Below, in pieces: positions 1 through 50,897 of a stretch of DNA of 50,897 nucleotides. Position 1 is the stretch's first letter; each line of letters starts with the position of its first letter. Origin of the DNA: an uncultured Clostridia bacterium (GTDB lineage Bacteria > Bacillota > Clostridia > UBA1381). A program made the position numbers and the translations under genes. The notes beneath the pieces were generated by a model. The model was given only the letters and a program-made list of their open reading frames with translations, was not told the DNA's origin and ran no database searches. The stretch is taken from NCBI GenBank assembly GCA_904395315.1, contig CAJFNT010000064.1:1-50897 (forward strand). Direction: 5' to 3'.

Positions 1-1
1 A

Positions 2-526
2 AATGATATGGGTGAGCCGGGCAGGATTACTATCGACTGCGGTTTGTCACAGCCGCCAAACGGAAGCGGGGAGCTGTTTGTAATTAGCTTTAAAGTGAGC
101 GAAAACATAGATGATGTCGTGGCCGATCTGAGTTTTGATTATGGCGCGCTTGGGTGTGCGGACGGAGAATGTCTTGAACTTATAGCGCTCGGTGGGACGG
201 TGGAAATAGATGGCGATATAGTGCATGAGCCCGAATATTGGTACGATATAGAGGATGGCAGGAATTCATATGCGTATATAAGATGCCTTAGACAAGTGGA
301 TAACGCCGTATTGATCTGTGCCTCATATGATAAGGACGGAGCCCTTATAAATATAGATACGGTGCCGCTGTCTATGAAGACCGGTGAATATGCGGGTGTT
401 GCTATGGAGACCATGGGAACAAGATACAATATGTTCATCTGGGACAGTGAAACAATGCGGCCGTATTCAAAGGTGTATAAATATAGCCAAACCGGAGTGA
501 TTGAACAGCCGCTGCCGTCAGTGTGA
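2..526 (+). CDS. C-terminal part of a secreted multidomain protein (5' truncated by the window)
   Basis: The reading frame is open to the left edge, so the ATG at 8 is probably internal and only the C-terminus is seen. Residues 1-70 of the visible part look like a beta-sandwich with the alternating hydrophobic pattern of cohesin/cadherin-like modules (GELFVISFKV, ADLSFDYGAL). The last 80 residues (VLICASYDKDGALI ... YNMFIWDSETMRPYSKVYK) match the pattern of a C-terminal domain that I recall from many secreted clostridial proteins, where a YK-F-WDS-MKPL type motif ends the chain. No catalytic domain is visible, so function cannot be assigned. It is followed by a strong terminator. The neighbouring PL11 lyase suggests an extracellular polysaccharide-related role, but that is inference. 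Confidence 0.6.
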   Translation, partial: NDMGEPGRITIDCGLSQPPNGSGELFVISFKVSENIDDVVADLSFDYGALGCADGECLELIALGGTVEIDGDIVHEPEYWYDIEDGRNSYAYIRCLRQVDNAVLICASYDKDGALINIDTVPLSMKTGEYAGVAMETMGTRYNMFIWDSETMRPYSKVYKYSQTGVIEQPLPSV

Positions 527-595
527 ATTATCCGCTTTGATCTAATAGTAAGCGATTAGTAAACGATGATCTTTGTGGATCATGATCTATGTATT

Positions 596-646
596 TGATA
601 AAAACCTCTGACATCTGATTGCAGATTGTTAGAGGTTTTTTATCAA
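596..646 (+). terminator. Rho-independent terminator after the truncated first gene
   Basis: An inverted repeat of about 13 pairs (AAAACCTCTGACA with TGTTAGAGGTTTT, one G-T pair) with a loop near TCTGATTGCAGA is followed by a T-run. Flanking bases also pair (TGATA/TATCA), so it could act in both directions. Confidence 0.85.
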
Positions 647-672
647 AAAACAGTGCCAAATAAAATAAATAC

Positions 673-701
673 TTGCAATCTGCACAAAAAAATGATAAAA
701 T
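673..701 (+). promoter_or_regulatory. sigma-A promoter for the PL11 lyase
   Basis: TTGCAA, 17-bp spacer, TAAAAT. It lies just after the terminator and 65 bp upstream of the start codon, so the lyase is probably transcribed alone. Confidence 0.7.
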
Positions 702-765
702 CTAATGTGATTAGAATTTCGGCACGTGCGGCCGTGAAAATTATTTTATTAGGAGAGGAAATGCT

Positions 766-3678
766 ATGAAAAAGATAATTGCGGTGCTTTCCGCTGCGGC
801 GATGCTTTCTCAGGTGTCGGCATTTGCGGCAGAACAGACGGTCAATGTCGGTGACAGTCTGAAAGTCGGCGACTATCCGGAATCTGCGGCGGAAACGCAG
901 AAGCTTATTGATGAAAGACCGGATATACAAAGATTCTCAGAGGATCTGAACAGAGGGCTGATAGCCGTTATGGCAGATGGTTATGGTTTTATATCGTGGA
1001 GATGGCAGGGATATGAAAGTCTTGACGTGAAGTATAACCTTTATAAAAACGGAGAAAAACTCAACACAGAACCGCTTTCGTTAACAAATTATACAGATAT
1101 AAACGCAAAAAGCGGTGATAAGTATCAGGTAGCTCCTGTTACGGACGGCACGGAGGGAGAACTGTGTGATGAAGTTACTATACTTGATGACACGTATTTT
1201 GATATCCCGATCGAAAAGCCGGCTGATAATGAGATAAACGGTGAGACATATACATATGTTGCAAATGATGCATCGGCAGCTGATCTTGACGGAGACGGTG
1301 AGATCGAGATCGTTCTTAAATGGGATCCGTCAAATTCGAAAGATGCGGCTTCAACTGGTTTTACAGGTGAATGTATAATTGACGCGTATAAGCTTGACGG
1401 CACAAGACTATGGCGTATAAATATGGGTAAGAACATCCGTGCCGGCGCGCATGACACGCAGTTTATGGTATATGATTTTGACGGTGACGGGGCTGCGGAA
1501 ATGGCTTGCCGTACGGCTGACGGGACCGTTGCAGGAGACGGTACGGTTATAGGCGATGCGGATGCGGATTATGCATCTCTCAATGACGGTAAAAACCTGA
1601 CTGGACCGTTGTATCTTACCGTGTTTAAAGGAAGCGACGGTTCTGTTATTGACACAGTTGAGTATGATCCGCAGACAACGGGCGAAGGCTATGACTGCAC
1701 TGATTGGGGAGACGGCTACGGTAACCGCTCTGAGCGTTATCTCGCCGGTATCGGCTCGTTTGATGGCGATAAGGTAGGATTTATATTCTGCCGTGGTTAC
1801 TATACAGGCTCCGAGGGACCGCTCGGGGGCAGGACCGTTATGGCGGCATATAACCTTGTAGACGGAAAGATACAGAAACTTTGGAGATTTGATACAAAGG
1901 ATCTTGATAATCAATACATAGGACAGGGAAATCATTCTATGACGCTTGCGGATGTAGATTATGACGGATGTGACGAAGTTATATATGGATCGTTGGCGGT
2001 AGACCATGACGGAACACCGATGTACAGTACAGGGTTCGGACACGGGGATTCGCAGCATGTGAGTGATATCCTTCCGTCGCGTCCCGGACTTGAAGTCTAT
2101 TCGTGTCATGAAGATTCAACAGTTGCCTACAGCTATGAGCTGAGAGATGCTCGGACAGGAGAAATCCTGAACGGCGGTGAACAGCTTGGAATAGATAACG
2201 GACGTGCTTGTGCTGCGGATATCGATCCGGCCTATGATGGCGAAGAGACATGGTCAGCCGCAGGAGTGCTTACATCGGCAGACGGAACGGTTATTTCCAC
2301 GAAGTATACTATGGCTGCAAACTTCCTCAACTGGTGGGACGGCGATCTCGGCAGAGAGGTACAGGACAGTATATATATCCAGAAGTGGAATCCGGAAACT
2401 ATGAGGACAGACACTATATTTACTGCGTCAGGATGCACCTCAATAAACGGCACAAAATCTGTTCCTTCACTCACAGCTGATCTTTTCGGCGACTGGAGAG
2501 AGGAAACGATATATCCGCTTAATGACAACAGCGCTTTAAGAGTGTTTACAACTGCGATACCTACAGGCTACAGGATCCCGACGCTGCTTTCGGATACACA
2601 GTACAGGAACCATGTTGCATTGCAGAATACGTGCTACAATCAGCCGACACATCTGAGCTATTATCTCGGATATGATACAGAAACGGTACCGGTACCGGAG
2701 ATATATGTTGATCGTGATGGAACAAAGGTCACCAATCCCGATCTTGACAAGAAGTCATGGAATATCGATGATCTGTATTTTGGTGAGAATGTAAAGCTTG
2801 TTGCTGATTGTCCGACAGCGCTTGTAAATGGTGTGCCGAATAGAATAGACAATGATGATACAAACGTTGTTCCGGTAATAAACGATGATGATAGAACGAT
2901 GGTGCCGATACGTTTCATATCAGAAGCTTTTGACGCGGAAGTGGGCTGGGATGAGGCTTCAAGAACTGTATCTATAGCAAAAGACGGTAAAGAGGTACTC
3001 ATAACCATAGATTCCAATAAATATACGATTGATGGTACTGAAGCTGAAATGGATACAGAGGCGGTAATAGAGAATTCAAGGACACTTGTACCGCTCAGAG
3101 TAGTGTCAGAGTCTTTAGGACTTGAAGTATATTCAAGCGGAGATCTTATTGTTGTAAGCGATATACCTGTCGCTATGACAGATGAGACAGCGGCTGCCGA
3201 GAGCGCTGCAATAAAGGCTGCTCCCGTTCCTGAAAGAGTTGTTCCAGTAGCTATAAATGAAGGAGAAAAGTTCTATCCAAATCAGCTTGATGTTTTCGGC
3301 GTAACGGCGAGTGACAATGACGGTAACCTTGAGGCGGGTGCTGTAGACCTTGATATGGGAACTCGCTGGTCCGCATTTGGTGCTAATACGCTGACACTGG
3401 ATCTCGGTTCTGTACAGGGAGTAACAGGCGTTGCGATAGCTATGTGGAAAGGCGCAGAGCGAATATACCCATTCATGATAGAGTACTCGACTGATGGAGA
3501 GACTTGGGAAACAGCTCTTCCTAAAACACAGAACAGCGGAACAACAGAGGATATGGAAGAATATATGTTCGGAACACCGGTGTATGCAAGATATATAAGA
3601 TATAACGGAGACGGCGCTACCGATCCCGAAAAGAACTACTGCCATATAAGTGAAATAGCTGTGCTCGGTGTTCAGTAA
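766..3678 (+). CDS. Secreted PL11 rhamnogalacturonan lyase with stalk and F5/8C domains
   Basis: Polysaccharide lyase family 11 enzymes cleave the rhamnogalacturonan I backbone of pectin by beta-elimination. A Sec signal peptide (residues 1-22, MKKIIAVLSAAAM ... AFA) precedes a catalytic region of about 620 residues that resembles Bacillus YesW/YesX: it opens with the LNRGLIAVMADGYGFISWRW motif and carries repeated acidic Ca-binding loops (DLDGDGEIEI, DFDGDGAAEM, DVDYDGCDE) and the GAGAHDTQF-like stretch (IRAGAHDTQF). Residues ~686-790 form a copper-amine-oxidase-N/stalk domain (RTMVPIRFISEAF, RTLVPLRVVSESL). Residues ~842-970 look like an F5/8 type C carbohydrate-binding module (TRWSAFGANTLTLDLG ... 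ARYIRYNGDG). At 970 residues it is longer than plain PL11 enzymes because of these additions. The start has AGGAGAGGAA upstream. Endo versus exo action cannot be told. Confidence 0.93.
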   Translation: MKKIIAVLSAAAMLSQVSAFAAEQTVNVGDSLKVGDYPESAAETQKLIDERPDIQRFSEDLNRGLIAVMADGYGFISWRWQGYESLDVKYNLYKNGEKLNTEPLSLTNYTDINAKSGDKYQVAPVTDGTEGELCDEVTILDDTYFDIPIEKPADNEINGETYTYVANDASAADLDGDGEIEIVLKWDPSNSKDAASTGFTGECIIDAYKLDGTRLWRINMGKNIRAGAHDTQFMVYDFDGDGAAEMACRTADGTVAGDGTVIGDADADYASLNDGKNLTGPLYLTVFKGSDGSVIDTVEYDPQTTGEGYDCTDWGDGYGNRSERYLAGIGSFDGDKVGFIFCRGYYTGSEGPLGGRTVMAAYNLVDGKIQKLWRFDTKDLDNQYIGQGNHSMTLADVDYDGCDEVIYGSLAVDHDGTPMYSTGFGHGDSQHVSDILPSRPGLEVYSCHEDSTVAYSYELRDARTGEILNGGEQLGIDNGRACAADIDPAYDGEETWSAAGVLTSADGTVISTKYTMAANFLNWWDGDLGREVQDSIYIQKWNPETMRTDTIFTASGCTSINGTKSVPSLTADLFGDWREETIYPLNDNSALRVFTTAIPTGYRIPTLLSDTQYRNHVALQNTCYNQPTHLSYYLGYDTETVPVPEIYVDRDGTKVTNPDLDKKSWNIDDLYFGENVKLVADCPTALVNGVPNRIDNDDTNVVPVINDDDRTMVPIRFISEAFDAEVGWDEASRTVSIAKDGKEVLITIDSNKYTIDGTEAEMDTEAVIENSRTLVPLRVVSESLGLEVYSSGDLIVVSDIPVAMTDETAAAESAAIKAAPVPERVVPVAINEGEKFYPNQLDVFGVTASDNDGNLEAGAVDLDMGTRWSAFGANTLTLDLGSVQGVTGVAIAMWKGAERIYPFMIEYSTDGETWETALPKTQNSGTTEDMEEYMFGTPVYARYIRYNGDGATDPEKNYCHISEIAVLGVQ

Positions 3679-3714
3679 ACATATAAAATCGAATGGAGTT
3701 TATGCTCCGTGCAT

Positions 3715-3742
3715 GGGCTGCCCTTTTGGGGGCAGCCTTTTT
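3715..3742 (+). terminator. Terminator between the convergent PL11 and ylbJ genes
   Basis: GGCTGCCC and GGGCAGCC pair around a short loop, followed by TTTTT. It sits a few bases before the ylbJ stop codon on the other strand and may serve both genes. Confidence 0.85.
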
Positions 3743-3746
3743 GTGG

Positions 3747-4811
3747 TTATTTACGCAGCTTTGCAAGTCTGGAAATTGAGGCGGTGAGCAGCGCAAATGC
3801 GGTCACGGTGGCTGTCATTAGTGCCGCTGCGGTAAATGAGACAGATAATACGGGTGTGTTCGACGAGAATACGGCTGCAGTGGGCTGTGATATGAAAAGC
3901 AGAGCAGCCGTAAGCGTGGCGGCAAATGCTCCATGCAGCATTTTGCCTGCTATATACGGTTTCAGACTGAGACCTGAGTCTGAGGTGACTGCCATTACCT
4001 GAAGGTGTACACTTATTCCTGAAAAGCCAACAATGAACGATGTGAGTATCAGTTTTTCATAAAGTCCGGCATCAAGCGCCGATGTCTTAAGCACACCGGT
4101 AGAAAATTCGCAAAGTCCGGACGCTGCAGCGTCAAGGATGGGCGGCAGTGATCCTATGGATAGAATTGTTCTGGATAAAGCGGAAAAAAATATTATAGAA
4201 AAGCATACGGTCAGTATGCTTTTCACGGACTCACGAAGTGATACTGAAAACACATTGGAAAGAGGCGTTTCGCTTGTATTGAGCTTCATAGGCGGGGAAT
4301 TATGTTTGTTTTTGCCATATCTCCTGAAGCATATACCGACAAGTACAGATGAAATTATATGCACAGCATACAGAGCGATCCCGTAAGAGAGCTTACCGTA
4401 TATTGACACGCCTATGGAGCCTATAATAAAAAGCGGGCCTGAATTGCTGCAGAATGAGAGAAGTCGTTCCGCTTCCGCTTTTGAGAGCGCTCCGCATTTG
4501 TAGAGCTGAGAGGCGGTGAGCGCTCCGAGCGGATATCCGCTTATTATACCGAGTACAAATGCGGCGGCGCCAGCGGGAGCGATATTGAAAAGGGGCCGCA
4601 TGATATTTTTCGCCGCCGATGCCAATACAGAACCGAACCCGGAATATACAAGCAGACTGGAACACACAAAAAAAGGGAACAGCGTTGGTATTATAAGCTC
4701 GTAACATATGTTCATAGCTTCTTTTGAATAGCGTATGATGTCTTCAGCTCTTGATATCAGCAGTATGATGACTGAGATGATACACGTATAAAATATTATT
4801 TTTTTTGCCAT
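3747..4811 (-). CDS. ylbJ: Sporulation integral membrane protein YlbJ (SpoVV)
   Basis: A polytopic membrane protein of the YlbJ/nucleoside-recognition (Gate) family. In Bacillus subtilis YlbJ (SpoVV) is made in the mother cell and is needed for dipicolinic acid movement into the forespore. The sequence shows about eight hydrophobic helices and the family motifs LIIPTLFPFFVCSSLL, GIISGYPLGA and LSFCSNSGPLFIIG. The gene is divergent from yqfC, another mother-cell gene, which supports a sporulation role. The track start is a TTG at 4820; the ATG at 4811 (MAKKIIFYT) is chosen here because AAGGA lies only 3 bases from the TTG, although its spacing of 12 to the ATG is long. The protein would be 354 residues, close to the family's usual length. 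Confidence 0.9.
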   Translation of the reverse strand: MAKKIIFYTCIISVIILLISRAEDIIRYSKEAMNICYELIIPTLFPFFVCSSLLVYSGFGSVLASAAKNIMRPLFNIAPAGAAAFVLGIISGYPLGALTASQLYKCGALSKAEAERLLSFCSNSGPLFIIGSIGVSIYGKLSYGIALYAVHIISSVLVGICFRRYGKNKHNSPPMKLNTSETPLSNVFSVSLRESVKSILTVCFSIIFFSALSRTILSIGSLPPILDAAASGLCEFSTGVLKTSALDAGLYEKLILTSFIVGFSGISVHLQVMAVTSDSGLSLKPYIAGKMLHGAFAATLTAALLFISQPTAAVFSSNTPVLSVSFTAAALMTATVTAFALLTASISRLAKLRK

Positions 4812-4898
4812 TTTGCACAACCGTCCTTAAATAATATAACTGGAATTTATATGCGGAAGCGGAGAGGCTGTATTTGCTTCTGATTATTTAATATATAT

Positions 4899-4927
4899 TC
4901 ATCAATGCGGATATATAATCATACAAT
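4899..4927 (+). promoter_or_regulatory. Sigma-E-like (mother-cell) promoter for yqfC-yqfD
   Basis: TCATCAA, 14-bp spacer, CATACAAT. The -10 is an exact match to the remembered sigma-E consensus (CATACA-T) and the spacing is right. It overlaps the upstream ATG at 4905 of the ORF track, so translation must start downstream. Confidence 0.65.
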
Positions 4928-4943
4928 TTTAAAGGTGATGTTT

Positions 4944-5207
4944 ATGAGGAAGCTGTCTGAATTTATAGCGGATACGATGCGTATGCCTAAGGACGTTGTT
5001 ATGGATCTTCCAAGAGTGTCTGTATGCGGTGACAGGGAGATATTTATAGAAAATCATAAAGGGCTTGTGGAATATACTGATACCGAGATCAGAGTGAAGA
5101 TGCGCGGGGGGATAATACGTGTAAGCGGCACATCGCTCAGGATAGTTGTTATGGAATATGATAGAATGGTAATAAACGGAGTTTTTAAAGGCGTTTTTTA
5201 TGATTAA
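4944..5207 (+). CDS. yqfC: Sporulation protein YqfC
   Basis: A small protein (87 residues) of the YqfC family, whose B. subtilis member is expressed from a sigma-E promoter together with yqfD; its biochemical role is not known. The sequence MRKLSEFIADTMRMPKDVVMDLPRV followed by a beta-rich stretch (REIFIENHKGLVEYTDTEIRV, GIIRVSG) is typical. The track start at 4905 lies inside the proposed sigma-E promoter, so the ATG at 4944, which has AAAGGTG six bases upstream, is preferred. yqfD follows after 38 bp and the two are likely one transcript. Family assignment rests on sequence pattern plus the yqfC-yqfD-phoH order. Confidence 0.88.
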   Translation: MRKLSEFIADTMRMPKDVVMDLPRVSVCGDREIFIENHKGLVEYTDTEIRVKMRGGIIRVSGTSLRIVVMEYDRMVINGVFKGVFYD

Positions 5208-5245
5208 AGCACATTTCAGTATAAAAAAACAGGAGTTCAAAAAAA

Positions 5246-6442
5246 ATGTTCAAAAAAATCTTTAAATTTATTACTGGGTATGTTATAATAAGAGTAATGG
5301 GAAAATATCCGGAACGCTTTGTAAATATGTGTCTGTTTAACGGTATATCTGCAGATGAGATCAAGCCGTGCGATGATGGGCTGATAATGCGTTTGGCTAT
5401 GCGAGATCTTAAAGGGATAAGACGTATAGCGCGCAAGTGCGGAGTTAAAGTGCATATAGAGTCAAAGCACGGCGCGGCTGTATTCATCGCTAAAAACAGA
5501 GGCAGATTTGGATTTATTGTTTGTGGTGTTGCGGTCTGTATATTTTTCCTTGCGGTTCCGCAGTATATATGGTGTGTTGAGATAAACGGAACGTATAATG
5601 TAGACATAGCAGAGATAGAGGCAGTACTGCGCGATCACGGAGTGTATGTCGGCGCCCCTAAAAAGAATATTGACAAACTTTCCGAGATCAAAAATGACGC
5701 TGTTCATAGGATAGAAGGCATCAATTGGGCATGGCTATATATAGAGGGAGCAAAGGCGAGGTTTGAGGTACAGGAGATTACGCCCGCTCCCGAGGTAAAA
5801 GATAAAGAAACGCCCGTTGATATAATAGCGGCGTGCGACGGCGTTGTACGTTCTGCGGTAGTGAAACGCGGCGAGCGGCGCGTTAACAGCGGAATGACTG
5901 TGACAGCCGGTGAATTGCTTGTTTCCGGGAAAGTAGCTGTTTTTGCGGAAGGTTCGCCGGAAAAGTATATTTATGTTCATTCATCTGCCGATATTTTGGC
6001 GGATACTCTGCGAAAGGAGTCTGGCATTTATACTGATACAGAGGAACTGAGAGTGAAAACAGGGAGCTCAAAGAAGCGTTTTTCATTGGAGATATTCGGA
6101 AAACAATTCGATCTGTTCAGAGATATCAGCTGTGGTTATGCTGATTACGACTATGACCGGACAATATATGATCTGAATATACCGTTTTTAGGATACGCGG
6201 GAGTATCGTTGTCTATTTACGAGGTGAGTGAAGTGAACGTAGTCCAGAATAAACTCACCGAACAGGAGGTCCTTTCAAGAGCGAAAGAGGATCTTGAGGA
6301 AAAGATATGCCGTAAGCTGGGAACGGGGGCTGTCAGGACCGATGAAGAGCTGACACATTCTGTTAAAAACGGACTATATACTGTTGAGCTCAGAATGTAT
6401 TTAAGAGAAAATATCGGTATAGAAGTACCGACGGAGGAGTGA
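5246..6442 (+). CDS. yqfD: Sporulation membrane protein YqfD
   Basis: YqfD-family proteins are sigma-E dependent sporulation proteins with one membrane helix and a large extracytoplasmic part. The N-terminal ~85 residues form a cytoplasmic domain, residues ~88-110 (GFIVCGVAVCIFFLAVPQYIW) are the membrane segment, and the remainder contains the family's conserved features: YNVDIAEIEAVLRDHGVYVG, INWAWLYIEGAKARFEV and DIIAACDGVV, the last resembling the hairpin/lipoyl-like core of YqfD. Length (398 residues) is normal. AGGAG lies upstream of the ATG. It ends 6 bp before phoH, with GGAGG for phoH inside its own last codons, so the two genes are translationally close. Confidence 0.92.
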   Translation: MFKKIFKFITGYVIIRVMGKYPERFVNMCLFNGISADEIKPCDDGLIMRLAMRDLKGIRRIARKCGVKVHIESKHGAAVFIAKNRGRFGFIVCGVAVCIFFLAVPQYIWCVEINGTYNVDIAEIEAVLRDHGVYVGAPKKNIDKLSEIKNDAVHRIEGINWAWLYIEGAKARFEVQEITPAPEVKDKETPVDIIAACDGVVRSAVVKRGERRVNSGMTVTAGELLVSGKVAVFAEGSPEKYIYVHSSADILADTLRKESGIYTDTEELRVKTGSSKKRFSLEIFGKQFDLFRDISCGYADYDYDRTIYDLNIPFLGYAGVSLSIYEVSEVNVVQNKLTEQEVLSRAKEDLEEKICRKLGTGAVRTDEELTHSVKNGLYTVELRMYLRENIGIEVPTEE

Positions 6443-6448
6443 CACTAT

Positions 6449-7441
6449 TTGATAAAACGAGAGATAGAGGTGCCCGAAAACATGGAGATCTCCGAGTTGT
6501 TCGGAAATTTTGATGAGAATATGAAGCTTGTCGAGAAAGCATTTGACGTTAATGTTGCTGTGAAAGATAATGCTGTCAGGATCACAGGCAGTGAGGAAGG
6601 CGTGGAGCGAGCGGGCGACGTTATTCATATGCTCATAACTATGCTGTGTGATGGGGAAAAGCTGGATGAACAGAGGATCCTTTATGCCATATCGCTCGAA
6701 CAGGAGAACGGCGGGCTTGATGTGAAGTCCTTGGGAGCCGACTGCATAGCCGTAAATATAAAGGGGCAGCCGATAAAGACAAAAACACTTGGGCAGAAAA
6801 AGTATACAGATGCTATCGACAAAAATACAATAGTGTTTGGCATAGGTCCCGCCGGGACCGGGAAAACGTATCTTGCAGTAGCAAAAGCGGTTATGGCTCT
6901 TAAGAGACGAGAGGTGAACCGCATCATTTTGACGAGACCGGCAGTGGAAGCCGGAGAAAAACTTGGATTTTTGCCTGGAGATCTGCAGAATAAAGTTGAC
7001 CCTTATTTGAGACCGCTCTATGATGGGATGTATGAAATGCTCGGAGGAGAGGGATTTTTGCGGTATCAGGAGCGCGGGGTCATAGAGGTGGCGCCGTTGG
7101 CATATATGCGTGGAAGGACCCTCGACAATGCTTTTATTATTCTCGACGAGGCACAGAATACGACACCTGAGCAGATGAAGATGTTTTTGACCAGGATCGG
7201 CTATGGCTCGCATGCTATCGTTACGGGAGACATAACTCAGATAGATCTTCCGGGCGATAAACGTTCAGGCCTTAAAGAAGCGATGAAGATCCTGGACGGC
7301 ATCGACGATATCGCGTTTTGTAAGTTCACGGAAAAGGATGTTGTAAGGCATCCGCTTGTACAGAAGATCATAAAAGCTTACGAGAAATACGATGCTGAGA
7401 AAGAGAGGCGCAGAAATGCGCGCGCGAAAAAACAGAGCTGA
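6449..7441 (+). CDS. phoH: PhoH family NTPase
   Basis: A PhoH-like P-loop ATPase of the short cytoplasmic type found beside ybeY in most Firmicutes; the exact cellular role is unsettled but the pair is linked to RNA metabolism. Residues ~10-80 look like an N-terminal KH-like/PhoH accessory region. The Walker A motif GPAGTGKTYLA starts at residue 133, Walker B with DEAQN is at 233-237, and GDITQIDLPG follows as in all family members. The start is a TTG at 6449 preceded by GGAGG at about 10 bases. Length 330 is usual. It is followed by ybeY after 14 bp. Confidence 0.95.
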   Translation: MIKREIEVPENMEISELFGNFDENMKLVEKAFDVNVAVKDNAVRITGSEEGVERAGDVIHMLITMLCDGEKLDEQRILYAISLEQENGGLDVKSLGADCIAVNIKGQPIKTKTLGQKKYTDAIDKNTIVFGIGPAGTGKTYLAVAKAVMALKRREVNRIILTRPAVEAGEKLGFLPGDLQNKVDPYLRPLYDGMYEMLGGEGFLRYQERGVIEVAPLAYMRGRTLDNAFIILDEAQNTTPEQMKMFLTRIGYGSHAIVTGDITQIDLPGDKRSGLKEAMKILDGIDDIAFCKFTEKDVVRHPLVQKIIKAYEKYDAEKERRRNARAKKQS

Positions 7442-7455
7442 CAAGGGGAGTATGT

Positions 7456-7950
7456 ATGGTAGAATTCATAATAGAGTCGGATCGTGTATCGGAGCCGTGC
7501 GAGGAAGAGATCAATGAGCTAAAAAAAGTATGCGAAAAGATCATGGAAAATGAAGAATGCAATTTTGACGCTGAAATAAGTCTTACATTTACAGATAATA
7601 AAGGCATACGTGAGATCAACAGAGAGTACAGAGGGATAGACAGAGAAACGGACGTGCTGTCTTTTCCTATGCTTGATTTTGAAAACGGAGAAGCGGATGC
7701 CGAATTTGAAACGGATGAGGATATGGTAATGCTCGGTGATATTGTTATATCGGTGGAAAGAGCGGCTGAACAGGCAGCTGAGCTTAACCATTCCGTAAGA
7801 CGCGAATTGGCGTTTTTGACGGCGCATTCGATGCTTCATCTGCTTGGTTACGATCATGTGGATGATGAGGAAGGAGAGCGCGAGATGATAGAGAGACAGA
7901 GTCGCGCTCTTGATGGATTAGGGATAACAAGAGATATCTCAGAATTTTAA
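7456..7950 (+). CDS. ybeY: Endoribonuclease YbeY (16S rRNA maturation/quality control)
   Basis: YbeY is a zinc-dependent endoribonuclease acting in 16S rRNA 3' end maturation and ribosome quality control. The metal motif is complete: H124, H128 and H134 in HSMLHLLGYDH. Upstream, TDVLSFPM and GDIVISVERA are the other conserved blocks. The ATG at 7456 is preceded by AAGGGGAG at 5 bases. The stop codon overlaps the next ATG (TAATG), which argues for coupled translation with dgkA. Length 164 is normal. Confidence 0.96.
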   Translation: MVEFIIESDRVSEPCEEEINELKKVCEKIMENEECNFDAEISLTFTDNKGIREINREYRGIDRETDVLSFPMLDFENGEADAEFETDEDMVMLGDIVISVERAAEQAAELNHSVRRELAFLTAHSMLHLLGYDHVDDEEGEREMIERQSRALDGLGITRDISEF

Positions 7951-8450
7951 TGATTAGGATCAGAATAATGAAAAATAAATATTTTCGGACAAGTGTGAGT
8001 CATGCGATGGAAGGTTTGCTTTATACGGCATATAATGAGCGGAATTTCAGGATAGATATTGTTTGTGCAATGTATGTCATATGGTTTGCGTCGGCATGCA
8101 GACTTTCTGAGATCGAGTGGCTGTTTGTTATATCTGCGGTTGGTTTGGTCTTGATCGCAGAAACTTTTAACACTGCTTTGGAACGGGCGGTAGATTCTTT
8201 TTCCGAAGCTTATAATGAAGCGGCGAAAAACTCCAAAGACGCTTCCGCGGGGGCTGTTGTGATATGCGCACTTTTGGCTGCCGCTGTTGGGATCGCTGTT
8301 TTTGCGGATAGGATCCGTATATTTATGGCAGTTGAAACGATAACGAGTTCCGCTGTGAGACTATTTGTTTTTGCTGCGATAACGATTTTTGCGGTTTGGT
8401 TTATATTCTTGTTCGGAAAGAAAAAAGAAGATCGGAAAGGAAAAATATGA
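7950..8450 (+). CDS. dgkA: Diacylglycerol/undecaprenol kinase family protein with a C-terminal extension
   Basis: A DgkA-type membrane kinase; Gram-positive members phosphorylate undecaprenol to recycle the cell-wall lipid carrier. The core motifs are present: AMEGLLYTAYNERNFRIDIV at the N-terminus and the signature GLVLIAETFNTALERAVD, containing the conserved glutamates, followed by KDASAGAVV. The usual family length is about 120-130 residues; this one has 166 because a further hydrophobic helix (VRLFVFAAITIFAVWFIFLFG) and a basic tail follow the normal third helix. The first ATG overlaps the ybeY stop; the ATG at 7968 (MKNKYFRTS) is an alternative start. Its TGA overlaps the era ATG. Confidence 0.92.
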   Translation: MIRIRIMKNKYFRTSVSHAMEGLLYTAYNERNFRIDIVCAMYVIWFASACRLSEIEWLFVISAVGLVLIAETFNTALERAVDSFSEAYNEAAKNSKDASAGAVVICALLAAAVGIAVFADRIRIFMAVETITSSAVRLFVFAAITIFAVWFIFLFGKKKEDRKGKI

Positions 8451-9349
8451 ATACTAAATTTAAATCGGGATTCTGCGCTATAATCGGAATGCCTAATGTG
8501 GGAAAATCAACACTTTTGAACGCGATTGCTGGACAGAAAATAGCAATAATATCGGATAAACCTCAAACAACGAGAAACAGGATACTTGCGGTGCATTCCA
8601 CACCGACAGAACAGATAATTTTCACGGATACTCCAGGAATACACGATCCGCATAATAAGCTCGGAGAATATATGGTTCGGATCGCTAATGAGAGCATGCG
8701 GGATACGGATGTGGTCGTATTTGTTGTCGATGCGTCTAAGGGCATACGCGATAAAGAAAGAGAGATAGCGCAGAACATAGATAAACTGGGAAGACCATGT
8801 ATTCTTGTAATAAACAAGATCGATCTGGTGAAAAAAGAGGACCTGCTTCCAATGATAGCTGATTTTTCAAGTATGAATGATTTCGAAGCGATCATTCCGA
8901 TAAGCGCTAAGAGCAATGACGGAGTTGACCGGCTTATGAATATCATAACCGACTATCTTGAGGAAGGACCGATGTTTTATGATGAGGATATGGTCACCGA
9001 TCAGCCGGAGCGCGCGATCGCGGCAGAGATAATACGTGAAAAAATGCTGTGGCTGCTTGATAAAGAGGTGCCGCATGGTATCGCTATAGAGATATCGGGA
9101 ATGAAGGAAAAGGGAAAAGTAACAGAGATACATGCGACGATAAACTGTGAGAAAAAGACACACAAAGGGATAATAATAGGTAAAAACGGTGAGATGCTAA
9201 AGAAGATAGGGAGCATGGCGCGTGCCGATATAGAGAAGATGCTTGGTAAAAAAGTTTATCTTGAGCTTTGGGTAAAGGTCAAGAGTGATTGGAGAAACAG
9301 CGATTATCTTATAAAGAATTTCGGATATAAAGACGACGATTCGATATAA
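8447..9349 (+). CDS. era: GTPase Era
   Basis: Era binds the 3' end of 16S rRNA and links ribosome assembly to growth. The G-domain motifs are GMPNVGKST (14-22), DTPGI (61-65) and NKID (123-126); the C-terminal KH domain has the GKNG loop at 245-248. The track start at 8396 lies deep in dgkA; the ATG at 8447 (MNTKFKSGFCAIIG) gives the usual N-terminus, has GGAAAGG upstream and overlaps the dgkA stop as ATGA. Length is 300 residues, standard for the family. It follows ybeY and dgkA as in many Firmicutes. Confidence 0.97.
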   Translation: MNTKFKSGFCAIIGMPNVGKSTLLNAIAGQKIAIISDKPQTTRNRILAVHSTPTEQIIFTDTPGIHDPHNKLGEYMVRIANESMRDTDVVVFVVDASKGIRDKEREIAQNIDKLGRPCILVINKIDLVKKEDLLPMIADFSSMNDFEAIIPISAKSNDGVDRLMNIITDYLEEGPMFYDEDMVTDQPERAIAAEIIREKMLWLLDKEVPHGIAIEISGMKEKGKVTEIHATINCEKKTHKGIIIGKNGEMLKKIGSMARADIEKMLGKKVYLELWVKVKSDWRNSDYLIKNFGYKDDDSI

Positions 9350-9372
9350 GTTTCAGCGTTGGAGCAAGCAAG

Positions 9373-10110
9373 ATGGATGATTCGGTACACAGAGGGATAG
9401 TTATCCGGCAGAGCAATTACGGAGACGCGCACAGGATGCTTTCGATATTTACCGAGGATTCGGGGATAGTGAAGGCTGTGCGCTACGGAGTGCGCGGCAA
9501 AAAAACATCAAATGCTGCCGCGTTTCAGCTTTTAAGTTACGGAGATTTTAAGCTCAGACCGTCCGGGAATGGGATAATGACGGCGCAGTCGGCGGATATA
9601 ATAGATGGCTTCGTTCCCGTCAGTGAAGACATCGTAAAACTTGCATTGGTAAACTATTTTGCGGATATAACATATTCCATTTTGGGTGAGGCTAATCCAG
9701 ATAAACGCATCCTCTCATTGTTTTTGAACATCGTATATGCGGCGGCATATCGAAAAGATACTCTTTCAAAGCTGAAATGCGTATATGAGCTGAAGCTGAT
9801 GTGCGCCGGAGGCTATATGCCAAACACAGGAGCGTGTGTCGAATGCGGCGCCGAGCCGGAATATTTCAGACCTGACAGCGGATGCTTTGTATGCGCATCA
9901 CACCGCAGAAAAGGTGATGTATATGTTTCGCCGGGAGCTGTGTCGCTTATGAGATATGTTACGGGATGTCCGGATAAAAGAATGCTGGCATTCAGCACCG
10001 TGGATTCTATCTGTGATGAGGCTGGAGCTGCTGCGGAACGCTATATAAGCGCGCAGTGCGGCAGAGAGTTCAAAAGCCTTTCATATTATAAGACAGTGAA
10101 GAGTATATAG
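9373..10110 (+). CDS. recO: DNA repair protein RecO
   Basis: RecO works with RecF/RecR to load RecA on SSB-coated DNA. Residues 1-80 form the OB-fold (RGIVIRQSNYGDAHRMLSIFTEDSGIV). The helical C-terminal part carries a zinc finger: CVECG followed by CFVCASH, i.e. two Cys pairs about 18 residues apart. Length 245 is normal. GGAG lies about 10 bases before the ATG. It is 23 bp downstream of era and probably the last gene of the yqfC-to-recO run, since rpsT has its own promoter. Confidence 0.93.
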   Translation: MDDSVHRGIVIRQSNYGDAHRMLSIFTEDSGIVKAVRYGVRGKKTSNAAAFQLLSYGDFKLRPSGNGIMTAQSADIIDGFVPVSEDIVKLALVNYFADITYSILGEANPDKRILSLFLNIVYAAAYRKDTLSKLKCVYELKLMCAGGYMPNTGACVECGAEPEYFRPDSGCFVCASHRRKGDVYVSPGAVSLMRYVTGCPDKRMLAFSTVDSICDEAGAAAERYISAQCGREFKSLSYYKTVKSI

Positions 10111-10202
10111 GGATCTGTTTGGTGAGTTTTTATAAAAACATATATATATGTAAGGACAAAGTTAACTATTTTGGAAAAAATCAAAAAAATTTAATAAAAG
10201 TC

Positions 10203-10231
10203 TTGCATTTCGGCAGGAAATGTTGTATAAT
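10203..10231 (+). promoter_or_regulatory. sigma-A promoter for rpsT
   Basis: TTGCAT, 17-bp spacer, perfect TATAAT. About 40 bp separate the -10 from the start codon. Confidence 0.85.
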
Positions 10232-10271
10232 AGTTTAGTATTATGTATTAATTTTGTGGAGGTGTAGAGAC

Positions 10272-10535
10272 TTGCCGAATATTAAATCAGCGAAAAAGCG
10301 TGTTAAAGTCATCGAAAAGAAGACTGCTATCAACACAGCGCGCAAGACTGCTTTAAAGACAGCTATAAAGAAGTTTGAAGCAGCGGCTGCGGCAGCGGAC
10401 AAAGATGCTGCAAAGGTATTGTTCAATGATGCTGTTAAGAAGCTCGACCAGGGCGTTGCTCACGGTATTATTCATAAGAACAAGGCTGCAAGAAAGAAGT
10501 CACAGCTTGCTGTCAAGCTCGCAAAGCTTGCGTAA
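10272..10535 (+). CDS. rpsT: 30S ribosomal protein S20
   Basis: S20 is a primary 16S rRNA-binding protein of the small subunit. The N-terminus PNIKSAKKRVKVIEKK and the Lys/Ala-rich helical body (87 residues) are diagnostic. The track start (ATG at 10254) lies upstream of the ribosome binding site; the true start is TTG at 10272, preceded by GGAGGTG, giving the canonical M-P-N-I-K. The UUG start is notable because rpsT in enterobacteria also uses UUG and is autoregulated through it. It is flanked by its own promoter and terminator, so monocistronic. Confidence 0.96.
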   Translation: MPNIKSAKKRVKVIEKKTAINTARKTALKTAIKKFEAAAAAADKDAAKVLFNDAVKKLDQGVAHGIIHKNKAARKKSQLAVKLAKLA

Positions 10536-10554
10536 TTGAAGACTCAAGGAATTT

Positions 10555-10588
10555 AAGCTCCGATCACATGATGTGTCGGAGCTTTTTT
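10555..10588 (+). terminator. Terminator after rpsT
   Basis: AAGCTCCGA and TCGGAGCTT pair around a 12-base loop, followed by a six-T run. Confidence 0.9.
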
Positions 10589-10668
10589 CACGCTATGATC
10601 ATGCAATAAAAAATATTTTATCAAGAGCTGAAAATATACAAAAAACAGATTATTTAGAAAAATAGATA

Positions 10669-10697
10669 TTGCAATTTTACCAAACATAAGTTATAAT
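10669..10697 (+). promoter_or_regulatory. sigma-A promoter for pyrH-frr
   Basis: TTGCAA, 17-bp spacer, TATAAT, about 50 bp ahead of the pyrH start codon. Confidence 0.85.
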
Positions 10698-10748
10698 ATT
10701 ATTAAGCATAACGAATTCTGTGTGAATTCCGACGAGGAGGAAATAGCT

Positions 10749-11465
10749 ATGAGAGCAAAGTATAAGCGCGTGCTTTTGAAGGTCAGCGGTGAGGCTTTGG
10801 CAGGACCGCGCGGTTTTGGTATTGACGAAGATACCATGGCCGAGATCTCGAAGAATATAAAAAAGGTCGTTGATATGGGTACACAAGTAGCAATCGTTGT
10901 GGGAGGCGGCAACATTTGGCGTGGACGTTCAAGTGAGAATATGGACAGGACACGTGCAGACCACATGGGAATGCTCGCAACGGCAATAAATTCTTTAGGG
11001 CTTTGCAGTGCGCTTGAGGCGCAGGGAGTTCAGACGAGAGTACAGACGGCGATAGATATGCGCCAGATCGCCGAGCCGTATATAAGAGGCAAAGCTATTC
11101 GTCATATGGAGAAGGGCAGAGTTGTGATCTTCGGCTGTGGAACAGGCAATCCTTTTATGTCTACAGATACAGCGGCAGCGCTGAGAGCTGTTGAGATGGA
11201 AGTTGATGTTATACTGCTTGCAAAGAAAGTCGATGCCGTATATGACAGCGACCCTAATATAAATCCGAATGCGAAACGCTATACTAATCTTTCGTTTGAC
11301 GATATTTTATCAAAAAATCTTGGGGTCATGGATTCTACGGCTGCTTCGCTCTGCCGTGATAACAAGATGTCGATCTTAGTGTTTGGACTGAATGATCCGG
11401 AAAATATAGTCCGCGCGGTAAGAGGCGATAAGATCGGTACCCTTGTCAATTATGAAGGGAAATAA
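10749..11465 (+). CDS. pyrH: UMP kinase
   Basis: PyrH phosphorylates UMP to UDP using ATP, the pyrimidine-nucleotide step that feeds RNA and sugar-nucleotide synthesis. The amino-acid-kinase fold motifs are [12 protein letters not shown] at the start, [13 protein letters not shown] for the phosphate loop, DHMGMLAT, and [20 protein letters not shown]. The track start at 10722 precedes the ribosome binding site; the ATG at 10749 (MRAKYKRV) follows GAGGAGG and gives 238 residues, the usual size. frr follows after about 50 bp, the order pyrH-frr being common. No dedicated regulation is seen beyond the promoter. Confidence 0.97.
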
Positions 11466-11516
11466 TGGGCACGCAGTGCACGCTTTTTGAGATCAAGAAT
11501 TAAGGAGGATTTTATA

Positions 11517-12068
11517 ATGGGAAAGTATCCTGAAGTTGAAGAAAAAATGGAAAAGAGAATAAACGGACTTATAAGCGAATTCAAGACGATACGTGCAGGC
11601 CGCGCGAATGCTTCGGTCCTTGATAAGATAGCGATAGATTATTATGACACTATGACGCCTATAAATCAGGTGGGTTCGATATCATCACCGGAGCCGCATC
11701 AGCTTGTTATACAGCCGTGGGATACAAGTGTGCTCGGCAAGATCGAAAAGGCTATAAATAAATCAGATCTTGGTATATCACCTCAAAATGACGGGAAAGT
11801 TATAAGACTGATATTCCCGCCTCTTACAGAGGAAAGAAGAAAAGAGCTTGTCAAAACCGTAAAGAAATACGCCGAAGAGGCAAAAGTGCAGATAAGAAAT
11901 GCGCGCCGTGACGGTATGGACATGTATAAAAAGCAGAAGAAGAACGGTGAGATAACCGAGGATGATATGAAGAATATTGAAAAAGACATCCAGAATATGA
12001 CTGACAAATATATAAAAGAGATCGATAGCATCACAGCCGATAAAGAAAAAGAGATAACGGCGATATAA
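11517..12068 (+). CDS. frr: Ribosome recycling factor
   Basis: RRF splits post-termination ribosomes with EF-G. The three-helix-bundle plus beta domain is recognisable from ASVLDKIAIDYYDTMTPINQVGSIS, RLIFPPLTEERRKELVK and the charged C-terminal helix. The track start at 11487 is upstream of TAAGGAGG; the ATG at 11517 (MGKYPEVEEKM) is the better start and gives 183 residues, close to the standard 185. It is in line with pyrH; uppS follows after a 190-bp gap that holds two hairpins. Confidence 0.97.
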   Translation: MGKYPEVEEKMEKRINGLISEFKTIRAGRANASVLDKIAIDYYDTMTPINQVGSISSPEPHQLVIQPWDTSVLGKIEKAINKSDLGISPQNDGKVIRLIFPPLTEERRKELVKTVKKYAEEAKVQIRNARRDGMDMYKKQKKNGEITEDDMKNIEKDIQNMTDKYIKEIDSITADKEKEITAI

Positions 12069-12073
12069 CACGG

Positions 12074-12196
12074 TCAGGGCGGAAAGTATCATACTTTCGC
12101 CTGAGAAAGGTCGGATAGCGGATATCTTCACCTATTCGGCGGTTTCAGCGAACAAAGGGACAGTGCCGCGCTGCGCTTATGCCGCGCAGTGCTGTC
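12074..12196 (+). other. Two hairpins in the frr-uppS gap
   Basis: The first (12074-12104) pairs TCAGG-CG-AAAGTA with TACTTT-CG-CCTGA, with single bulged G bases. The second (12159-12196) is anchored by GACAG/CTGTC with a GC-rich inner stem containing mismatches and is followed by TTTGCGTTTT. Either could be a weak terminator, a processing site or an attenuator ahead of uppS; no clear promoter was seen between them and uppS. Confidence 0.4.
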
Positions 12197-12258
12197 TTTG
12201 CGTTTTCAAGACGGCAAGTTATTGAGAACGGACGAATAAACGGAAGGACATTGAGAAT

Positions 12259-13005
12259 ATGCTTTTCAAAGCTTTAAAGAAAAATAAGGAGCGCGATATA
12301 GATCTTGAAAATTTGCCGAAGCATATTGGCGTTATAATGGACGGAAACGGAAGATGGGCAAAGAAAAGAGGTCTGCCGCGCAGCGCAGGACATAAAGCCG
12401 GCGCAGAAAGTCTTAAGAAAATAGTCACCGAGGCAAATAATCTTGGTGTTAAATATATAACGGTCTATGCATTTTCGACAGAAAATTGGAAAAGACCGAA
12501 GGCAGAAGTGGATTATCTGATGGATCTTTTGATGGATTATCTTATAAATGCCGAGAAAACTCTCGCGGGAGAGAATGTGCGGATCCGAGCTATAGGTTCG
12601 AGAAAAGAGCTCTCGGAAGAAATGAGAAAGCAGATCAAAAAAACTGAGGAGCTGACAAAAGACAGATCCGGGATCGTTATGAATATAGCGCTCAATTACG
12701 GAGGACGGGAGGAACTTGTCCATTCCGCAAAAAAGATCGCCGAAGCGGTCAGAAACGGTAAGATGGCTCCCGAGGATATCACAGAGAAGGAAATAGAGGA
12801 TGGGCTATATACAGCAGGTCAGCCGGATGTAGATCTTCTTATAAGGACGAGCGGAGAGCAGCGTCTTTCAAATTTTATGCTTTGGCAGGTGAGTTATGCC
12901 GAGATGGTATTTGTACACAAGCTTTGGCCCGATTTCAAGCCTAAGGATCTCATAGAGTGCATAAAGATATATCAGGGCCGCGGCAGACGTTTCGGCGGGA
13001 TATAA
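12259..13005 (+). CDS. uppS: Isoprenyl transferase (undecaprenyl diphosphate synthase)
   Basis: UppS condenses IPP onto FPP to give C55 undecaprenyl diphosphate, the cell-wall lipid carrier. The catalytic motif is VIMDGNGRWAKKRG with Asp28, followed by the GHKAG loop, VYAFSTENWKRP and the C-terminal RTSGEQRLSNFMLWQVSYAE. Length 248 is standard. GGAAGGA precedes the ATG. It starts a run uppS-cdsA-dxr-rseP-ispG that is a classical Firmicutes cluster joining isoprenoid, phospholipid and envelope functions. dxr and ispG make the precursors that UppS uses. Confidence 0.97.
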   Translation: MLFKALKKNKERDIDLENLPKHIGVIMDGNGRWAKKRGLPRSAGHKAGAESLKKIVTEANNLGVKYITVYAFSTENWKRPKAEVDYLMDLLMDYLINAEKTLAGENVRIRAIGSRKELSEEMRKQIKKTEELTKDRSGIVMNIALNYGGREELVHSAKKIAEAVRNGKMAPEDITEKEIEDGLYTAGQPDVDLLIRTSGEQRLSNFMLWQVSYAEMVFVHKLWPDFKPKDLIECIKIYQGRGRRFGGI

Positions 13006-13022
13006 GAAAGGCGGTGCATAAA

Positions 13023-13829
13023 GTGATTAAACGTATAATTACTTCCATAGTTGCTTTGGCGGTATTTTTTGCGGTAATATTCGGAGGCGTTGTGCCGCTT
13101 GAGATAGCGATACTGCTTGTGATTATCGCGATGCTGTATGAGATGTATACAGCGGTCACGCAAACAAAGGCTGTAAAAGTATCGGGATATATAAGTGCGG
13201 CTATAGTGATGGCGGGAATATATTTCAATATGTTTGATACAGCGATAGCAGCCATGATAATAATAATACTGGGATTTATTGTGTTTCTGCACGGCAAGGT
13301 CAGCTATAAGGAGCTTTTTTCGATTTCGTTTGTGTCTGTGTATATTCCTTTGTTTATGAGCTATATCCCTAAACTTAGGGTAGATATGGGGCTTCAGTAT
13401 ATGGCGTTCATATTTATAATAGCATGGGGCAGCGACACATTCGCATATTTTTCGGGGACATTTTTCGGTAAACATAAACTTATTCCAAAGGTAAGCCCGA
13501 AAAAAACGGTAGAGGGCTCTGTAGGCGCGCTTGTGGCGGTCATGCTCTTATGTATGCTTTATACCTTGATAATGGATCTTTGCGGACATCATATAGGCGG
13601 AGTGGAACCGGGGATATTCGGTTATATCAAAACCGGTATACTCGGAGCTGTGACTGCCGCGGTATCGCAGCTCGGAGACCTTGCCGCGTCTGCCGTAAAA
13701 CGAGACAGCGGTATAAAGGATTACGGGAAGATATTTCCGGGACACGGCGGATTTATGGACAGATTCGACAGTGTTATTATCATCGCGCCGGTAGTATACT
13801 ATTATTGTATGCATATAATCGGTATGTAG
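13023..13829 (+). CDS. cdsA: Phosphatidate cytidylyltransferase (CDP-diglyceride synthase)
   Basis: CdsA makes CDP-diacylglycerol from phosphatidic acid and CTP, the branch point of phospholipid synthesis. The protein has about eight membrane helices and ends in the family signature SAVKRDSGIKDYGKIFPGHGG followed by MDRFDS. The track start at 12957 overlaps uppS by 49 bases; GTG at 13023 (MIKRIITSIVALAVFF), preceded by AAAGGCGGTG, is preferred and gives 268 residues, normal for the family. It lies 17 bp after uppS. Confidence 0.94.
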   Translation: MIKRIITSIVALAVFFAVIFGGVVPLEIAILLVIIAMLYEMYTAVTQTKAVKVSGYISAAIVMAGIYFNMFDTAIAAMIIIILGFIVFLHGKVSYKELFSISFVSVYIPLFMSYIPKLRVDMGLQYMAFIFIIAWGSDTFAYFSGTFFGKHKLIPKVSPKKTVEGSVGALVAVMLLCMLYTLIMDLCGHHIGGVEPGIFGYIKTGILGAVTAAVSQLGDLAASAVKRDSGIKDYGKIFPGHGGFMDRFDSVIIIAPVVYYYCMHIIGM

Positions 13830-13882
13830 GATAAATGTGCGATGTGGAATTATTTAACGATATAGATAAAAGAGGTGGAAAT

Positions 13883-15040
13883 ATGAGACTTACCGTACTC
13901 GGTTCGACTGGATCTATAGGGACACAAACCTTGAGCATAGTGCGTGATAATCCAGGTGAATTTACAGTCGAAGTGATCACCGGAAACAGAAATACAAGAT
14001 TGCTTGAGTTACAGGCAAGGGAATTCAAACCAAAACTTGTCTGTGCCGCAGATGAAACTTGCGCCAATGAGCTGAGAACAAAACTTGCCGATATGGATAT
14101 AAAAGTTCTCGGAGGCAAGGAGAGTATAAAAGAGGCGGCCGCGTTTGAAAACAGTGACACGGCAGTGGTGTCTGTGGTGGGAATGGCAGGTATAGAGCCT
14201 ACGCTTGCCGCCATAAGGAGCGGTAAAAGAATAGCGCTCGCAAATAAAGAAACTCTTGTCGCTGCCGGAGCGGTGATAAAAAAGAGTTTAAAAAAATACG
14301 GCGGTGAGTTGCTGCCGGTAGACAGTGAGCACTCTGCTATATTCCAGTCTATGCTTGGCATGCATGACAGGAGTGAGATAAAGAGAATAATACTTACGGC
14401 ATCGGGCGGTACTTTCTATGGGAAAAAGCTTGATGAGCTCAGGGATGTAACACCGGATCAGGCTATGCATAATCCTAACTGGGATATGGGTGCTAAGGTC
14501 ACGATAGATTCTTCGACGCTCGTAAACAAGGGTCTTGAGATGATTGAGGCGAAATGGCTCTTCGATATTGATATAGACAGGATAAAAGTGGTTGTGCATA
14601 GACAGAGTATATTGCATTCCGCAGTTGAATTTACAGATAATGCCGTGATAGCTCAGCTTGGCGCTCCGGATATGCGCTTGCCGATACAGTTTGCATTGAC
14701 GTATCCGAAACGAATGCCGATACGGGATAATGAGCTTGATCTTTGCAAATGTGCAGATCTCACGTTTGAAGAGCCTGATACCGAGACGTTTTACGCGCTT
14801 GAGCTTGCCAAGAAGGCTGGCAGAGACAACGGAACGCTTGCGGCTGTATTTAATGCGGCAGATGAGGAGGCGGTAGAGCTTTTTATGAGCGGCAGATTAA
14901 AATACACGCAGATCGCGGAAGCGATAGAGTATGCGATGGACAGACATAAAAGTGTTAAGAATCCGTCGCTCGAGGATATATATGAAGCGGATAAGGAAGC
15001 TCGAAGAGCTGTGGCAGAAGATTTCGCAGGAGGTAAGTAA
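13883..15040 (+). CDS. dxr: 1-deoxy-D-xylulose 5-phosphate reductoisomerase
   Basis: Dxr (IspC) converts DXP to MEP with NADPH, the committed step of the MEP isoprenoid pathway. The NADPH-binding loop is VLGSTGSIGTQTL at residues 5-17; ALANKETLVAAG and LLPVDSEHSAIFQ mark the metal/substrate region. The track start at 13835 precedes the ribosome binding site AGAGGTGG; the ATG at 13883 (MRLTVLGS) is canonical and yields 385 residues. rseP starts 3 bp after its stop, as in many Firmicutes. Confidence 0.97.
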   Translation: MRLTVLGSTGSIGTQTLSIVRDNPGEFTVEVITGNRNTRLLELQAREFKPKLVCAADETCANELRTKLADMDIKVLGGKESIKEAAAFENSDTAVVSVVGMAGIEPTLAAIRSGKRIALANKETLVAAGAVIKKSLKKYGGELLPVDSEHSAIFQSMLGMHDRSEIKRIILTASGGTFYGKKLDELRDVTPDQAMHNPNWDMGAKVTIDSSTLVNKGLEMIEAKWLFDIDIDRIKVVVHRQSILHSAVEFTDNAVIAQLGAPDMRLPIQFALTYPKRMPIRDNELDLCKCADLTFEEPDTETFYALELAKKAGRDNGTLAAVFNAADEEAVELFMSGRLKYTQIAEAIEYAMDRHKSVKNPSLEDIYEADKEARRAVAEDFAGGK

Positions 15041-15043
15041 GTA

Positions 15044-16195
15044 TTGGTAACGGCAATTGTAATTATTATTATGTTTCTCGTGATGGTCTCGCTTCACGAG
15101 TTCGGACATTTCATAACGGCAAAGCTCATGGATTTCAAAATACTTGAATATTCGATCGGCTTTGGACCGGCGATATGGCACAGTAAGAGATCCGAGATAC
15201 AGTATTCGCTGAGGGCGATACCTTTCGGCGGCTATTGTAAGTTTGAGGGCGAGGATGAGGCATCGGAAGACAAGAGGGCTTTTTCTAATCAGCCGGTATG
15301 GAAGCGAATGATCGTTGTAGCTGCCGGAGGTATATTCAACATAATTCTCGGTTTTGTTCTGTTCCTGTTTATAGTGCCTGCGCTGTCTCCTATAAGCACC
15401 AATGTGATAGATGAAGTTGTGGAAAACAGCTATATTGAGGAAGCCGGCATACTTCCGGGAGACGAAGTTGTTGAGATCAATGGAAAGCATGTTAGTTTCT
15501 ATAATGATATATCGCTCTACACGCAGGATTTTCAGGCCGGAGAAGAATGTGAGCTGGTAGTAAAAAGAGATGGAGAAAAGCTTCATTTTACTTTCAAGCC
15601 GTCTGAAAGTGTAACAGAGTATACGTATACAGATGAAGGTATAGAGGTCACAAGCTCTATGAACGGTGTCGAAGAAGAGCCGGTATTTTATAAATACGGC
15701 GAGGGTGCGATACGGGACGATTCAAAGATAGGGACCACCGAAACGGTGACAAGGCTTATAATAGGTTTCAGGCCTCAGCAGGAGGATATAAACGCGCTCA
15801 ACATATGGGGCGAGGCGTGGAATGAGACCAAGTTTGTTGTAAAGCTTGTGTATAACTCGCTGTGGCAAATGGTAACAGGCAGAGTAGGAATGGATCAAAT
15901 GAGCGGACCTGTCGGTATAGTTTCCGAGGTAAATAATGCGGTAAACTCCGGCAGTGAGAGTTGGCTGTATGTCCTTAATCTTACCGCGCTGCTTACGATA
16001 AACCTTGGCGTTTTAAATCTTTTGCCGATACCGGCGCTTGACGGAGGAAGACTGCTGTTTATGATAATAGAGTTGATACGCAGAAAACCGATACCTCCGG
16101 AAAAAGAAGGACTTGTGCATGCTATAGGGTTCCTGCTTTTAATAGCGCTTATAATAGTTGTGTCGTTCAACGATATTATGCGGCTTATAAGGTAA
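15044..16195 (+). CDS. rseP: RIP metalloprotease RseP/RasP (site-2 protease)
   Basis: An intramembrane zinc protease (M50) that in related bacteria cleaves anti-sigma factors and leftover signal peptides. The active-site HEFGH is at residues 18-22 in the first membrane helix, the PDZ region spans roughly residues 120-190 (AGILPGDEVVEINGKHV), and the second metal motif NLLPIPALDGGRLLF is near residue 325. Four membrane segments are visible. The start is TTG at 15044 with AGGAGGTAA upstream, the latter inside the end of dxr. Length 383 is typical. Confidence 0.95.
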   Translation: MVTAIVIIIMFLVMVSLHEFGHFITAKLMDFKILEYSIGFGPAIWHSKRSEIQYSLRAIPFGGYCKFEGEDEASEDKRAFSNQPVWKRMIVVAAGGIFNIILGFVLFLFIVPALSPISTNVIDEVVENSYIEEAGILPGDEVVEINGKHVSFYNDISLYTQDFQAGEECELVVKRDGEKLHFTFKPSESVTEYTYTDEGIEVTSSMNGVEEEPVFYKYGEGAIRDDSKIGTTETVTRLIIGFRPQQEDINALNIWGEAWNETKFVVKLVYNSLWQMVTGRVGMDQMSGPVGIVSEVNNAVNSGSESWLYVLNLTALLTINLGVLNLLPIPALDGGRLLFMIIELIRRKPIPPEKEGLVHAIGFLLLIALIIVVSFNDIMRLIR

Positions 16196-16201
16196 GGTCT
16201 T

Positions 16202-16227
16202 ACGCGGCGAGTGATTGCTCGCCGCGT
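16202..16227 (+). other. Perfect 10-bp hairpin between rseP and ispG
   Basis: ACGCGGCGAG and CTCGCCGCGT pair around a TGATTG loop. There is no T-run after it, so it is more likely a stabilising or processing hairpin than a full terminator. Confidence 0.5.
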
Positions 16228-16259
16228 CTCATTATGATGTTGGGAGAAAGGAGAAACAA

Positions 16260-17309
16260 ATGAACAGAAAGATCACAAGAACTGTCGATGTCGGCGGAGT
16301 AAAGATCGGCGGCGGGAACAGTATAGTTATACAGTCAATGTGCAATACCGATACGCGTGATGTGAACGCCACCGTGGGTCAGATACTTGCTCTTGAGCAA
16401 GCCGGCTGTGAGATCATTCGGGTCGCTGTCCCGGATGCCGAGGCGGCAGACGCGATGGCAAAGATAAAGGAACAGATACATATTCCGCTCGTTGCCGATA
16501 TACATTTTGATTATCGTCTCGCGTTAAAATGCATAGAAAACGGTATCGATAAGGTGAGGATAAATCCGGGGAATATAGGCAGCAGAGACCGGGTAAAGCA
16601 GGTAGCTGACGCGGCTAAGGATAAAGGAATCCCTATACGTATAGGTGTGAACGGGGGTTCTCTTGAAAAGCATTTGCTTGAAAAATACGGAGGCCCGACT
16701 GCTGATGCGCTTGTGGAGAGCGCGTTGGGCCATGTTGAGATACTTGATGATGTAAACTTTGAGGATATCGTCGTATCTATAAAAGTTTCAAATGTATCGG
16801 CTATGATAGAGGCATATCGGAAATTTTCAGCAAAAACATATATACCGCTGCATGTGGGAGTTACTGAATCCGGAACAGAGAGAATGGGAACAATAAAGTC
16901 AAGCATAGGTATAGGCACGCTTATTTCAGAAGGTATAGGCGATACTATACGCGTTTCTCTTACAGCTGATCCTGTTCGGGAGATATATGCCGCAAAGGAT
17001 ATCCTGAGAGTTCTCGGCGAGCGCAAAAACGGCATAGAATTTGTGTCGTGTCCGACCTGCGGCAGAACACAGATAGACCTTATAGGCATAGCTTCTGAGG
17101 TTGAGAGGCGTCTGGCTGGAGTTGATAAGAATATAAAAGTCGCAGTCATGGGGTGTGTGGTGAACGGTCCCGGAGAAGCAAGGGATGCCGATATAGGAAT
17201 AGCCGGAGGCAAAGGAGAAGGTATAATCTTCCGAAAAGGTGAGATACTGCGTAAGGTGCCGGAAAATATGATAGTAGAAGAACTTATTAAGGAAGTGGAA
17301 AAGCTGTGA
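16260..17309 (+). CDS. ispG: (E)-4-hydroxy-3-methylbut-2-enyl-diphosphate synthase
   Basis: IspG reduces MEcPP to HMBPP in the MEP pathway using a [4Fe-4S] cluster. Cluster cysteines are in SCPTCGRT (about residues 264 and 267) and [12 protein letters not shown] (about 299), as expected for the bacterial single-domain form. The N-terminal TIM barrel begins [21 protein letters not shown]. The track start at 16215 lies inside the preceding hairpin; the ATG at 16260 after GAAAGGAG gives 349 residues, the usual length. aroQ overlaps its stop codon (GTGA). Confidence 0.97.
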
Positions 17310-17746
17310 AAAAGATATTGGTGATAAACGGTGTGAATCTGAATATGCTTGGTATACGCGAGCCCGGTATATATGGAACAGACTCTTTAAAGAGCGTGGA
17401 AGAGCGTGTAAAGGCAAGGGCTGATGAACTGGGTGCAGAGGTATCATTTTTCCAGAGTAATTACGAGGGAGCGATATGTGAGGAGATACAGAATGCGCTG
17501 GGCGTATATGACGGTATAATAATGAATCCCGGAGCGTTTACTCATTATTCATATGCCATAAGGGATGCGCTCGGTTCCGTAAAGCTGCCCGCGATAGAGG
17601 TGCATATCTCGAATATACATAAGAGAGAGGAATTCAGACATACATCCGTGACTGTGCCTGAATGTATCGGTCAGATATGTGGTTTGGGACTAAAAGGATA
17701 TGAGCTTGCATTGGAGGCGTTGTGTGATGTTATCGAGGATAGATAA
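17306..17746 (+). CDS. aroQ: Type II 3-dehydroquinate dehydratase
   Basis: AroQ dehydrates 3-dehydroquinate to 3-dehydroshikimate in the shikimate pathway. The small type II enzyme is recognised from [21 protein letters not shown] (with the catalytic Tyr), [28 protein letters not shown] and the substrate-binding VEVHISN-like block ([16 protein letters not shown]). Length 146 is standard. The start is GTG overlapping the ispG stop by 4 bases, so translation is probably coupled. The next gene starts inside the last codons of aroQ. Confidence 0.96.
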
Positions 17747-18776
17747 GCTTGTAAAAGGCCTGGGAGATGATCGGGCGGTCCTTATTTCGGGATATCCGAA
17801 TATTTTTTATTACAGCGGATTTACGTCTGAGGACGCATATCTTTTGATATCAAAAGATATGCGTTTGATAATAACGGATTCGAGGTATACTATACAGGCT
17901 AAGGAGCAGGCGAAAGATTTTGATGTGATTGATATCTCCGAGGGCTGGGAAAAGATTTTTGGAAATGTACAAAAAGAAAAGATATGCTTCGAAGAAGAAA
18001 AGATGACGGTGGGCGAGTACGAGAAGCTTAAAGAAGCGGCCTCAGGCAAGATGTTTTTTAAGGCTCAAAGCATGATAGATGAGCCGAGACGTGTTAAAGA
18101 TGAAACGGAGCTTGGGATCATTGCCGATGCCGAGAGGATAGGCGATGAGGCGTTTTCACATATACTCAGTTTTGCACGCGCGGGAATGACAGAACGTGAG
18201 GTAGCTTTGGAGCTTGAAACATACATGAAAAAAAACGGAGCGAGTGATCTGTCATTTACGACTATAGCAGCATCGGGAGCGAGATCCGCTATGCCGCATG
18301 GCACAGCAACAGATAAGGTCATAGGGAACGGCGATTTTCTGACTCTTGACTTTGGCTGTGTATATAAGGGATATTGTTCAGATATGACAAGGACTGTTGT
18401 GATCGGAAAAGCGAGTGCGAGACAGCGGGAAGTGTATGATATTGTCCTGAAAGCCCAGGAAAAGGCGATAAACGGGATATATATGGGTATACCCTGTGCG
18501 GAAGCTGATGCAATAGCAAGGCGTGTTATTGAAGAGGCGGGCTACGGCAAGAATTTCGGACATGCGCTGGGACATAGTGTCGGTATCGAGATACATGAGC
18601 GGCCTAATTTTTCGCCTAAAAGCAAAGATGTTCTTGAGGAAGGAAATGTTTTGAGCGTTGAGCCGGGAATATATATAGATGGTTTCGGCGGTGTGAGAAT
18701 AGAAGATCTGATTGCTGTATCTGGAGGGGAGATAAAGAATTTCACACATTCTCCAAAAGAGCTCATAGAGATCTGA
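17727..18776 (+). CDS. M24 family Xaa-Pro aminopeptidase-like peptidase
   Basis: A cytosolic metallopeptidase of the creatinase/aminopeptidase P type, expected to release N-terminal residues before proline. The N-terminal creatinase-like domain (residues 1-120) precedes the pita-bread domain with all metal ligands: Asp in LTLDFGCVYKGYCSD (two Asp), His in FGHALGHSVGIEIHE, Glu in SVEPGIYI and Glu in VRIEDL. The ATG at 17727 has GGAGG eight bases upstream and overlaps aroQ by 20 bases; the track's 17700 start lacks a site. The pair with efp downstream is common in Firmicutes, where this gene is often called pepQ, pepP or yqhT. Confidence 0.93.
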   Translation: MLSRIDKLVKGLGDDRAVLISGYPNIFYYSGFTSEDAYLLISKDMRLIITDSRYTIQAKEQAKDFDVIDISEGWEKIFGNVQKEKICFEEEKMTVGEYEKLKEAASGKMFFKAQSMIDEPRRVKDETELGIIADAERIGDEAFSHILSFARAGMTEREVALELETYMKKNGASDLSFTTIAASGARSAMPHGTATDKVIGNGDFLTLDFGCVYKGYCSDMTRTVVIGKASARQREVYDIVLKAQEKAINGIYMGIPCAEADAIARRVIEEAGYGKNFGHALGHSVGIEIHERPNFSPKSKDVLEEGNVLSVEPGIYIDGFGGVRIEDLIAVSGGEIKNFTHSPKELIEI

Positions 18777-18903
18777 AGGAGTAAACATAATACATCGTGC
18801 CGGATGTTTGGTCTCAAATGCCGTTAATGATGCGTTGAACGGCTCGAAACCCCGTTGTTTTGCGCAAAAAATAAGTATATATAATATTTATTGAAAAAAG
18901 GTA

Positions 18904-18932
18904 TTGCATTTCGGGCGAATATTTGGTAAAAT
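18904..18932 (+). promoter_or_regulatory. sigma-A promoter for efp
   Basis: TTGCAT, 17-bp spacer, TAAAAT. The 5' leader of roughly 95 bases shows no clear structure. The 130 bp before it hold only a weak AACGG/CCGTT hairpin with a short T-run near 18838-18860, a possible poor terminator for the peptidase. Confidence 0.75.
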
Positions 18933-19035
18933 AAATATGTATGATGCTGTCTGCAATGGATATAAACGTTCGGAATGGCAGCTGATGAAAAGAATAGAAA
19001 ATCCCGGAGCCCCGGGTGGAAAGGAATGAAATAAG

Positions 19036-19599
19036 ATGGTTACCGCAGGTGATTTTAGAAACGGAGTAACATTTGAAATGGACGGCGGAGTTTGGCAGGT
19101 TGTGGAATTCCAGCATGTAAAGCCGGGAAAGGGTGCGGCATTTGTAAGAACGAAGATGAAGAATGTCATAACCGGAAGTGTGGTTGAGAAGTCTTTCAGA
19201 CCGACAGAAAAATTTGAAAACGCTTTCGTAGAAAGAAAGGACATGCAGTATTCTTACAATGACGGAGATCTTTACTACTTCATGGATCAGGAGACATTTG
19301 ACATGCTTCCGATAGCGATGAATGATATCAAAGACAAGATGAAGTTTGTAAAAGAAAACGATGTATGTAAGATATTGTCATATAAGGGCAAGGTATTCGA
19401 TATTGAGCCTCCGACATTTGTGGAACTTGCAATAGCTGAAACAGAGCCTGGGTTTGCCGGAAATACAGCAACAGGCGCTACGAAACCGGCTACACTTGAA
19501 ACGGGAGCTGTTATTCAGGTGCCGCTGTTCGTTGACGGTTCTGATATAATAAGAGTAGACACGAGAACAGGCGAATATATGGAGCGTGTAACGAAATAA
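19036..19599 (+). CDS. efp: Elongation factor P
   Basis: EF-P helps ribosomes through polyproline stretches. The sequence starts [21 protein letters not shown] and has the domain I tip loop PGKG with Lys32, the residue that is modified in other bacteria; no modification gene (epmA, ymfI) is seen in the window. The family signature near the C-terminus is [28 protein letters not shown]-like. Length 187 is slightly over the usual 185. GGAAAGGA precedes the ATG. It has its own promoter. Confidence 0.97.
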
Positions 19600-19670
19600 T
19601 CTTTGTGGTCGTTCACTGATCGCGGTGAATGGACGAGAACTTATGTATACGCTGAAGGGAGGTTTGAGCC

Positions 19671-20165
19671 ATGAGTGAAATTTCTAAAGATGCGGCGTTC
19701 TTGAGAGGTCTTGCCGAGGGTATGGCGATTGATACAAAGTCTGATGAGGGAAAGCTGATCTCTAAGCTGATAGATCTTGTATCGGAAGCTGCTGATCGTA
19801 TTGAGCAGCTTGAAGATAGTATTGATGAGTTGACGGATGAGGTAGAGATGCTTGATGAGGATCTTTATGATCTGAGCATGGATGTGGATGATATCTATGA
19901 TGATCCTGCGGAAGATGACTCATTTGGATATGATTTAGACGACGATGATGATGGGCTTTTCGATGATTTTGACGATGACGACGATAATCTTTTTGAGATC
20001 ATGTGCCCTGAATGCGGAGAGGATGTCGTGGTAGACTTTGATCTGTTGGATGAAGAGAACAATATTGTCTGCCCGAATTGTCACAGGAGTATTGAATTGG
20101 AATTTGATATTCCGGACGAAGAGTCCGATGTTTCGGATGATGATGACGGGGATATTGATGACTGA
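19671..20165 (+). CDS. CD1247 N-terminal domain protein with acidic linker and zinc ribbon
   Basis: A small clostridial protein whose N-terminal 45 residues (AAFLRGLAEGMAIDTKSDEGKLISKLIDLVSEAADRIEQLE) match the CD1247-type domain found beside efp in many Clostridia; function is unknown. A short coiled-coil stretch is followed by a very acidic linker (residues ~65-105, mostly Asp and Glu) and a zinc-ribbon-like pair CPECG and CPNCH near residues 109 and 133. GAAGGGAGG precedes the ATG. It lies 72 bp after efp with no obvious terminator, so it may be co-transcribed with it. A regulatory or RNA-polymerase-related role is possible but unproven. Confidence 0.85.
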   Translation: MSEISKDAAFLRGLAEGMAIDTKSDEGKLISKLIDLVSEAADRIEQLEDSIDELTDEVEMLDEDLYDLSMDVDDIYDDPAEDDSFGYDLDDDDDGLFDDFDDDDDNLFEIMCPECGEDVVVDFDLLDEENNIVCPNCHRSIELEFDIPDEESDVSDDDDGDIDD

Positions 20166-20206
20166 ATATACGAATAAGCGGCTGCTGTGCAGCTGCTGTT
20201 TATCCG

Positions 20207-20238
20207 GAGCTGTTCCGTGCGGAAACAGCTCTTTTTTT
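20207..20238 (+). terminator. Terminator before hemW
   Basis: GAGCTGTTCCG pairs with CGGAAACAGCTC (one bulged A) around a tight loop and is followed by seven T bases. It stops transcription from efp and the CD1247-type gene; hemW starts only 18 bp later. Confidence 0.88.
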
Positions 20239-20255
20239 GAGAGGAGCGAAGAATA

Positions 20256-21362
20256 TTGGCAGGACTGTACATCCATATACCTTTTTGTGTGAAGAAATGC
20301 GAATATTGTGATTTTGTTTCGTTTTCGGGAATGGAGTCGAGATTTGAGACATATATAGACGCGCTTGAAAAAGAAATGAAGGTATATCAAGGCGAAAAAA
20401 TAGATACTGTTTTTATAGGCGGAGGAACACCATCTGTGCTTTCCCCGGATCTCATCAGGAGATTATGCCAAAATATTAAAAATAATTTCTCTTTGGATCA
20501 ATGTGTGGAATGGAGCATGGAGATGAACCCCGGAACTGTATCTGAAGATAAAATATATGCTATGCTTGAGGGTGGAGTGGATCGCGCAAGTGTAGGAGTA
20601 CAGTCGTTTAATAACAAAGAACTCAAGGCGGCGGGAAGAATACATAGTTCAGAGACCGCTTTTGATACAGTAAACGCTCTTTCAAAAGGTGGATTTTCCA
20701 ATATAAACATAGATCTTATGCAGTCATTGCCTATGCAGACTGAGGAAAGCTTTAAAAGCTCGCTTGAAACAGCAGTCTCTCTTCCAATAAAGCATATAAG
20801 CGTTTACAGTATGATTCTTGAAAGAGACACACCTCTATTTGAAAAATACAGGAATGGCATATATTCTGAACCGGATGAAGATGCGGAGCGTGAGCTTTAT
20901 CATTATACAGGCAGTTATCTTGCGGATCATGGATTTGAAAGATATGAGATATCAAACTATGCTATGTCAGGATATGAGTCGAGACACAATATGATGTACT
21001 GGCAATACGGCGAGTACATTGGGCTCGGGGTGGCCGCGCACTCGTATTACCTTGGCGCAAGATACTCGAATAAATGTTCATTAATTGAGTATATGAACGG
21101 AGATTTTGGCGGCGGGGAGAAGGAACTGCTCACAGAAGGGGATAAAATGTCGGAGTTTATGATGCTTGGATTGAGAATGACGCGCGGTGTATCTTTTGCG
21201 GGTTTCAAGAGTAGGTTTGGCAGAGATATAACGGAGATATACGGCAGCACTATGGATAAATTTGAGCGGATGGGATTGCTTGATCTTTCAGGCGGAGTAT
21301 GCAGGCTGACAGAGCGTGGGATAGATGTCTCAAATTCGGTTATGTGTGAATTTATACTGTGA
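20256..21362 (+). CDS. hemW: HemW-like radical SAM heme chaperone (coproporphyrinogen oxidase-like)
   Basis: A radical SAM protein of the HemN/HemW family. The cluster motif is CVKKCEYCDF with Cys11, Cys15 and Cys18. The conserved RHNMMYWQYGEYIGLGVAAHS block and the C-terminal HemN domain are present. HemW proteins lack the fourth cysteine-rich N-terminal extension of true HemN and are thought to insert heme rather than oxidise coproporphyrinogen; this N-terminus is of the short HemW type. The start is TTG at 20256 with GAGGAGC upstream. In Firmicutes hemW normally precedes hrcA, as here. Length 368 is typical. Confidence 0.94.
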   Translation: MAGLYIHIPFCVKKCEYCDFVSFSGMESRFETYIDALEKEMKVYQGEKIDTVFIGGGTPSVLSPDLIRRLCQNIKNNFSLDQCVEWSMEMNPGTVSEDKIYAMLEGGVDRASVGVQSFNNKELKAAGRIHSSETAFDTVNALSKGGFSNINIDLMQSLPMQTEESFKSSLETAVSLPIKHISVYSMILERDTPLFEKYRNGIYSEPDEDAERELYHYTGSYLADHGFERYEISNYAMSGYESRHNMMYWQYGEYIGLGVAAHSYYLGARYSNKCSLIEYMNGDFGGGEKELLTEGDKMSEFMMLGLRMTRGVSFAGFKSRFGRDITEIYGSTMDKFERMGLLDLSGGVCRLTERGIDVSNSVMCEFIL

Positions 21363-21427
21363 GTAGTGAAGTGTTTATAAGTATTTTATTGAATTATGAA
21401 TAAAATATTAAAAATAGTATAAAATAC

Positions 21428-21456
21428 TTGACAATCAAGATAAAAAGTGTTATTTT
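21428..21456 (+). promoter_or_regulatory. Heat-shock operon promoter (hrcA-grpE-dnaK)
   Basis: TTGACA, 17-bp spacer, TATTTT (an overlapping TATATA is also possible). The CIRCE operator begins about 12 bp downstream of the -10, at the start site. Confidence 0.8.
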
Positions 21457-21467
21457 ATATATAGTTG

Positions 21468-21494
21468 TTAGCACTCGACAGGCTTGAGTGCTAA
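21468..21494 (+). promoter_or_regulatory. CIRCE operator (HrcA binding site)
   Basis: TTAGCACTC, 9-base spacer, GAGTGCTAA: an exact match to the CIRCE consensus. It sits at the start of the hrcA transcript, so the repressor encoded just downstream regulates its own operon. Confidence 0.97.
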
Positions 21495-21545
21495 CAGTAA
21501 AAATCGAAGGATTTAGTGATTGCATACGAAAGGATGCGGACACAT

Positions 21546-22583
21546 ATGGATCTTAACGACAGAAAGAAGCTTATATTACAGGCTATAATAGATGAATATA
21601 TTGATTCGGCAGAGCCTGTTGGATCAAGGTCGATCTCAAAAAAACATGAGCTTGGTCTTTCAAGCGCGACCATTCGCAATGAGATGGCAGATCTTGAAGA
21701 CATGGGTTATCTTATACAGCCGCATACATCAGCGGGACGCATTCCATCTGATGCTGGATATAGGTTTTATGTAAACTCTTTGATGAAGAGGTATAGGATC
21801 GGGCTTGAAACGATAAGGCGGTTGCAACAGGAGCTGGAGGGAAGACTTGAAACCCTTGACAAGGCGGTAAAAAGAGCGGGATTCCTTGCATCGGTGCTTA
21901 CGGATTATACAACTGTCGTTTCCGTGCCGGTATCGGAGAGAACAGAAATAAAGAAAATAGATCTTGTTCCGGTGACGTCGGAGACGGTAATGCTTATAAT
22001 CGTTACGCGCACTGTGAAGAACAGGCTGTTAAATGTTCGTCTTAGCTTTGACGAATGCGAGAAAATAGCTTCTGTTATGAATTTAAGGCTCAGGAATAAG
22101 ACAGTAGATGAGATTAATTATGAGACGATACGCCGGTTGGAAACGGAACTCTGCGAAAAGCTTTCGATAAATCCGAAGATTCTTATACATGTTCTACGCT
22201 TTGTATATGAGTCATTAACAGAGCTTGATGAAACTGAGATATATGTTGAAAATGCAAAATCGATATTGAAGTATCCGGAGTATCGTGATGTTGAAAAAGC
22301 CAGAGAGATATTTGGATTTTTGGATGATAAGTCAAATATTAAACAGCTCATAGCTGAAACTGGTGAAAAAGAAGGGATAAATGCCAGGATAGGCGGTGAG
22401 AATGATCCGGAAATAATGAAAGATTGTTCTCTTGTAACTGTAAATTATTCGCTTGACGGAAAGGCAATAGGAAAACTCGGAGTTATAGGACCGAAAAGAA
22501 TGGATTATGCGAAGGTATTTGCGAGTCTTGATCTTATATCCCATGAGATAGATAAATTGCTTGGTCTGTTTTCGGACGGATAG
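21546..22583 (+). CDS. hrcA: Heat-inducible transcription repressor HrcA
   Basis: HrcA represses class I heat-shock genes by binding CIRCE; its activity depends on GroEL. The N-terminal winged helix begins MDLNDRKKLILQAIIDEYIDSAEPVGSRSI, and SSATIRNEMADLEDMGYL is the recognition region. The GAF-like dimerisation region follows. The track start at 21516 is upstream; the ATG at 21546 matches the usual N-terminus, though AAAGGA is 11 bases away, and the ATG at 21534 is an alternative. 345 residues is normal. It heads the operon hrcA-grpE-dnaK. Confidence 0.96.
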   Translation: MDLNDRKKLILQAIIDEYIDSAEPVGSRSISKKHELGLSSATIRNEMADLEDMGYLIQPHTSAGRIPSDAGYRFYVNSLMKRYRIGLETIRRLQQELEGRLETLDKAVKRAGFLASVLTDYTTVVSVPVSERTEIKKIDLVPVTSETVMLIIVTRTVKNRLLNVRLSFDECEKIASVMNLRLRNKTVDEINYETIRRLETELCEKLSINPKILIHVLRFVYESLTELDETEIYVENAKSILKYPEYRDVEKAREIFGFLDDKSNIKQLIAETGEKEGINARIGGENDPEIMKDCSLVTVNYSLDGKAIGKLGVIGPKRMDYAKVFASLDLISHEIDKLLGLFSDG

Positions 22584-22655
22584 ATCGTATAGAGACTTTC
22601 AGAAAGTTTTATAAAGAAACAAAAGGCTGTTTTACAGCTGTAAAGAGGAGGTATT

Positions 22656-23189
22656 TTGTTGGATAAGAAAAAGGATGCTGAGCCGGAAGTAAATGAGAAT
22701 GAGGAAACGGTCACAGAGGAGAGATCTGAGGCTTGTGAAAGCGCGGAGGATAAGCTGAAGCAGGAACTTGCGGAACAAAAGGATAAATATATCAGACTTC
22801 TTGCGGAGTATGATAATTATCAGAAACGAACACAGCGCGAGAAGGCTGCAAGATATGCTGATGCCGTTGTAGATACAGTTGAAAAGCTGCTTCCGATAGG
22901 CGATAATCTGGAGAGAGCTCTTAAGGCTGAGGTAACTTCAGAGGACGCAGTTAGGTTCAAAGAGGGCGTTGAAATGGTCATGAAACAATTTTATGACGCT
23001 CTTGAAAAGCTTGGCGTAAAGCCTATAAAGGCTGAGGGAGAACAGTTCGATCCGAATCTTCATAATGCGGTAATGCACATAGAAGACGATAACATAGATG
23101 ACAACACTGTGGTCGAGGATTTTGCGAAAGGTTATATCTATAACGATGAACGTGTTGTAAGACATAGTTTGGTAAAAGTAGCTAATTAA
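22656..23189 (+). CDS. grpE: Nucleotide exchange factor GrpE
   Basis: GrpE releases ADP from DnaK. The N-terminal 40 residues are acidic and disordered, then comes the long coiled coil ([23 protein letters not shown]) and the C-terminal beta domain ending in [20 protein letters not shown]. There are two consecutive TTG codons at 22656 and 22659; AAGAGGAGG fits the second (8-base spacing) at least as well, so the start is uncertain by one codon. 177 residues is a normal size. It lies between hrcA and dnaK. Confidence 0.95.
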
Positions 23190-23221
23190 ATATAAGTGAT
23201 TTTGATAGGAGGATGTTTAAA

Positions 23222-25066
23222 ATGGGAAAAATAATCGGTATAGATCTTGGTACAACAAACAGTTGTGTAGCAGTTATGGAAGGCGGAAGCCCGACTGTTA
23301 TAACTAACAGTGAAGGTGCCAGAACGACACCGTCTGTAGTTGCGTTCCAGAAGGACGGAGAAAGGATAGTAGGTCAGGTCGCAAAACGTCAGGCCGTAAC
23401 GAATGCAGAGCGTACTATCATGTCGATAAAGAGAAAGATGGGTACGACAGAAAAGGTAACAATAGACGGAAAATCATACACGCCGCAGGAGATCTCGGCA
23501 ATGATCCTTTCAAAACTGAAGGCAGACGCTGAGGCATACATCGGTGAGCCTGTAACACAGGCGGTAATAACAGTTCCTGCTTATTTTAATGACTCGCAGC
23601 GTCAGGCTACAAAGGACGCGGGAAAGATCGCCGGCCTTGAAGTGCTTCGTATAATAAACGAGCCTACGGCTGCAGCTCTTGCATATGGAATGAGCGACAA
23701 GGATCAGACTATCATGGTATACGACCTTGGCGGAGGTACATTCGATGTTTCGATACTTGAGATAGGCGACGGCGTTTTTGAGGTGCTTTCGACAAACGGA
23801 GATACTCACCTTGGCGGTGATGATTTTGACCAGAAGATAATAGATTATCTTATAACTTCATTCAAGAACTCAGACGGAATAGACCTTTCAAATGACAAGG
23901 TAGCTATGCAGAGACTGAAAGAGGCAGCTGAGAAATCGAAGATCGAGCTTTCGACAACGACGACTTCCGAGATAAACATTCCGTTTATCACAGCTGATGC
24001 GACAGGTCCGAAACATATGAATATTACGCTTACAAAAGCTAAGTTTGATGAGCTTACGGCAGATCTTGTTGACAGAACTCTTGTCTGCATAAGAAATGCT
24101 ATGAAAGATGCTGATCTTACAGCTTCACAGATCGATGAAGTGTTGCTTGTAGGTGGTTCATCACGTATACCTGCTGTACAGGAAGCAGTTAAGAAAGAGA
24201 TGGGCAAAGAGCCTCATAAGGGTATAAATCCGGATGAGTGTGTCGCTATCGGCGCGGCTCGTCAGGCAGGCGTACTCGGCGGTGAGGAAACCGGCGTCCT
24301 TCTTCTTGATGTAACACCGCTTTCACTCGGTATCGAGACACTCGGTGGAGTTTGCACAAAGCTTATCGAAAGAAATACAACCATCCCGACAAGCAAATCA
24401 CAGATATTCTCAACTGCTGCTGACGGTCAGACACAGGTTGAGATACATGTTCTGCAGGGTGAGCGTGAGATGGCACAGTATAACAAGACACTTGGTCGTT
24501 TCAACCTTACAGGTATAGCTCCGGCTCCGAGAGGCGTACCGCAGATCGAAGTTAAGTTCGATATCGACGCTAACGGTATAGTTAATGTATCGGCAAAGGA
24601 TCTCGGAACGGGCAACGAGCAGAAGATAACAATTACCGCATCATCGAACCTCAGTGACGAGGATATAGATAAAGCTATTAAAGACGCTGAGAAGTATGCG
24701 GAAGAAGATAAGAAGCGTAAAGAAGAGGTAGAGATACGCAATAATGCGGAGTCGATGGTATTCCAGTGTGAAAAGGCTCTCAAGGATCTGGGCGACAAGG
24801 TAAGCGAGTCGGAGAAGAATGAAGTGCAGGCAGAGATCGATAAGGTCAAGGAAGCACTCAAGGGTACTGATTCGGATGCTATCAAGTCGGCTACAGAGGC
24901 GCTTACTCAGAAGTTCTACTCGATCTCCGAGAAGATGTATCAGCAGGCAAATCCGAACGGAGGCGCTGCGGGAGCTGGATTTGATCAGTCACAGCAGCAG
25001 CAGGCTCCGGGTCAGGAAAACGTATATGACGCCGACTACAGGGAAGTAGACGACGATAATAAATAA
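23222..25066 (+). CDS. dnaK: Chaperone protein DnaK (Hsp70)
   Basis: The ATP-dependent Hsp70 chaperone. The nucleotide-binding domain has [17 protein letters not shown] (phosphate 1), [16 protein letters not shown] (phosphate 2) and [15 protein letters not shown] (adenosine). The substrate-binding domain starts after the linker [18 protein letters not shown]. The lid is helical and the C-terminus is Gln/Gly-rich with the usual acidic end (REVDDDNK). The track start at 23213 falls in the ribosome binding site; the ATG at 23222 ([10 protein letters not shown]) follows TAGGAGG. 614 residues is normal for Firmicutes DnaK, and the 24-residue insertion of Gram-negative forms is absent. Confidence 0.98.
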
Positions 25067-25089
25067 TCAAACTGTCCGCGGATCGCTTC

Positions 25090-25245
25090 GTTATGGTGCC
25101 AGTGGTCAATTGGCGCCATGCGGTGTGAACGGACGCTGATAAACGGCAGGGCGGGTCATTTAATGCTCCGCCCATTGTTGGGTTATAGAAGAGGCCGCGG
25201 AGGAACGGATGCCGCGCCGCGGCGATCGCGGCGCGGATATTTTTA
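25090..25245 (+). terminator. Hairpins and strong terminator between dnaK and dnaJ
   Basis: Three inverted repeats occur in the 300-bp gap: ATGGTGCCA/TGGCGCCAT near 25093-25118, GGGCGG/CCGCCC near 25149-25175, and a perfect 9-bp GC stem CGCGCCGCG/CGCGGCGCG at 25213-25235 followed by GATATTTTT. The last is the likely terminator; the others may protect or process the dnaK mRNA. Confidence 0.75.
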
Positions 25246-25257
25246 TGCGTGTGTATG

Positions 25258-25286
25258 TTGACAAATTACAAAAAATGAATTATAAT
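25258..25286 (+). promoter_or_regulatory. Separate sigma-A promoter for dnaJ
   Basis: TTGACA, 17-bp spacer, TATAAT: a consensus promoter just after the terminator. No CIRCE repeat is visible between it and dnaJ. Confidence 0.88.
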
Positions 25287-25366
25287 ATATTCGGTGTCTT
25301 TTTATTGCACCGGAAAAGTCAATTTTGGGCACGGCGTCTTGGCGCCGGTTATGGAAGGTGAGGATT

Positions 25367-26503
25367 TTGGCAGATAAACGAGATTATTACGAAGTGCTGG
25401 GCGTAAGCAAAGGCGCGTCCGGAGAAGAAATTAAGAAGGCATTCCGTAAGATGAGCAAGAAGTATCATCCCGATCTGCATCCGGGCGATAAGGAGGCCGA
25501 AGAGAAATTCAAAGAGGTAAATGAAGCGTATCAGGTGCTGTCGGATGATGAAAAGCGCCGCAGATATGATCAGTTCGGTCATGCAGGTGTTGACGGAAAT
25601 GCCGGCGGTTTCGGCGGAGGAGGATTCGGCGGTGCCGGCGGATTTGATTTCGGCGATATAGGGGATATTTTCGGTGATTTGTTCGGAGGCGGCTTCGGAG
25701 GCGGAAGAACAAGAAGAAACGGACCGCGGCGCGGTTCGGATCTTAGCCAGTATATAACGCTTACATTTGAAGAAGCGGCATTCGGCTGTAAAAAGAAGCT
25801 GAATATAACCAAAAATGAAACATGTTCCGACTGCGGGGGAACAGGAGCAAAAAAAGGGACTGCGCCTGAAACATGTCCGCAGTGTAATGGAACCGGTCAG
25901 ATCCAGCAGCGCAGACAGACAATGTTTGGATTTTCAAATGTTATATCCGAATGTCCAAGGTGCCATGGAAAGGGCAAGATCATAAAAGAACCGTGCACAT
26001 CTTGCCGCGGTACCGGACGTGTCCGTAAAAACAAGACGATCGAGGTCAATATTCCCGCAGGTATCGATGATGAGCAGGTAATGCGTATTTCCGGCGCCGG
26101 AAATGCCGGAGAGAATGGAGGCCCGAGCGGAGATCTGCAGCTTGTTATACGCGTAAAGCCGCATGCATTGTTTAAGCGTGACGGGTATGATGTCAATGTG
26201 GTATTTCCTATAACGTTTGTTCAGGCGGCTCTTGGCGCAACATTGAAGGTGCCGACGATCCACGGTATAGTCGAGTATGATATACCTGAGGGTACTCAGA
26301 CCAATACGCGCTTCAGACTGAAAGGCAAGGGCATACCTATACTTAACGGAAGAGGAAACGGCGATGAGTATGTGACCGTTACTGTTGAAGTGCCCAAGAA
26401 CCTCAGTTCAAAACAGAAAGAACTTTTGAGGGAGTTCGACGAGGATAAAAACTATACCAAGAAGAAAAGTTTTATGGATAAGATGCGCGACGCATTTAAA
26501 TAA
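25367..26503 (+). CDS. dnaJ: Chaperone protein DnaJ (Hsp40, type I)
   Basis: DnaJ stimulates DnaK ATPase and delivers substrates. The J domain has HPD at residues 34-36, a long Gly/Phe-rich region follows (residues ~76-113), and four zinc-binding CxxCxGxG repeats start at residues 153, 170, 196 and 210. The C-terminal substrate domain is complete. The track start at 25325 is upstream of AAGGTGAGG; TTG at 25367 ([12 protein letters not shown]) gives the canonical N-terminus and 378 residues. It has its own promoter and no terminator before hisD, 30 bp downstream. Confidence 0.97.
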
Positions 26504-26533
26504 TACCGGCGCAGGAAGGAAGGAAAAGGAGTT

Positions 26534-27832
26534 ATGAGACCAAATATTTATGAGCTCGATAAGATGACTAAAGAGCAGTATGACTTCATTATGAAAAGAG
26601 CCGAACTCGATATAACCGAGCAGATGAAGACGGCTAAGGCTGTATCTGACGATATTCGGGACAGAGGCGATGAGGCTGTTTTAGAGTATACTGAAAAATT
26701 TGACCATGTAAAACTCACTCCCGAGACTATGAAAGTTACGGAGGAAGAGATCGAAGCGGGATATAACCGTCTTGACAAAGAGACGAGAGAGGCTATAGAG
26801 TACGCTTATAAGAACATATATGATTTTCATGAAAAGCAGCTTCCCGAAGAAATGTGGTTTACCATGGTTGATGACGGGCTCATGGTTGGTGAAAAAACAA
26901 CTCCTATAGTAGATGTGTGCCTTTATGTGCCGCACGGTAAGGGATCCTTCCCTTCAGTGCTCTGTATGCTGGGCATACCTGCAATGGTCGCTAAGGTGCC
27001 GAGAATTGTTGTTGTAACGCCTCCTAACAAAGAGGGAGGAGTTGACGATGCTATACTTTGCGCGGCTAAGATAATAGGCATCAAGGAGATATATAAAGTA
27101 GGAGGTATCCAGGCTGTAGCCGCTGTAGCATACGGTACAGAGACTATACCTAAATGCCATAAGATAATAGGACCGGGAAACAGCTATGCCACAGCGGCAA
27201 AGCGTGTGCTTGCAAATCAGATAGATGCGGGTCTTCCTGCAGGTCCTTCAGAGATAATAGTTCTTGCGGATGAGAAAGCAGATCCGGAAAAAGTAGCGCT
27301 TGACTGGATGATAGAGGCTGAACACGGTCCCGACAGCGCAGCTCTTCTTGTAACACACTCAAGAGAGCTGGTTGAGAAGACGATACCGATAGTTAACAGA
27401 CAGTTGGAAAAGATATCGCAGCAGCGCAGAGAATGGATAGAGACGAATCTTACAACATACGGCGGCGTTATACTGACGAATTCGCTGGATGAGTCGATAG
27501 ATTTTGTAAATGAATATGCGCCGGAGCATATGGAGGTCATGACGGAAAAGCCGTTTGACACACTTCCGAAGATCAAGAATGCGGGTGAGATACTGCTCGG
27601 TGATTATACCCCGGTAACACTTTGCAATTTCGTCCTCGGACCTAATGCTATATTGCCTACAGGCGGATTTGCAAAGACATATTCTTCTGTGTCTGTGCAG
27701 GATTTTCTAAAGCGCTCATCGGTAGGATACGCGTCAAAGGACGGATTTGAAAATGTGCGTGAATATGCCTACAGATTTGCAAAAGTCGAGGGCTTCGATA
27801 CACACGGTCTTGCTGTAAAAGAGAGAAAATAA
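26534..27832 (+). CDS. hisD: Histidinol dehydrogenase
   Basis: HisD oxidises histidinol to histidine in two NAD-dependent steps with a zinc ion. The family motifs are seen: DVCLYVPHGKGSFPSVLCMLGIPA, IYKVGGIQAVAAVAYGTETIPKC, IIGPGNSYATAAKR, GPSEIIVLADE, AEHGPDSAALLVT and NEYAPEHMEVM. Length 432 is standard. GGAAAAGGAG precedes the ATG. The gap to dnaJ has no terminator or clear promoter, so it may be transcribed with dnaJ. The other his genes are not in the window; only a HisB-like gene follows. Confidence 0.96.
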   Translation: MRPNIYELDKMTKEQYDFIMKRAELDITEQMKTAKAVSDDIRDRGDEAVLEYTEKFDHVKLTPETMKVTEEEIEAGYNRLDKETREAIEYAYKNIYDFHEKQLPEEMWFTMVDDGLMVGEKTTPIVDVCLYVPHGKGSFPSVLCMLGIPAMVAKVPRIVVVTPPNKEGGVDDAILCAAKIIGIKEIYKVGGIQAVAAVAYGTETIPKCHKIIGPGNSYATAAKRVLANQIDAGLPAGPSEIIVLADEKADPEKVALDWMIEAEHGPDSAALLVTHSRELVEKTIPIVNRQLEKISQQRREWIETNLTTYGGVILTNSLDESIDFVNEYAPEHMEVMTEKPFDTLPKIKNAGEILLGDYTPVTLCNFVLGPNAILPTGGFAKTYSSVSVQDFLKRSSVGYASKDGFENVREYAYRFAKVEGFDTHGLAVKERK

Positions 27833-27841
27833 TCAGCTATC

Positions 27842-27874
27842 AATGCCGCAGCCGGAGGGCGTGCGGCATTTTGC
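27842..27874 (+). terminator. Possible weak terminator or attenuator between hisD and the hisB-like gene
   Basis: AATGCCGC and GCGGCATT pair around a 13-base loop, followed by only four T bases and then GCGC. Readthrough is likely. Confidence 0.45.
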
Positions 27875-27907
27875 GCATACAGAGAATTAATTGAAGGAGA
27901 GCCGATA

Positions 27908-28531
27908 ATGAAAAAAGTAAAGGTCATAAGAAAGACGACTGAATCGGAGATGGCGGTAACGCTGGATTTTTCACCGCTAAAGCCGGATTACAGAAAGAGG
28001 ATCACGACTCCATACGCATTTTTGAACCATATGATAGAGCATATTGCGTACAGGGCAGGTTTCAATATTGAAACAGAGCTTAAGCTTGCGGATTATTCGC
28101 TTGTTCATGTTGTCGCCGAAGATCTGGGCATCACACTCGGCAAAGCTGTAAGAGAATATATAGAGAAGACAGATGGGACATATGGATATGGTGACGCGAT
28201 AGGAATAATAGATGAGGCAAAAGCGGAATGCGCTGTAAGTTTTGAATCACGCGCGTACATAGATATCGACTATCATGGGCTTGATATTCCCAAAGAGACG
28301 GAAGGTATGCTCAGTGAGGATCTGGAAACGTTTTTAGAGGGATTCGTTCAGGGAGCGATGTGCACGCTGCATATCGACCTGTATAAGGGTCATAATGGTC
28401 ATCATATCTGGGAGGCTATATATCGTTCTGTAGGATCAGCGCTGAACAGAGCGGCGTCTGTTGACGAGTCAAGGAAAGGCAAGACATCGGGTGTTGCTGG
28501 AAAGATAGAGTGGATAACAGAAACGGAATAA
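27908..28531 (+). CDS. Divergent imidazoleglycerol-phosphate dehydratase (HisB) homologue
   Basis: The fold pattern is that of IGP dehydratase, an enzyme that removes water from imidazoleglycerol phosphate using a di-manganese site. Conserved elements: FLNHMIEHIAYRAGF (residues 38-52; family FLDHMLEQIARHGGF), HVVAEDLGI (67-75; family HHTVEDTGI) and HNGHHIWEAIYRS (162-174). The first metal motif has Val at position 68 where the family has a second ligand His, and the Arg-rich RRFG block is replaced by GYGDA. The HH-x2-E of the third motif is intact. The protein is therefore either a low-metal variant, a neofunctionalised homologue, or a degenerate enzyme. It sits between hisD and a HAD phosphatase. 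At 207 residues it is slightly longer than the usual ~195. Confidence 0.7.
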   Translation: MKKVKVIRKTTESEMAVTLDFSPLKPDYRKRITTPYAFLNHMIEHIAYRAGFNIETELKLADYSLVHVVAEDLGITLGKAVREYIEKTDGTYGYGDAIGIIDEAKAECAVSFESRAYIDIDYHGLDIPKETEGMLSEDLETFLEGFVQGAMCTLHIDLYKGHNGHHIWEAIYRSVGSALNRAASVDESRKGKTSGVAGKIEWITETE

Positions 28532-28537
28532 TATATA

Positions 28538-29551
28538 ATGAAAGATTTTTTGGATAAGTATGATACTGTGATTTTCGATATGGACGGTGTTATAACAAGC
28601 GAGCAAAATTATTGGAACAGCGCGGCGCTTACTGTACGTGAATATCTGACAAGCAAAAAGTATTTCGGAGCTCAGGATATATGTGCAACTGAGATGAGTG
28701 GCGACGCGGTGAAGATAAGGAGCGAAGTGTTCCGTGACGACGAAATCATATCGGAATTCAAATCGCGCGGAGTAAATTCGAATTGGGATCTCGGGTATGT
28801 AACTGTTTTGACCGCTCTGACGATCGGTTCTGCGGAACCGGAAAAGATACTGACATACGTCAAGGGACTTTCGGAAAATATACTCGATGAGTATGACTCG
28901 CTTGCGATATCTGCGGCAGACGCAATAGGAAAAGAAAAAAAATATACAGAGCGCAACGGAGAGCTTTGGCGCGGTATGAGAGATTGTTTTCAGGAGTGGT
29001 TCCTCGGCGATGAAATATTTGAACGTCAGTATGGCAGAGAGCCGAATGAGTCCGGAAAACCGGGACTTTTGCACAGAGAACAGCCCATAATACCTATGGA
29101 CAAGCTTAAGACGCTTTTGTATAAGCTTTCATTATCGAAAAGGGTATGTACCGGGACAGGACGCCCGTATGCGGAATTGATAACACCGTTGAAGGCATGG
29201 GATGTGGAAAAATATTTTGCGGCAAACGGTCTGTGCAGTTATGATGATGTGGCTGCGGCTGAGAAAGAGCTTAACAAAACGGCGCTGACGAAACCGCATC
29301 CTTATATGTTCTTAAAGGCATTGTATGGAACGGATTATGATGACAAGAGGATCATTTCCGGGGATTATGACAGATCTGCGATAGGGCGCACGCTTGTAGT
29401 AGGTGACGCCGGAGCGGATATACTTGCGGCAAAGGCTATGGGAGCAGACTTTTGCGCAGTTCTGACGGGAGTGACAGGCGAAAAGGCGAGAGATTATTTT
29501 GAGGATCTCGGCGCTGAATATATACTGCCCTCCGCGGCGGATTTGCTGTAA
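28538..29551 (+). CDS. HAD family hydrolase with large cap insertion
   Basis: A haloacid-dehalogenase phosphatase-like protein. Motif I is VIFDMDGVITS (nucleophile Asp13, acid Asp15), motif II is in VCTGTGRPY (the Thr of TGTGRP), motif III is probably the Lys in TKPHPYMFLKAL, and motif IV is VVGDAGADILAAKAMG. The cap between motif I and II is large (about 180 residues). It is 6 bp from the HisB-like gene, so the two are co-transcribed. Given hisD and a HisB-like neighbour, histidinol-phosphate phosphatase activity is a plausible guess, but the substrate cannot be read from the sequence. Confidence 0.75.
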   Translation: MKDFLDKYDTVIFDMDGVITSEQNYWNSAALTVREYLTSKKYFGAQDICATEMSGDAVKIRSEVFRDDEIISEFKSRGVNSNWDLGYVTVLTALTIGSAEPEKILTYVKGLSENILDEYDSLAISAADAIGKEKKYTERNGELWRGMRDCFQEWFLGDEIFERQYGREPNESGKPGLLHREQPIIPMDKLKTLLYKLSLSKRVCTGTGRPYAELITPLKAWDVEKYFAANGLCSYDDVAAAEKELNKTALTKPHPYMFLKALYGTDYDDKRIISGDYDRSAIGRTLVVGDAGADILAAKAMGADFCAVLTGVTGEKARDYFEDLGAEYILPSAADLL

Positions 29552-29616
29552 TGTTATCGGTCATAACGGATCAGATCTTGACGCAATTTTGATTTAAATA
29601 TTTTGTGAGGTATGAT

Positions 29617-30168
29617 ATGGAAAAGAAAATAAAAGCGCCGATAGATAAGGAAACGGCAAGGTCTCTCAAAACAGGAGACAGTGTTCTTATATCCGGCGTA
29701 ATATACACGGCAAGAGATGCCGCGCATGAGAGAATGATAAAAAATTTTCATGAGACAGGTGAATTTCCGATAGACTTGAAAGATCAAGTGATATATTATG
29801 CCGGGCCGTGTCCCGCTAAGCCGGGCGAAGTTATAGGCTCCTGCGGACCCACTACAGCGGGCAGGATGGATGCATATACGCCGGAACTTCTTGACAACGG
29901 GCTTGGCGCTATGATAGGGAAAGGCGCAAGAAGCGAGGCTGTTGTGGAAGCTATAAAAAGAAATGGCTGTGTTTATTTCGGCGCTGTAGGCGGCGCCGGA
30001 GCGCTGATCGCTGAGTGTATAAAAAAAGCCGAGGTGGTCGCATACGATGATCTTGGCACCGAGGCTATACGGCGTCTTGAGGTGGAGGATTTTCCTGCCG
30101 TTGTATTGATGGACAGCAGCGGGACAGATCTTTATGAGATAGGTCAGCGCAAATACAGAAAAATATGA
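29617..30168 (+). CDS. Fe-S hydro-lyase beta subunit (fumarate/tartrate dehydratase C-terminal type)
   Basis: Class I fumarase and L-tartrate dehydratase beta subunits carry the substrate-binding swivel domain. The sequence has the typical LKTGDSVLISGVIYTARDAAHERM, GPTTAGRMDAYTPELLDNG and GAVGGAGALIAECIK blocks. Length 183 is that of a separate beta subunit. The alpha subunit, which holds the [4Fe-4S] cluster, is absent on both sides in this window. The track's GTG start at 29605 has no ribosome binding site; the ATG at 29617 is preceded by TGAGGT. A terminator follows. Fumarate hydratase is the more likely role in a fermenter with a C4-acid pathway, but tartrate cannot be excluded. Confidence 0.9.
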   Translation: MEKKIKAPIDKETARSLKTGDSVLISGVIYTARDAAHERMIKNFHETGEFPIDLKDQVIYYAGPCPAKPGEVIGSCGPTTAGRMDAYTPELLDNGLGAMIGKGARSEAVVEAIKRNGCVYFGAVGGAGALIAECIKKAEVVAYDDLGTEAIRRLEVEDFPAVVLMDSSGTDLYEIGQRKYRKI

Positions 30169-30178
30169 TCACTATATC

Positions 30179-30220
30179 ACCGCGTAACGCAGAAGTAAGT
30201 ATGCGAACGCGGTTTGTTTT
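30179..30220 (+). terminator. Terminator after the hydro-lyase beta gene
   Basis: ACCGCGT/ACGCGGT with an inner CGCA/TGCG stem, followed by TTTGTTTTTT. Confidence 0.88.
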
Positions 30221-30243
30221 TTATTTGTTGATTTGATAATGCA

Positions 30244-30272
30244 TTGACAAAACGACAGTATTGTGATAAAAT
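30244..30272 (+). promoter_or_regulatory. sigma-A promoter for the HMA membrane protein
   Basis: TTGACA, 17-bp spacer, TAAAAT; 75 bp before the start codon. No CsoR-type palindrome is seen here. Confidence 0.8.
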
Positions 30273-30347
30273 ATAGCAAGAATAAGACTTGACTAACCGG
30301 TGTATGCTGTGTCAAATCAATGATATAAATGAAAGGGGTCGTATTTT

Positions 30348-30719
30348 ATGGCTGCAACAATAGTCATTTGTGTTGTACTTGCGGTGATCTGTGTTTATGC
30401 CGTTGTAAGTTACAGAAAGAAGCTAAAAAATGGGTGCTGCGGAAGCGGAGGCGATACTGTAAAAAAGATAAGACCGAGAGATAATAATACCGATCATTAT
30501 CCTCATAAAGCAGTTGTCTACATAAATGGGATGACCTGTGAAAACTGCGCGGCAAGGGTAGAGAACGCTTTTAATGCTAAGGAAGGTTTTTATGCAAAAG
30601 TGAATCTAAGAAAAAAGTGTGCTGATGTGTGGTGTATGAATGAGCCGGATGATAAAGATATGAGACAAACCGTAATGAGAAGCGGATACACGCCTATGCA
30701 GATAATGAGAGAAAAATAA
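30348..30719 (+). CDS. Membrane-anchored HMA (heavy-metal-associated) protein with FeoB-associated-like N-terminus
   Basis: The first 35 residues (MAATIVICVVLAVICVYAVV then a basic stretch and GCCGSGG) look like the small FeoB-associated Cys-rich membrane proteins. Residues ~56-123 form a heavy-metal-associated domain with the metal motif MTCENC (GMTCENCAARVENAF). The combination suggests a membrane-tethered metallochaperone, probably for Cu(I) by analogy with HMA domains. The P1B ATPase at 33968 lacks its own N-terminal HMA domain, so this protein could serve it; that is inference. The gene has its own promoter. 123 residues. Confidence 0.75.
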   Translation: MAATIVICVVLAVICVYAVVSYRKKLKNGCCGSGGDTVKKIRPRDNNTDHYPHKAVVYINGMTCENCAARVENAFNAKEGFYAKVNLRKKCADVWCMNEPDDKDMRQTVMRSGYTPMQIMREK

Positions 30720-30813
30720 TAATCTTATGATCGTTTTTTCATAAATCAGAACTTGCGCGAATATAATATAATTACGCATTCTTTTGCGAATAAAGTGTAA
30801 GGGATGATGAGAT

Positions 30814-31119
30814 ATGAACAAAGAACTTTGCGAGGGAACCGAAGATTCCTGTATCGGAACAGATCTGTACATAATACCGAGGTTTGTAAGCGAGAAATAC
30901 TCGGATATAATTTGTTACGGTATAAGGATAGAGAAAAACATTTATGGAGGCGATGGCAGAAAGACAGTTGCTTTTGCCGAGTTGGATGATCTGTTTTTCC
31001 GTTATGATGACGCTGCGGCGTTTGTAGAATACGCCAAGCGAAATCGCATTGAACCTTGCAGACTGAGAGAGGCGGTAGAGCGGTTTACGAGAGAATATAT
31101 AATGACTGTGGGCGCATAG
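30814..31119 (+). CDS. Small hypothetical protein (DUF6514-like)
   Basis: A 101-residue soluble protein. The block YGIRIEKNIYGGDGRKTVAFAELDDLFF followed by AAAFVEYAKRNRIEPCRLREAVERFTREYI resembles DUF6514 proteins of Clostridia as I remember them: a short beta region then two helices ending near a RE-x-I-x-F-like pattern. Function is unknown. Its start ATG at 30814 is preceded by GGGATGATGAGAT with a weak ribosome binding site (GATGAG). A terminator follows the stop codon, so it is likely monocistronic. Confidence 0.6.
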   Translation: MNKELCEGTEDSCIGTDLYIIPRFVSEKYSDIICYGIRIEKNIYGGDGRKTVAFAELDDLFFRYDDAAAFVEYAKRNRIEPCRLREAVERFTREYIMTVGA

Positions 31120-31140
31120 ATCATGTGAATATTGCCGGCG

Positions 31141-31168
31141 GGCTGTTGCGTCAGTGCAACAGCCTTTT
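31141..31168 (+). terminator. Terminator after the DUF6514-like gene
   Basis: GGCTGTTGC and GCAACAGCC pair around GTCAGT, followed by TTTT. Confidence 0.85.
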
Positions 31169-31211
31169 CATGACTGCTTTTATGCGGTTTGTTTTAAATG
31201 TAACAGCCCCA

Positions 31212-31240
31212 TTGCTTTTTTAGAAATAATATGATATAAT
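31212..31240 (+). promoter_or_regulatory. sigma-A promoter for murI-csoR
   Basis: TTGCTT, 17-bp spacer, TATAAT; about 55 bp before murI. Confidence 0.8.
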
Positions 31241-31295
31241 TGACACATAGATAAGCTGGTGTGCTTAAAGATTAATTGACGAAAGAAGAACGGCA

Positions 31296-32078
31296 ATGAA
31301 AATAGGGATTTTTGATTCAGGCATAGGCGGTCTGTCAGTGCTTCACAGAGCATATAAGATGCTGCCGGATATGCAGTTTATATATTATGCTGATGAAAAG
31401 CATGTTCCGTACGGTGAAAAAAGTCCGGAGGAGATACGCGGATTTATAGGCGATATTTTTGATTTTATGATAGCCAGACATGCCGATGCTATCGTTATTG
31501 CATGCAATACTGCAACGAGCGCTGTGACCCATGAATATCGTGACAGTTTTCCGGTCCCGATCGTGGGCATGGAGCCGGCAGTCAAAAAAGCGATAGATCT
31601 TTATGGCGATGACGATAAACGTATACTTGTAGCGGCGACACCGATAACTATAAAGGGCGACAAGCTGCATAGATTGGTCGAGCGAGTGGATAAACATAGT
31701 ATGGTGGATATGATAGAGCTGCCATATCTTGTGCGATTTGCGGAGAGCGGGATGTTCGACTCGGAAGATGTGGACAAATATCTTCAAGATGCGCTTTCGG
31801 GCAGAGATCTTTCGCTTTATGGAACAGTTGTTCTGGGCTGCACACATTTTAATTACTTTAAAAAGAATTTTTTAAGATTGTTTGACGGTAAAATAAGATT
31901 TACCGATGGCAATGAAGGTACGATCAGACAGGTGTGCAGAATGCTTCCGGATGACACGGAGTTAGGTCCTGACGGCGGAACGGAGTTTTATTTTTCGGGT
32001 GAGCCTATCGGCGCGGAACAGCGACGATTCATAGAGCGATGCATGTCACAGCTTGAAGACGTATATGGGATAGAGTAA
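31296..32078 (+). CDS. murI: Glutamate racemase
   Basis: MurI makes D-glutamate for peptidoglycan. The N-terminus MKIGIFDSGIGGLSVL and the two catalytic cysteines are present: Cys70 in VIACNTATSAV and Cys182 in VVLGCTHF. Length 260 is normal. No strong ribosome binding site (GAAAGAAGAACGGCA is modest). csoR begins 29 bp after its stop with no terminator, so the two are probably one transcript even though their functions are unrelated. Confidence 0.95.
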   Translation: MKIGIFDSGIGGLSVLHRAYKMLPDMQFIYYADEKHVPYGEKSPEEIRGFIGDIFDFMIARHADAIVIACNTATSAVTHEYRDSFPVPIVGMEPAVKKAIDLYGDDDKRILVAATPITIKGDKLHRLVERVDKHSMVDMIELPYLVRFAESGMFDSEDVDKYLQDALSGRDLSLYGTVVLGCTHFNYFKKNFLRLFDGKIRFTDGNEGTIRQVCRMLPDDTELGPDGGTEFYFSGEPIGAEQRRFIERCMSQLEDVYGIE

Positions 32079-32107
32079 AATACAGGCGATGAAAGGACGA
32101 TGATATC

Positions 32108-32380
32108 ATGAAACAATGTATGGATTCGGCGAATCTGCACAGGAGATTCAAGAAAATAATAGGCCAAGTACAGGCGATAGACAGGATGATAGATGAGGAT
32201 GTACCATGTGAGGATATCCTCTCACTCATAAACGCGGCAAAATCGGCTCTGCACAGTGCAGGTCAGGTAGTTCTTGAAGGACATATAAAGCACTGTGTCC
32301 GTGAGGGCATAGAGCATGGAGATGCCGACAAGACGATAGAGAATTTTACAAATGCGATCAAACGATTTGCCAATATATGA
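32108..32380 (+). CDS. csoR: CsoR-type copper-sensing repressor
   Basis: A metal-sensing transcriptional regulator of the CsoR/DUF156 family. The copper ligands are all present: Cys34 (VPCEDIL), His59 and Cys63 (EGHIKHC), with the same 25 and 4 residue spacing as in Mycobacterium CsoR (Cys36, His61, Cys65). That points to Cu(I) sensing rather than Ni/Co or formaldehyde. It lies after murI and before an AT-rich island. Its most likely target is the P1B ATPase promoter at 33882, which carries CsoR-type palindromes. AAAGGACGATG lies upstream. 90 residues is normal. Confidence 0.92.
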   Translation: MKQCMDSANLHRRFKKIIGQVQAIDRMIDEDVPCEDILSLINAAKSALHSAGQVVLEGHIKHCVREGIEHGDADKTIENFTNAIKRFANI

Positions 32381-32383
32381 GCG

Positions 32384-32410
32384 CTGCCGCGGAATAACGC
32401 GGCAGTTTTT
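32384..32410 (+). terminator. Terminator after csoR
   Basis: CTGCCGCG and CGCGGCAG pair around GAATAA, followed by TTTTT. Confidence 0.9.
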
Positions 32411-32454
32411 GATATTTTCGACAATGATCACTTTAGAATAATTATTTTTTTTAC

Positions 32455-32483
32455 TTGTATATCTATAAGTAAGGTGATATAAT
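32455..32483 (+). promoter_or_regulatory. Plus-strand promoter facing into the XRE gene
   Basis: TTGTAT, 17-bp spacer, TATAAT. No plus-strand gene follows; the transcript would be antisense to the XRE gene at 32525-32836. Confidence 0.5.
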
Positions 32484-32490
32484 ATATTAT

Positions 32491-32503
32491 ATATGTAGAT
32501 ATG
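32491..32503 (+). promoter_or_regulatory. 13-bp motif, copy 1 (candidate operator)
   Basis: ATATGTAGATATG, 8 bases after the plus-strand -10 at 32478. The same 13 bases occur on the minus strand at 32851-32863. Confidence 0.4.
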
Positions 32504-32524
32504 TATAACAATAAAAAAGAAACG

Positions 32525-32836
32525 TTAAAGTTCTTTTGCGCATATTTTGATAAGCTGAAGCAGAACGGTTCGTTTATCTTCCGGCAATTTGATCCAATTG
32601 TCGAACAATTCTTTCAATTCCGGTGTCAATTCTATACTATCGTTATCAGAAAAGAATTGTGACAATGATATATTAAAAGCTTTGCATATTGCTTCAAGAG
32701 TTGTTATATTTGGAATATTATTGCGTTTATATACATTTGAAACGGTGCCTGGAGACAATCCTGCCTCTTTCGCTATTCTGTAGTCTGACCAACCGAAATC
32801 AGATTGTAATTTACGCAGTCTATCAAGAACGTCCAT
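32525..32836 (-). CDS. XRE-type HTH regulator, short form
   Basis: A 103-residue DNA-binding protein of the Cro/C1 (HTH_3) type: residues ~14-60 (DYRIAKEAGLSPGTVSNVYKRNNIPNITTLEAICKAFNISLSQFF) form the helix-turn-helix, and the C-terminal 40 residues (ELKELFDNWIKLPEDKRTVLLQLI) are a helical tail as in phage-derived and SinR-like regulators. A ribosome binding site AAAGGCGGTG precedes the ATG. It lies in an AT-rich island and is read in the opposite direction to its flanking operons. A 13-bp motif at its own promoter and at a facing promoter suggests autoregulation. Target unknown. Confidence 0.8.
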   Translation of the reverse strand: MDVLDRLRKLQSDFGWSDYRIAKEAGLSPGTVSNVYKRNNIPNITTLEAICKAFNISLSQFFSDNDSIELTPELKELFDNWIKLPEDKRTVLLQLIKICAKEL

Positions 32837-32850
32837 TTTGCACCGCCTTT

Positions 32851-32863
32851 CATATCTACATAT
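32851..32863 (-). promoter_or_regulatory. 13-bp motif, copy 2, overlapping the XRE gene -10
   Basis: ATATGTAGATATG on the minus strand. It overlaps a TATAAT (plus coordinates 32862-32867) just upstream of the 32836 start codon. The -35 of this promoter is poor. Confidence 0.4.
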
Positions 32864-32898
32864 TATACCTCTTTATATAAATATATAATGGATTCCTT

Positions 32899-33246
32899 TT
32901 AAAAACTAAATTCCTTTAATAACTCTATATATTTTTTCAACATTTTTAATTGGTTCATACTCATATTCGAAATATCGGATTTGACCAGTTGTAAAAATGT
33001 ATTAATGTAGTTATCTTCAATATCTTCAAGAAATGCATCAATAGGGACATCTAATTCTTTGGCTATCATAATGATCGTCTCAAAATATGGGTTATGATGT
33101 CCTGATTCTAACCTTGAGAGATGTTTAGGTGATAAACCTACTTTCTCAGCTAATTGTTCCTGTGTAAGGTGTGCTTGTTTTCGGTAATAATTAATACGTT
33201 TTCCTATTTTCTCCAACAAAATGCTGTTTTCTGTATCTTTACTCAT
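32899..33246 (-). CDS. XRE-type HTH regulator, second copy (different sequence)
   Basis: A 115-residue HTH_3 protein: GKRINYYRKQAHLTQEQLAEKVGLSPKHLSRLESGHHNPYFETIIMIAKELDVPIDAFL is the DNA-binding domain (residues ~15-72), with a helical C-terminal tail. It resembles the short regulators found near restriction-modification, conjugative and prophage-derived islands. Minus strand, 62 bp from the other XRE gene and not closely similar to it. AGAGGG precedes the ATG. The role is not known; the neighbourhood gives no obvious toxin, nuclease or integrase. Confidence 0.82.
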   Translation of the reverse strand: MSKDTENSILLEKIGKRINYYRKQAHLTQEQLAEKVGLSPKHLSRLESGHHNPYFETIIMIAKELDVPIDAFLEDIEDNYINTFLQLVKSDISNMSMNQLKMLKKYIELLKEFSF

Positions 33247-33388
33247 AATGATACCCTCTTTACATTCTTGATTATATTAGTAATTATAATATAATAAGAA
33301 TAAATTTATAACTTTATATATAGCAAGAAATATATAAAAACTTACGATATATATCACTTTATCTCTTTATTTTTCTATATATATGTGG

Positions 33389-33394
33389 TATAAT
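33389..33394 (+). promoter_or_regulatory. Possible -10 for the small membrane protein
   Basis: A perfect TATAAT, but the -35 position (TTTATT, 17 bp upstream) is poor. The 33247-33480 gap is otherwise very AT-rich and holds nothing else I can name. Confidence 0.35.
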
Positions 33395-33480
33395 TGCTAT
33401 TGATACCATTTATATAAGGAGTATGTGTGTTTAAAGATATACATAACTTATATCTAACAATCTTTAGGAAGGTGATTTAT

Positions 33481-33861
33481 ATGGGATATTGGTGTTTTAT
33501 AGTGTTGACATTTTTGATCTTTGCAGCTGCAATTATATTTTTTTGCTATAGGAAAATCAAGAAACAAGAGACTAATGTAGACATAATCATATGCGCCTGC
33601 GTATTTGGTTTGACATTTTTTATTTTCGGTATCGATATACCGAGCGCGCTGTCGGGCGGAGAAAAAGTATATGTAGAGAAATTTCCGCATATAGAGAAGC
33701 TGCAATTTACAGTAATGCTGAATGTGGATGGAGAGCTCCTATTCTCTTTCAGAGACTACGATCCGGAAAAATATGAACAAGATGCGGAATATTGCATTAC
33801 ATATACGAAGTTTACAAAGAGTGTGCTTAACATAGAAAAGCTCGAAGATAATTTTGGTTGA
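33481..33861 (+). CDS. Small two-helix membrane protein, unknown function
   Basis: The track starts at a GTG (33427), but the ATG at 33481 with AGGAAGGTGA seven bases upstream is better and gives 126 residues. Residues ~4-26 (WCFIVLTFLIFAAAIIFFCY) and ~34-52 (DIIICACVFGLTFFIFGID) are membrane helices, followed by a soluble C-terminal domain of about 75 residues with an alternating pattern (LQFTVMLNVDGELLFSFRDYDPEKY). I do not recognise the family. It stands between the divergent XRE gene and the P1B ATPase, at the end of the AT-rich island, and is not obviously related to metal handling. Confidence 0.65.
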   Translation: MGYWCFIVLTFLIFAAAIIFFCYRKIKKQETNVDIIICACVFGLTFFIFGIDIPSALSGGEKVYVEKFPHIEKLQFTVMLNVDGELLFSFRDYDPEKYEQDAEYCITYTKFTKSVLNIEKLEDNFG

Positions 33862-33881
33862 AACGATATTTAAATTTATGC

Positions 33882-33910
33882 TTGACAAGTGATACCCTCA
33901 GGGGTATAAT
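33882..33910 (+). promoter_or_regulatory. sigma-A promoter of the P1B ATPase
   Basis: TTGACA, 17-bp spacer, TATAAT: consensus. The spacer and -10 are covered by a CsoR-type palindrome (33892-33907), the arrangement expected for copper-relieved repression. Confidence 0.9.
33892..33907 (+). promoter_or_regulatory. CsoR-type operator 1
   Basis: ATACCCTCAGGGGTAT: near-palindrome with the ATACCC...GGGTAT ends of remembered CsoR boxes (Bacillus copZA has TACCC-N-GGGGGTA). It overlaps the -10. Confidence 0.75.
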
Positions 33911-33916
33911 ATACAT

Positions 33917-33932
33917 ATACCCGTAGCGGTAT
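33917..33932 (+). promoter_or_regulatory. CsoR-type operator 2
   Basis: ATACCCGTAGCGGTAT, same length and ends, 25 bp downstream of operator 1, covering the start site. Confidence 0.6.
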
Positions 33933-33967
33933 ATAATATGTGTTATATTATATCATGGAGGTGTCAT

Positions 33968-35863
33968 ATGAAAAAGAAAATAGATGAGGTCATGGAGAAA
34001 CTTGAAGAGATCTTAGAAATGGGCGGTGTCAAAAAAGATATAATTCTTCTTGCGGTATCTGCTACAGCGCTTTTGATGAGCATTTTTGATATAGGTGTGC
34101 TGCCATTTGATCCGGCATGGATAGCTATAATCCTGTGCGGAATACCTATAATTCTTGAAGCTGTTATAGGCCTTGTCACAGAATTTGACATAAAGGCGGA
34201 TGTTTTGGTTTCAATAGCGCTTGTTGCATCGGTGTTCATAGGCGAGGATTTTGCAGCGGGAGAAGTAGCATTTATAATGCAGCTCGGCGCGCTTCTTGAG
34301 GATCTTACTGTAGCCAAGGCGAGGGCAGGCATAGAGCGGCTCGTGAATCTGTCGCCGCAGACCGCAAGAGTTATTGATCAGGGAAATGAGCGTATAATAT
34401 CTGCTGAGGAAGTAAAAGCAGGCGATATCATACGGGTCCTGCCCGGTGAGACGATACCTGCCGATGGTGTGATAATATCCGGGGAAACTTCTATAGATCA
34501 ATCTGTCATGACAGGTGAATCCCTGCCGGTGGATAAATCAGAAGGAGATGACGTATCGAGCGGTACTGTGAACCGGTTCGGCGCTTTTGAGATGCGAGCG
34601 GTAAGAGCAGGGGAGGATAGTTCTATCCAACGAATGATACGTCTTGTTCGATCGGCGGATGCAGGCAAGGCCAAGATAGTCGGTATTGCTGACAGATGGG
34701 CAGTGTGGATTGTTGTGATCGCGTTGCTTGCGGCAATTATTACGTGGGCAGTTACGGGAGAGATAATAAGAGCGGTAACGATCCTTGTTGTGTTTTGTCC
34801 TTGCGCATTGGTACTTGCTACACCTACCGCGATCATGGCGGCGATCGGCAATGCCGCTAAAAGAGGGTTCCTTGTGAAGGAAGGAGATGCGCTTGAGAGA
34901 CTGGCGTTGGTCAAAAAAGCCGCTTTCGATAAGACCGGAACGCTTACATATGGGATACTGAAGGTCGCATCAGTAAAGAGCTTTTCTGATAAAATATCTG
35001 ATGAAGAACTGTACGGGATCACCGCTGCCGCCGAACAGCTTTCAGAGCATCCTCTCGGGAAAGCGATATTGAGTTCTTTTAACAGGGAATACGGCGGGGA
35101 ACTGCCAAAGGTGTCTGCTTTCAGGATGATACCCGGAAGAGGAGTTGAAGCGGAGGTCGATGGAGTCAGAGTGACAGCCGGGAATGAAGCATTGATGGCG
35201 GAAAAAGGTTATAAAGTAGGGGAGAAGCTCAAAAAAGCCGCGGAAAAATATCTGGCAGAGGGATGCACTGTGATATATACAGCAGTAAACGAAGAGAATG
35301 CCGGTATAACAGCGCTTTCGGATACTGTTCGTGAGGAAAGCGTGAAAATGATATCCGAGCTAAAAGACGCCGGGACTGACCCTGTTCTTCTTACCGGCGA
35401 CAATGAAAATGCTGCGGCGGAAACAGCATCGATAGTAGGGATAAACGATGTGCACGCAGGATGTCTTCCGGAAGATAAGCTTGACATCATAGATTCGTAT
35501 CAAAAGCAAAATATGCCTGTCTGCATGATAGGTGACGGGATAAATGACGCGCCGGCGCTGAAAAAGGCTATGGTGGGCATTGCGATGGGAGGTATAGGCA
35601 GCGATATTGCGGTAGAGGCTGCGGATATTGCGCTTGCGAATGATGAGATAAAAGAGCTGCCGCATCTTATATCGCTCGCAAAAAGGATGATGGTGACGAT
35701 AAAGTGCAATTTGACATTTTCTATGGCGTTGAACTTTGTTGCCATAATACTTGCTATAACAGGGGTGCTTGATCCCGTTATCGGCGCGCTGGTACATAAT
35801 GCCGGTTCGGTAATAGTAATAATCAACTCGGCATTTTTGCTGAAATGGAGGAAAAGGAAATAA
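33968..35863 (+). CDS. Heavy-metal-transporting P1B-type ATPase (CPC type, no N-terminal HMA domain)
   Basis: A cation-exporting P-type ATPase. Motifs: TGES actuator at 182-185, CPC in the sixth helix at 277-279 (VVFCPCALVLATPTA), phosphorylation site DKTGT at 321-325, SEHPLGKA (HP at 361-362) and GDGINDAPA at 522-530. The last helix region has HNAGSV rather than the YN/MxxSS pattern of Cu(I) ATPases, so Zn/Cd or another divalent metal is possible, whereas the upstream CsoR-type operators argue for copper. There is no N-terminal metal-binding domain. The track start at 33938 lies in the operator region; the ATG at 33968 after GGAGGTG is preferred. 631 residues. A terminator follows, so it is transcribed alone. 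Confidence 0.9.
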   Translation: MKKKIDEVMEKLEEILEMGGVKKDIILLAVSATALLMSIFDIGVLPFDPAWIAIILCGIPIILEAVIGLVTEFDIKADVLVSIALVASVFIGEDFAAGEVAFIMQLGALLEDLTVAKARAGIERLVNLSPQTARVIDQGNERIISAEEVKAGDIIRVLPGETIPADGVIISGETSIDQSVMTGESLPVDKSEGDDVSSGTVNRFGAFEMRAVRAGEDSSIQRMIRLVRSADAGKAKIVGIADRWAVWIVVIALLAAIITWAVTGEIIRAVTILVVFCPCALVLATPTAIMAAIGNAAKRGFLVKEGDALERLALVKKAAFDKTGTLTYGILKVASVKSFSDKISDEELYGITAAAEQLSEHPLGKAILSSFNREYGGELPKVSAFRMIPGRGVEAEVDGVRVTAGNEALMAEKGYKVGEKLKKAAEKYLAEGCTVIYTAVNEENAGITALSDTVREESVKMISELKDAGTDPVLLTGDNENAAAETASIVGINDVHAGCLPEDKLDIIDSYQKQNMPVCMIGDGINDAPALKKAMVGIAMGGIGSDIAVEAADIALANDEIKELPHLISLAKRMMVTIKCNLTFSMALNFVAIILAITGVLDPVIGALVHNAGSVIVIINSAFLLKWRKRK

Positions 35864-35871
35864 TGCGGTCA

Positions 35872-35907
35872 GGCTCCGGTGTGGATCTATCGCTCCGGAG
35901 CCTTTTT
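35872..35907 (+). terminator. Terminator after the P1B ATPase
   Basis: GGCTCCGG and CCGGAGCC pair around a 15-base loop, followed by TTTTT. Confidence 0.9.
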
Positions 35908-36053
35908 ATACACAGCAATTATTATGGATACAGATGGGATAAAACGTTCGTTTACAATCTGATAAAAAATTGTTCAAATTCAACAAAAAAAAGTTCATTG
36001 TCGTTCCCATTTATGAATTTTATATAAATATGGGATTTATAAATATAAAGATA

Positions 36054-36082
36054 TTGAAAAAAAATCAGAAAAATGATATAAT
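36054..36082 (+). promoter_or_regulatory. sigma-A promoter of the decarboxylase operon
   Basis: TTGAAA, 17-bp spacer, TATAAT with the TG of an extended -10. The -10 is also the first part of the repeated leader element. The 150 bp before it are AT-rich and show nothing else I can name. Confidence 0.75.
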
Positions 36083-36187
36083 AAATACTATACAAGAAAA
36101 TAAATCCGGCAAGCGGATTTATTTCGAATGTATTTATTGTATCGGTGTAAAGCAATGCTATACGCATTGTGCTGATGATATAATAAA
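36074..36187 (+). repeat. Repeated leader element, copy 1
   Basis: This 114-bp stretch is colinear, without gaps, with 50044-50157. It begins at the TGATATAAT -10 box and ends at a second TGATATAAT 102 bp later. It holds a variable stem-loop (AAATAAATCCG/CGGATTTATTT), an invariant TTTATTGTATCGGTGT block and a CAATGC/GCATTG hairpin. In this position it forms the 5' leader of the mmdA-like gene. The ORF 35970-36200 that crosses it is not conserved as protein, since copy 2 has stop codons in that frame. Confidence 0.8.
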
Positions 36188-36244
36188 GACTAAGGTATAA
36201 TTGATAAATATTATCTCTAAGACTATGAAAACGGAGGTTAAATC

Positions 36245-37795
36245 ATGGGAACAGTTGATAAATTGACTGAGCTTCAGTACCGCAGAAGCAAGATAGAGCA
36301 CGGCGGCGGTGAAGCAAAAATCAAAAAACAGCATGATTCCGGCAAAATGACCGCCAGAGAGAGGATCAATGCTCTTATGGATGACGGAAGTTTTGTTGAA
36401 GTCGATGCTTTTGTCAGCCACAGATGTACCGAATTCGGTATGGATGCGGTCGAGGCTCCGGGGGAAGGTGTTGTAACAGGTTACGGGACCGTGGACGGAC
36501 GCCTTGTTTTTGTTTATTCACAGGATTTCACAGTGATCGGTGGTTCGCTGGGCGAGATGCACGCTAAAAAGATCTGTAAGGTCATGGATATGGCTGCAAA
36601 GATGGGTGCTCCTATCGTTGGTATGAATGATTCGGGCGGCGCGAGAATACAGGAAGGTCTTGATGCTCTTTCAGGTTTCGGAGAGATTTTCTATCGTAAT
36701 ACAGTAAACAGCGGAGTTATACCGCAGATATCTGTGATAATGGGACCTTGCGCGGGAGGAGCTGTATATTCGCCGGCTATAACCGATTTTATATTTATGG
36801 TGGACAAAACTTCTAAGATGTTTATAACGGGTCCACAGGTAATAGAATCTGTAACGGGTGAAAAGGTTTCGGCTGAGGAACTTGGCGGCAGCTCGGTGCA
36901 TGCTTCAAAGTCCGGAGTATGTCATTTTACAGCGCCGAATGATGCGGGGTGCATAGAGCAGATAAGGAAACTCCTTTCATATCTGCCTTCAAATAATCTT
37001 GAGCAGGCTCCGTATGTTGAGACAGGTGACGATATAAACAGACTTTCCGAAAAGCTTACTACCATAGTGCCGGATGATCCAGGAAAGGCTTATGATATAA
37101 AAGAAGTGATCGCTGAGATCGTTGACAATGGGGAGTTCTTTGAGGTACAGGAACAGTTCGCAAAGAATATAGTTGTTGGATATGCGAGAATGAACGGTAA
37201 TACGGTGGGTATAGTTGCAAATCAGCCGAGAGTAAAGGCGGGTTCGCTTGACTGTGATTCATCGGATAAGGCTGCAAGGTTTGTAAGAACATGTGACAGC
37301 TTCAATATCCCGCTCATAACTCTTACAGATACACCGGGATACTTCCCGGGAGTTGATCAGGAACACGGCGGTATAATCCGTCACGGTGCAAAGCTGCTTT
37401 ATGCATACAGTGAGGCTACTGTGCCGAAGATCAACGTTATAATAAGAAAAGCTTACGGCGGTGCTTATATCGCTATGAGCTCAAAGCATTTGGCTACTGA
37501 TATAGTAATGGCATGGCCTACAGCGGAGATCGCGGTCATGGGTCCGGAGGGCGCTGCTAATATCATTTTCAAGAACGATATCAAAGAAAGCGATGATCCG
37601 ATAAGGACAAGAGCAGATAAGATACAGGAATATAAGGACAAGTTTGCTACGCCGTTCATGGCTGCACAGAGAGGTTATGTTGACGACGTTATAGAGCCTG
37701 ATTCGACAAGACCGAGAATAATTGCGGCGCTTGAAATGCTCCAGTCTAAGCGTGATTCAAGACCTGCGAAGAAGCACGGCAATCTCCCTGTATGA
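36245..37795 (+). CDS. mmdA: Carboxyltransferase (methylmalonyl-CoA decarboxylase/propionyl-CoA carboxylase type)
   Basis: An acyl-CoA carboxyltransferase. It transfers a carboxyl group between an acyl-CoA (methylmalonyl- or malonyl-CoA) and biotin. The two crotonase-like halves are visible, with GGSLGEMHAKKICKVMD, GAPIVGMNDSGGARIQEG, GPCAGGAVYSPAITDF, then LTDTPGYFPGVDQEHGGIIRHGAKLLYAYSEATVPK and RKAYGGAYIAMSSKHLATD. Length 516 is standard for the 12S/MmdA type. AACGGAGG lies nine bases before the ATG. It leads a five-gene operon with oadG-like, biotin carrier, oadB-like and a ketoacid-type carboxyltransferase, so it probably works as the CoA-substrate half of a Na+ pump or transcarboxylase. 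Confidence 0.92.
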   Translation: MGTVDKLTELQYRRSKIEHGGGEAKIKKQHDSGKMTARERINALMDDGSFVEVDAFVSHRCTEFGMDAVEAPGEGVVTGYGTVDGRLVFVYSQDFTVIGGSLGEMHAKKICKVMDMAAKMGAPIVGMNDSGGARIQEGLDALSGFGEIFYRNTVNSGVIPQISVIMGPCAGGAVYSPAITDFIFMVDKTSKMFITGPQVIESVTGEKVSAEELGGSSVHASKSGVCHFTAPNDAGCIEQIRKLLSYLPSNNLEQAPYVETGDDINRLSEKLTTIVPDDPGKAYDIKEVIAEIVDNGEFFEVQEQFAKNIVVGYARMNGNTVGIVANQPRVKAGSLDCDSSDKAARFVRTCDSFNIPLITLTDTPGYFPGVDQEHGGIIRHGAKLLYAYSEATVPKINVIIRKAYGGAYIAMSSKHLATDIVMAWPTAEIAVMGPEGAANIIFKNDIKESDDPIRTRADKIQEYKDKFATPFMAAQRGYVDDVIEPDSTRPRIIAALEMLQSKRDSRPAKKHGNLPV

Positions 37796-37820
37796 TGCAG
37801 ATTGGAAAGGAGAACGTGTT

Positions 37821-38234
37821 ATGGAATTATCAGATTCGCTTATAAGCGGAGTAGGTGTTCATATTGACGAGGCGCTCGCCACAGGCGGAGAAGTAACTCT
37901 TATAGGTTTAGCTATAGTTTTTGCTGTCCTCGTAATACTCATGATAGTGCTGATGCTGTTTAAAGTGTTCTTTTACAAGGAACCGGCAAAGGCATCGTCA
38001 GCAGCCGTATCAGCTCCGATACAGACGGCGGCACCGGCCGTGTCAGCTGCGTCGGCGAAGGAATCAGAGCCTGAGGATGATGAAGAACTTATTGCGGTCC
38101 TCACAGCAGCTGTTGCTGCAAGCATGAACACATCGACATATAATTTAAAGATCAAGTCTTACAGACGTGTTCCGAATACACGTCCGGCATGGAACAGAGC
38201 CGGTATCAGTGATACGATAGGGAACAGATTTTAA
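37821..38234 (+). CDS. OadG-family gamma subunit of a sodium-pump decarboxylase
   Basis: The gamma subunit anchors the peripheral carboxyltransferase to the membrane pump. The sequence has one membrane helix (residues ~26-50, TLIGLAIVFAVLVILMIVLMLFKVFF), an Ala/Pro-rich linker, then DDEELIAVLTAAVAASM and a C-terminal basic tail with RRVPNTRPAWNRAG, typical of OadG/MmdD proteins. The track start at 37722 runs through the end of mmdA; the ATG at 37821 after GGAAAGGAG is preferred and gives 137 residues. It lies 25 bp after mmdA. Confidence 0.88.
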   Translation: MELSDSLISGVGVHIDEALATGGEVTLIGLAIVFAVLVILMIVLMLFKVFFYKEPAKASSAAVSAPIQTAAPAVSAASAKESEPEDDEELIAVLTAAVAASMNTSTYNLKIKSYRRVPNTRPAWNRAGISDTIGNRF

Positions 38235-38273
38235 TATTATTTTGTGCATAGCACAGAAAGGAAGGAACTTACA

Positions 38274-38654
38274 ATGAAAAAGTTTAATATAACCGTAAAC
38301 GGTAAGACGTATGAGGTTGAAGTTGAAGAAGTCGGCGGAGCTCCGTCACCGGCGCCTGCTCCGAAAGCTGCGCCTGCAGCCGCACCGGCGCCTGCTCCAA
38401 AAGCTGCACCGGCGGCACCGAAGGTTTCTGGTTCAATGGGAGCGCAGAAGGTCGTTGCGCCTATGCCGGGAACTATAGTTTCTGTAAAGGTCAATGTTGG
38501 AGATAAGGTTGAAAAGGGTACACTTGTTGCCGTTCTCGAGGCGATGAAGATGGAGAACGAGATCTTTGCCGGCGTTGAAGGCGTTGTTGCAAGCGTGAAT
38601 GTTTCGGCGGGCGACAGCGTAAACGCGCAGGATGTAATCGTTTCGGTAAACTGA
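38274..38654 (+). CDS. Biotin carboxyl carrier protein
   Basis: A biotin carrier (1.3S/MmdC type) that shuttles carboxyl groups between carboxyltransferases and the membrane subunit. The biotin site EAMKMEN is at residues 89-95 with Lys92 as the biotinylated residue. A 27-residue Ala/Pro/Lys linker joins an N-terminal strand (MKKFNITVNGKTYEVEVEEV) to the lipoyl-like domain. The track start at 38244 is upstream of GAAAGGAAGG; the ATG at 38274 is better. 126 residues is normal for this class. Confidence 0.93.
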   Translation: MKKFNITVNGKTYEVEVEEVGGAPSPAPAPKAAPAAAPAPAPKAAPAAPKVSGSMGAQKVVAPMPGTIVSVKVNVGDKVEKGTLVAVLEAMKMENEIFAGVEGVVASVNVSAGDSVNAQDVIVSVN

Positions 38655-38685
38655 TAAATTGAATTGAGAAAGTGGTGACTAAAAA

Positions 38686-39930
38686 GTGTTAGAAAGTTTT
38701 GTTAGCTTTTTGGAAAGCACGGGAGTATACGCTCTTATTTCAAGCGGTCCCGTGGATGCGATAAAAACAGTTATAATGCTGGCGGTTGCCTGTGTGCTTT
38801 TGTATCTTGCAATAGTAAAGAAATTTGAGCCGTTGCTGCTCCTGCCGATAGCGTTCGGTATGCTTCTTACAAATCTGCCGATGCTAAAAGATTCGGCTGC
38901 AATAATGATGCATCCGGAATTCTTTACTGATCCGGAATATTTGATAGATGGTCAGTATTTGGATGTCGGTATGGTTTGTCGTAACGGAGGTTTGTTGGAT
39001 CTTCTGTACTTGGGAGTTAAGCTCGGTATTTATCCTCCGCTTATATTCCTTGGCATAGGATGTATGACGGATTTCGGACCGCTGATAGCAAACCCGAAGA
39101 GCATCCTTCTTGGCGCTGCTGCTCAGTTCGGAGTTTTCTTTACATTTGTCGGTGCATTGGTGCTCAGCGCATTGATACCGAGCATAAATTTCGGTGTTAA
39201 GGAAGCGGCATCGATAGGTATCATAGGCGGCGCGGACGGACCTACAGCAATCTATGTAACAAAGACGCTCGCTCCATCGCTTCTGTCGGCTATAGCTGTT
39301 GCGGCATATTCGTATATGGCGCTCATTCCAATAATACAGCCGCCGTTTATGAAGCTCTTGACGACAAAGAAAATGCGTGCAACAGTAATGGATCAGCTTC
39401 GTCCTGTTTCAAAGACTGAGAAGATACTGTTCCCGATAGTTGTTACAATAGTCGTTGCTCTTATCGTTCCGGACGCTGTATCACTTGTCGGATGTCTCAT
39501 GCTCGGAAACTTGCTGAAGGAATCGGGAGTTTGTGACAGACTTGCAAAGACTGCCCAGAATGAGCTTATGAATATCATAACTATATTCTTAGGAGTCACT
39601 GTCGGTGCTACAGCTGCTGCGTCAACGTTCCTTTCGGCACAGACGCTCGGCATAATAGTGCTTGGCCTTATAGCATTTTGCTTCTCAACGATAGGCGGTT
39701 TGCTGCTTGGTGACCTTATGTATGTTCTTACAAAGGGTAAGGTAAATCCTCTTATCGGTTCAGCGGGTGTAAGCGCTGTTCCTATGGCGGCGAGAGTTTC
39801 GCAGATAGTCGGACAGAAGGAAAATCCTTCGAACTTCCTTTTGATGCACGCTATGGGCCCGAATGTTGCGGGAGTTATCGGCTCGGCAGTTGCCGCAGGC
39901 GTGTTCCTGTCGATGTTCAGCGGACTTTAA
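38686..39930 (+). CDS. Sodium-pump decarboxylase beta subunit (OadB/MmdB/GcdB type)
   Basis: The integral membrane subunit that decarboxylates carboxybiotin and pumps Na+ out. Family marks: CMTDFGPLIANPKSILLGAAAQFGVFFTF and GIIGGADGPTAIYVT with Asp184, the residue equivalent to the essential aspartate in OadB. About nine to ten membrane helices are visible. Length 414 is close to the family (about 370-430). The start is GTG at 38686; the ribosome binding site (AAAGTGGTG) is modest, suggesting lower expression or translational coupling to the biotin carrier 31 bp upstream. Confidence 0.95.
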   Translation: MLESFVSFLESTGVYALISSGPVDAIKTVIMLAVACVLLYLAIVKKFEPLLLLPIAFGMLLTNLPMLKDSAAIMMHPEFFTDPEYLIDGQYLDVGMVCRNGGLLDLLYLGVKLGIYPPLIFLGIGCMTDFGPLIANPKSILLGAAAQFGVFFTFVGALVLSALIPSINFGVKEAASIGIIGGADGPTAIYVTKTLAPSLLSAIAVAAYSYMALIPIIQPPFMKLLTTKKMRATVMDQLRPVSKTEKILFPIVVTIVVALIVPDAVSLVGCLMLGNLLKESGVCDRLAKTAQNELMNIITIFLGVTVGATAAASTFLSAQTLGIIVLGLIAFCFSTIGGLLLGDLMYVLTKGKVNPLIGSAGVSAVPMAARVSQIVGQKENPSNFLLMHAMGPNVAGVIGSAVAAGVFLSMFSGL

Positions 39931-40021
39931 TTTGTAGATATAATACGGCAGTGTTTGCTGTCGTCGGATATGGGGCGGCATGAGGCCGTCCCGAATGTCA
40001 AAGATAAGGAGTGATATATTA

Positions 40022-41455
40022 ATGGCAAAAAACAATGTTCAGCCGAAGCCGGTAGGCATTACCGAAACAGTCCTCCGTGATGCTCATCAGAGTTTGATAG
40101 CAACGAGAATGACCACAGAGGAAATGCTCCCTATAGTTGAAAAGCTTGACAATGTGGGTTATCATTCACTCGAAGCATGGGGCGGCGCAACATTTGACGC
40201 ATGTCTCAGATTCTTGAATGAGGATCCTTGGGAGAGACTGCGCAAGATAAAAGCGAAGGCTAAGAAGACCCCGCTTCAGATGCTGTTCAGAGGACAGAAT
40301 ATATTGGGATACCGCCACTATGCGGATGATATAGTTAAATATTTCGTTCAGGCGTCGATAGCTAACGGTGTTGATATATTGAGAATATTCGACGCATTAA
40401 ACGATGTGAGAAACCTTGAGTGCGCTATAAACGCTACTAAGGAATACTGTGAGAAGGAAGGAAGAGGTCATGTACAGGCGACGGTTTGCTATACGACTTC
40501 GGAATTCCATACCAACGAAAAGTTTGTTGAGCTTGCAAAGCAGCTCGAAGGAATGGGCGCTGATTCGATATGTATAAAGGATATGGCGGGACTTTTGAGA
40601 CCGTATGTGGCATATGATCTTGTTTCAAAGATGAAAGCCGCTGTAAAGATTCCAATACAGCTGCACACGCATTATACGTCGGGTGAGGCTTCGATGGTAT
40701 ATCTTAAGGCCATTGAGGCGGGAGTTGACGTTATCGACTGCGCTATATCGCCGATGGCTATGGGCACATCACAGCCCGCGACAGAGCCGATGGTAGCGGC
40801 GCTCCAGGGAACACCTTACGATACAGGTCTTGATCTTGACAAGCTTATCGAGATCTGCGATTACTTCAAGCCGCTGCGTGAAAAGTACATTTCAAGCGGT
40901 CTTATGAACACCAAGGTAATGGGTGTTGACGTGAACACGTTGAAGTATCAGGTTCCTGGCGGAATGCTTTCGAACCTTGTATCGCAGCTCAAGCAGCAGG
41001 GAAGAGAAGACGCTTACGAGGATGTGTTAAAGGAAGTACCGCGTGTAAGAGCTGATCTCGGTTATCCGCCGCTCGTAACTCCCTCGTCACAGATCGTCGG
41101 CACACAGGCTGTTTTGAACGTTCTCATGGGTGAGAGATACAAGATGGTATCGAAGGAGACTAAGGCTATAGTAAAGGGTGAATACGGAAAGTGTCCGGGC
41201 GAGATCTCACCGGAGATCGTCAAGAAGATCATAGGCGATGAGGAAAGGATCACTTGCCGTCCGGCAGATCTGCTTGAGCCTGAGCTTGAGAAGATGAAGA
41301 AGGAATGCGCGGAATGGATCCGCCAGCCGGAGGATGTGCTCTCATACGCGCTCTTTGATCAGGTAGCGGTAAAGTTCTTCAAATACCGCGAAGCAAACCT
41401 TGACAAGGTTGACAACACGCTTGTTGACAGAGAGAACAAGGTCTATCCTGTATAA
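40022..41455 (+). CDS. Ketoacid carboxyltransferase (oxaloacetate decarboxylase alpha/5S/PycB type)
   Basis: A TIM-barrel carboxyltransferase that uses pyruvate/oxaloacetate. Metal/carboxylation residues: Asp20 in TETVLRDAHQSL, Lys186 in CIKDMAGLL, His215 and His217 in QLHTHYTSG. The C-terminal conserved (PYC_OADA) domain ends at residue ~470 with no biotinyl domain, as expected when the carrier is separate. The track start at 39980 is before the ribosome binding site AAGGAGTGAT; the ATG at 40022 gives 477 residues. It closes the operon and could give a transcarboxylase (like 5S) or oxaloacetate decarboxylase activity together with the MmdA-like gene. Confidence 0.93.
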   Translation: MAKNNVQPKPVGITETVLRDAHQSLIATRMTTEEMLPIVEKLDNVGYHSLEAWGGATFDACLRFLNEDPWERLRKIKAKAKKTPLQMLFRGQNILGYRHYADDIVKYFVQASIANGVDILRIFDALNDVRNLECAINATKEYCEKEGRGHVQATVCYTTSEFHTNEKFVELAKQLEGMGADSICIKDMAGLLRPYVAYDLVSKMKAAVKIPIQLHTHYTSGEASMVYLKAIEAGVDVIDCAISPMAMGTSQPATEPMVAALQGTPYDTGLDLDKLIEICDYFKPLREKYISSGLMNTKVMGVDVNTLKYQVPGGMLSNLVSQLKQQGREDAYEDVLKEVPRVRADLGYPPLVTPSSQIVGTQAVLNVLMGERYKMVSKETKAIVKGEYGKCPGEISPEIVKKIIGDEERITCRPADLLEPELEKMKKECAEWIRQPEDVLSYALFDQVAVKFFKYREANLDKVDNTLVDRENKVYPV

Positions 41456-41462
41456 TAACGGA

Positions 41463-41508
41463 AATACCGCAGTTGCGTTTTAAAACGCAGCCGCGGTATT
41501 TTTTTTGT
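41463..41508 (+). terminator. Terminator of the decarboxylase operon
   Basis: AATACCGC/GCGGTATT with an inner TGCGTTTT/AAACGCA stem, followed by eight T bases. Confidence 0.9.
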
Positions 41509-41530
41509 AACGGCAATTTTGCCTATGTTC

Positions 41531-41559
41531 TTGCAATTTAGCTACATATTTGATATAAT
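41531..41559 (+). promoter_or_regulatory. sigma-A promoter for the VbhA-like gene and stalk gene
   Basis: TTGCAA, 17-bp spacer, TATAAT (as TGATATAAT). It is followed by a leader of about 150 bases with stem-loops. Confidence 0.85.
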
Positions 41560-41607
41560 GAATTTGGGAAAAGGGTAAGATATCATACGTTGGACGGTCA
41601 GCCGCCA

Positions 41608-41648
41608 AGTATGCGGCAAAGCTGACATACATAATTTCTATGTATGTC
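41608..41648 (+). other. Structured leader hairpins before the VbhA-like gene
   Basis: TCAGCCGC pairs with GCGG...GCTGA with an internal loop, and immediately after it GACATACATA pairs perfectly with TATGTATGTC around ATTTC. There is no T-run after the second hairpin. This could be a regulatory leader; no known riboswitch class was recognised. Confidence 0.4.
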
Positions 41649-41713
41649 CCTTTGAGGAGGTGGCGCGGTTGAAAATATCATCTGCAAGGTTGTTGAATCA
41701 TGGAGGTTTAAAT

Positions 41714-41881
41714 ATGCGCAATGTATCTGTTGCTGAACGAGAATATGCTTTGAATAATGCTGTTGCATCTGTTGAAATAGAGGGCTATAATGTGTCGGAG
41801 TATGAAAAGAAAATGTGCATGGATGTCCTGAACGGGAATATGACAGCTGAACAGTTTATACAAAAAATGCTTGAAAGGTGA
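41714..41881 (+). CDS. VbhA-like small antitoxin-type protein (orphan)
   Basis: A 55-residue helical protein, MRNVSVAEREYALNNAVASVEIEGYNVSEYEKK then MDVLNGNMTAEQFIQKML. The pattern (Ala-rich helix, VEIEGYNVS, then a short helix ending in GNMTAEQF-I) resembles VbhA antitoxins, which usually inhibit a Fic toxin, as I remember the family. No Fic (HxFx(D/E)GNGR) gene is in the window. A GTG start at 41660 or a TTG at 41669 after GAGGAGG would add an N-terminal tail; the ATG at 41714 has GGAGG seven bases upstream. It lies 22 bp before the stalk-domain gene. Confidence 0.55.
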   Translation: MRNVSVAEREYALNNAVASVEIEGYNVSEYEKKMCMDVLNGNMTAEQFIQKMLER

Positions 41882-41903
41882 GTATAAGGAGAGATAAATC
41901 AAC

Positions 41904-42374
41904 ATGAAAAAACTTTTATTGGCAACAATCGTTATGACTTTCCTTTGGGCTGCGCATGCAATGGCGTCGGAGCCGGTCGCGGTGGATATTTCTTTGAATA
42001 TAAATGGTTCTCAGGCAAGCGTGAGAGCATATAACTTTTTTGGAAATAATTATTTTAAGCTGCGTGATATAGCTTCACTGCTCAACGGAACAGACAAGCA
42101 GTTCAATGTTAGCTATAGCGACTATACGGGTAGAGTGTATATATCTCCCGGTAAAGCTTACACATCGTATGAAGATACCGAAACATTCAATGAGTCTGAC
42201 ACAGAGATAGTCTCCGTGTTTTCGACACCGCTCATATGCTTTGGTTCGGATCTGAATGATCATATAACGTTTGTCGGATATAATGTTAATGGGAATAATT
42301 TTTTCAAGCTCCGTGACCTTGCGTGGTTTCTGGATTTTGATGTAGAGTATAATAGTGGGACTATATATATATAG
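41904..42374 (+). CDS. Secreted stalk-domain protein, 5' part (frameshifted)
   Basis: A signal peptide (residues 1-21, MKKLLLATIVMTFLWAAHAM) is followed by two copies of a stalk/copper-amine-oxidase-N-like motif: YNFFGNNYFKLRDIASLL and YNVNGNNFFKLRDLAWFL. The frame ends in a (TA)6 tract at 42362-42373, which gives ...SGTIYI and a TAG stop. Reading past the tract in the +2 frame gives GTIYIDTALPYE, the expected end of a stalk motif and the start of the next ORF, so this is the N-terminal half of a longer protein. Function is not known; such domains are common in surface proteins of this group. Confidence 0.75.
   Translation: MKKLLLATIVMTFLWAAHAMASEPVAVDISLNINGSQASVRAYNFFGNNYFKLRDIASLLNGTDKQFNVSYSDYTGRVYISPGKAYTSYEDTETFNESDTEIVSVFSTPLICFGSDLNDHITFVGYNVNGNNFFKLRDLAWFLDFDVEYNSGTIYI
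42362..42373 (+). repeat. (TA)6 dinucleotide tract at a frameshift point
   Basis: Six TA units immediately before the stop of the 5' half. With five units the two flanking ORFs form one frame of about 526 codons. This is either a phase-variable switch, a real disruption or an assembly error. Confidence 0.7.
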
Positions 42375-42382
42375 ATACCGCA

Positions 42383-43486
42383 TTGCCATACGAAATTATT
42401 GCGTCTATGAATGATACAAGCAGTGAGGTCATCGGTGAGGCCTGCGAAGCGGATCTGCCTCTTTTTACAGATGAAGTACCGCTTAGATCATATTACAGCA
42501 CACACACCGTCGTATACAACGATGAGCAGTCAGAGCGAATAAGAAAATTTCCGCGTCTGAATGGCGTGTATATAAAAGTAAGCGAGTTACCGGATTATCG
42601 TTTTGATGTTTATGAGAACGGGAATGAAGTTTTTATAATACGGAACAGCGACAAACAATATACTATCCCCACTACAGAATTTATAAATTCTAAGGCAAGC
42701 GATAAGAGATATGTCCGTCCATCATCCGTACAAGTATATCTTGATGGCGAACCGGTAAACAGTATTGATGCAGATGGTTATCTTATGATCTCGGCAAGTG
42801 AGCTCATGCGTTATGGTGATATAGAACCTATAGATCAATGGTCTTATGCTGCAAACCAGACGCCGATAGGTTATACAAACGGTAGGATTAATATAGATAT
42901 ATGGCGTGCAGAGTTAGAACGTGAATATGATTCTGCCGGGGGAGAAGTACAGATCTCCCAATATCCTATCGATGAGCGACCGGATTATGATCGCAGCTCG
43001 GGACAGCTTGAATATAAGCCGTCAGTAGGACTGGGGGAATACAGCATATATGAGTACAATAACTTTTCCGCAAGGTATATAGGACAATGTAGTGGATTTA
43101 GCCGTGATGGATACGGTATATATAATGCTCATGATGCAACCATGGGGGGTCTTGACTCATGGACACGATATTACTATACTATCGAACGTGGTCTGTTTGA
43201 CAATGATCGTCTTATAAAGGGAATAAGCTATACAAAACAACATTACTCTGCCGGATTAAAAGGCGGCAGACGTATAGAGGGTGACAGAGTAAATGGCTAT
43301 ATGCGTGAATCTGTAATGGACGATGATTTTCGTTTTGGCTACAGAGTGGTATGTGAAGGTGATATTAAAAATAGCGAATATTATGGCGCTTATAAGGCTT
43401 ATGATGAAAATGGACAGCTGATATATGCAGGACTTTATTCTGACCCATTGAATCCAGATCTCACTACAGATATTCAGGGGTTTTGA
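42383..43486 (+). CDS. Secreted stalk-domain protein, 3' part (frameshifted)
   Basis: The ORF starts at a TTG with no ribosome binding site and no signal peptide, so it is unlikely to be translated alone. In the joined frame it continues from the 5' half. It has another stalk-like stretch (VQVYLDGEPVNSIDADGYLMISASELMRYG) and a C-terminal region of about 130 residues with repeated Gly/Tyr motifs (YIGQCSGFSRDGYGIYN, YYGAYKAYDENGQLIYAG) that I do not recognise. A terminator follows. The joined protein would be about 526 residues and secreted. Confidence 0.6.
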   Translation: MPYEIIASMNDTSSEVIGEACEADLPLFTDEVPLRSYYSTHTVVYNDEQSERIRKFPRLNGVYIKVSELPDYRFDVYENGNEVFIIRNSDKQYTIPTTEFINSKASDKRYVRPSSVQVYLDGEPVNSIDADGYLMISASELMRYGDIEPIDQWSYAANQTPIGYTNGRINIDIWRAELEREYDSAGGEVQISQYPIDERPDYDRSSGQLEYKPSVGLGEYSIYEYNNFSARYIGQCSGFSRDGYGIYNAHDATMGGLDSWTRYYYTIERGLFDNDRLIKGISYTKQHYSAGLKGGRRIEGDRVNGYMRESVMDDDFRFGYRVVCEGDIKNSEYYGAYKAYDENGQLIYAGLYSDPLNPDLTTDIQGF

Positions 43487-43547
43487 GATCTATTAAAAAA
43501 TATGTGGGATAAAAATTAAAGATGTAATTGATCAATTGATATTAAAG

Positions 43548-43590
43548 CAGCGGTACATAAAACTGTTTGTGTTTATGTACCGCTGTTTTT
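43548..43590 (+). terminator. Bidirectional terminator between the stalk gene and traX
   Basis: CAGCGGTACATAAA and TTTATGTACCGCTG form a perfect 14-bp stem, followed by TTTTT on plus. The traX stop codon on minus overlaps it. Confidence 0.92.
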
Positions 43591-44278
43591 ATATTATCAT
43601 CGAAATAGCATAGAGCGCTGCAAGATGCAAGGGGTAATACAAGTAAAAAAGAGTTTTCATTGGATGCTTCCCTCGTGTGCCGTTGTACATTGCGAGCGGG
43701 ATAAGTGACAGAAGTGACCACCATTGTATGTCGCCGAACGCCAGGCTCACGGCTGCCATGCCTATCGCTGCAAGTATGAGCCGCTGGCGTTTGTCATTGC
43801 CGAGCGAGATTAGAACCGGCAGCATTACGCCCCAGAAACCGTAGTCAACGTTAAAGCCAGGGATCAGCTCGGGGAGCAGCATCGTCACGAATACGACAAG
43901 CGCGAATGCCGCGGCGGAGAGCAGCAGCATCGAACGCGCGCTTTTCTCGCTGTGGAGCGCGTATATAAGCGGTATCGCAAGCGCGAAGCTTATGAATATG
44001 CACATTGTGAGATCTCTGTCAGCCGCATAATATATTATCTGCGCGGCTATGCCCAGAGCAGTCATTCGTCCCCAGTAAAGACGTTTATTATGCGTGTAGC
44101 GGCAGCCCTCTGCTATCATATAGGCGAAGATCGGGAATGCAAGTCTGCCTATCACGCGAAGTATGCGATACTGCGGCAAAAGCAGCATTCCGATGTGGTC
44201 TATCGTCATTACTATGAGCGCGAATAGCTTTAGAGCCGTGCCGCTCAAGCCTTGCTTGGGGATCAATGTATTTTCCAT
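43589..44278 (-). CDS. TraX family membrane protein
   Basis: TraX was named for F-pilin acetylation, but chromosomal homologues in Firmicutes are membrane acyltransferase-like proteins of unsettled role. The motifs LKLFALIVMTIDHIGMLLLPQY, GRLAFPIFAYMIAEGCRYTHNKRLY and the C-terminal LFYLYYPLHLAALYAI are typical, and about seven hydrophobic helices are present. Length 229 is normal. AGGAGACCG lies upstream of the ATG on the minus strand. It is convergent with the stalk gene and stands alone between two terminators. Confidence 0.88.
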   Translation of the reverse strand: MENTLIPKQGLSGTALKLFALIVMTIDHIGMLLLPQYRILRVIGRLAFPIFAYMIAEGCRYTHNKRLYWGRMTALGIAAQIIYYAADRDLTMCIFISFALAIPLIYALHSEKSARSMLLLSAAAFALVVFVTMLLPELIPGFNVDYGFWGVMLPVLISLGNDKRQRLILAAIGMAAVSLAFGDIQWWSLLSLIPLAMYNGTRGKHPMKTLFYLYYPLHLAALYAISMII

Positions 44279-44362
44279 GAAACGGTCTCCTGTATATCAA
44301 AGTTAATAACTATATTATATACCATAAAGTATACTCCAAGTCAAGTCGATAATAAGCATTTT

Positions 44363-44414
44363 ACAAAAAATATCGGGAACGGCACCGTGGCTATGCGACG
44401 GTACTGTTCCCGAT
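44363..44414 (-). terminator. Terminator of the ABC exporter operon (minus strand)
   Basis: ATCGGGAAC/GTTCCCGAT with an inner ACCGTC-like stem; on the minus strand it is followed by a T-run (ATTTTTTGT). Confidence 0.85.
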
Positions 44415-44418
44415 AGTA

Positions 44419-46182
44419 TCACATTGTGGCATACATGCTGTAGAGATGGCTGTATATGCCGCCTTTTTCTATAAGCTCCTTATGCGTGCCTTCTTCCTCA
44501 ATCCCCTTGTCGGTGAGGACAAGGATCTTGTCGGAATTCTTTATCGTTGTGAGTCTGTGCGCTATGGTGAACACAGTTCTTCCGGAGGCAAGACGTTCAA
44601 GTGATTCCTGGACGATCTTTTCGCTTTCGTTGTCGAGCGCTGAGGTGGCTTCGTCAAGGATAAGTATCGGTGGGTTTTTAAGGAATACGCGCGCAATGGA
44701 GATACGCTGCTTCTGACCGCCCGAGAGTTTTACTCCGCGCTCGCCCACGTATGTATCATATCCGTCGGGGAGTGAGGATATGAACTCGTGGGCGCCTGCT
44801 GCTTTTGCTGCCTCTATTACCTCCTCGCGTGATGCTCCGGGCTTTCCGTATTCGATATTGTCAAATACAGTGCCGGAGAACAGGTAAACGTCCTGCTGCA
44901 CAACGCCTATTGACGAGCGCAGTGATCTTAATGTGACGTCCTTTATGTCAACACCGTCTATAGTTATCCTTCCCTCTGTAACATCGTAGAAACGCGGGAT
45001 AAGATTGCACATGGTCGTCTTTCCGCCGCCGGAGGGACCTACGAGCGCCACGCTCGTGCCGCTCGGAACATGGAGATCAATACCGCTTAATACCTCGGTG
45101 TCATCATCGCTGTAATGGAAGGTCACATTGTCAAAATCGATCTCTCCCTTTACATCTTTCAGCTCCTTCGCATCCGGTTTTTCAACAATGTCCTGAGGCG
45201 CGTCCATGATCTCACAGAAACGCTCGATACCAGTCATACCGCGCTGGAACTGCTCCGTGAACTGGATTATCGTGCGTATCGATGCGAAAAGACTGCTCAC
45301 GTACAGAAGATATGCAGTGAAATCGCCTGCCGATATGCTGCCTTTCATAAGGAACAGAGAGCCTGCAACAACGACCGTGAGATACATCACACCCTCAAAG
45401 AAACGGTTCGTGCTTCCGAAACCGCCCATGTAGAGGTAGCCGAGCTTTTTGAGCCGCAGGAATTCCTTGTTGCCGTGCTCGAATTTATCTTTCTCGATCT
45501 TTTCGTTGGCGAATGATTTTACCACGCGTATGCCGAGAAGCGAGTCCTCGACCTGTGAGTTTATCTCTCCGACCTGAACACGCTGATCCTTGAACGCGCG
45601 GCGCATCCTTGTGTTAAAGAACTTGACGAAAATGAAGATGAACGGGAGCACCGCGAATACTATGACTGTGAGAAGCGGATCTATGCCGAAGAGTATCACG
45701 AATGATACAGTTATCTTGAGCCCGGCAATAAAGAATTCCTCGGGACCGTGGTGCGCGAATTCTGTTATATCGAAAAGGTCGCTCGTTATTCTTGACATTA
45801 TCTGTCCGACCTTGTGTGTTGCAAAATATGAGAACGACAGCTTTTGCAGATGCGCAAACAAGTCTCGGCGCATGTCAGTTTCTATTTTCGCGCCCATCAC
45901 ATGGCCGGTATGCTGCATGTAGAAGTTCGCCGCAGCGTCGAGAAGACGAAGTATAAGATAGAGAACGCCCAGCTTCACTATAAATGCGATAGTGAGCGCG
46001 GCGGGATCGCTTACGGCAAGATCCGTTATGTTCCGCACTATTAGCGGGAAAACAAGATCGCATACCGTGGTGAGCGATGCGCATACCAGATCGAATATCA
46101 GTATTCCTTTATATTTTTTGAAGTAGGGAAGAAAGCGTTTTATAAGCACTCTGAGCTTCATTTGTTTCTTTTTCTGTTCCAT
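44419..46182 (-). CDS. ABC exporter half-transporter (canonical, likely homodimeric)
   Basis: A type IV (MsbA/LmrA-like) exporter: six helices in the N-terminal ~320 residues, then the nucleotide-binding domain with Walker A GPSGGGKTT, signature LSGGQKQRIS, Walker B ILDEATSALD with Glu, and the H-loop in IAHRLTTI. Both half-sites look canonical, so it can work as a homodimer. 587 residues. The ribosome binding site on the minus strand is AAAGGAG. It is the third gene of a minus-strand run and is followed by a terminator. Substrate unknown: multidrug, lipid or peptide are all possible. Confidence 0.92.
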   Translation of the reverse strand: MEQKKKQMKLRVLIKRFLPYFKKYKGILIFDLVCASLTTVCDLVFPLIVRNITDLAVSDPAALTIAFIVKLGVLYLILRLLDAAANFYMQHTGHVMGAKIETDMRRDLFAHLQKLSFSYFATHKVGQIMSRITSDLFDITEFAHHGPEEFFIAGLKITVSFVILFGIDPLLTVIVFAVLPFIFIFVKFFNTRMRRAFKDQRVQVGEINSQVEDSLLGIRVVKSFANEKIEKDKFEHGNKEFLRLKKLGYLYMGGFGSTNRFFEGVMYLTVVVAGSLFLMKGSISAGDFTAYLLYVSSLFASIRTIIQFTEQFQRGMTGIERFCEIMDAPQDIVEKPDAKELKDVKGEIDFDNVTFHYSDDDTEVLSGIDLHVPSGTSVALVGPSGGGKTTMCNLIPRFYDVTEGRITIDGVDIKDVTLRSLRSSIGVVQQDVYLFSGTVFDNIEYGKPGASREEVIEAAKAAGAHEFISSLPDGYDTYVGERGVKLSGGQKQRISIARVFLKNPPILILDEATSALDNESEKIVQESLERLASGRTVFTIAHRLTTIKNSDKILVLTDKGIEEEGTHKELIEKGGIYSHLYSMYATM

Positions 46183-46242
46183 TTATTTCTCCTTTCGGTC
46201 TGCCGCAGCGTACAGCGCGGCTGGTCTGTATATGATCGGCTA

Positions 46243-48060
46243 TTATTCAAAGCCTGTATTTTCTTCCTTGTACTGCTGTATGCAGAGATCGTAATAGTAG
46301 CCTTTTTTCTTCAGCAGCTCATTGTGTGTGCCGCGCTCTATTATCTTGCCTCCGCGCACGACGAGTATTACATCGGCACTGCGTATAGTGGATAGCCTGT
46401 GCGCGATTATGAATGAGGTCCTGCCTTTCAGCAGCTTGTTTACGGCGTTCTGTATCAGTCGTTCCGTCTCAGTGTCTATTGACGAGGTCGCCTCGTCGAG
46501 CACGAATATCTTTGGATCGGCTATTATGGCTCGTGCAAAGGATATGAGCTGCTTTTCACCGGTAGAGAGTCTGTCTCCGCTTTCGCCGACATCGGTGTCA
46601 TAGCCTGTGTCAAAGGCTGCGGCTACTTTGTCGGCCGCTACAGCTTTAGCTGCTGCTATGACCTCCTCATCCGTTGCAGACGGCTTTCCGTAGCGTATGT
46701 TTTCGGCTATAGTACCTGAAAAAAGATGGGGATCCTGCAGCACATAGCCTATGCTGCTGTGCAGCCATAGTCTGCTGCGCTTTTTGTAATCGACGCCATC
46801 GATGAGTATGGTGCCGGAGGTCGGTTCAAAGAAGCGGCACACGAGGTTTACAAGCGTGCTCTTCCCGGCTCCGGTCTCGCCGACTATGGCAACTGTCGTT
46901 CCTGCGGGGACCTTGAGATCAAAATGGCTCAGGACCTCCTCGTTTCCGTCGGGATATGTGAAGGATACATTGCGGAATTCGATGTCACCACGTATCGGCT
47001 CCCAGTTCTCTTTTTTGGGAGAATAGTTGTCGCCGTATTTTTTGACGACTTCGGGCGGATCCGATATGCCGGTCGGCTCGTCCAGAAGCCCGGTAACGCG
47101 CTCTATGTTTGCCTGCATAGAGATCAGCTCGGCAAGGTTCCTGGCGAGCTGTTGTATCGGTTCAAAGATGCCCACGGCATACGATACGAATGCCGAAAGC
47201 GTGCCTATGAGCATAATGTCCTCCATAACAAGTCCGCCGCCTCGGCTCAATACTATAGCCGTGGCAAGAGAGCCGCAGAACAGCACGAGCGGAACATATA
47301 CAGCGCTGAGCCGCGCGGCTTTTATCGATGCCGTTTTCATCTCAGAGGTTATACCTTTGAACTCGTTAAGGTTTTTGTCCTCGATAACAAGTGTTTTTGA
47401 GGTGAGAGCCCCCGTTGTCCCTTCGTTGTAGCTTCCGGTTATCTTCGAATTTATCTTCCGGACCTGCCTGTTCAGTTTAAGTATTTTATTCTGAAAGTAC
47501 CATGTAAGCACAGCCAGCGCAGGGACTATGAGCATTATTATGAGCGCAAGCTTCACATCGAGCATCATCATCGCCGCGAACGAGCCTATCACGTATAAAA
47601 ATGCCCACATCATATCAGAGACGTTCCATGCCGTCATGGTCGCTATCCTGTCGGTGTCGCTCATGACACGCGAGAGGATATAGCCTACGGGCGTAACATT
47701 GTAATATGAGAGTGAAAGATCCTGCAGATGCACGAAGCATGCGCGCTTCATTGATTTGCTTATCTGCATCTCAAGGAATGCACTGCCGCGCGTGAACATA
47801 ACAACACTTATGAACTGGAACAATATGACCGCCGCATAAAGTATTCCGAACGGCAGTATCCCGTTGAGCGTTCCTTCGGCTATGAAATTGTTTATCGCGT
47901 ATCGCTGGAACAGCGGCATAACTATATCGACCAGCGAGCATATGATGTTGAAAATTATTATCGCTGCCGCCGTCTTCTTAAACGGTGCTATGAACGGCAG
48001 CACACGCTTCCAGATACGTATATCAAAGTTTTTTGTATATTCTTTCTCATCGATCTTCAT
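46243..48060 (-). CDS. ABC exporter half-transporter (variant signature, heterodimer partner B)
   Basis: An exporter with six membrane helices and a nucleotide-binding domain with Walker A GETGAGKST, Walker B VLDEATSSID (Glu present) and a non-canonical signature LSTGEKQLIS in place of LSGGQ. In heterodimeric exporters the consensus-site Glu subunit often carries such an altered signature, which completes the degenerate site together with the partner's Asp. The ATG at 48060 (MKIDEKEYTK) has GAGGAGG upstream; the track's 48075 start lies in the upstream gene. 605 residues. It overlaps the stop of the upstream exporter by 14 bases, so the two are translationally coupled. Confidence 0.92.
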   Translation of the reverse strand: MKIDEKEYTKNFDIRIWKRVLPFIAPFKKTAAAIIIFNIICSLVDIVMPLFQRYAINNFIAEGTLNGILPFGILYAAVILFQFISVVMFTRGSAFLEMQISKSMKRACFVHLQDLSLSYYNVTPVGYILSRVMSDTDRIATMTAWNVSDMMWAFLYVIGSFAAMMMLDVKLALIIMLIVPALAVLTWYFQNKILKLNRQVRKINSKITGSYNEGTTGALTSKTLVIEDKNLNEFKGITSEMKTASIKAARLSAVYVPLVLFCGSLATAIVLSRGGGLVMEDIMLIGTLSAFVSYAVGIFEPIQQLARNLAELISMQANIERVTGLLDEPTGISDPPEVVKKYGDNYSPKKENWEPIRGDIEFRNVSFTYPDGNEEVLSHFDLKVPAGTTVAIVGETGAGKSTLVNLVCRFFEPTSGTILIDGVDYKKRSRLWLHSSIGYVLQDPHLFSGTIAENIRYGKPSATDEEVIAAAKAVAADKVAAAFDTGYDTDVGESGDRLSTGEKQLISFARAIIADPKIFVLDEATSSIDTETERLIQNAVNKLLKGRTSFIIAHRLSTIRSADVILVVRGGKIIERGTHNELLKKKGYYYDLCIQQYKEENTGFE

Positions 48061-49840
48061 TGCGCGCCTCCTCACTCTCGCCGAGGTGTGTTTCGTCTAT
48101 GTTTGTCTGTATGTCGTAAACGCGCTTGTACATTCCGTCCATTGCGCATAGCTCGTCATGTGTTCCCGATTCGATAAGCTTTCCGCGGTCGAGGACCAAT
48201 ATCTTATCGGCGTGCATAAGCGTTGTTATCCTGTGCGATATAAGGATCACTGTGCTGCCCTTGGTCTCACGCGAGAGCGCTTTTCTGATCTTCATATCAG
48301 TTTCGGCGTCAACTGCCGAAAGCGAGTCGTCAAATATTTTTATCGGTGTCTCGCTGACGAGCATCCGCGCTATCGCCACTCTTTGGCGCTGACCGCCCGA
48401 GAGCGTGACTCCGCGTTCGCCGACGATCGTGTCGTAGCCTTCCGTAAATTGCTCTATAGCCTCATCCACGGCTGCCGTATGCGCTGCGCTCCGCACAGCC
48501 TCGTATTCATCGGCTCCCGTATATGCCGCTGCTATATTTTCATGTATAGTGCCGGAAAACAAAAACGGCTCCTGAAGGACTATACCTATATTCCTTCTGA
48601 GGTATGAGCGGTCGATGTCTCTTATGTCAACACCGCCTATTTTTATGCTCCCGCAGTCGTCAGGCAGCGTATAGAGCATGTCCAGCAATGCGGCCAGCGT
48701 CGATTTGCCGCTCCCGGTACCGCCGAGGATACCGACAGTCGTACCGGCGGCCACGGTGAAAGAAACGTCATCGAGAACACGGTGGCTGCCGTTATAGCTG
48801 AAGCTGACGTGGTCAAATTCTATATCGCGGTCCATTGGCGGTCTTAGTCCGCCGGCATTTTCCGGCTCCTCCTCGGAGTTGAGGATATAATTTACTCTGT
48901 CTATTGAAACTCCGGCTTTGCTCATGTTTGAGAGCACTCTGCCGAGACTGCGCACCGGCCATGCGAGAGAGGCATTGTACGAAACGAACGCCGTGAATTC
49001 GCCCAGCGTAAGCTCGCCGTGTACCGTGAGGACCGTGCCGACTATAAGGACCGTCATTATCTGTATCCCGGTAAGAAGATCGCCGGCGCCCCAGTATACG
49101 CTCATAAGTCTGCCGACTTTTATCCAGAGCGAGGCAAAGGTATTGTTCTTTTCATCGAAGCGCTCTGTTTCATACGATTCGCGCCCGAATGCGCGGACTA
49201 CCCGCACGCCCGTGAGATTCTCCTGTACCTTTGCGGTGAGCTCTCCCTCCGCCTCGTCGGCTGCGAGAAAACGCCTCGATATTTTCGAATAGAAGAAAGC
49301 GGAATATCCGATTATGAACGGAATAAACGCCAGAGCTATGAGAGACAGTCGCGCGTTCATCGAGAACATTATCGATATATAGAGCAATACAAGGAAAACT
49401 ATCCTTATGACCTCGGTGAGCTGCGTGCATAAAAAGCTGCGTATCGTCTCCACATCATTAGTGCAGCGCTGTATTATATCGCCTGTCTTGTTTTTCATGT
49501 GCCATGAGCAAGGCAGCCGTTGGATGTGCCGGAACAGACTGTCCCGCATGGTCTTCATAAAACCTTCCGAACCTTTTGCGTTCCAGATGTTACTGAGATA
49601 AGTAAAGCATCCTGCCGCAGCGGCGCTTGCGAGCACTGCCAAGGCGGCGTAAAGAAGGAAGCGGGTGTTTCCTGCGGCGCCGAAGTCCACTATGTGGTCG
49701 ACCGTATACCGTATTATCTGCGGTGTGAGGGAATTGAACGCGGTGTTTAGCATGCCCGCGAACAGGGCAAGAATGAGAAAATGCAGATTCCCCTTCAGAA
49801 AGCGAGCTATTCCCCTGAATTTTCTTAGCTGTTTGTTCAT
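48047..49840 (-). CDS. ABC exporter half-transporter (degenerate Walker B, heterodimer partner A)
   Basis: Six membrane helices, Walker A GGTGSGKST, signature LSGGQRQRVA, and a Walker B ending KIFDDSLSAVD, where the catalytic Glu is replaced by Asp. That is the signature of the degenerate subunit of a heterodimeric exporter (as in TM287/288 or BmrCD). Its likely partner is the gene just downstream, whose signature is altered. The ATG at 49840 (MNKQLRKFRG) with TGAGGT upstream is preferred to the track's 49894. 597 residues. It heads the minus-strand run. Confidence 0.92.
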   Translation of the reverse strand: MNKQLRKFRGIARFLKGNLHFLILALFAGMLNTAFNSLTPQIIRYTVDHIVDFGAAGNTRFLLYAALAVLASAAAAGCFTYLSNIWNAKGSEGFMKTMRDSLFRHIQRLPCSWHMKNKTGDIIQRCTNDVETIRSFLCTQLTEVIRIVFLVLLYISIMFSMNARLSLIALAFIPFIIGYSAFFYSKISRRFLAADEAEGELTAKVQENLTGVRVVRAFGRESYETERFDEKNNTFASLWIKVGRLMSVYWGAGDLLTGIQIMTVLIVGTVLTVHGELTLGEFTAFVSYNASLAWPVRSLGRVLSNMSKAGVSIDRVNYILNSEEEPENAGGLRPPMDRDIEFDHVSFSYNGSHRVLDDVSFTVAAGTTVGILGGTGSGKSTLAALLDMLYTLPDDCGSIKIGGVDIRDIDRSYLRRNIGIVLQEPFLFSGTIHENIAAAYTGADEYEAVRSAAHTAAVDEAIEQFTEGYDTIVGERGVTLSGGQRQRVAIARMLVSETPIKIFDDSLSAVDAETDMKIRKALSRETKGSTVILISHRITTLMHADKILVLDRGKLIESGTHDELCAMDGMYKRVYDIQTNIDETHLGESEEARNEDR

Positions 49841-49913
49841 AATAAACCTCAATAAAAATGGGATCCCGCCCGTATACCGGGCGCAGTCCCCCAAAAGTTG
49901 TTCATTTAAGCTA

Positions 49914-49942
49914 ATTATACCACGTTAAATACAAAACTGCAA
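49914..49942 (-). promoter_or_regulatory. sigma-A promoter of the ABC exporter operon
   Basis: On the minus strand TTGCAG, 17-bp spacer, TATAAT. Its leader has a hairpin CGCCCG/CGGGCG (plus coordinates 49866-49882) before the ribosome binding site. Confidence 0.8.
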
Positions 49943-49973
49943 CCCCAAATACATCAGATTTTCAATGAAGTGT

Positions 49974-50001
49974 GTCGTTTACGTCGTTTTTCGTGTCGTT
50001 T
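49974..50001 (+). repeat. Three GTCGTTT direct repeats between divergent promoters
   Basis: GTCGTTT occurs at 49974, 49983 and 49995, just upstream of both the minus-strand ABC promoter and the plus-strand GLUG promoter. A regulator binding region is possible. Confidence 0.4.
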
Positions 50002-50023
50002 GGTAGAATTGCTATATTTTTTA

Positions 50024-50052
50024 TTGCCTAAATCGAAAGTTTGTGATATAAT
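50024..50052 (+). promoter_or_regulatory. sigma-A promoter of the GLUG protein gene
   Basis: TTGCCT, 17-bp spacer, TATAAT within TGATATAAT, the same -10 and context as in the mmdA leader. Confidence 0.75.
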
Positions 50053-50157
50053 AAACACAGTTAAGTAAATAAAGCAGTGGAATGGCTTTATAATTGGATG
50101 TGTTTATTGTATCGGTGTGTAGCAATGCTAAACGCATTGCACTTATGATATAATATC
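50044..50157 (+). repeat. Repeated leader element, copy 2
   Basis: Colinear with 36074-36187 over 114 bp without gaps. The invariant TTTATTGTATCGGTGT, the GCAATGC/GCATTGC hairpin and the two TGATATAAT boxes 102 bp apart are kept; the upstream stem differs in sequence (ATAAAGC/GCTTTAT) but is still a stem. It forms the first half of the leader of the GLUG-protein gene. Confidence 0.8.
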
Positions 50158-50226
50158 AAACAGATGAACCGATATGATACTTCCCGGGCGCGGCGGCGGA
50201 CGGAGAAATATAAGAGGAGGTACAAT

Positions 50227-50897
50227 ATGAAAAAGACAGCGAAACGATTTACGGGCTGGCTGATCGTGCTGGCGATGTTGATAACGCTCCTGCCTACGGG
50301 CGCGGGCATGATTACGGTCAGCGCCTACAGCGGCAGCGGCGGCGAAGGTACGTCAGGCGCTCCGTATCAGATCTCTTCGGCGGACGACCTGAGAGAATTG
50401 GCGGCGGCGGTTAACGGAGGAGAAACCTTTCAGGGCGTATATTTCGAGATGACTCAGGATATCGACCTCGAAGGAAGCGAGGAGAACCAGTGGACGCCGA
50501 TAGGAGGCTACGGCGCGAATACTTCGCTTCAATTCCGCGGAACTTTCAACGGCGGCGGCTATGAGATAAGTGGACTGTATATCAATAACCGCTCCGCCCT
50601 TTATCAGGGCTTGTTCGGCTATCTCGGCGAAGGCGCAGTGGTACAAAACCTCGGCGTGTCCGGCTCTGTTGCCGGCTATTACCATGTCGGCGGCGTGGTC
50701 GGCGAGAACCATGGTACGGTAAGCGGCTGCTATAACACCGGCGATGTAAACGGCAGTTATAGCAACGTCGGCGGCGTGGTTGGAAGAAATTACGGAATAG
50801 TAAGCGGTTGCTATAACACAGGCGAAGTTAGCGGCGGCAATGTGCATGTCGGCGGCGTGGCCGGCTATAATGCCGGCTATGGCGACGTAATCGATAG
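50227..50897 (+). CDS. GLUG-motif secreted surface protein (3' end beyond the window)
   Basis: This ORF is not in the track because it runs off the right edge. The ATG follows AGAGGAGG. Residues 1-33 are a signal peptide (KKTAKRFTGWLIVLAML ... ITVSA). After a Gly/Ser stretch comes APYQISSADDLRELAAAV and ENQWTPIGGYG, typical of GLUG/adhesin proteins, then repeated motifs of the form VGGVVG-N-GTVSGCYNTGDV at roughly 24-30 residue spacing (three copies are visible). Such beta-helical repeats are found in surface adhesins and in some IgA-peptidase-like and cell-wall-binding proteins. It has higher GC and Gly content than its neighbours. The full length and C-terminal anchor are unknown. Confidence 0.85.
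   Translation, partial: MKKTAKRFTGWLIVLAMLITLLPTGAGMITVSAYSGSGGEGTSGAPYQISSADDLRELAAAVNGGETFQGVYFEMTQDIDLEGSEENQWTPIGGYGANTSLQFRGTFNGGGYEISGLYINNRSALYQGLFGYLGEGAVVQNLGVSGSVAGYYHVGGVVGENHGTVSGCYNTGDVNGSYSNVGGVVGRNYGIVSGCYNTGEVSGGNVHVGGVAGYNAGYGDVID

What the first reader, a model, noticed from the sequence alone, without database searches (positions are those of the whole stretch)
36074..36187. Repeated 114-bp leader element at two unrelated promoters (copy 1 at mmdA, copy 2 at 50044-50157)
Both copies align without a single gap. The core (about 60 bp) is about 87% identical while the flanks diverge. In both, the element begins at the -10 box (TGATATAAT) and repeats that box exactly 102 bp later, with an invariant TTTATTGTATCGGTGT block and a hairpin (CAATGC/GCATTG). 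The upstream stem changes sequence (ATCCG to AGC) yet remains a stem, which is what a structured RNA leader would show. The same frame has stop codons in copy 2, so protein conservation is excluded. Candidates are a new riboswitch or protein-bound leader, a shared regulator site, or a small non-autonomous repeat. No known riboswitch class was recognised.
Basis: seen in the sequence. Interest (0 to 1): 0.82.

Follow-up and report, generated by a model that had tools for sequence, protein, structure and literature searches.

The report
Tiny mobile element inserted in promoters
The repeated "leader" is a 102-bp mobile DNA element that inserts itself exactly at the -10 box of existing promoters in Clostridia, apparently choosing promoters by base-pairing with an internal 8-nt guide, and it leaves the promoter sequence intact.

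Summary
In detail: two copies lie at 36074-36187 and 50044-50157, with TGATATAAT boxes 102 bp apart, a conserved core and real hairpins. At mmdA, all 15 other genomes of the genus lack the element. The closest (G014) has nearly identical flanks around a single TGATATAAT, so 102 bp was inserted cleanly at the extended -10 box. Empty sites were found at six more loci. The family has 167 unique units in the loci collected, 0 to 34 copies per genome within one genus, and scattered carriers in at least ten families of the class. Copies always follow TGNTATAAT, often in tandem, before unrelated genes; TTG lies exactly 17 bp upstream in 40 of about 101 first units. Four helices covary. An internal guide (ATTGTANC) pairs with the element's own right box and matches the target box (17/18 in one genome, p=2e-10; 9/9 in a subfamily of another, p=2e-6). 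Two loci show that the left box is the old target and the right box is element-borne, so this is not a target-site duplication. The logic resembles IS200/IS605 guide sequences, but Y1, IS110 and RT proteins are missing from copy-rich genomes; the enzyme is unknown.

The parts
36054..36082 (+). Host promoter of the mmdA operon: -35 TTGAAA (36054-36059), 17-bp spacer, extended -10 TGATATAAT (36074-36082) = pre-existing target box, 'left box' of copy 1
   Evidence: Same promoter without the insert in 15 congeners
36083..36184 (+). Copy 1 of the mobile element (102 bp; exact ends ambiguous within the 9-bp direct repeat)
   Evidence: Filled/empty comparison with G014; nhmmer and covariance model
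36083..36088 (+). P1 5' strand AAATAC, pairs with 36130-36135 GTATTT
   Evidence: Covariation
36100..36122 (+). P2 hairpin ATAAATCCG/CGGATTTAT
36130..36135 (+). P1 3' strand GTATTT
   Evidence: Covariation
36136..36143 (+). Guide ATTGTATC, complementary to both boxes with an invariant G facing the third base (T) of TATAAT
36152..36170 (+). P4 hairpin GCAATGC/GCATTGT
   Evidence: Covariation in all seven pairs
36176..36184 (+). Right box TGATATAAT, element-borne 3' end, pairs with the guide (P3)
36245..37795 (+). mmdA-type decarboxylase alpha subunit gene downstream of copy 1
   Evidence: ORF; orthologues in 16 genomes
50024..50052 (+). Host promoter at copy 2: -35 TTGCCT (50024-50029), 17-bp spacer, extended -10 TGATATAAT (50044-50052) = left box
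   Evidence: Sequence
50053..50154 (+). Copy 2 of the mobile element (102 bp)
50053..50058 (+). P1 5' strand AAACAC, pairs with 50100-50105 GTGTTT
   Evidence: Covariation with copy 1 (AAATAC/GTATTT) and others
50070..50090 (+). P2 hairpin TAAAGC/GCTTTA
50106..50113 (+). Guide ATTGTATC
50122..50140 (+). P4 hairpin GCAATGC/GCATTGC
50146..50154 (+). Right box TGATATAAT, element-borne
50228..50897 (+). Secreted repeat-type protein gene downstream of copy 2 (runs off the contig)
   Evidence: reading of the frame

Best explanation
A non-coding mobile element of about 102 bp that inserts at the extended -10 box TGNTATAAT of existing sigma-A promoters, in one orientation, without target-site duplication. 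The left box is the old host box; the right box is the element's own 3' end. Shown: precise insertion, site specificity, four covarying helices, element-borne right box, and a statistical match between guide and target. Inferred: the internal guide 5'-ATTGTANC-3', lying between two hairpins, holds the element's right box and during transposition pairs with TGNTATAAT of the target promoter, so that breakage and joining occur in the same register, much as guide sequences set the cleavage sites of IS200/IS605 elements. The new 3' end is again TGNTATAAT, so the site is regenerated and serial insertion (with some local duplication) gives tandem arrays. The promoter keeps its -35 and -10, so insertion mainly lengthens the 5' leader, which would explain survival upstream of housekeeping genes. 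The folded strand is more likely single-stranded DNA than mRNA, because the 5' strand of P1 lies at about -6 to -1 of the expected transcript. The enzyme acts in trans and is unknown.
For: Empty sites at mmdA, C92, LDH, C27, rex, glgB and the L086 gene. Left box equals empty target while the right box differs and pairs with the guide at C92 and L086. 18 units with readable but different boxes: guide pairs with the right box in 15, the left in 3. Covariation of P1-P4: 268 doubly changed cells against 62.5 shuffled. TTG at exactly 17 bp in 40 of about 101 first units against 1-4 at other spacings. Guide-target match: G007 17/18 T targets against 5/47 in background promoters, p=2e-10; G004 9/9 G targets for C guides against 17/90, p=2e-6; within-genome shuffles 62 against 53.2 +/- 2.0. 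Copies in tandem, 0-34 per genome, patchy over the class. All arrays examined read towards a same-strand gene where one was found.
Against: No transposition observed, only inferred from species-level comparison. No enzyme found: Y1, IS110 and RT domains are absent from several copy-rich genomes. Guide-target match could partly arise by co-adaptation after insertion rather than by target choice. Crossover position inside the 9-bp repeat is not resolved. Background promoter counts use only the first listed sites of each genome. No empty orthologue was found for the copy at 50044.
Confidence: 0.8

Rival explanations
1. A structured regulatory RNA leader (riboswitch or protein-bound leader) shared by a regulon.
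For: Covarying structure, promoter-proximal position, same orientation as the gene.
Against: Absent from the orthologous promoters of all 15 congeners at mmdA and from six more loci; unrelated downstream genes; 0-34 copies in one genus; tandem arrays; no Rfam match; P1 extends upstream of the expected transcription start.
Confidence: 0.06
2. A non-autonomous member of the IS200/IS605 or REP/RAYT world: single-stranded DNA transposition by a Y1 (HUH) transposase supplied in trans.
For: Same order of parts at the right end (guide, hairpin, cleavage-site-like end), target flanking the left end, no duplication, retargetable guide logic as described in PMC6006769 and PMC8266576.
Against: No Y1 domain in G007, G004, G041, G027, G008, G005, G000 or G052; guide of 8 nt instead of 4 and shared by both ends; no GTAG foot; no copy with a gene inside.
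Confidence: 0.25
3. A classical MITE moved by a DDE transposase, the two boxes being a 9-bp target-site duplication.
For: A 9-bp direct repeat flanks the insert and left and right boxes are often equal.
Against: At C92 and L086 the left box equals the empty target while the right box differs and pairs with the guide; target always TGNTATAAT-like; the element's ends are not inverted repeats of each other.
Confidence: 0.04
4. An RNA-guided recombinase system, for example an IS110-like bridge RNA or a group II-like reverse-splicing RNA with exon-binding guide.
For: Base-pairing guide, no duplication, programmable target as in IS110 (PMC11208160); invariant G facing T as a wobble would suit RNA.
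Against: No IS110 recombinase in G000, G004, G005, G007, G027 or G052; no RT in G000, G004, G007, G008, G022 or G052; P1 5' strand would not be transcribed from the element's own left promoter.
Confidence: 0.12

Closest known systems
IS200/IS605 insertion sequences (IS608, ISDra2) and non-autonomous derivatives
   Same: Insertion 3' of a short target, no duplication, right end repeats the target, hairpins at the ends, guide sequences pairing with the target and with the right end (PMC6006769, PMC8266576)
   Different: About 102 bp with no gene, one 8-nt guide for both ends, target is the extended -10 box, tandem arrays common, no Y1 protein in copy-rich genomes
REP / BIME / REPIN elements
   Same: Small dispersed palindromic repeats with hairpins, moved in trans, sometimes clustered
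   Different: No GTAG foot, fixed target at promoters, single orientation relative to the gene, no RAYT found (Y1 profile)
IS110 elements with bridge RNA
   Same: Base-pairing guides match both donor and target; target preference covaries with guide (PMC11208160)
   Different: Separate target and donor loops and an encoded recombinase there; here one short guide, no gene, no IS110 protein in several carriers
Bacterial MITEs and BOX-type repeats
   Same: About 100-bp non-autonomous repeats near genes, modular or tandem forms, may affect expression (own knowledge)
   Different: MITEs have terminal inverted repeats and target duplication; here the host's own -10 box is used and not duplicated

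Membership tests
Known structured RNA / riboswitch family (Rfam 15) | Match above the family's gathering score | tested here: not met
   No match in window at gathering; only chance-level matches at relaxed threshold
Regulatory RNA leader | Conserved at orthologous genes | tested here: not met
   15 congeners lack it at mmdA; empty sites at six further loci
Regulatory RNA leader | Covarying secondary structure | tested here: met
   Four helices, but also expected of a folded mobile element
Non-autonomous mobile repeat | Non-coding, dispersed, presence/absence at orthologous sites | tested here: met
MITE (DDE type) | Target-site duplication | tested here: not met
   C92 and L086: right box differs from target and left box
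IS200/IS605 (including non-autonomous) | Insertion 3' of a target without duplication, right end resembling the target | tested here: met
IS200/IS605 (including non-autonomous) | Guide sequences pairing with the target and with the right end | tested here: met
   Pairing and target match are statistical; function not assayed; guide is longer and shared
IS200/IS605 (including non-autonomous) | Y1 (HUH) transposase available in the host | tested here: not met
   No PF01797 in G007 (34 copies), G004, G041, G027, G000; past presence cannot be excluded
REP / RAYT | GTAG-type tetranucleotide at the hairpin foot | tested here: not met
   Consensus has GTGTGWAGC before P4
IS110 bridge-RNA elements | DEDD recombinase (PF01548) in the host | tested here: not met
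   Absent from G000, G004, G005, G007, G027, G052; present in some others
Group II intron or other retroelement | Reverse transcriptase in the host | tested here: not met
   PF00078 absent from G000, G004, G007, G008, G022, G052

The most novel reading that the evidence does not exclude
A new class of roughly 100-nt, gene-free, guide-carrying mobile elements that home to bacterial promoters by base-pairing an internal guide with the -10 box (perhaps the strand exposed in the open promoter complex), moved by an enzyme outside the known guide-using transposases: a natural retargetable insertion system of minimal size.
Probability: 0.4. Interest if true: 0.93.

Novelty: new variant of a known kind. 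Interest (0 to 1): 0.8.

Why it matters
It is a mobile element that lengthens the 5' leader of many genes while sparing their promoters, and its target preference can be read from its own sequence. If guide pairing sets the target, this is a very small natural guide-directed insertion system whose enzyme is worth finding. It also warns that covariation-supported 'leader RNAs' at promoters can be mobile DNA.

Tried and rejected
Rfam at gathering and relaxed thresholds: no family. Viral contigs, plasmids and phages: no copies. Partner search with Y1, IS110 and RT profiles: none shared by the copy-rich genomes. Search for a longer copy with a gene between left and right ends in all fetched loci: none. 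The idea that the exchange point lies at TGNTA|TAAT (right boxes vary there as natural -10 boxes do) was not supported by the empty glgB and L086 orthologues, which carry TATAAT; left open. An empty orthologue of the copy at 50044 was not found. Literature searches for a described -10-targeted small element found none, but only open-access papers are held and term searches are narrow.

Full report
CHECK OF THE OBSERVATION. The two copies are at the stated places. Copy 1 has its left box TGATATAAT at 36074-36082 and right box at 36176-36184; copy 2 has them at 50044-50052 and 50146-50154; both offsets are 102 bp. TTTATTGTATCGGTGT is exact in both and the similarity is far beyond chance (E=7e-18 within the genome). 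The window is one contig of a 2.56-Mb draft genome that holds five copies by covariance model: two in the window, and one each on C171, C92 and C41, the last degenerate. Judged by reading the frames, the downstream genes are unrelated: an mmdA-type decarboxylase, a secreted repeat protein, an N6-methylase/helicase operon, and a secreted CAP-type protein.

COPIES AND OCCURRENCE. A consensus blastn search found copies in 22 of 61 relatives. Model R1 gave 0 to 34 copies per genome within the genus and matches in 13 of 70 genomes of the family. Model R2 over a class-wide sample gave 18 of 391 genomes in at least ten families, a lower bound because only nine candidates per genome were scored. Named carriers include Candidatus Ornithomonoglobus and Avimonoglobus, many Clostridia MAGs and the cultured Sedimentibacter hydroxybenzoicus DSM 7310. 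None was found in viral contigs, plasmids or phages. Tandem arrays have periods of mostly 99-104 bp and neighbouring units share one box. Of 34 adjacent pairs, 6 are at least 95% identical and 18 are below 85%, so both local duplication and serial insertion of different copies are likely. What looks like one locus has one unit in G046 and two in G059.

EMPTY SITES. The mmdA gene is present in all 16 genus genomes, and in the 15 others the promoter has no such insert. G014 reads ATTGAAAAAAAATCAGAAAAATGATATAAT|AAAGAATAAGG; the window reads ATTGAAAAAAAATCAGAAAAATGATATAAT|102 bp|AAAGACTAAGG. Likewise empty are C92 (in G014), LDH (G007, G000), the C27 gene (G007, G000, G003) and rex (G003, G009, G001), glgB (G014, G003, G009, G001, G006) and the L086 gene (G000, G007). 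The insert is therefore derived and was placed in promoters that already existed.

NOT A TARGET-SITE DUPLICATION. At C92 the empty site has TGCTATAAT; the filled site has left box TGCTATAAT, right box TGTTATAAT and a guide base A that pairs with T. At L086 the G000 orthologue has TGGTATAAT; the filled site has left box TGGTATAAT, right box TGATATGAT and guide base T. Among 133 units, 18 have readable boxes that differ at N: the guide pairs with the right box in 15 and with the left in 3. In 89 aligned first units, Watson-Crick matches at N number 85 with the right box and 70 with the left. The right box belongs to the element and the left box to the host.

STRUCTURE. On 89 units, helices P1 (just after the left box, with the middle block), P2, P3 (guide with right box) and P4 have 95.8% of cells paired. 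18 of 27 pairs change on both sides; doubly changed cells number 268, against 62.5 in shuffles and 20-40 in slid versions. The guide G facing the third base (T) of TATAAT is invariant although A would pair better. If transcription starts about 7 nt after the -10 box, the 5' strand of P1 is not in the RNA from the element's own left promoter, which makes single-stranded DNA the likelier folded form (inference).

TARGETING. In 40 of about 101 first units TTG lies exactly 17 bp upstream of TATAAT, against 1-4 for any other spacing tested, so the targets are sigma-A promoters. In G007, 17 of 18 target boxes have N=T with guide A, while the listed non-element TTG-N17-TGNTATAAT promoters have A16 G15 C11 T5 (p=2.3e-10). 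In G004 the nine units with guide C all sit at N=G, against 17 of 90 background promoters (p=1.8e-6). Shuffling targets within genomes gives 53.2 +/- 2.0 matches against 62 observed. Guide complementarity thus predicts the target. Co-adaptation after insertion is the alternative; the empty orthologues that keep the same N make it less likely.

MECHANISM. The order target | left hairpin - guide - hairpin - target-like right end, with no duplication and a regenerated site, is the logic of IS200/IS605 elements, whose guide sequences 5' of hairpins select the cleavage sites and can be retargeted (PMC6006769; PMC8266576). It differs in having one 8-nt guide, the -10 box as target and no gene. Y1, IS110 and reverse transcriptase domains are each missing from several copy-rich genomes, and no larger copy with a gene inside turned up. 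The enzyme is unknown and membership in those families is not claimed.

VERDICT. Observation confirmed. Leader/riboswitch reading not supported. Mobile-repeat reading supported by filled and empty alleles at seven loci. Guide-directed targeting supported statistically. Enzyme, intermediate and exact exchange point remain open.

Noticed in passing
L168:5852-5913 (-), L196:96-159 (+), L080:1463-1517 (-): Copies that lack most of the P1-P2 hairpin part but keep guide, P4 and right box; either deletion derivatives or a shorter form.
   Followed up: partly
L058:3727-3842 (-): A copy in the window's genome sits at the promoter of what reads as a restriction-modification operon (N6-methylase and helicase-like genes).
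   Followed up: no
L064, L085, L132, L209, L213, L216 (G007): A subfamily whose right box reads TGTCATAAATA or TGTTATAAATA (an extra A), with guides CGAC or similar; the register of its right end seems shifted by one base.
   Followed up: no
L065, L066, L068, L101, L252: A subfamily whose guide has an extra A (ATTGATATC), so that the invariant G would be bulged instead of forming a wobble pair.
   Followed up: no
L119:2537-2557, L118:2411-2445, L079, L081: Promoters with TGNTATAATAAACACAAT or similar but no element behind; possibly excision or deletion footprints that kept the first bases of the element.
   Followed up: partly
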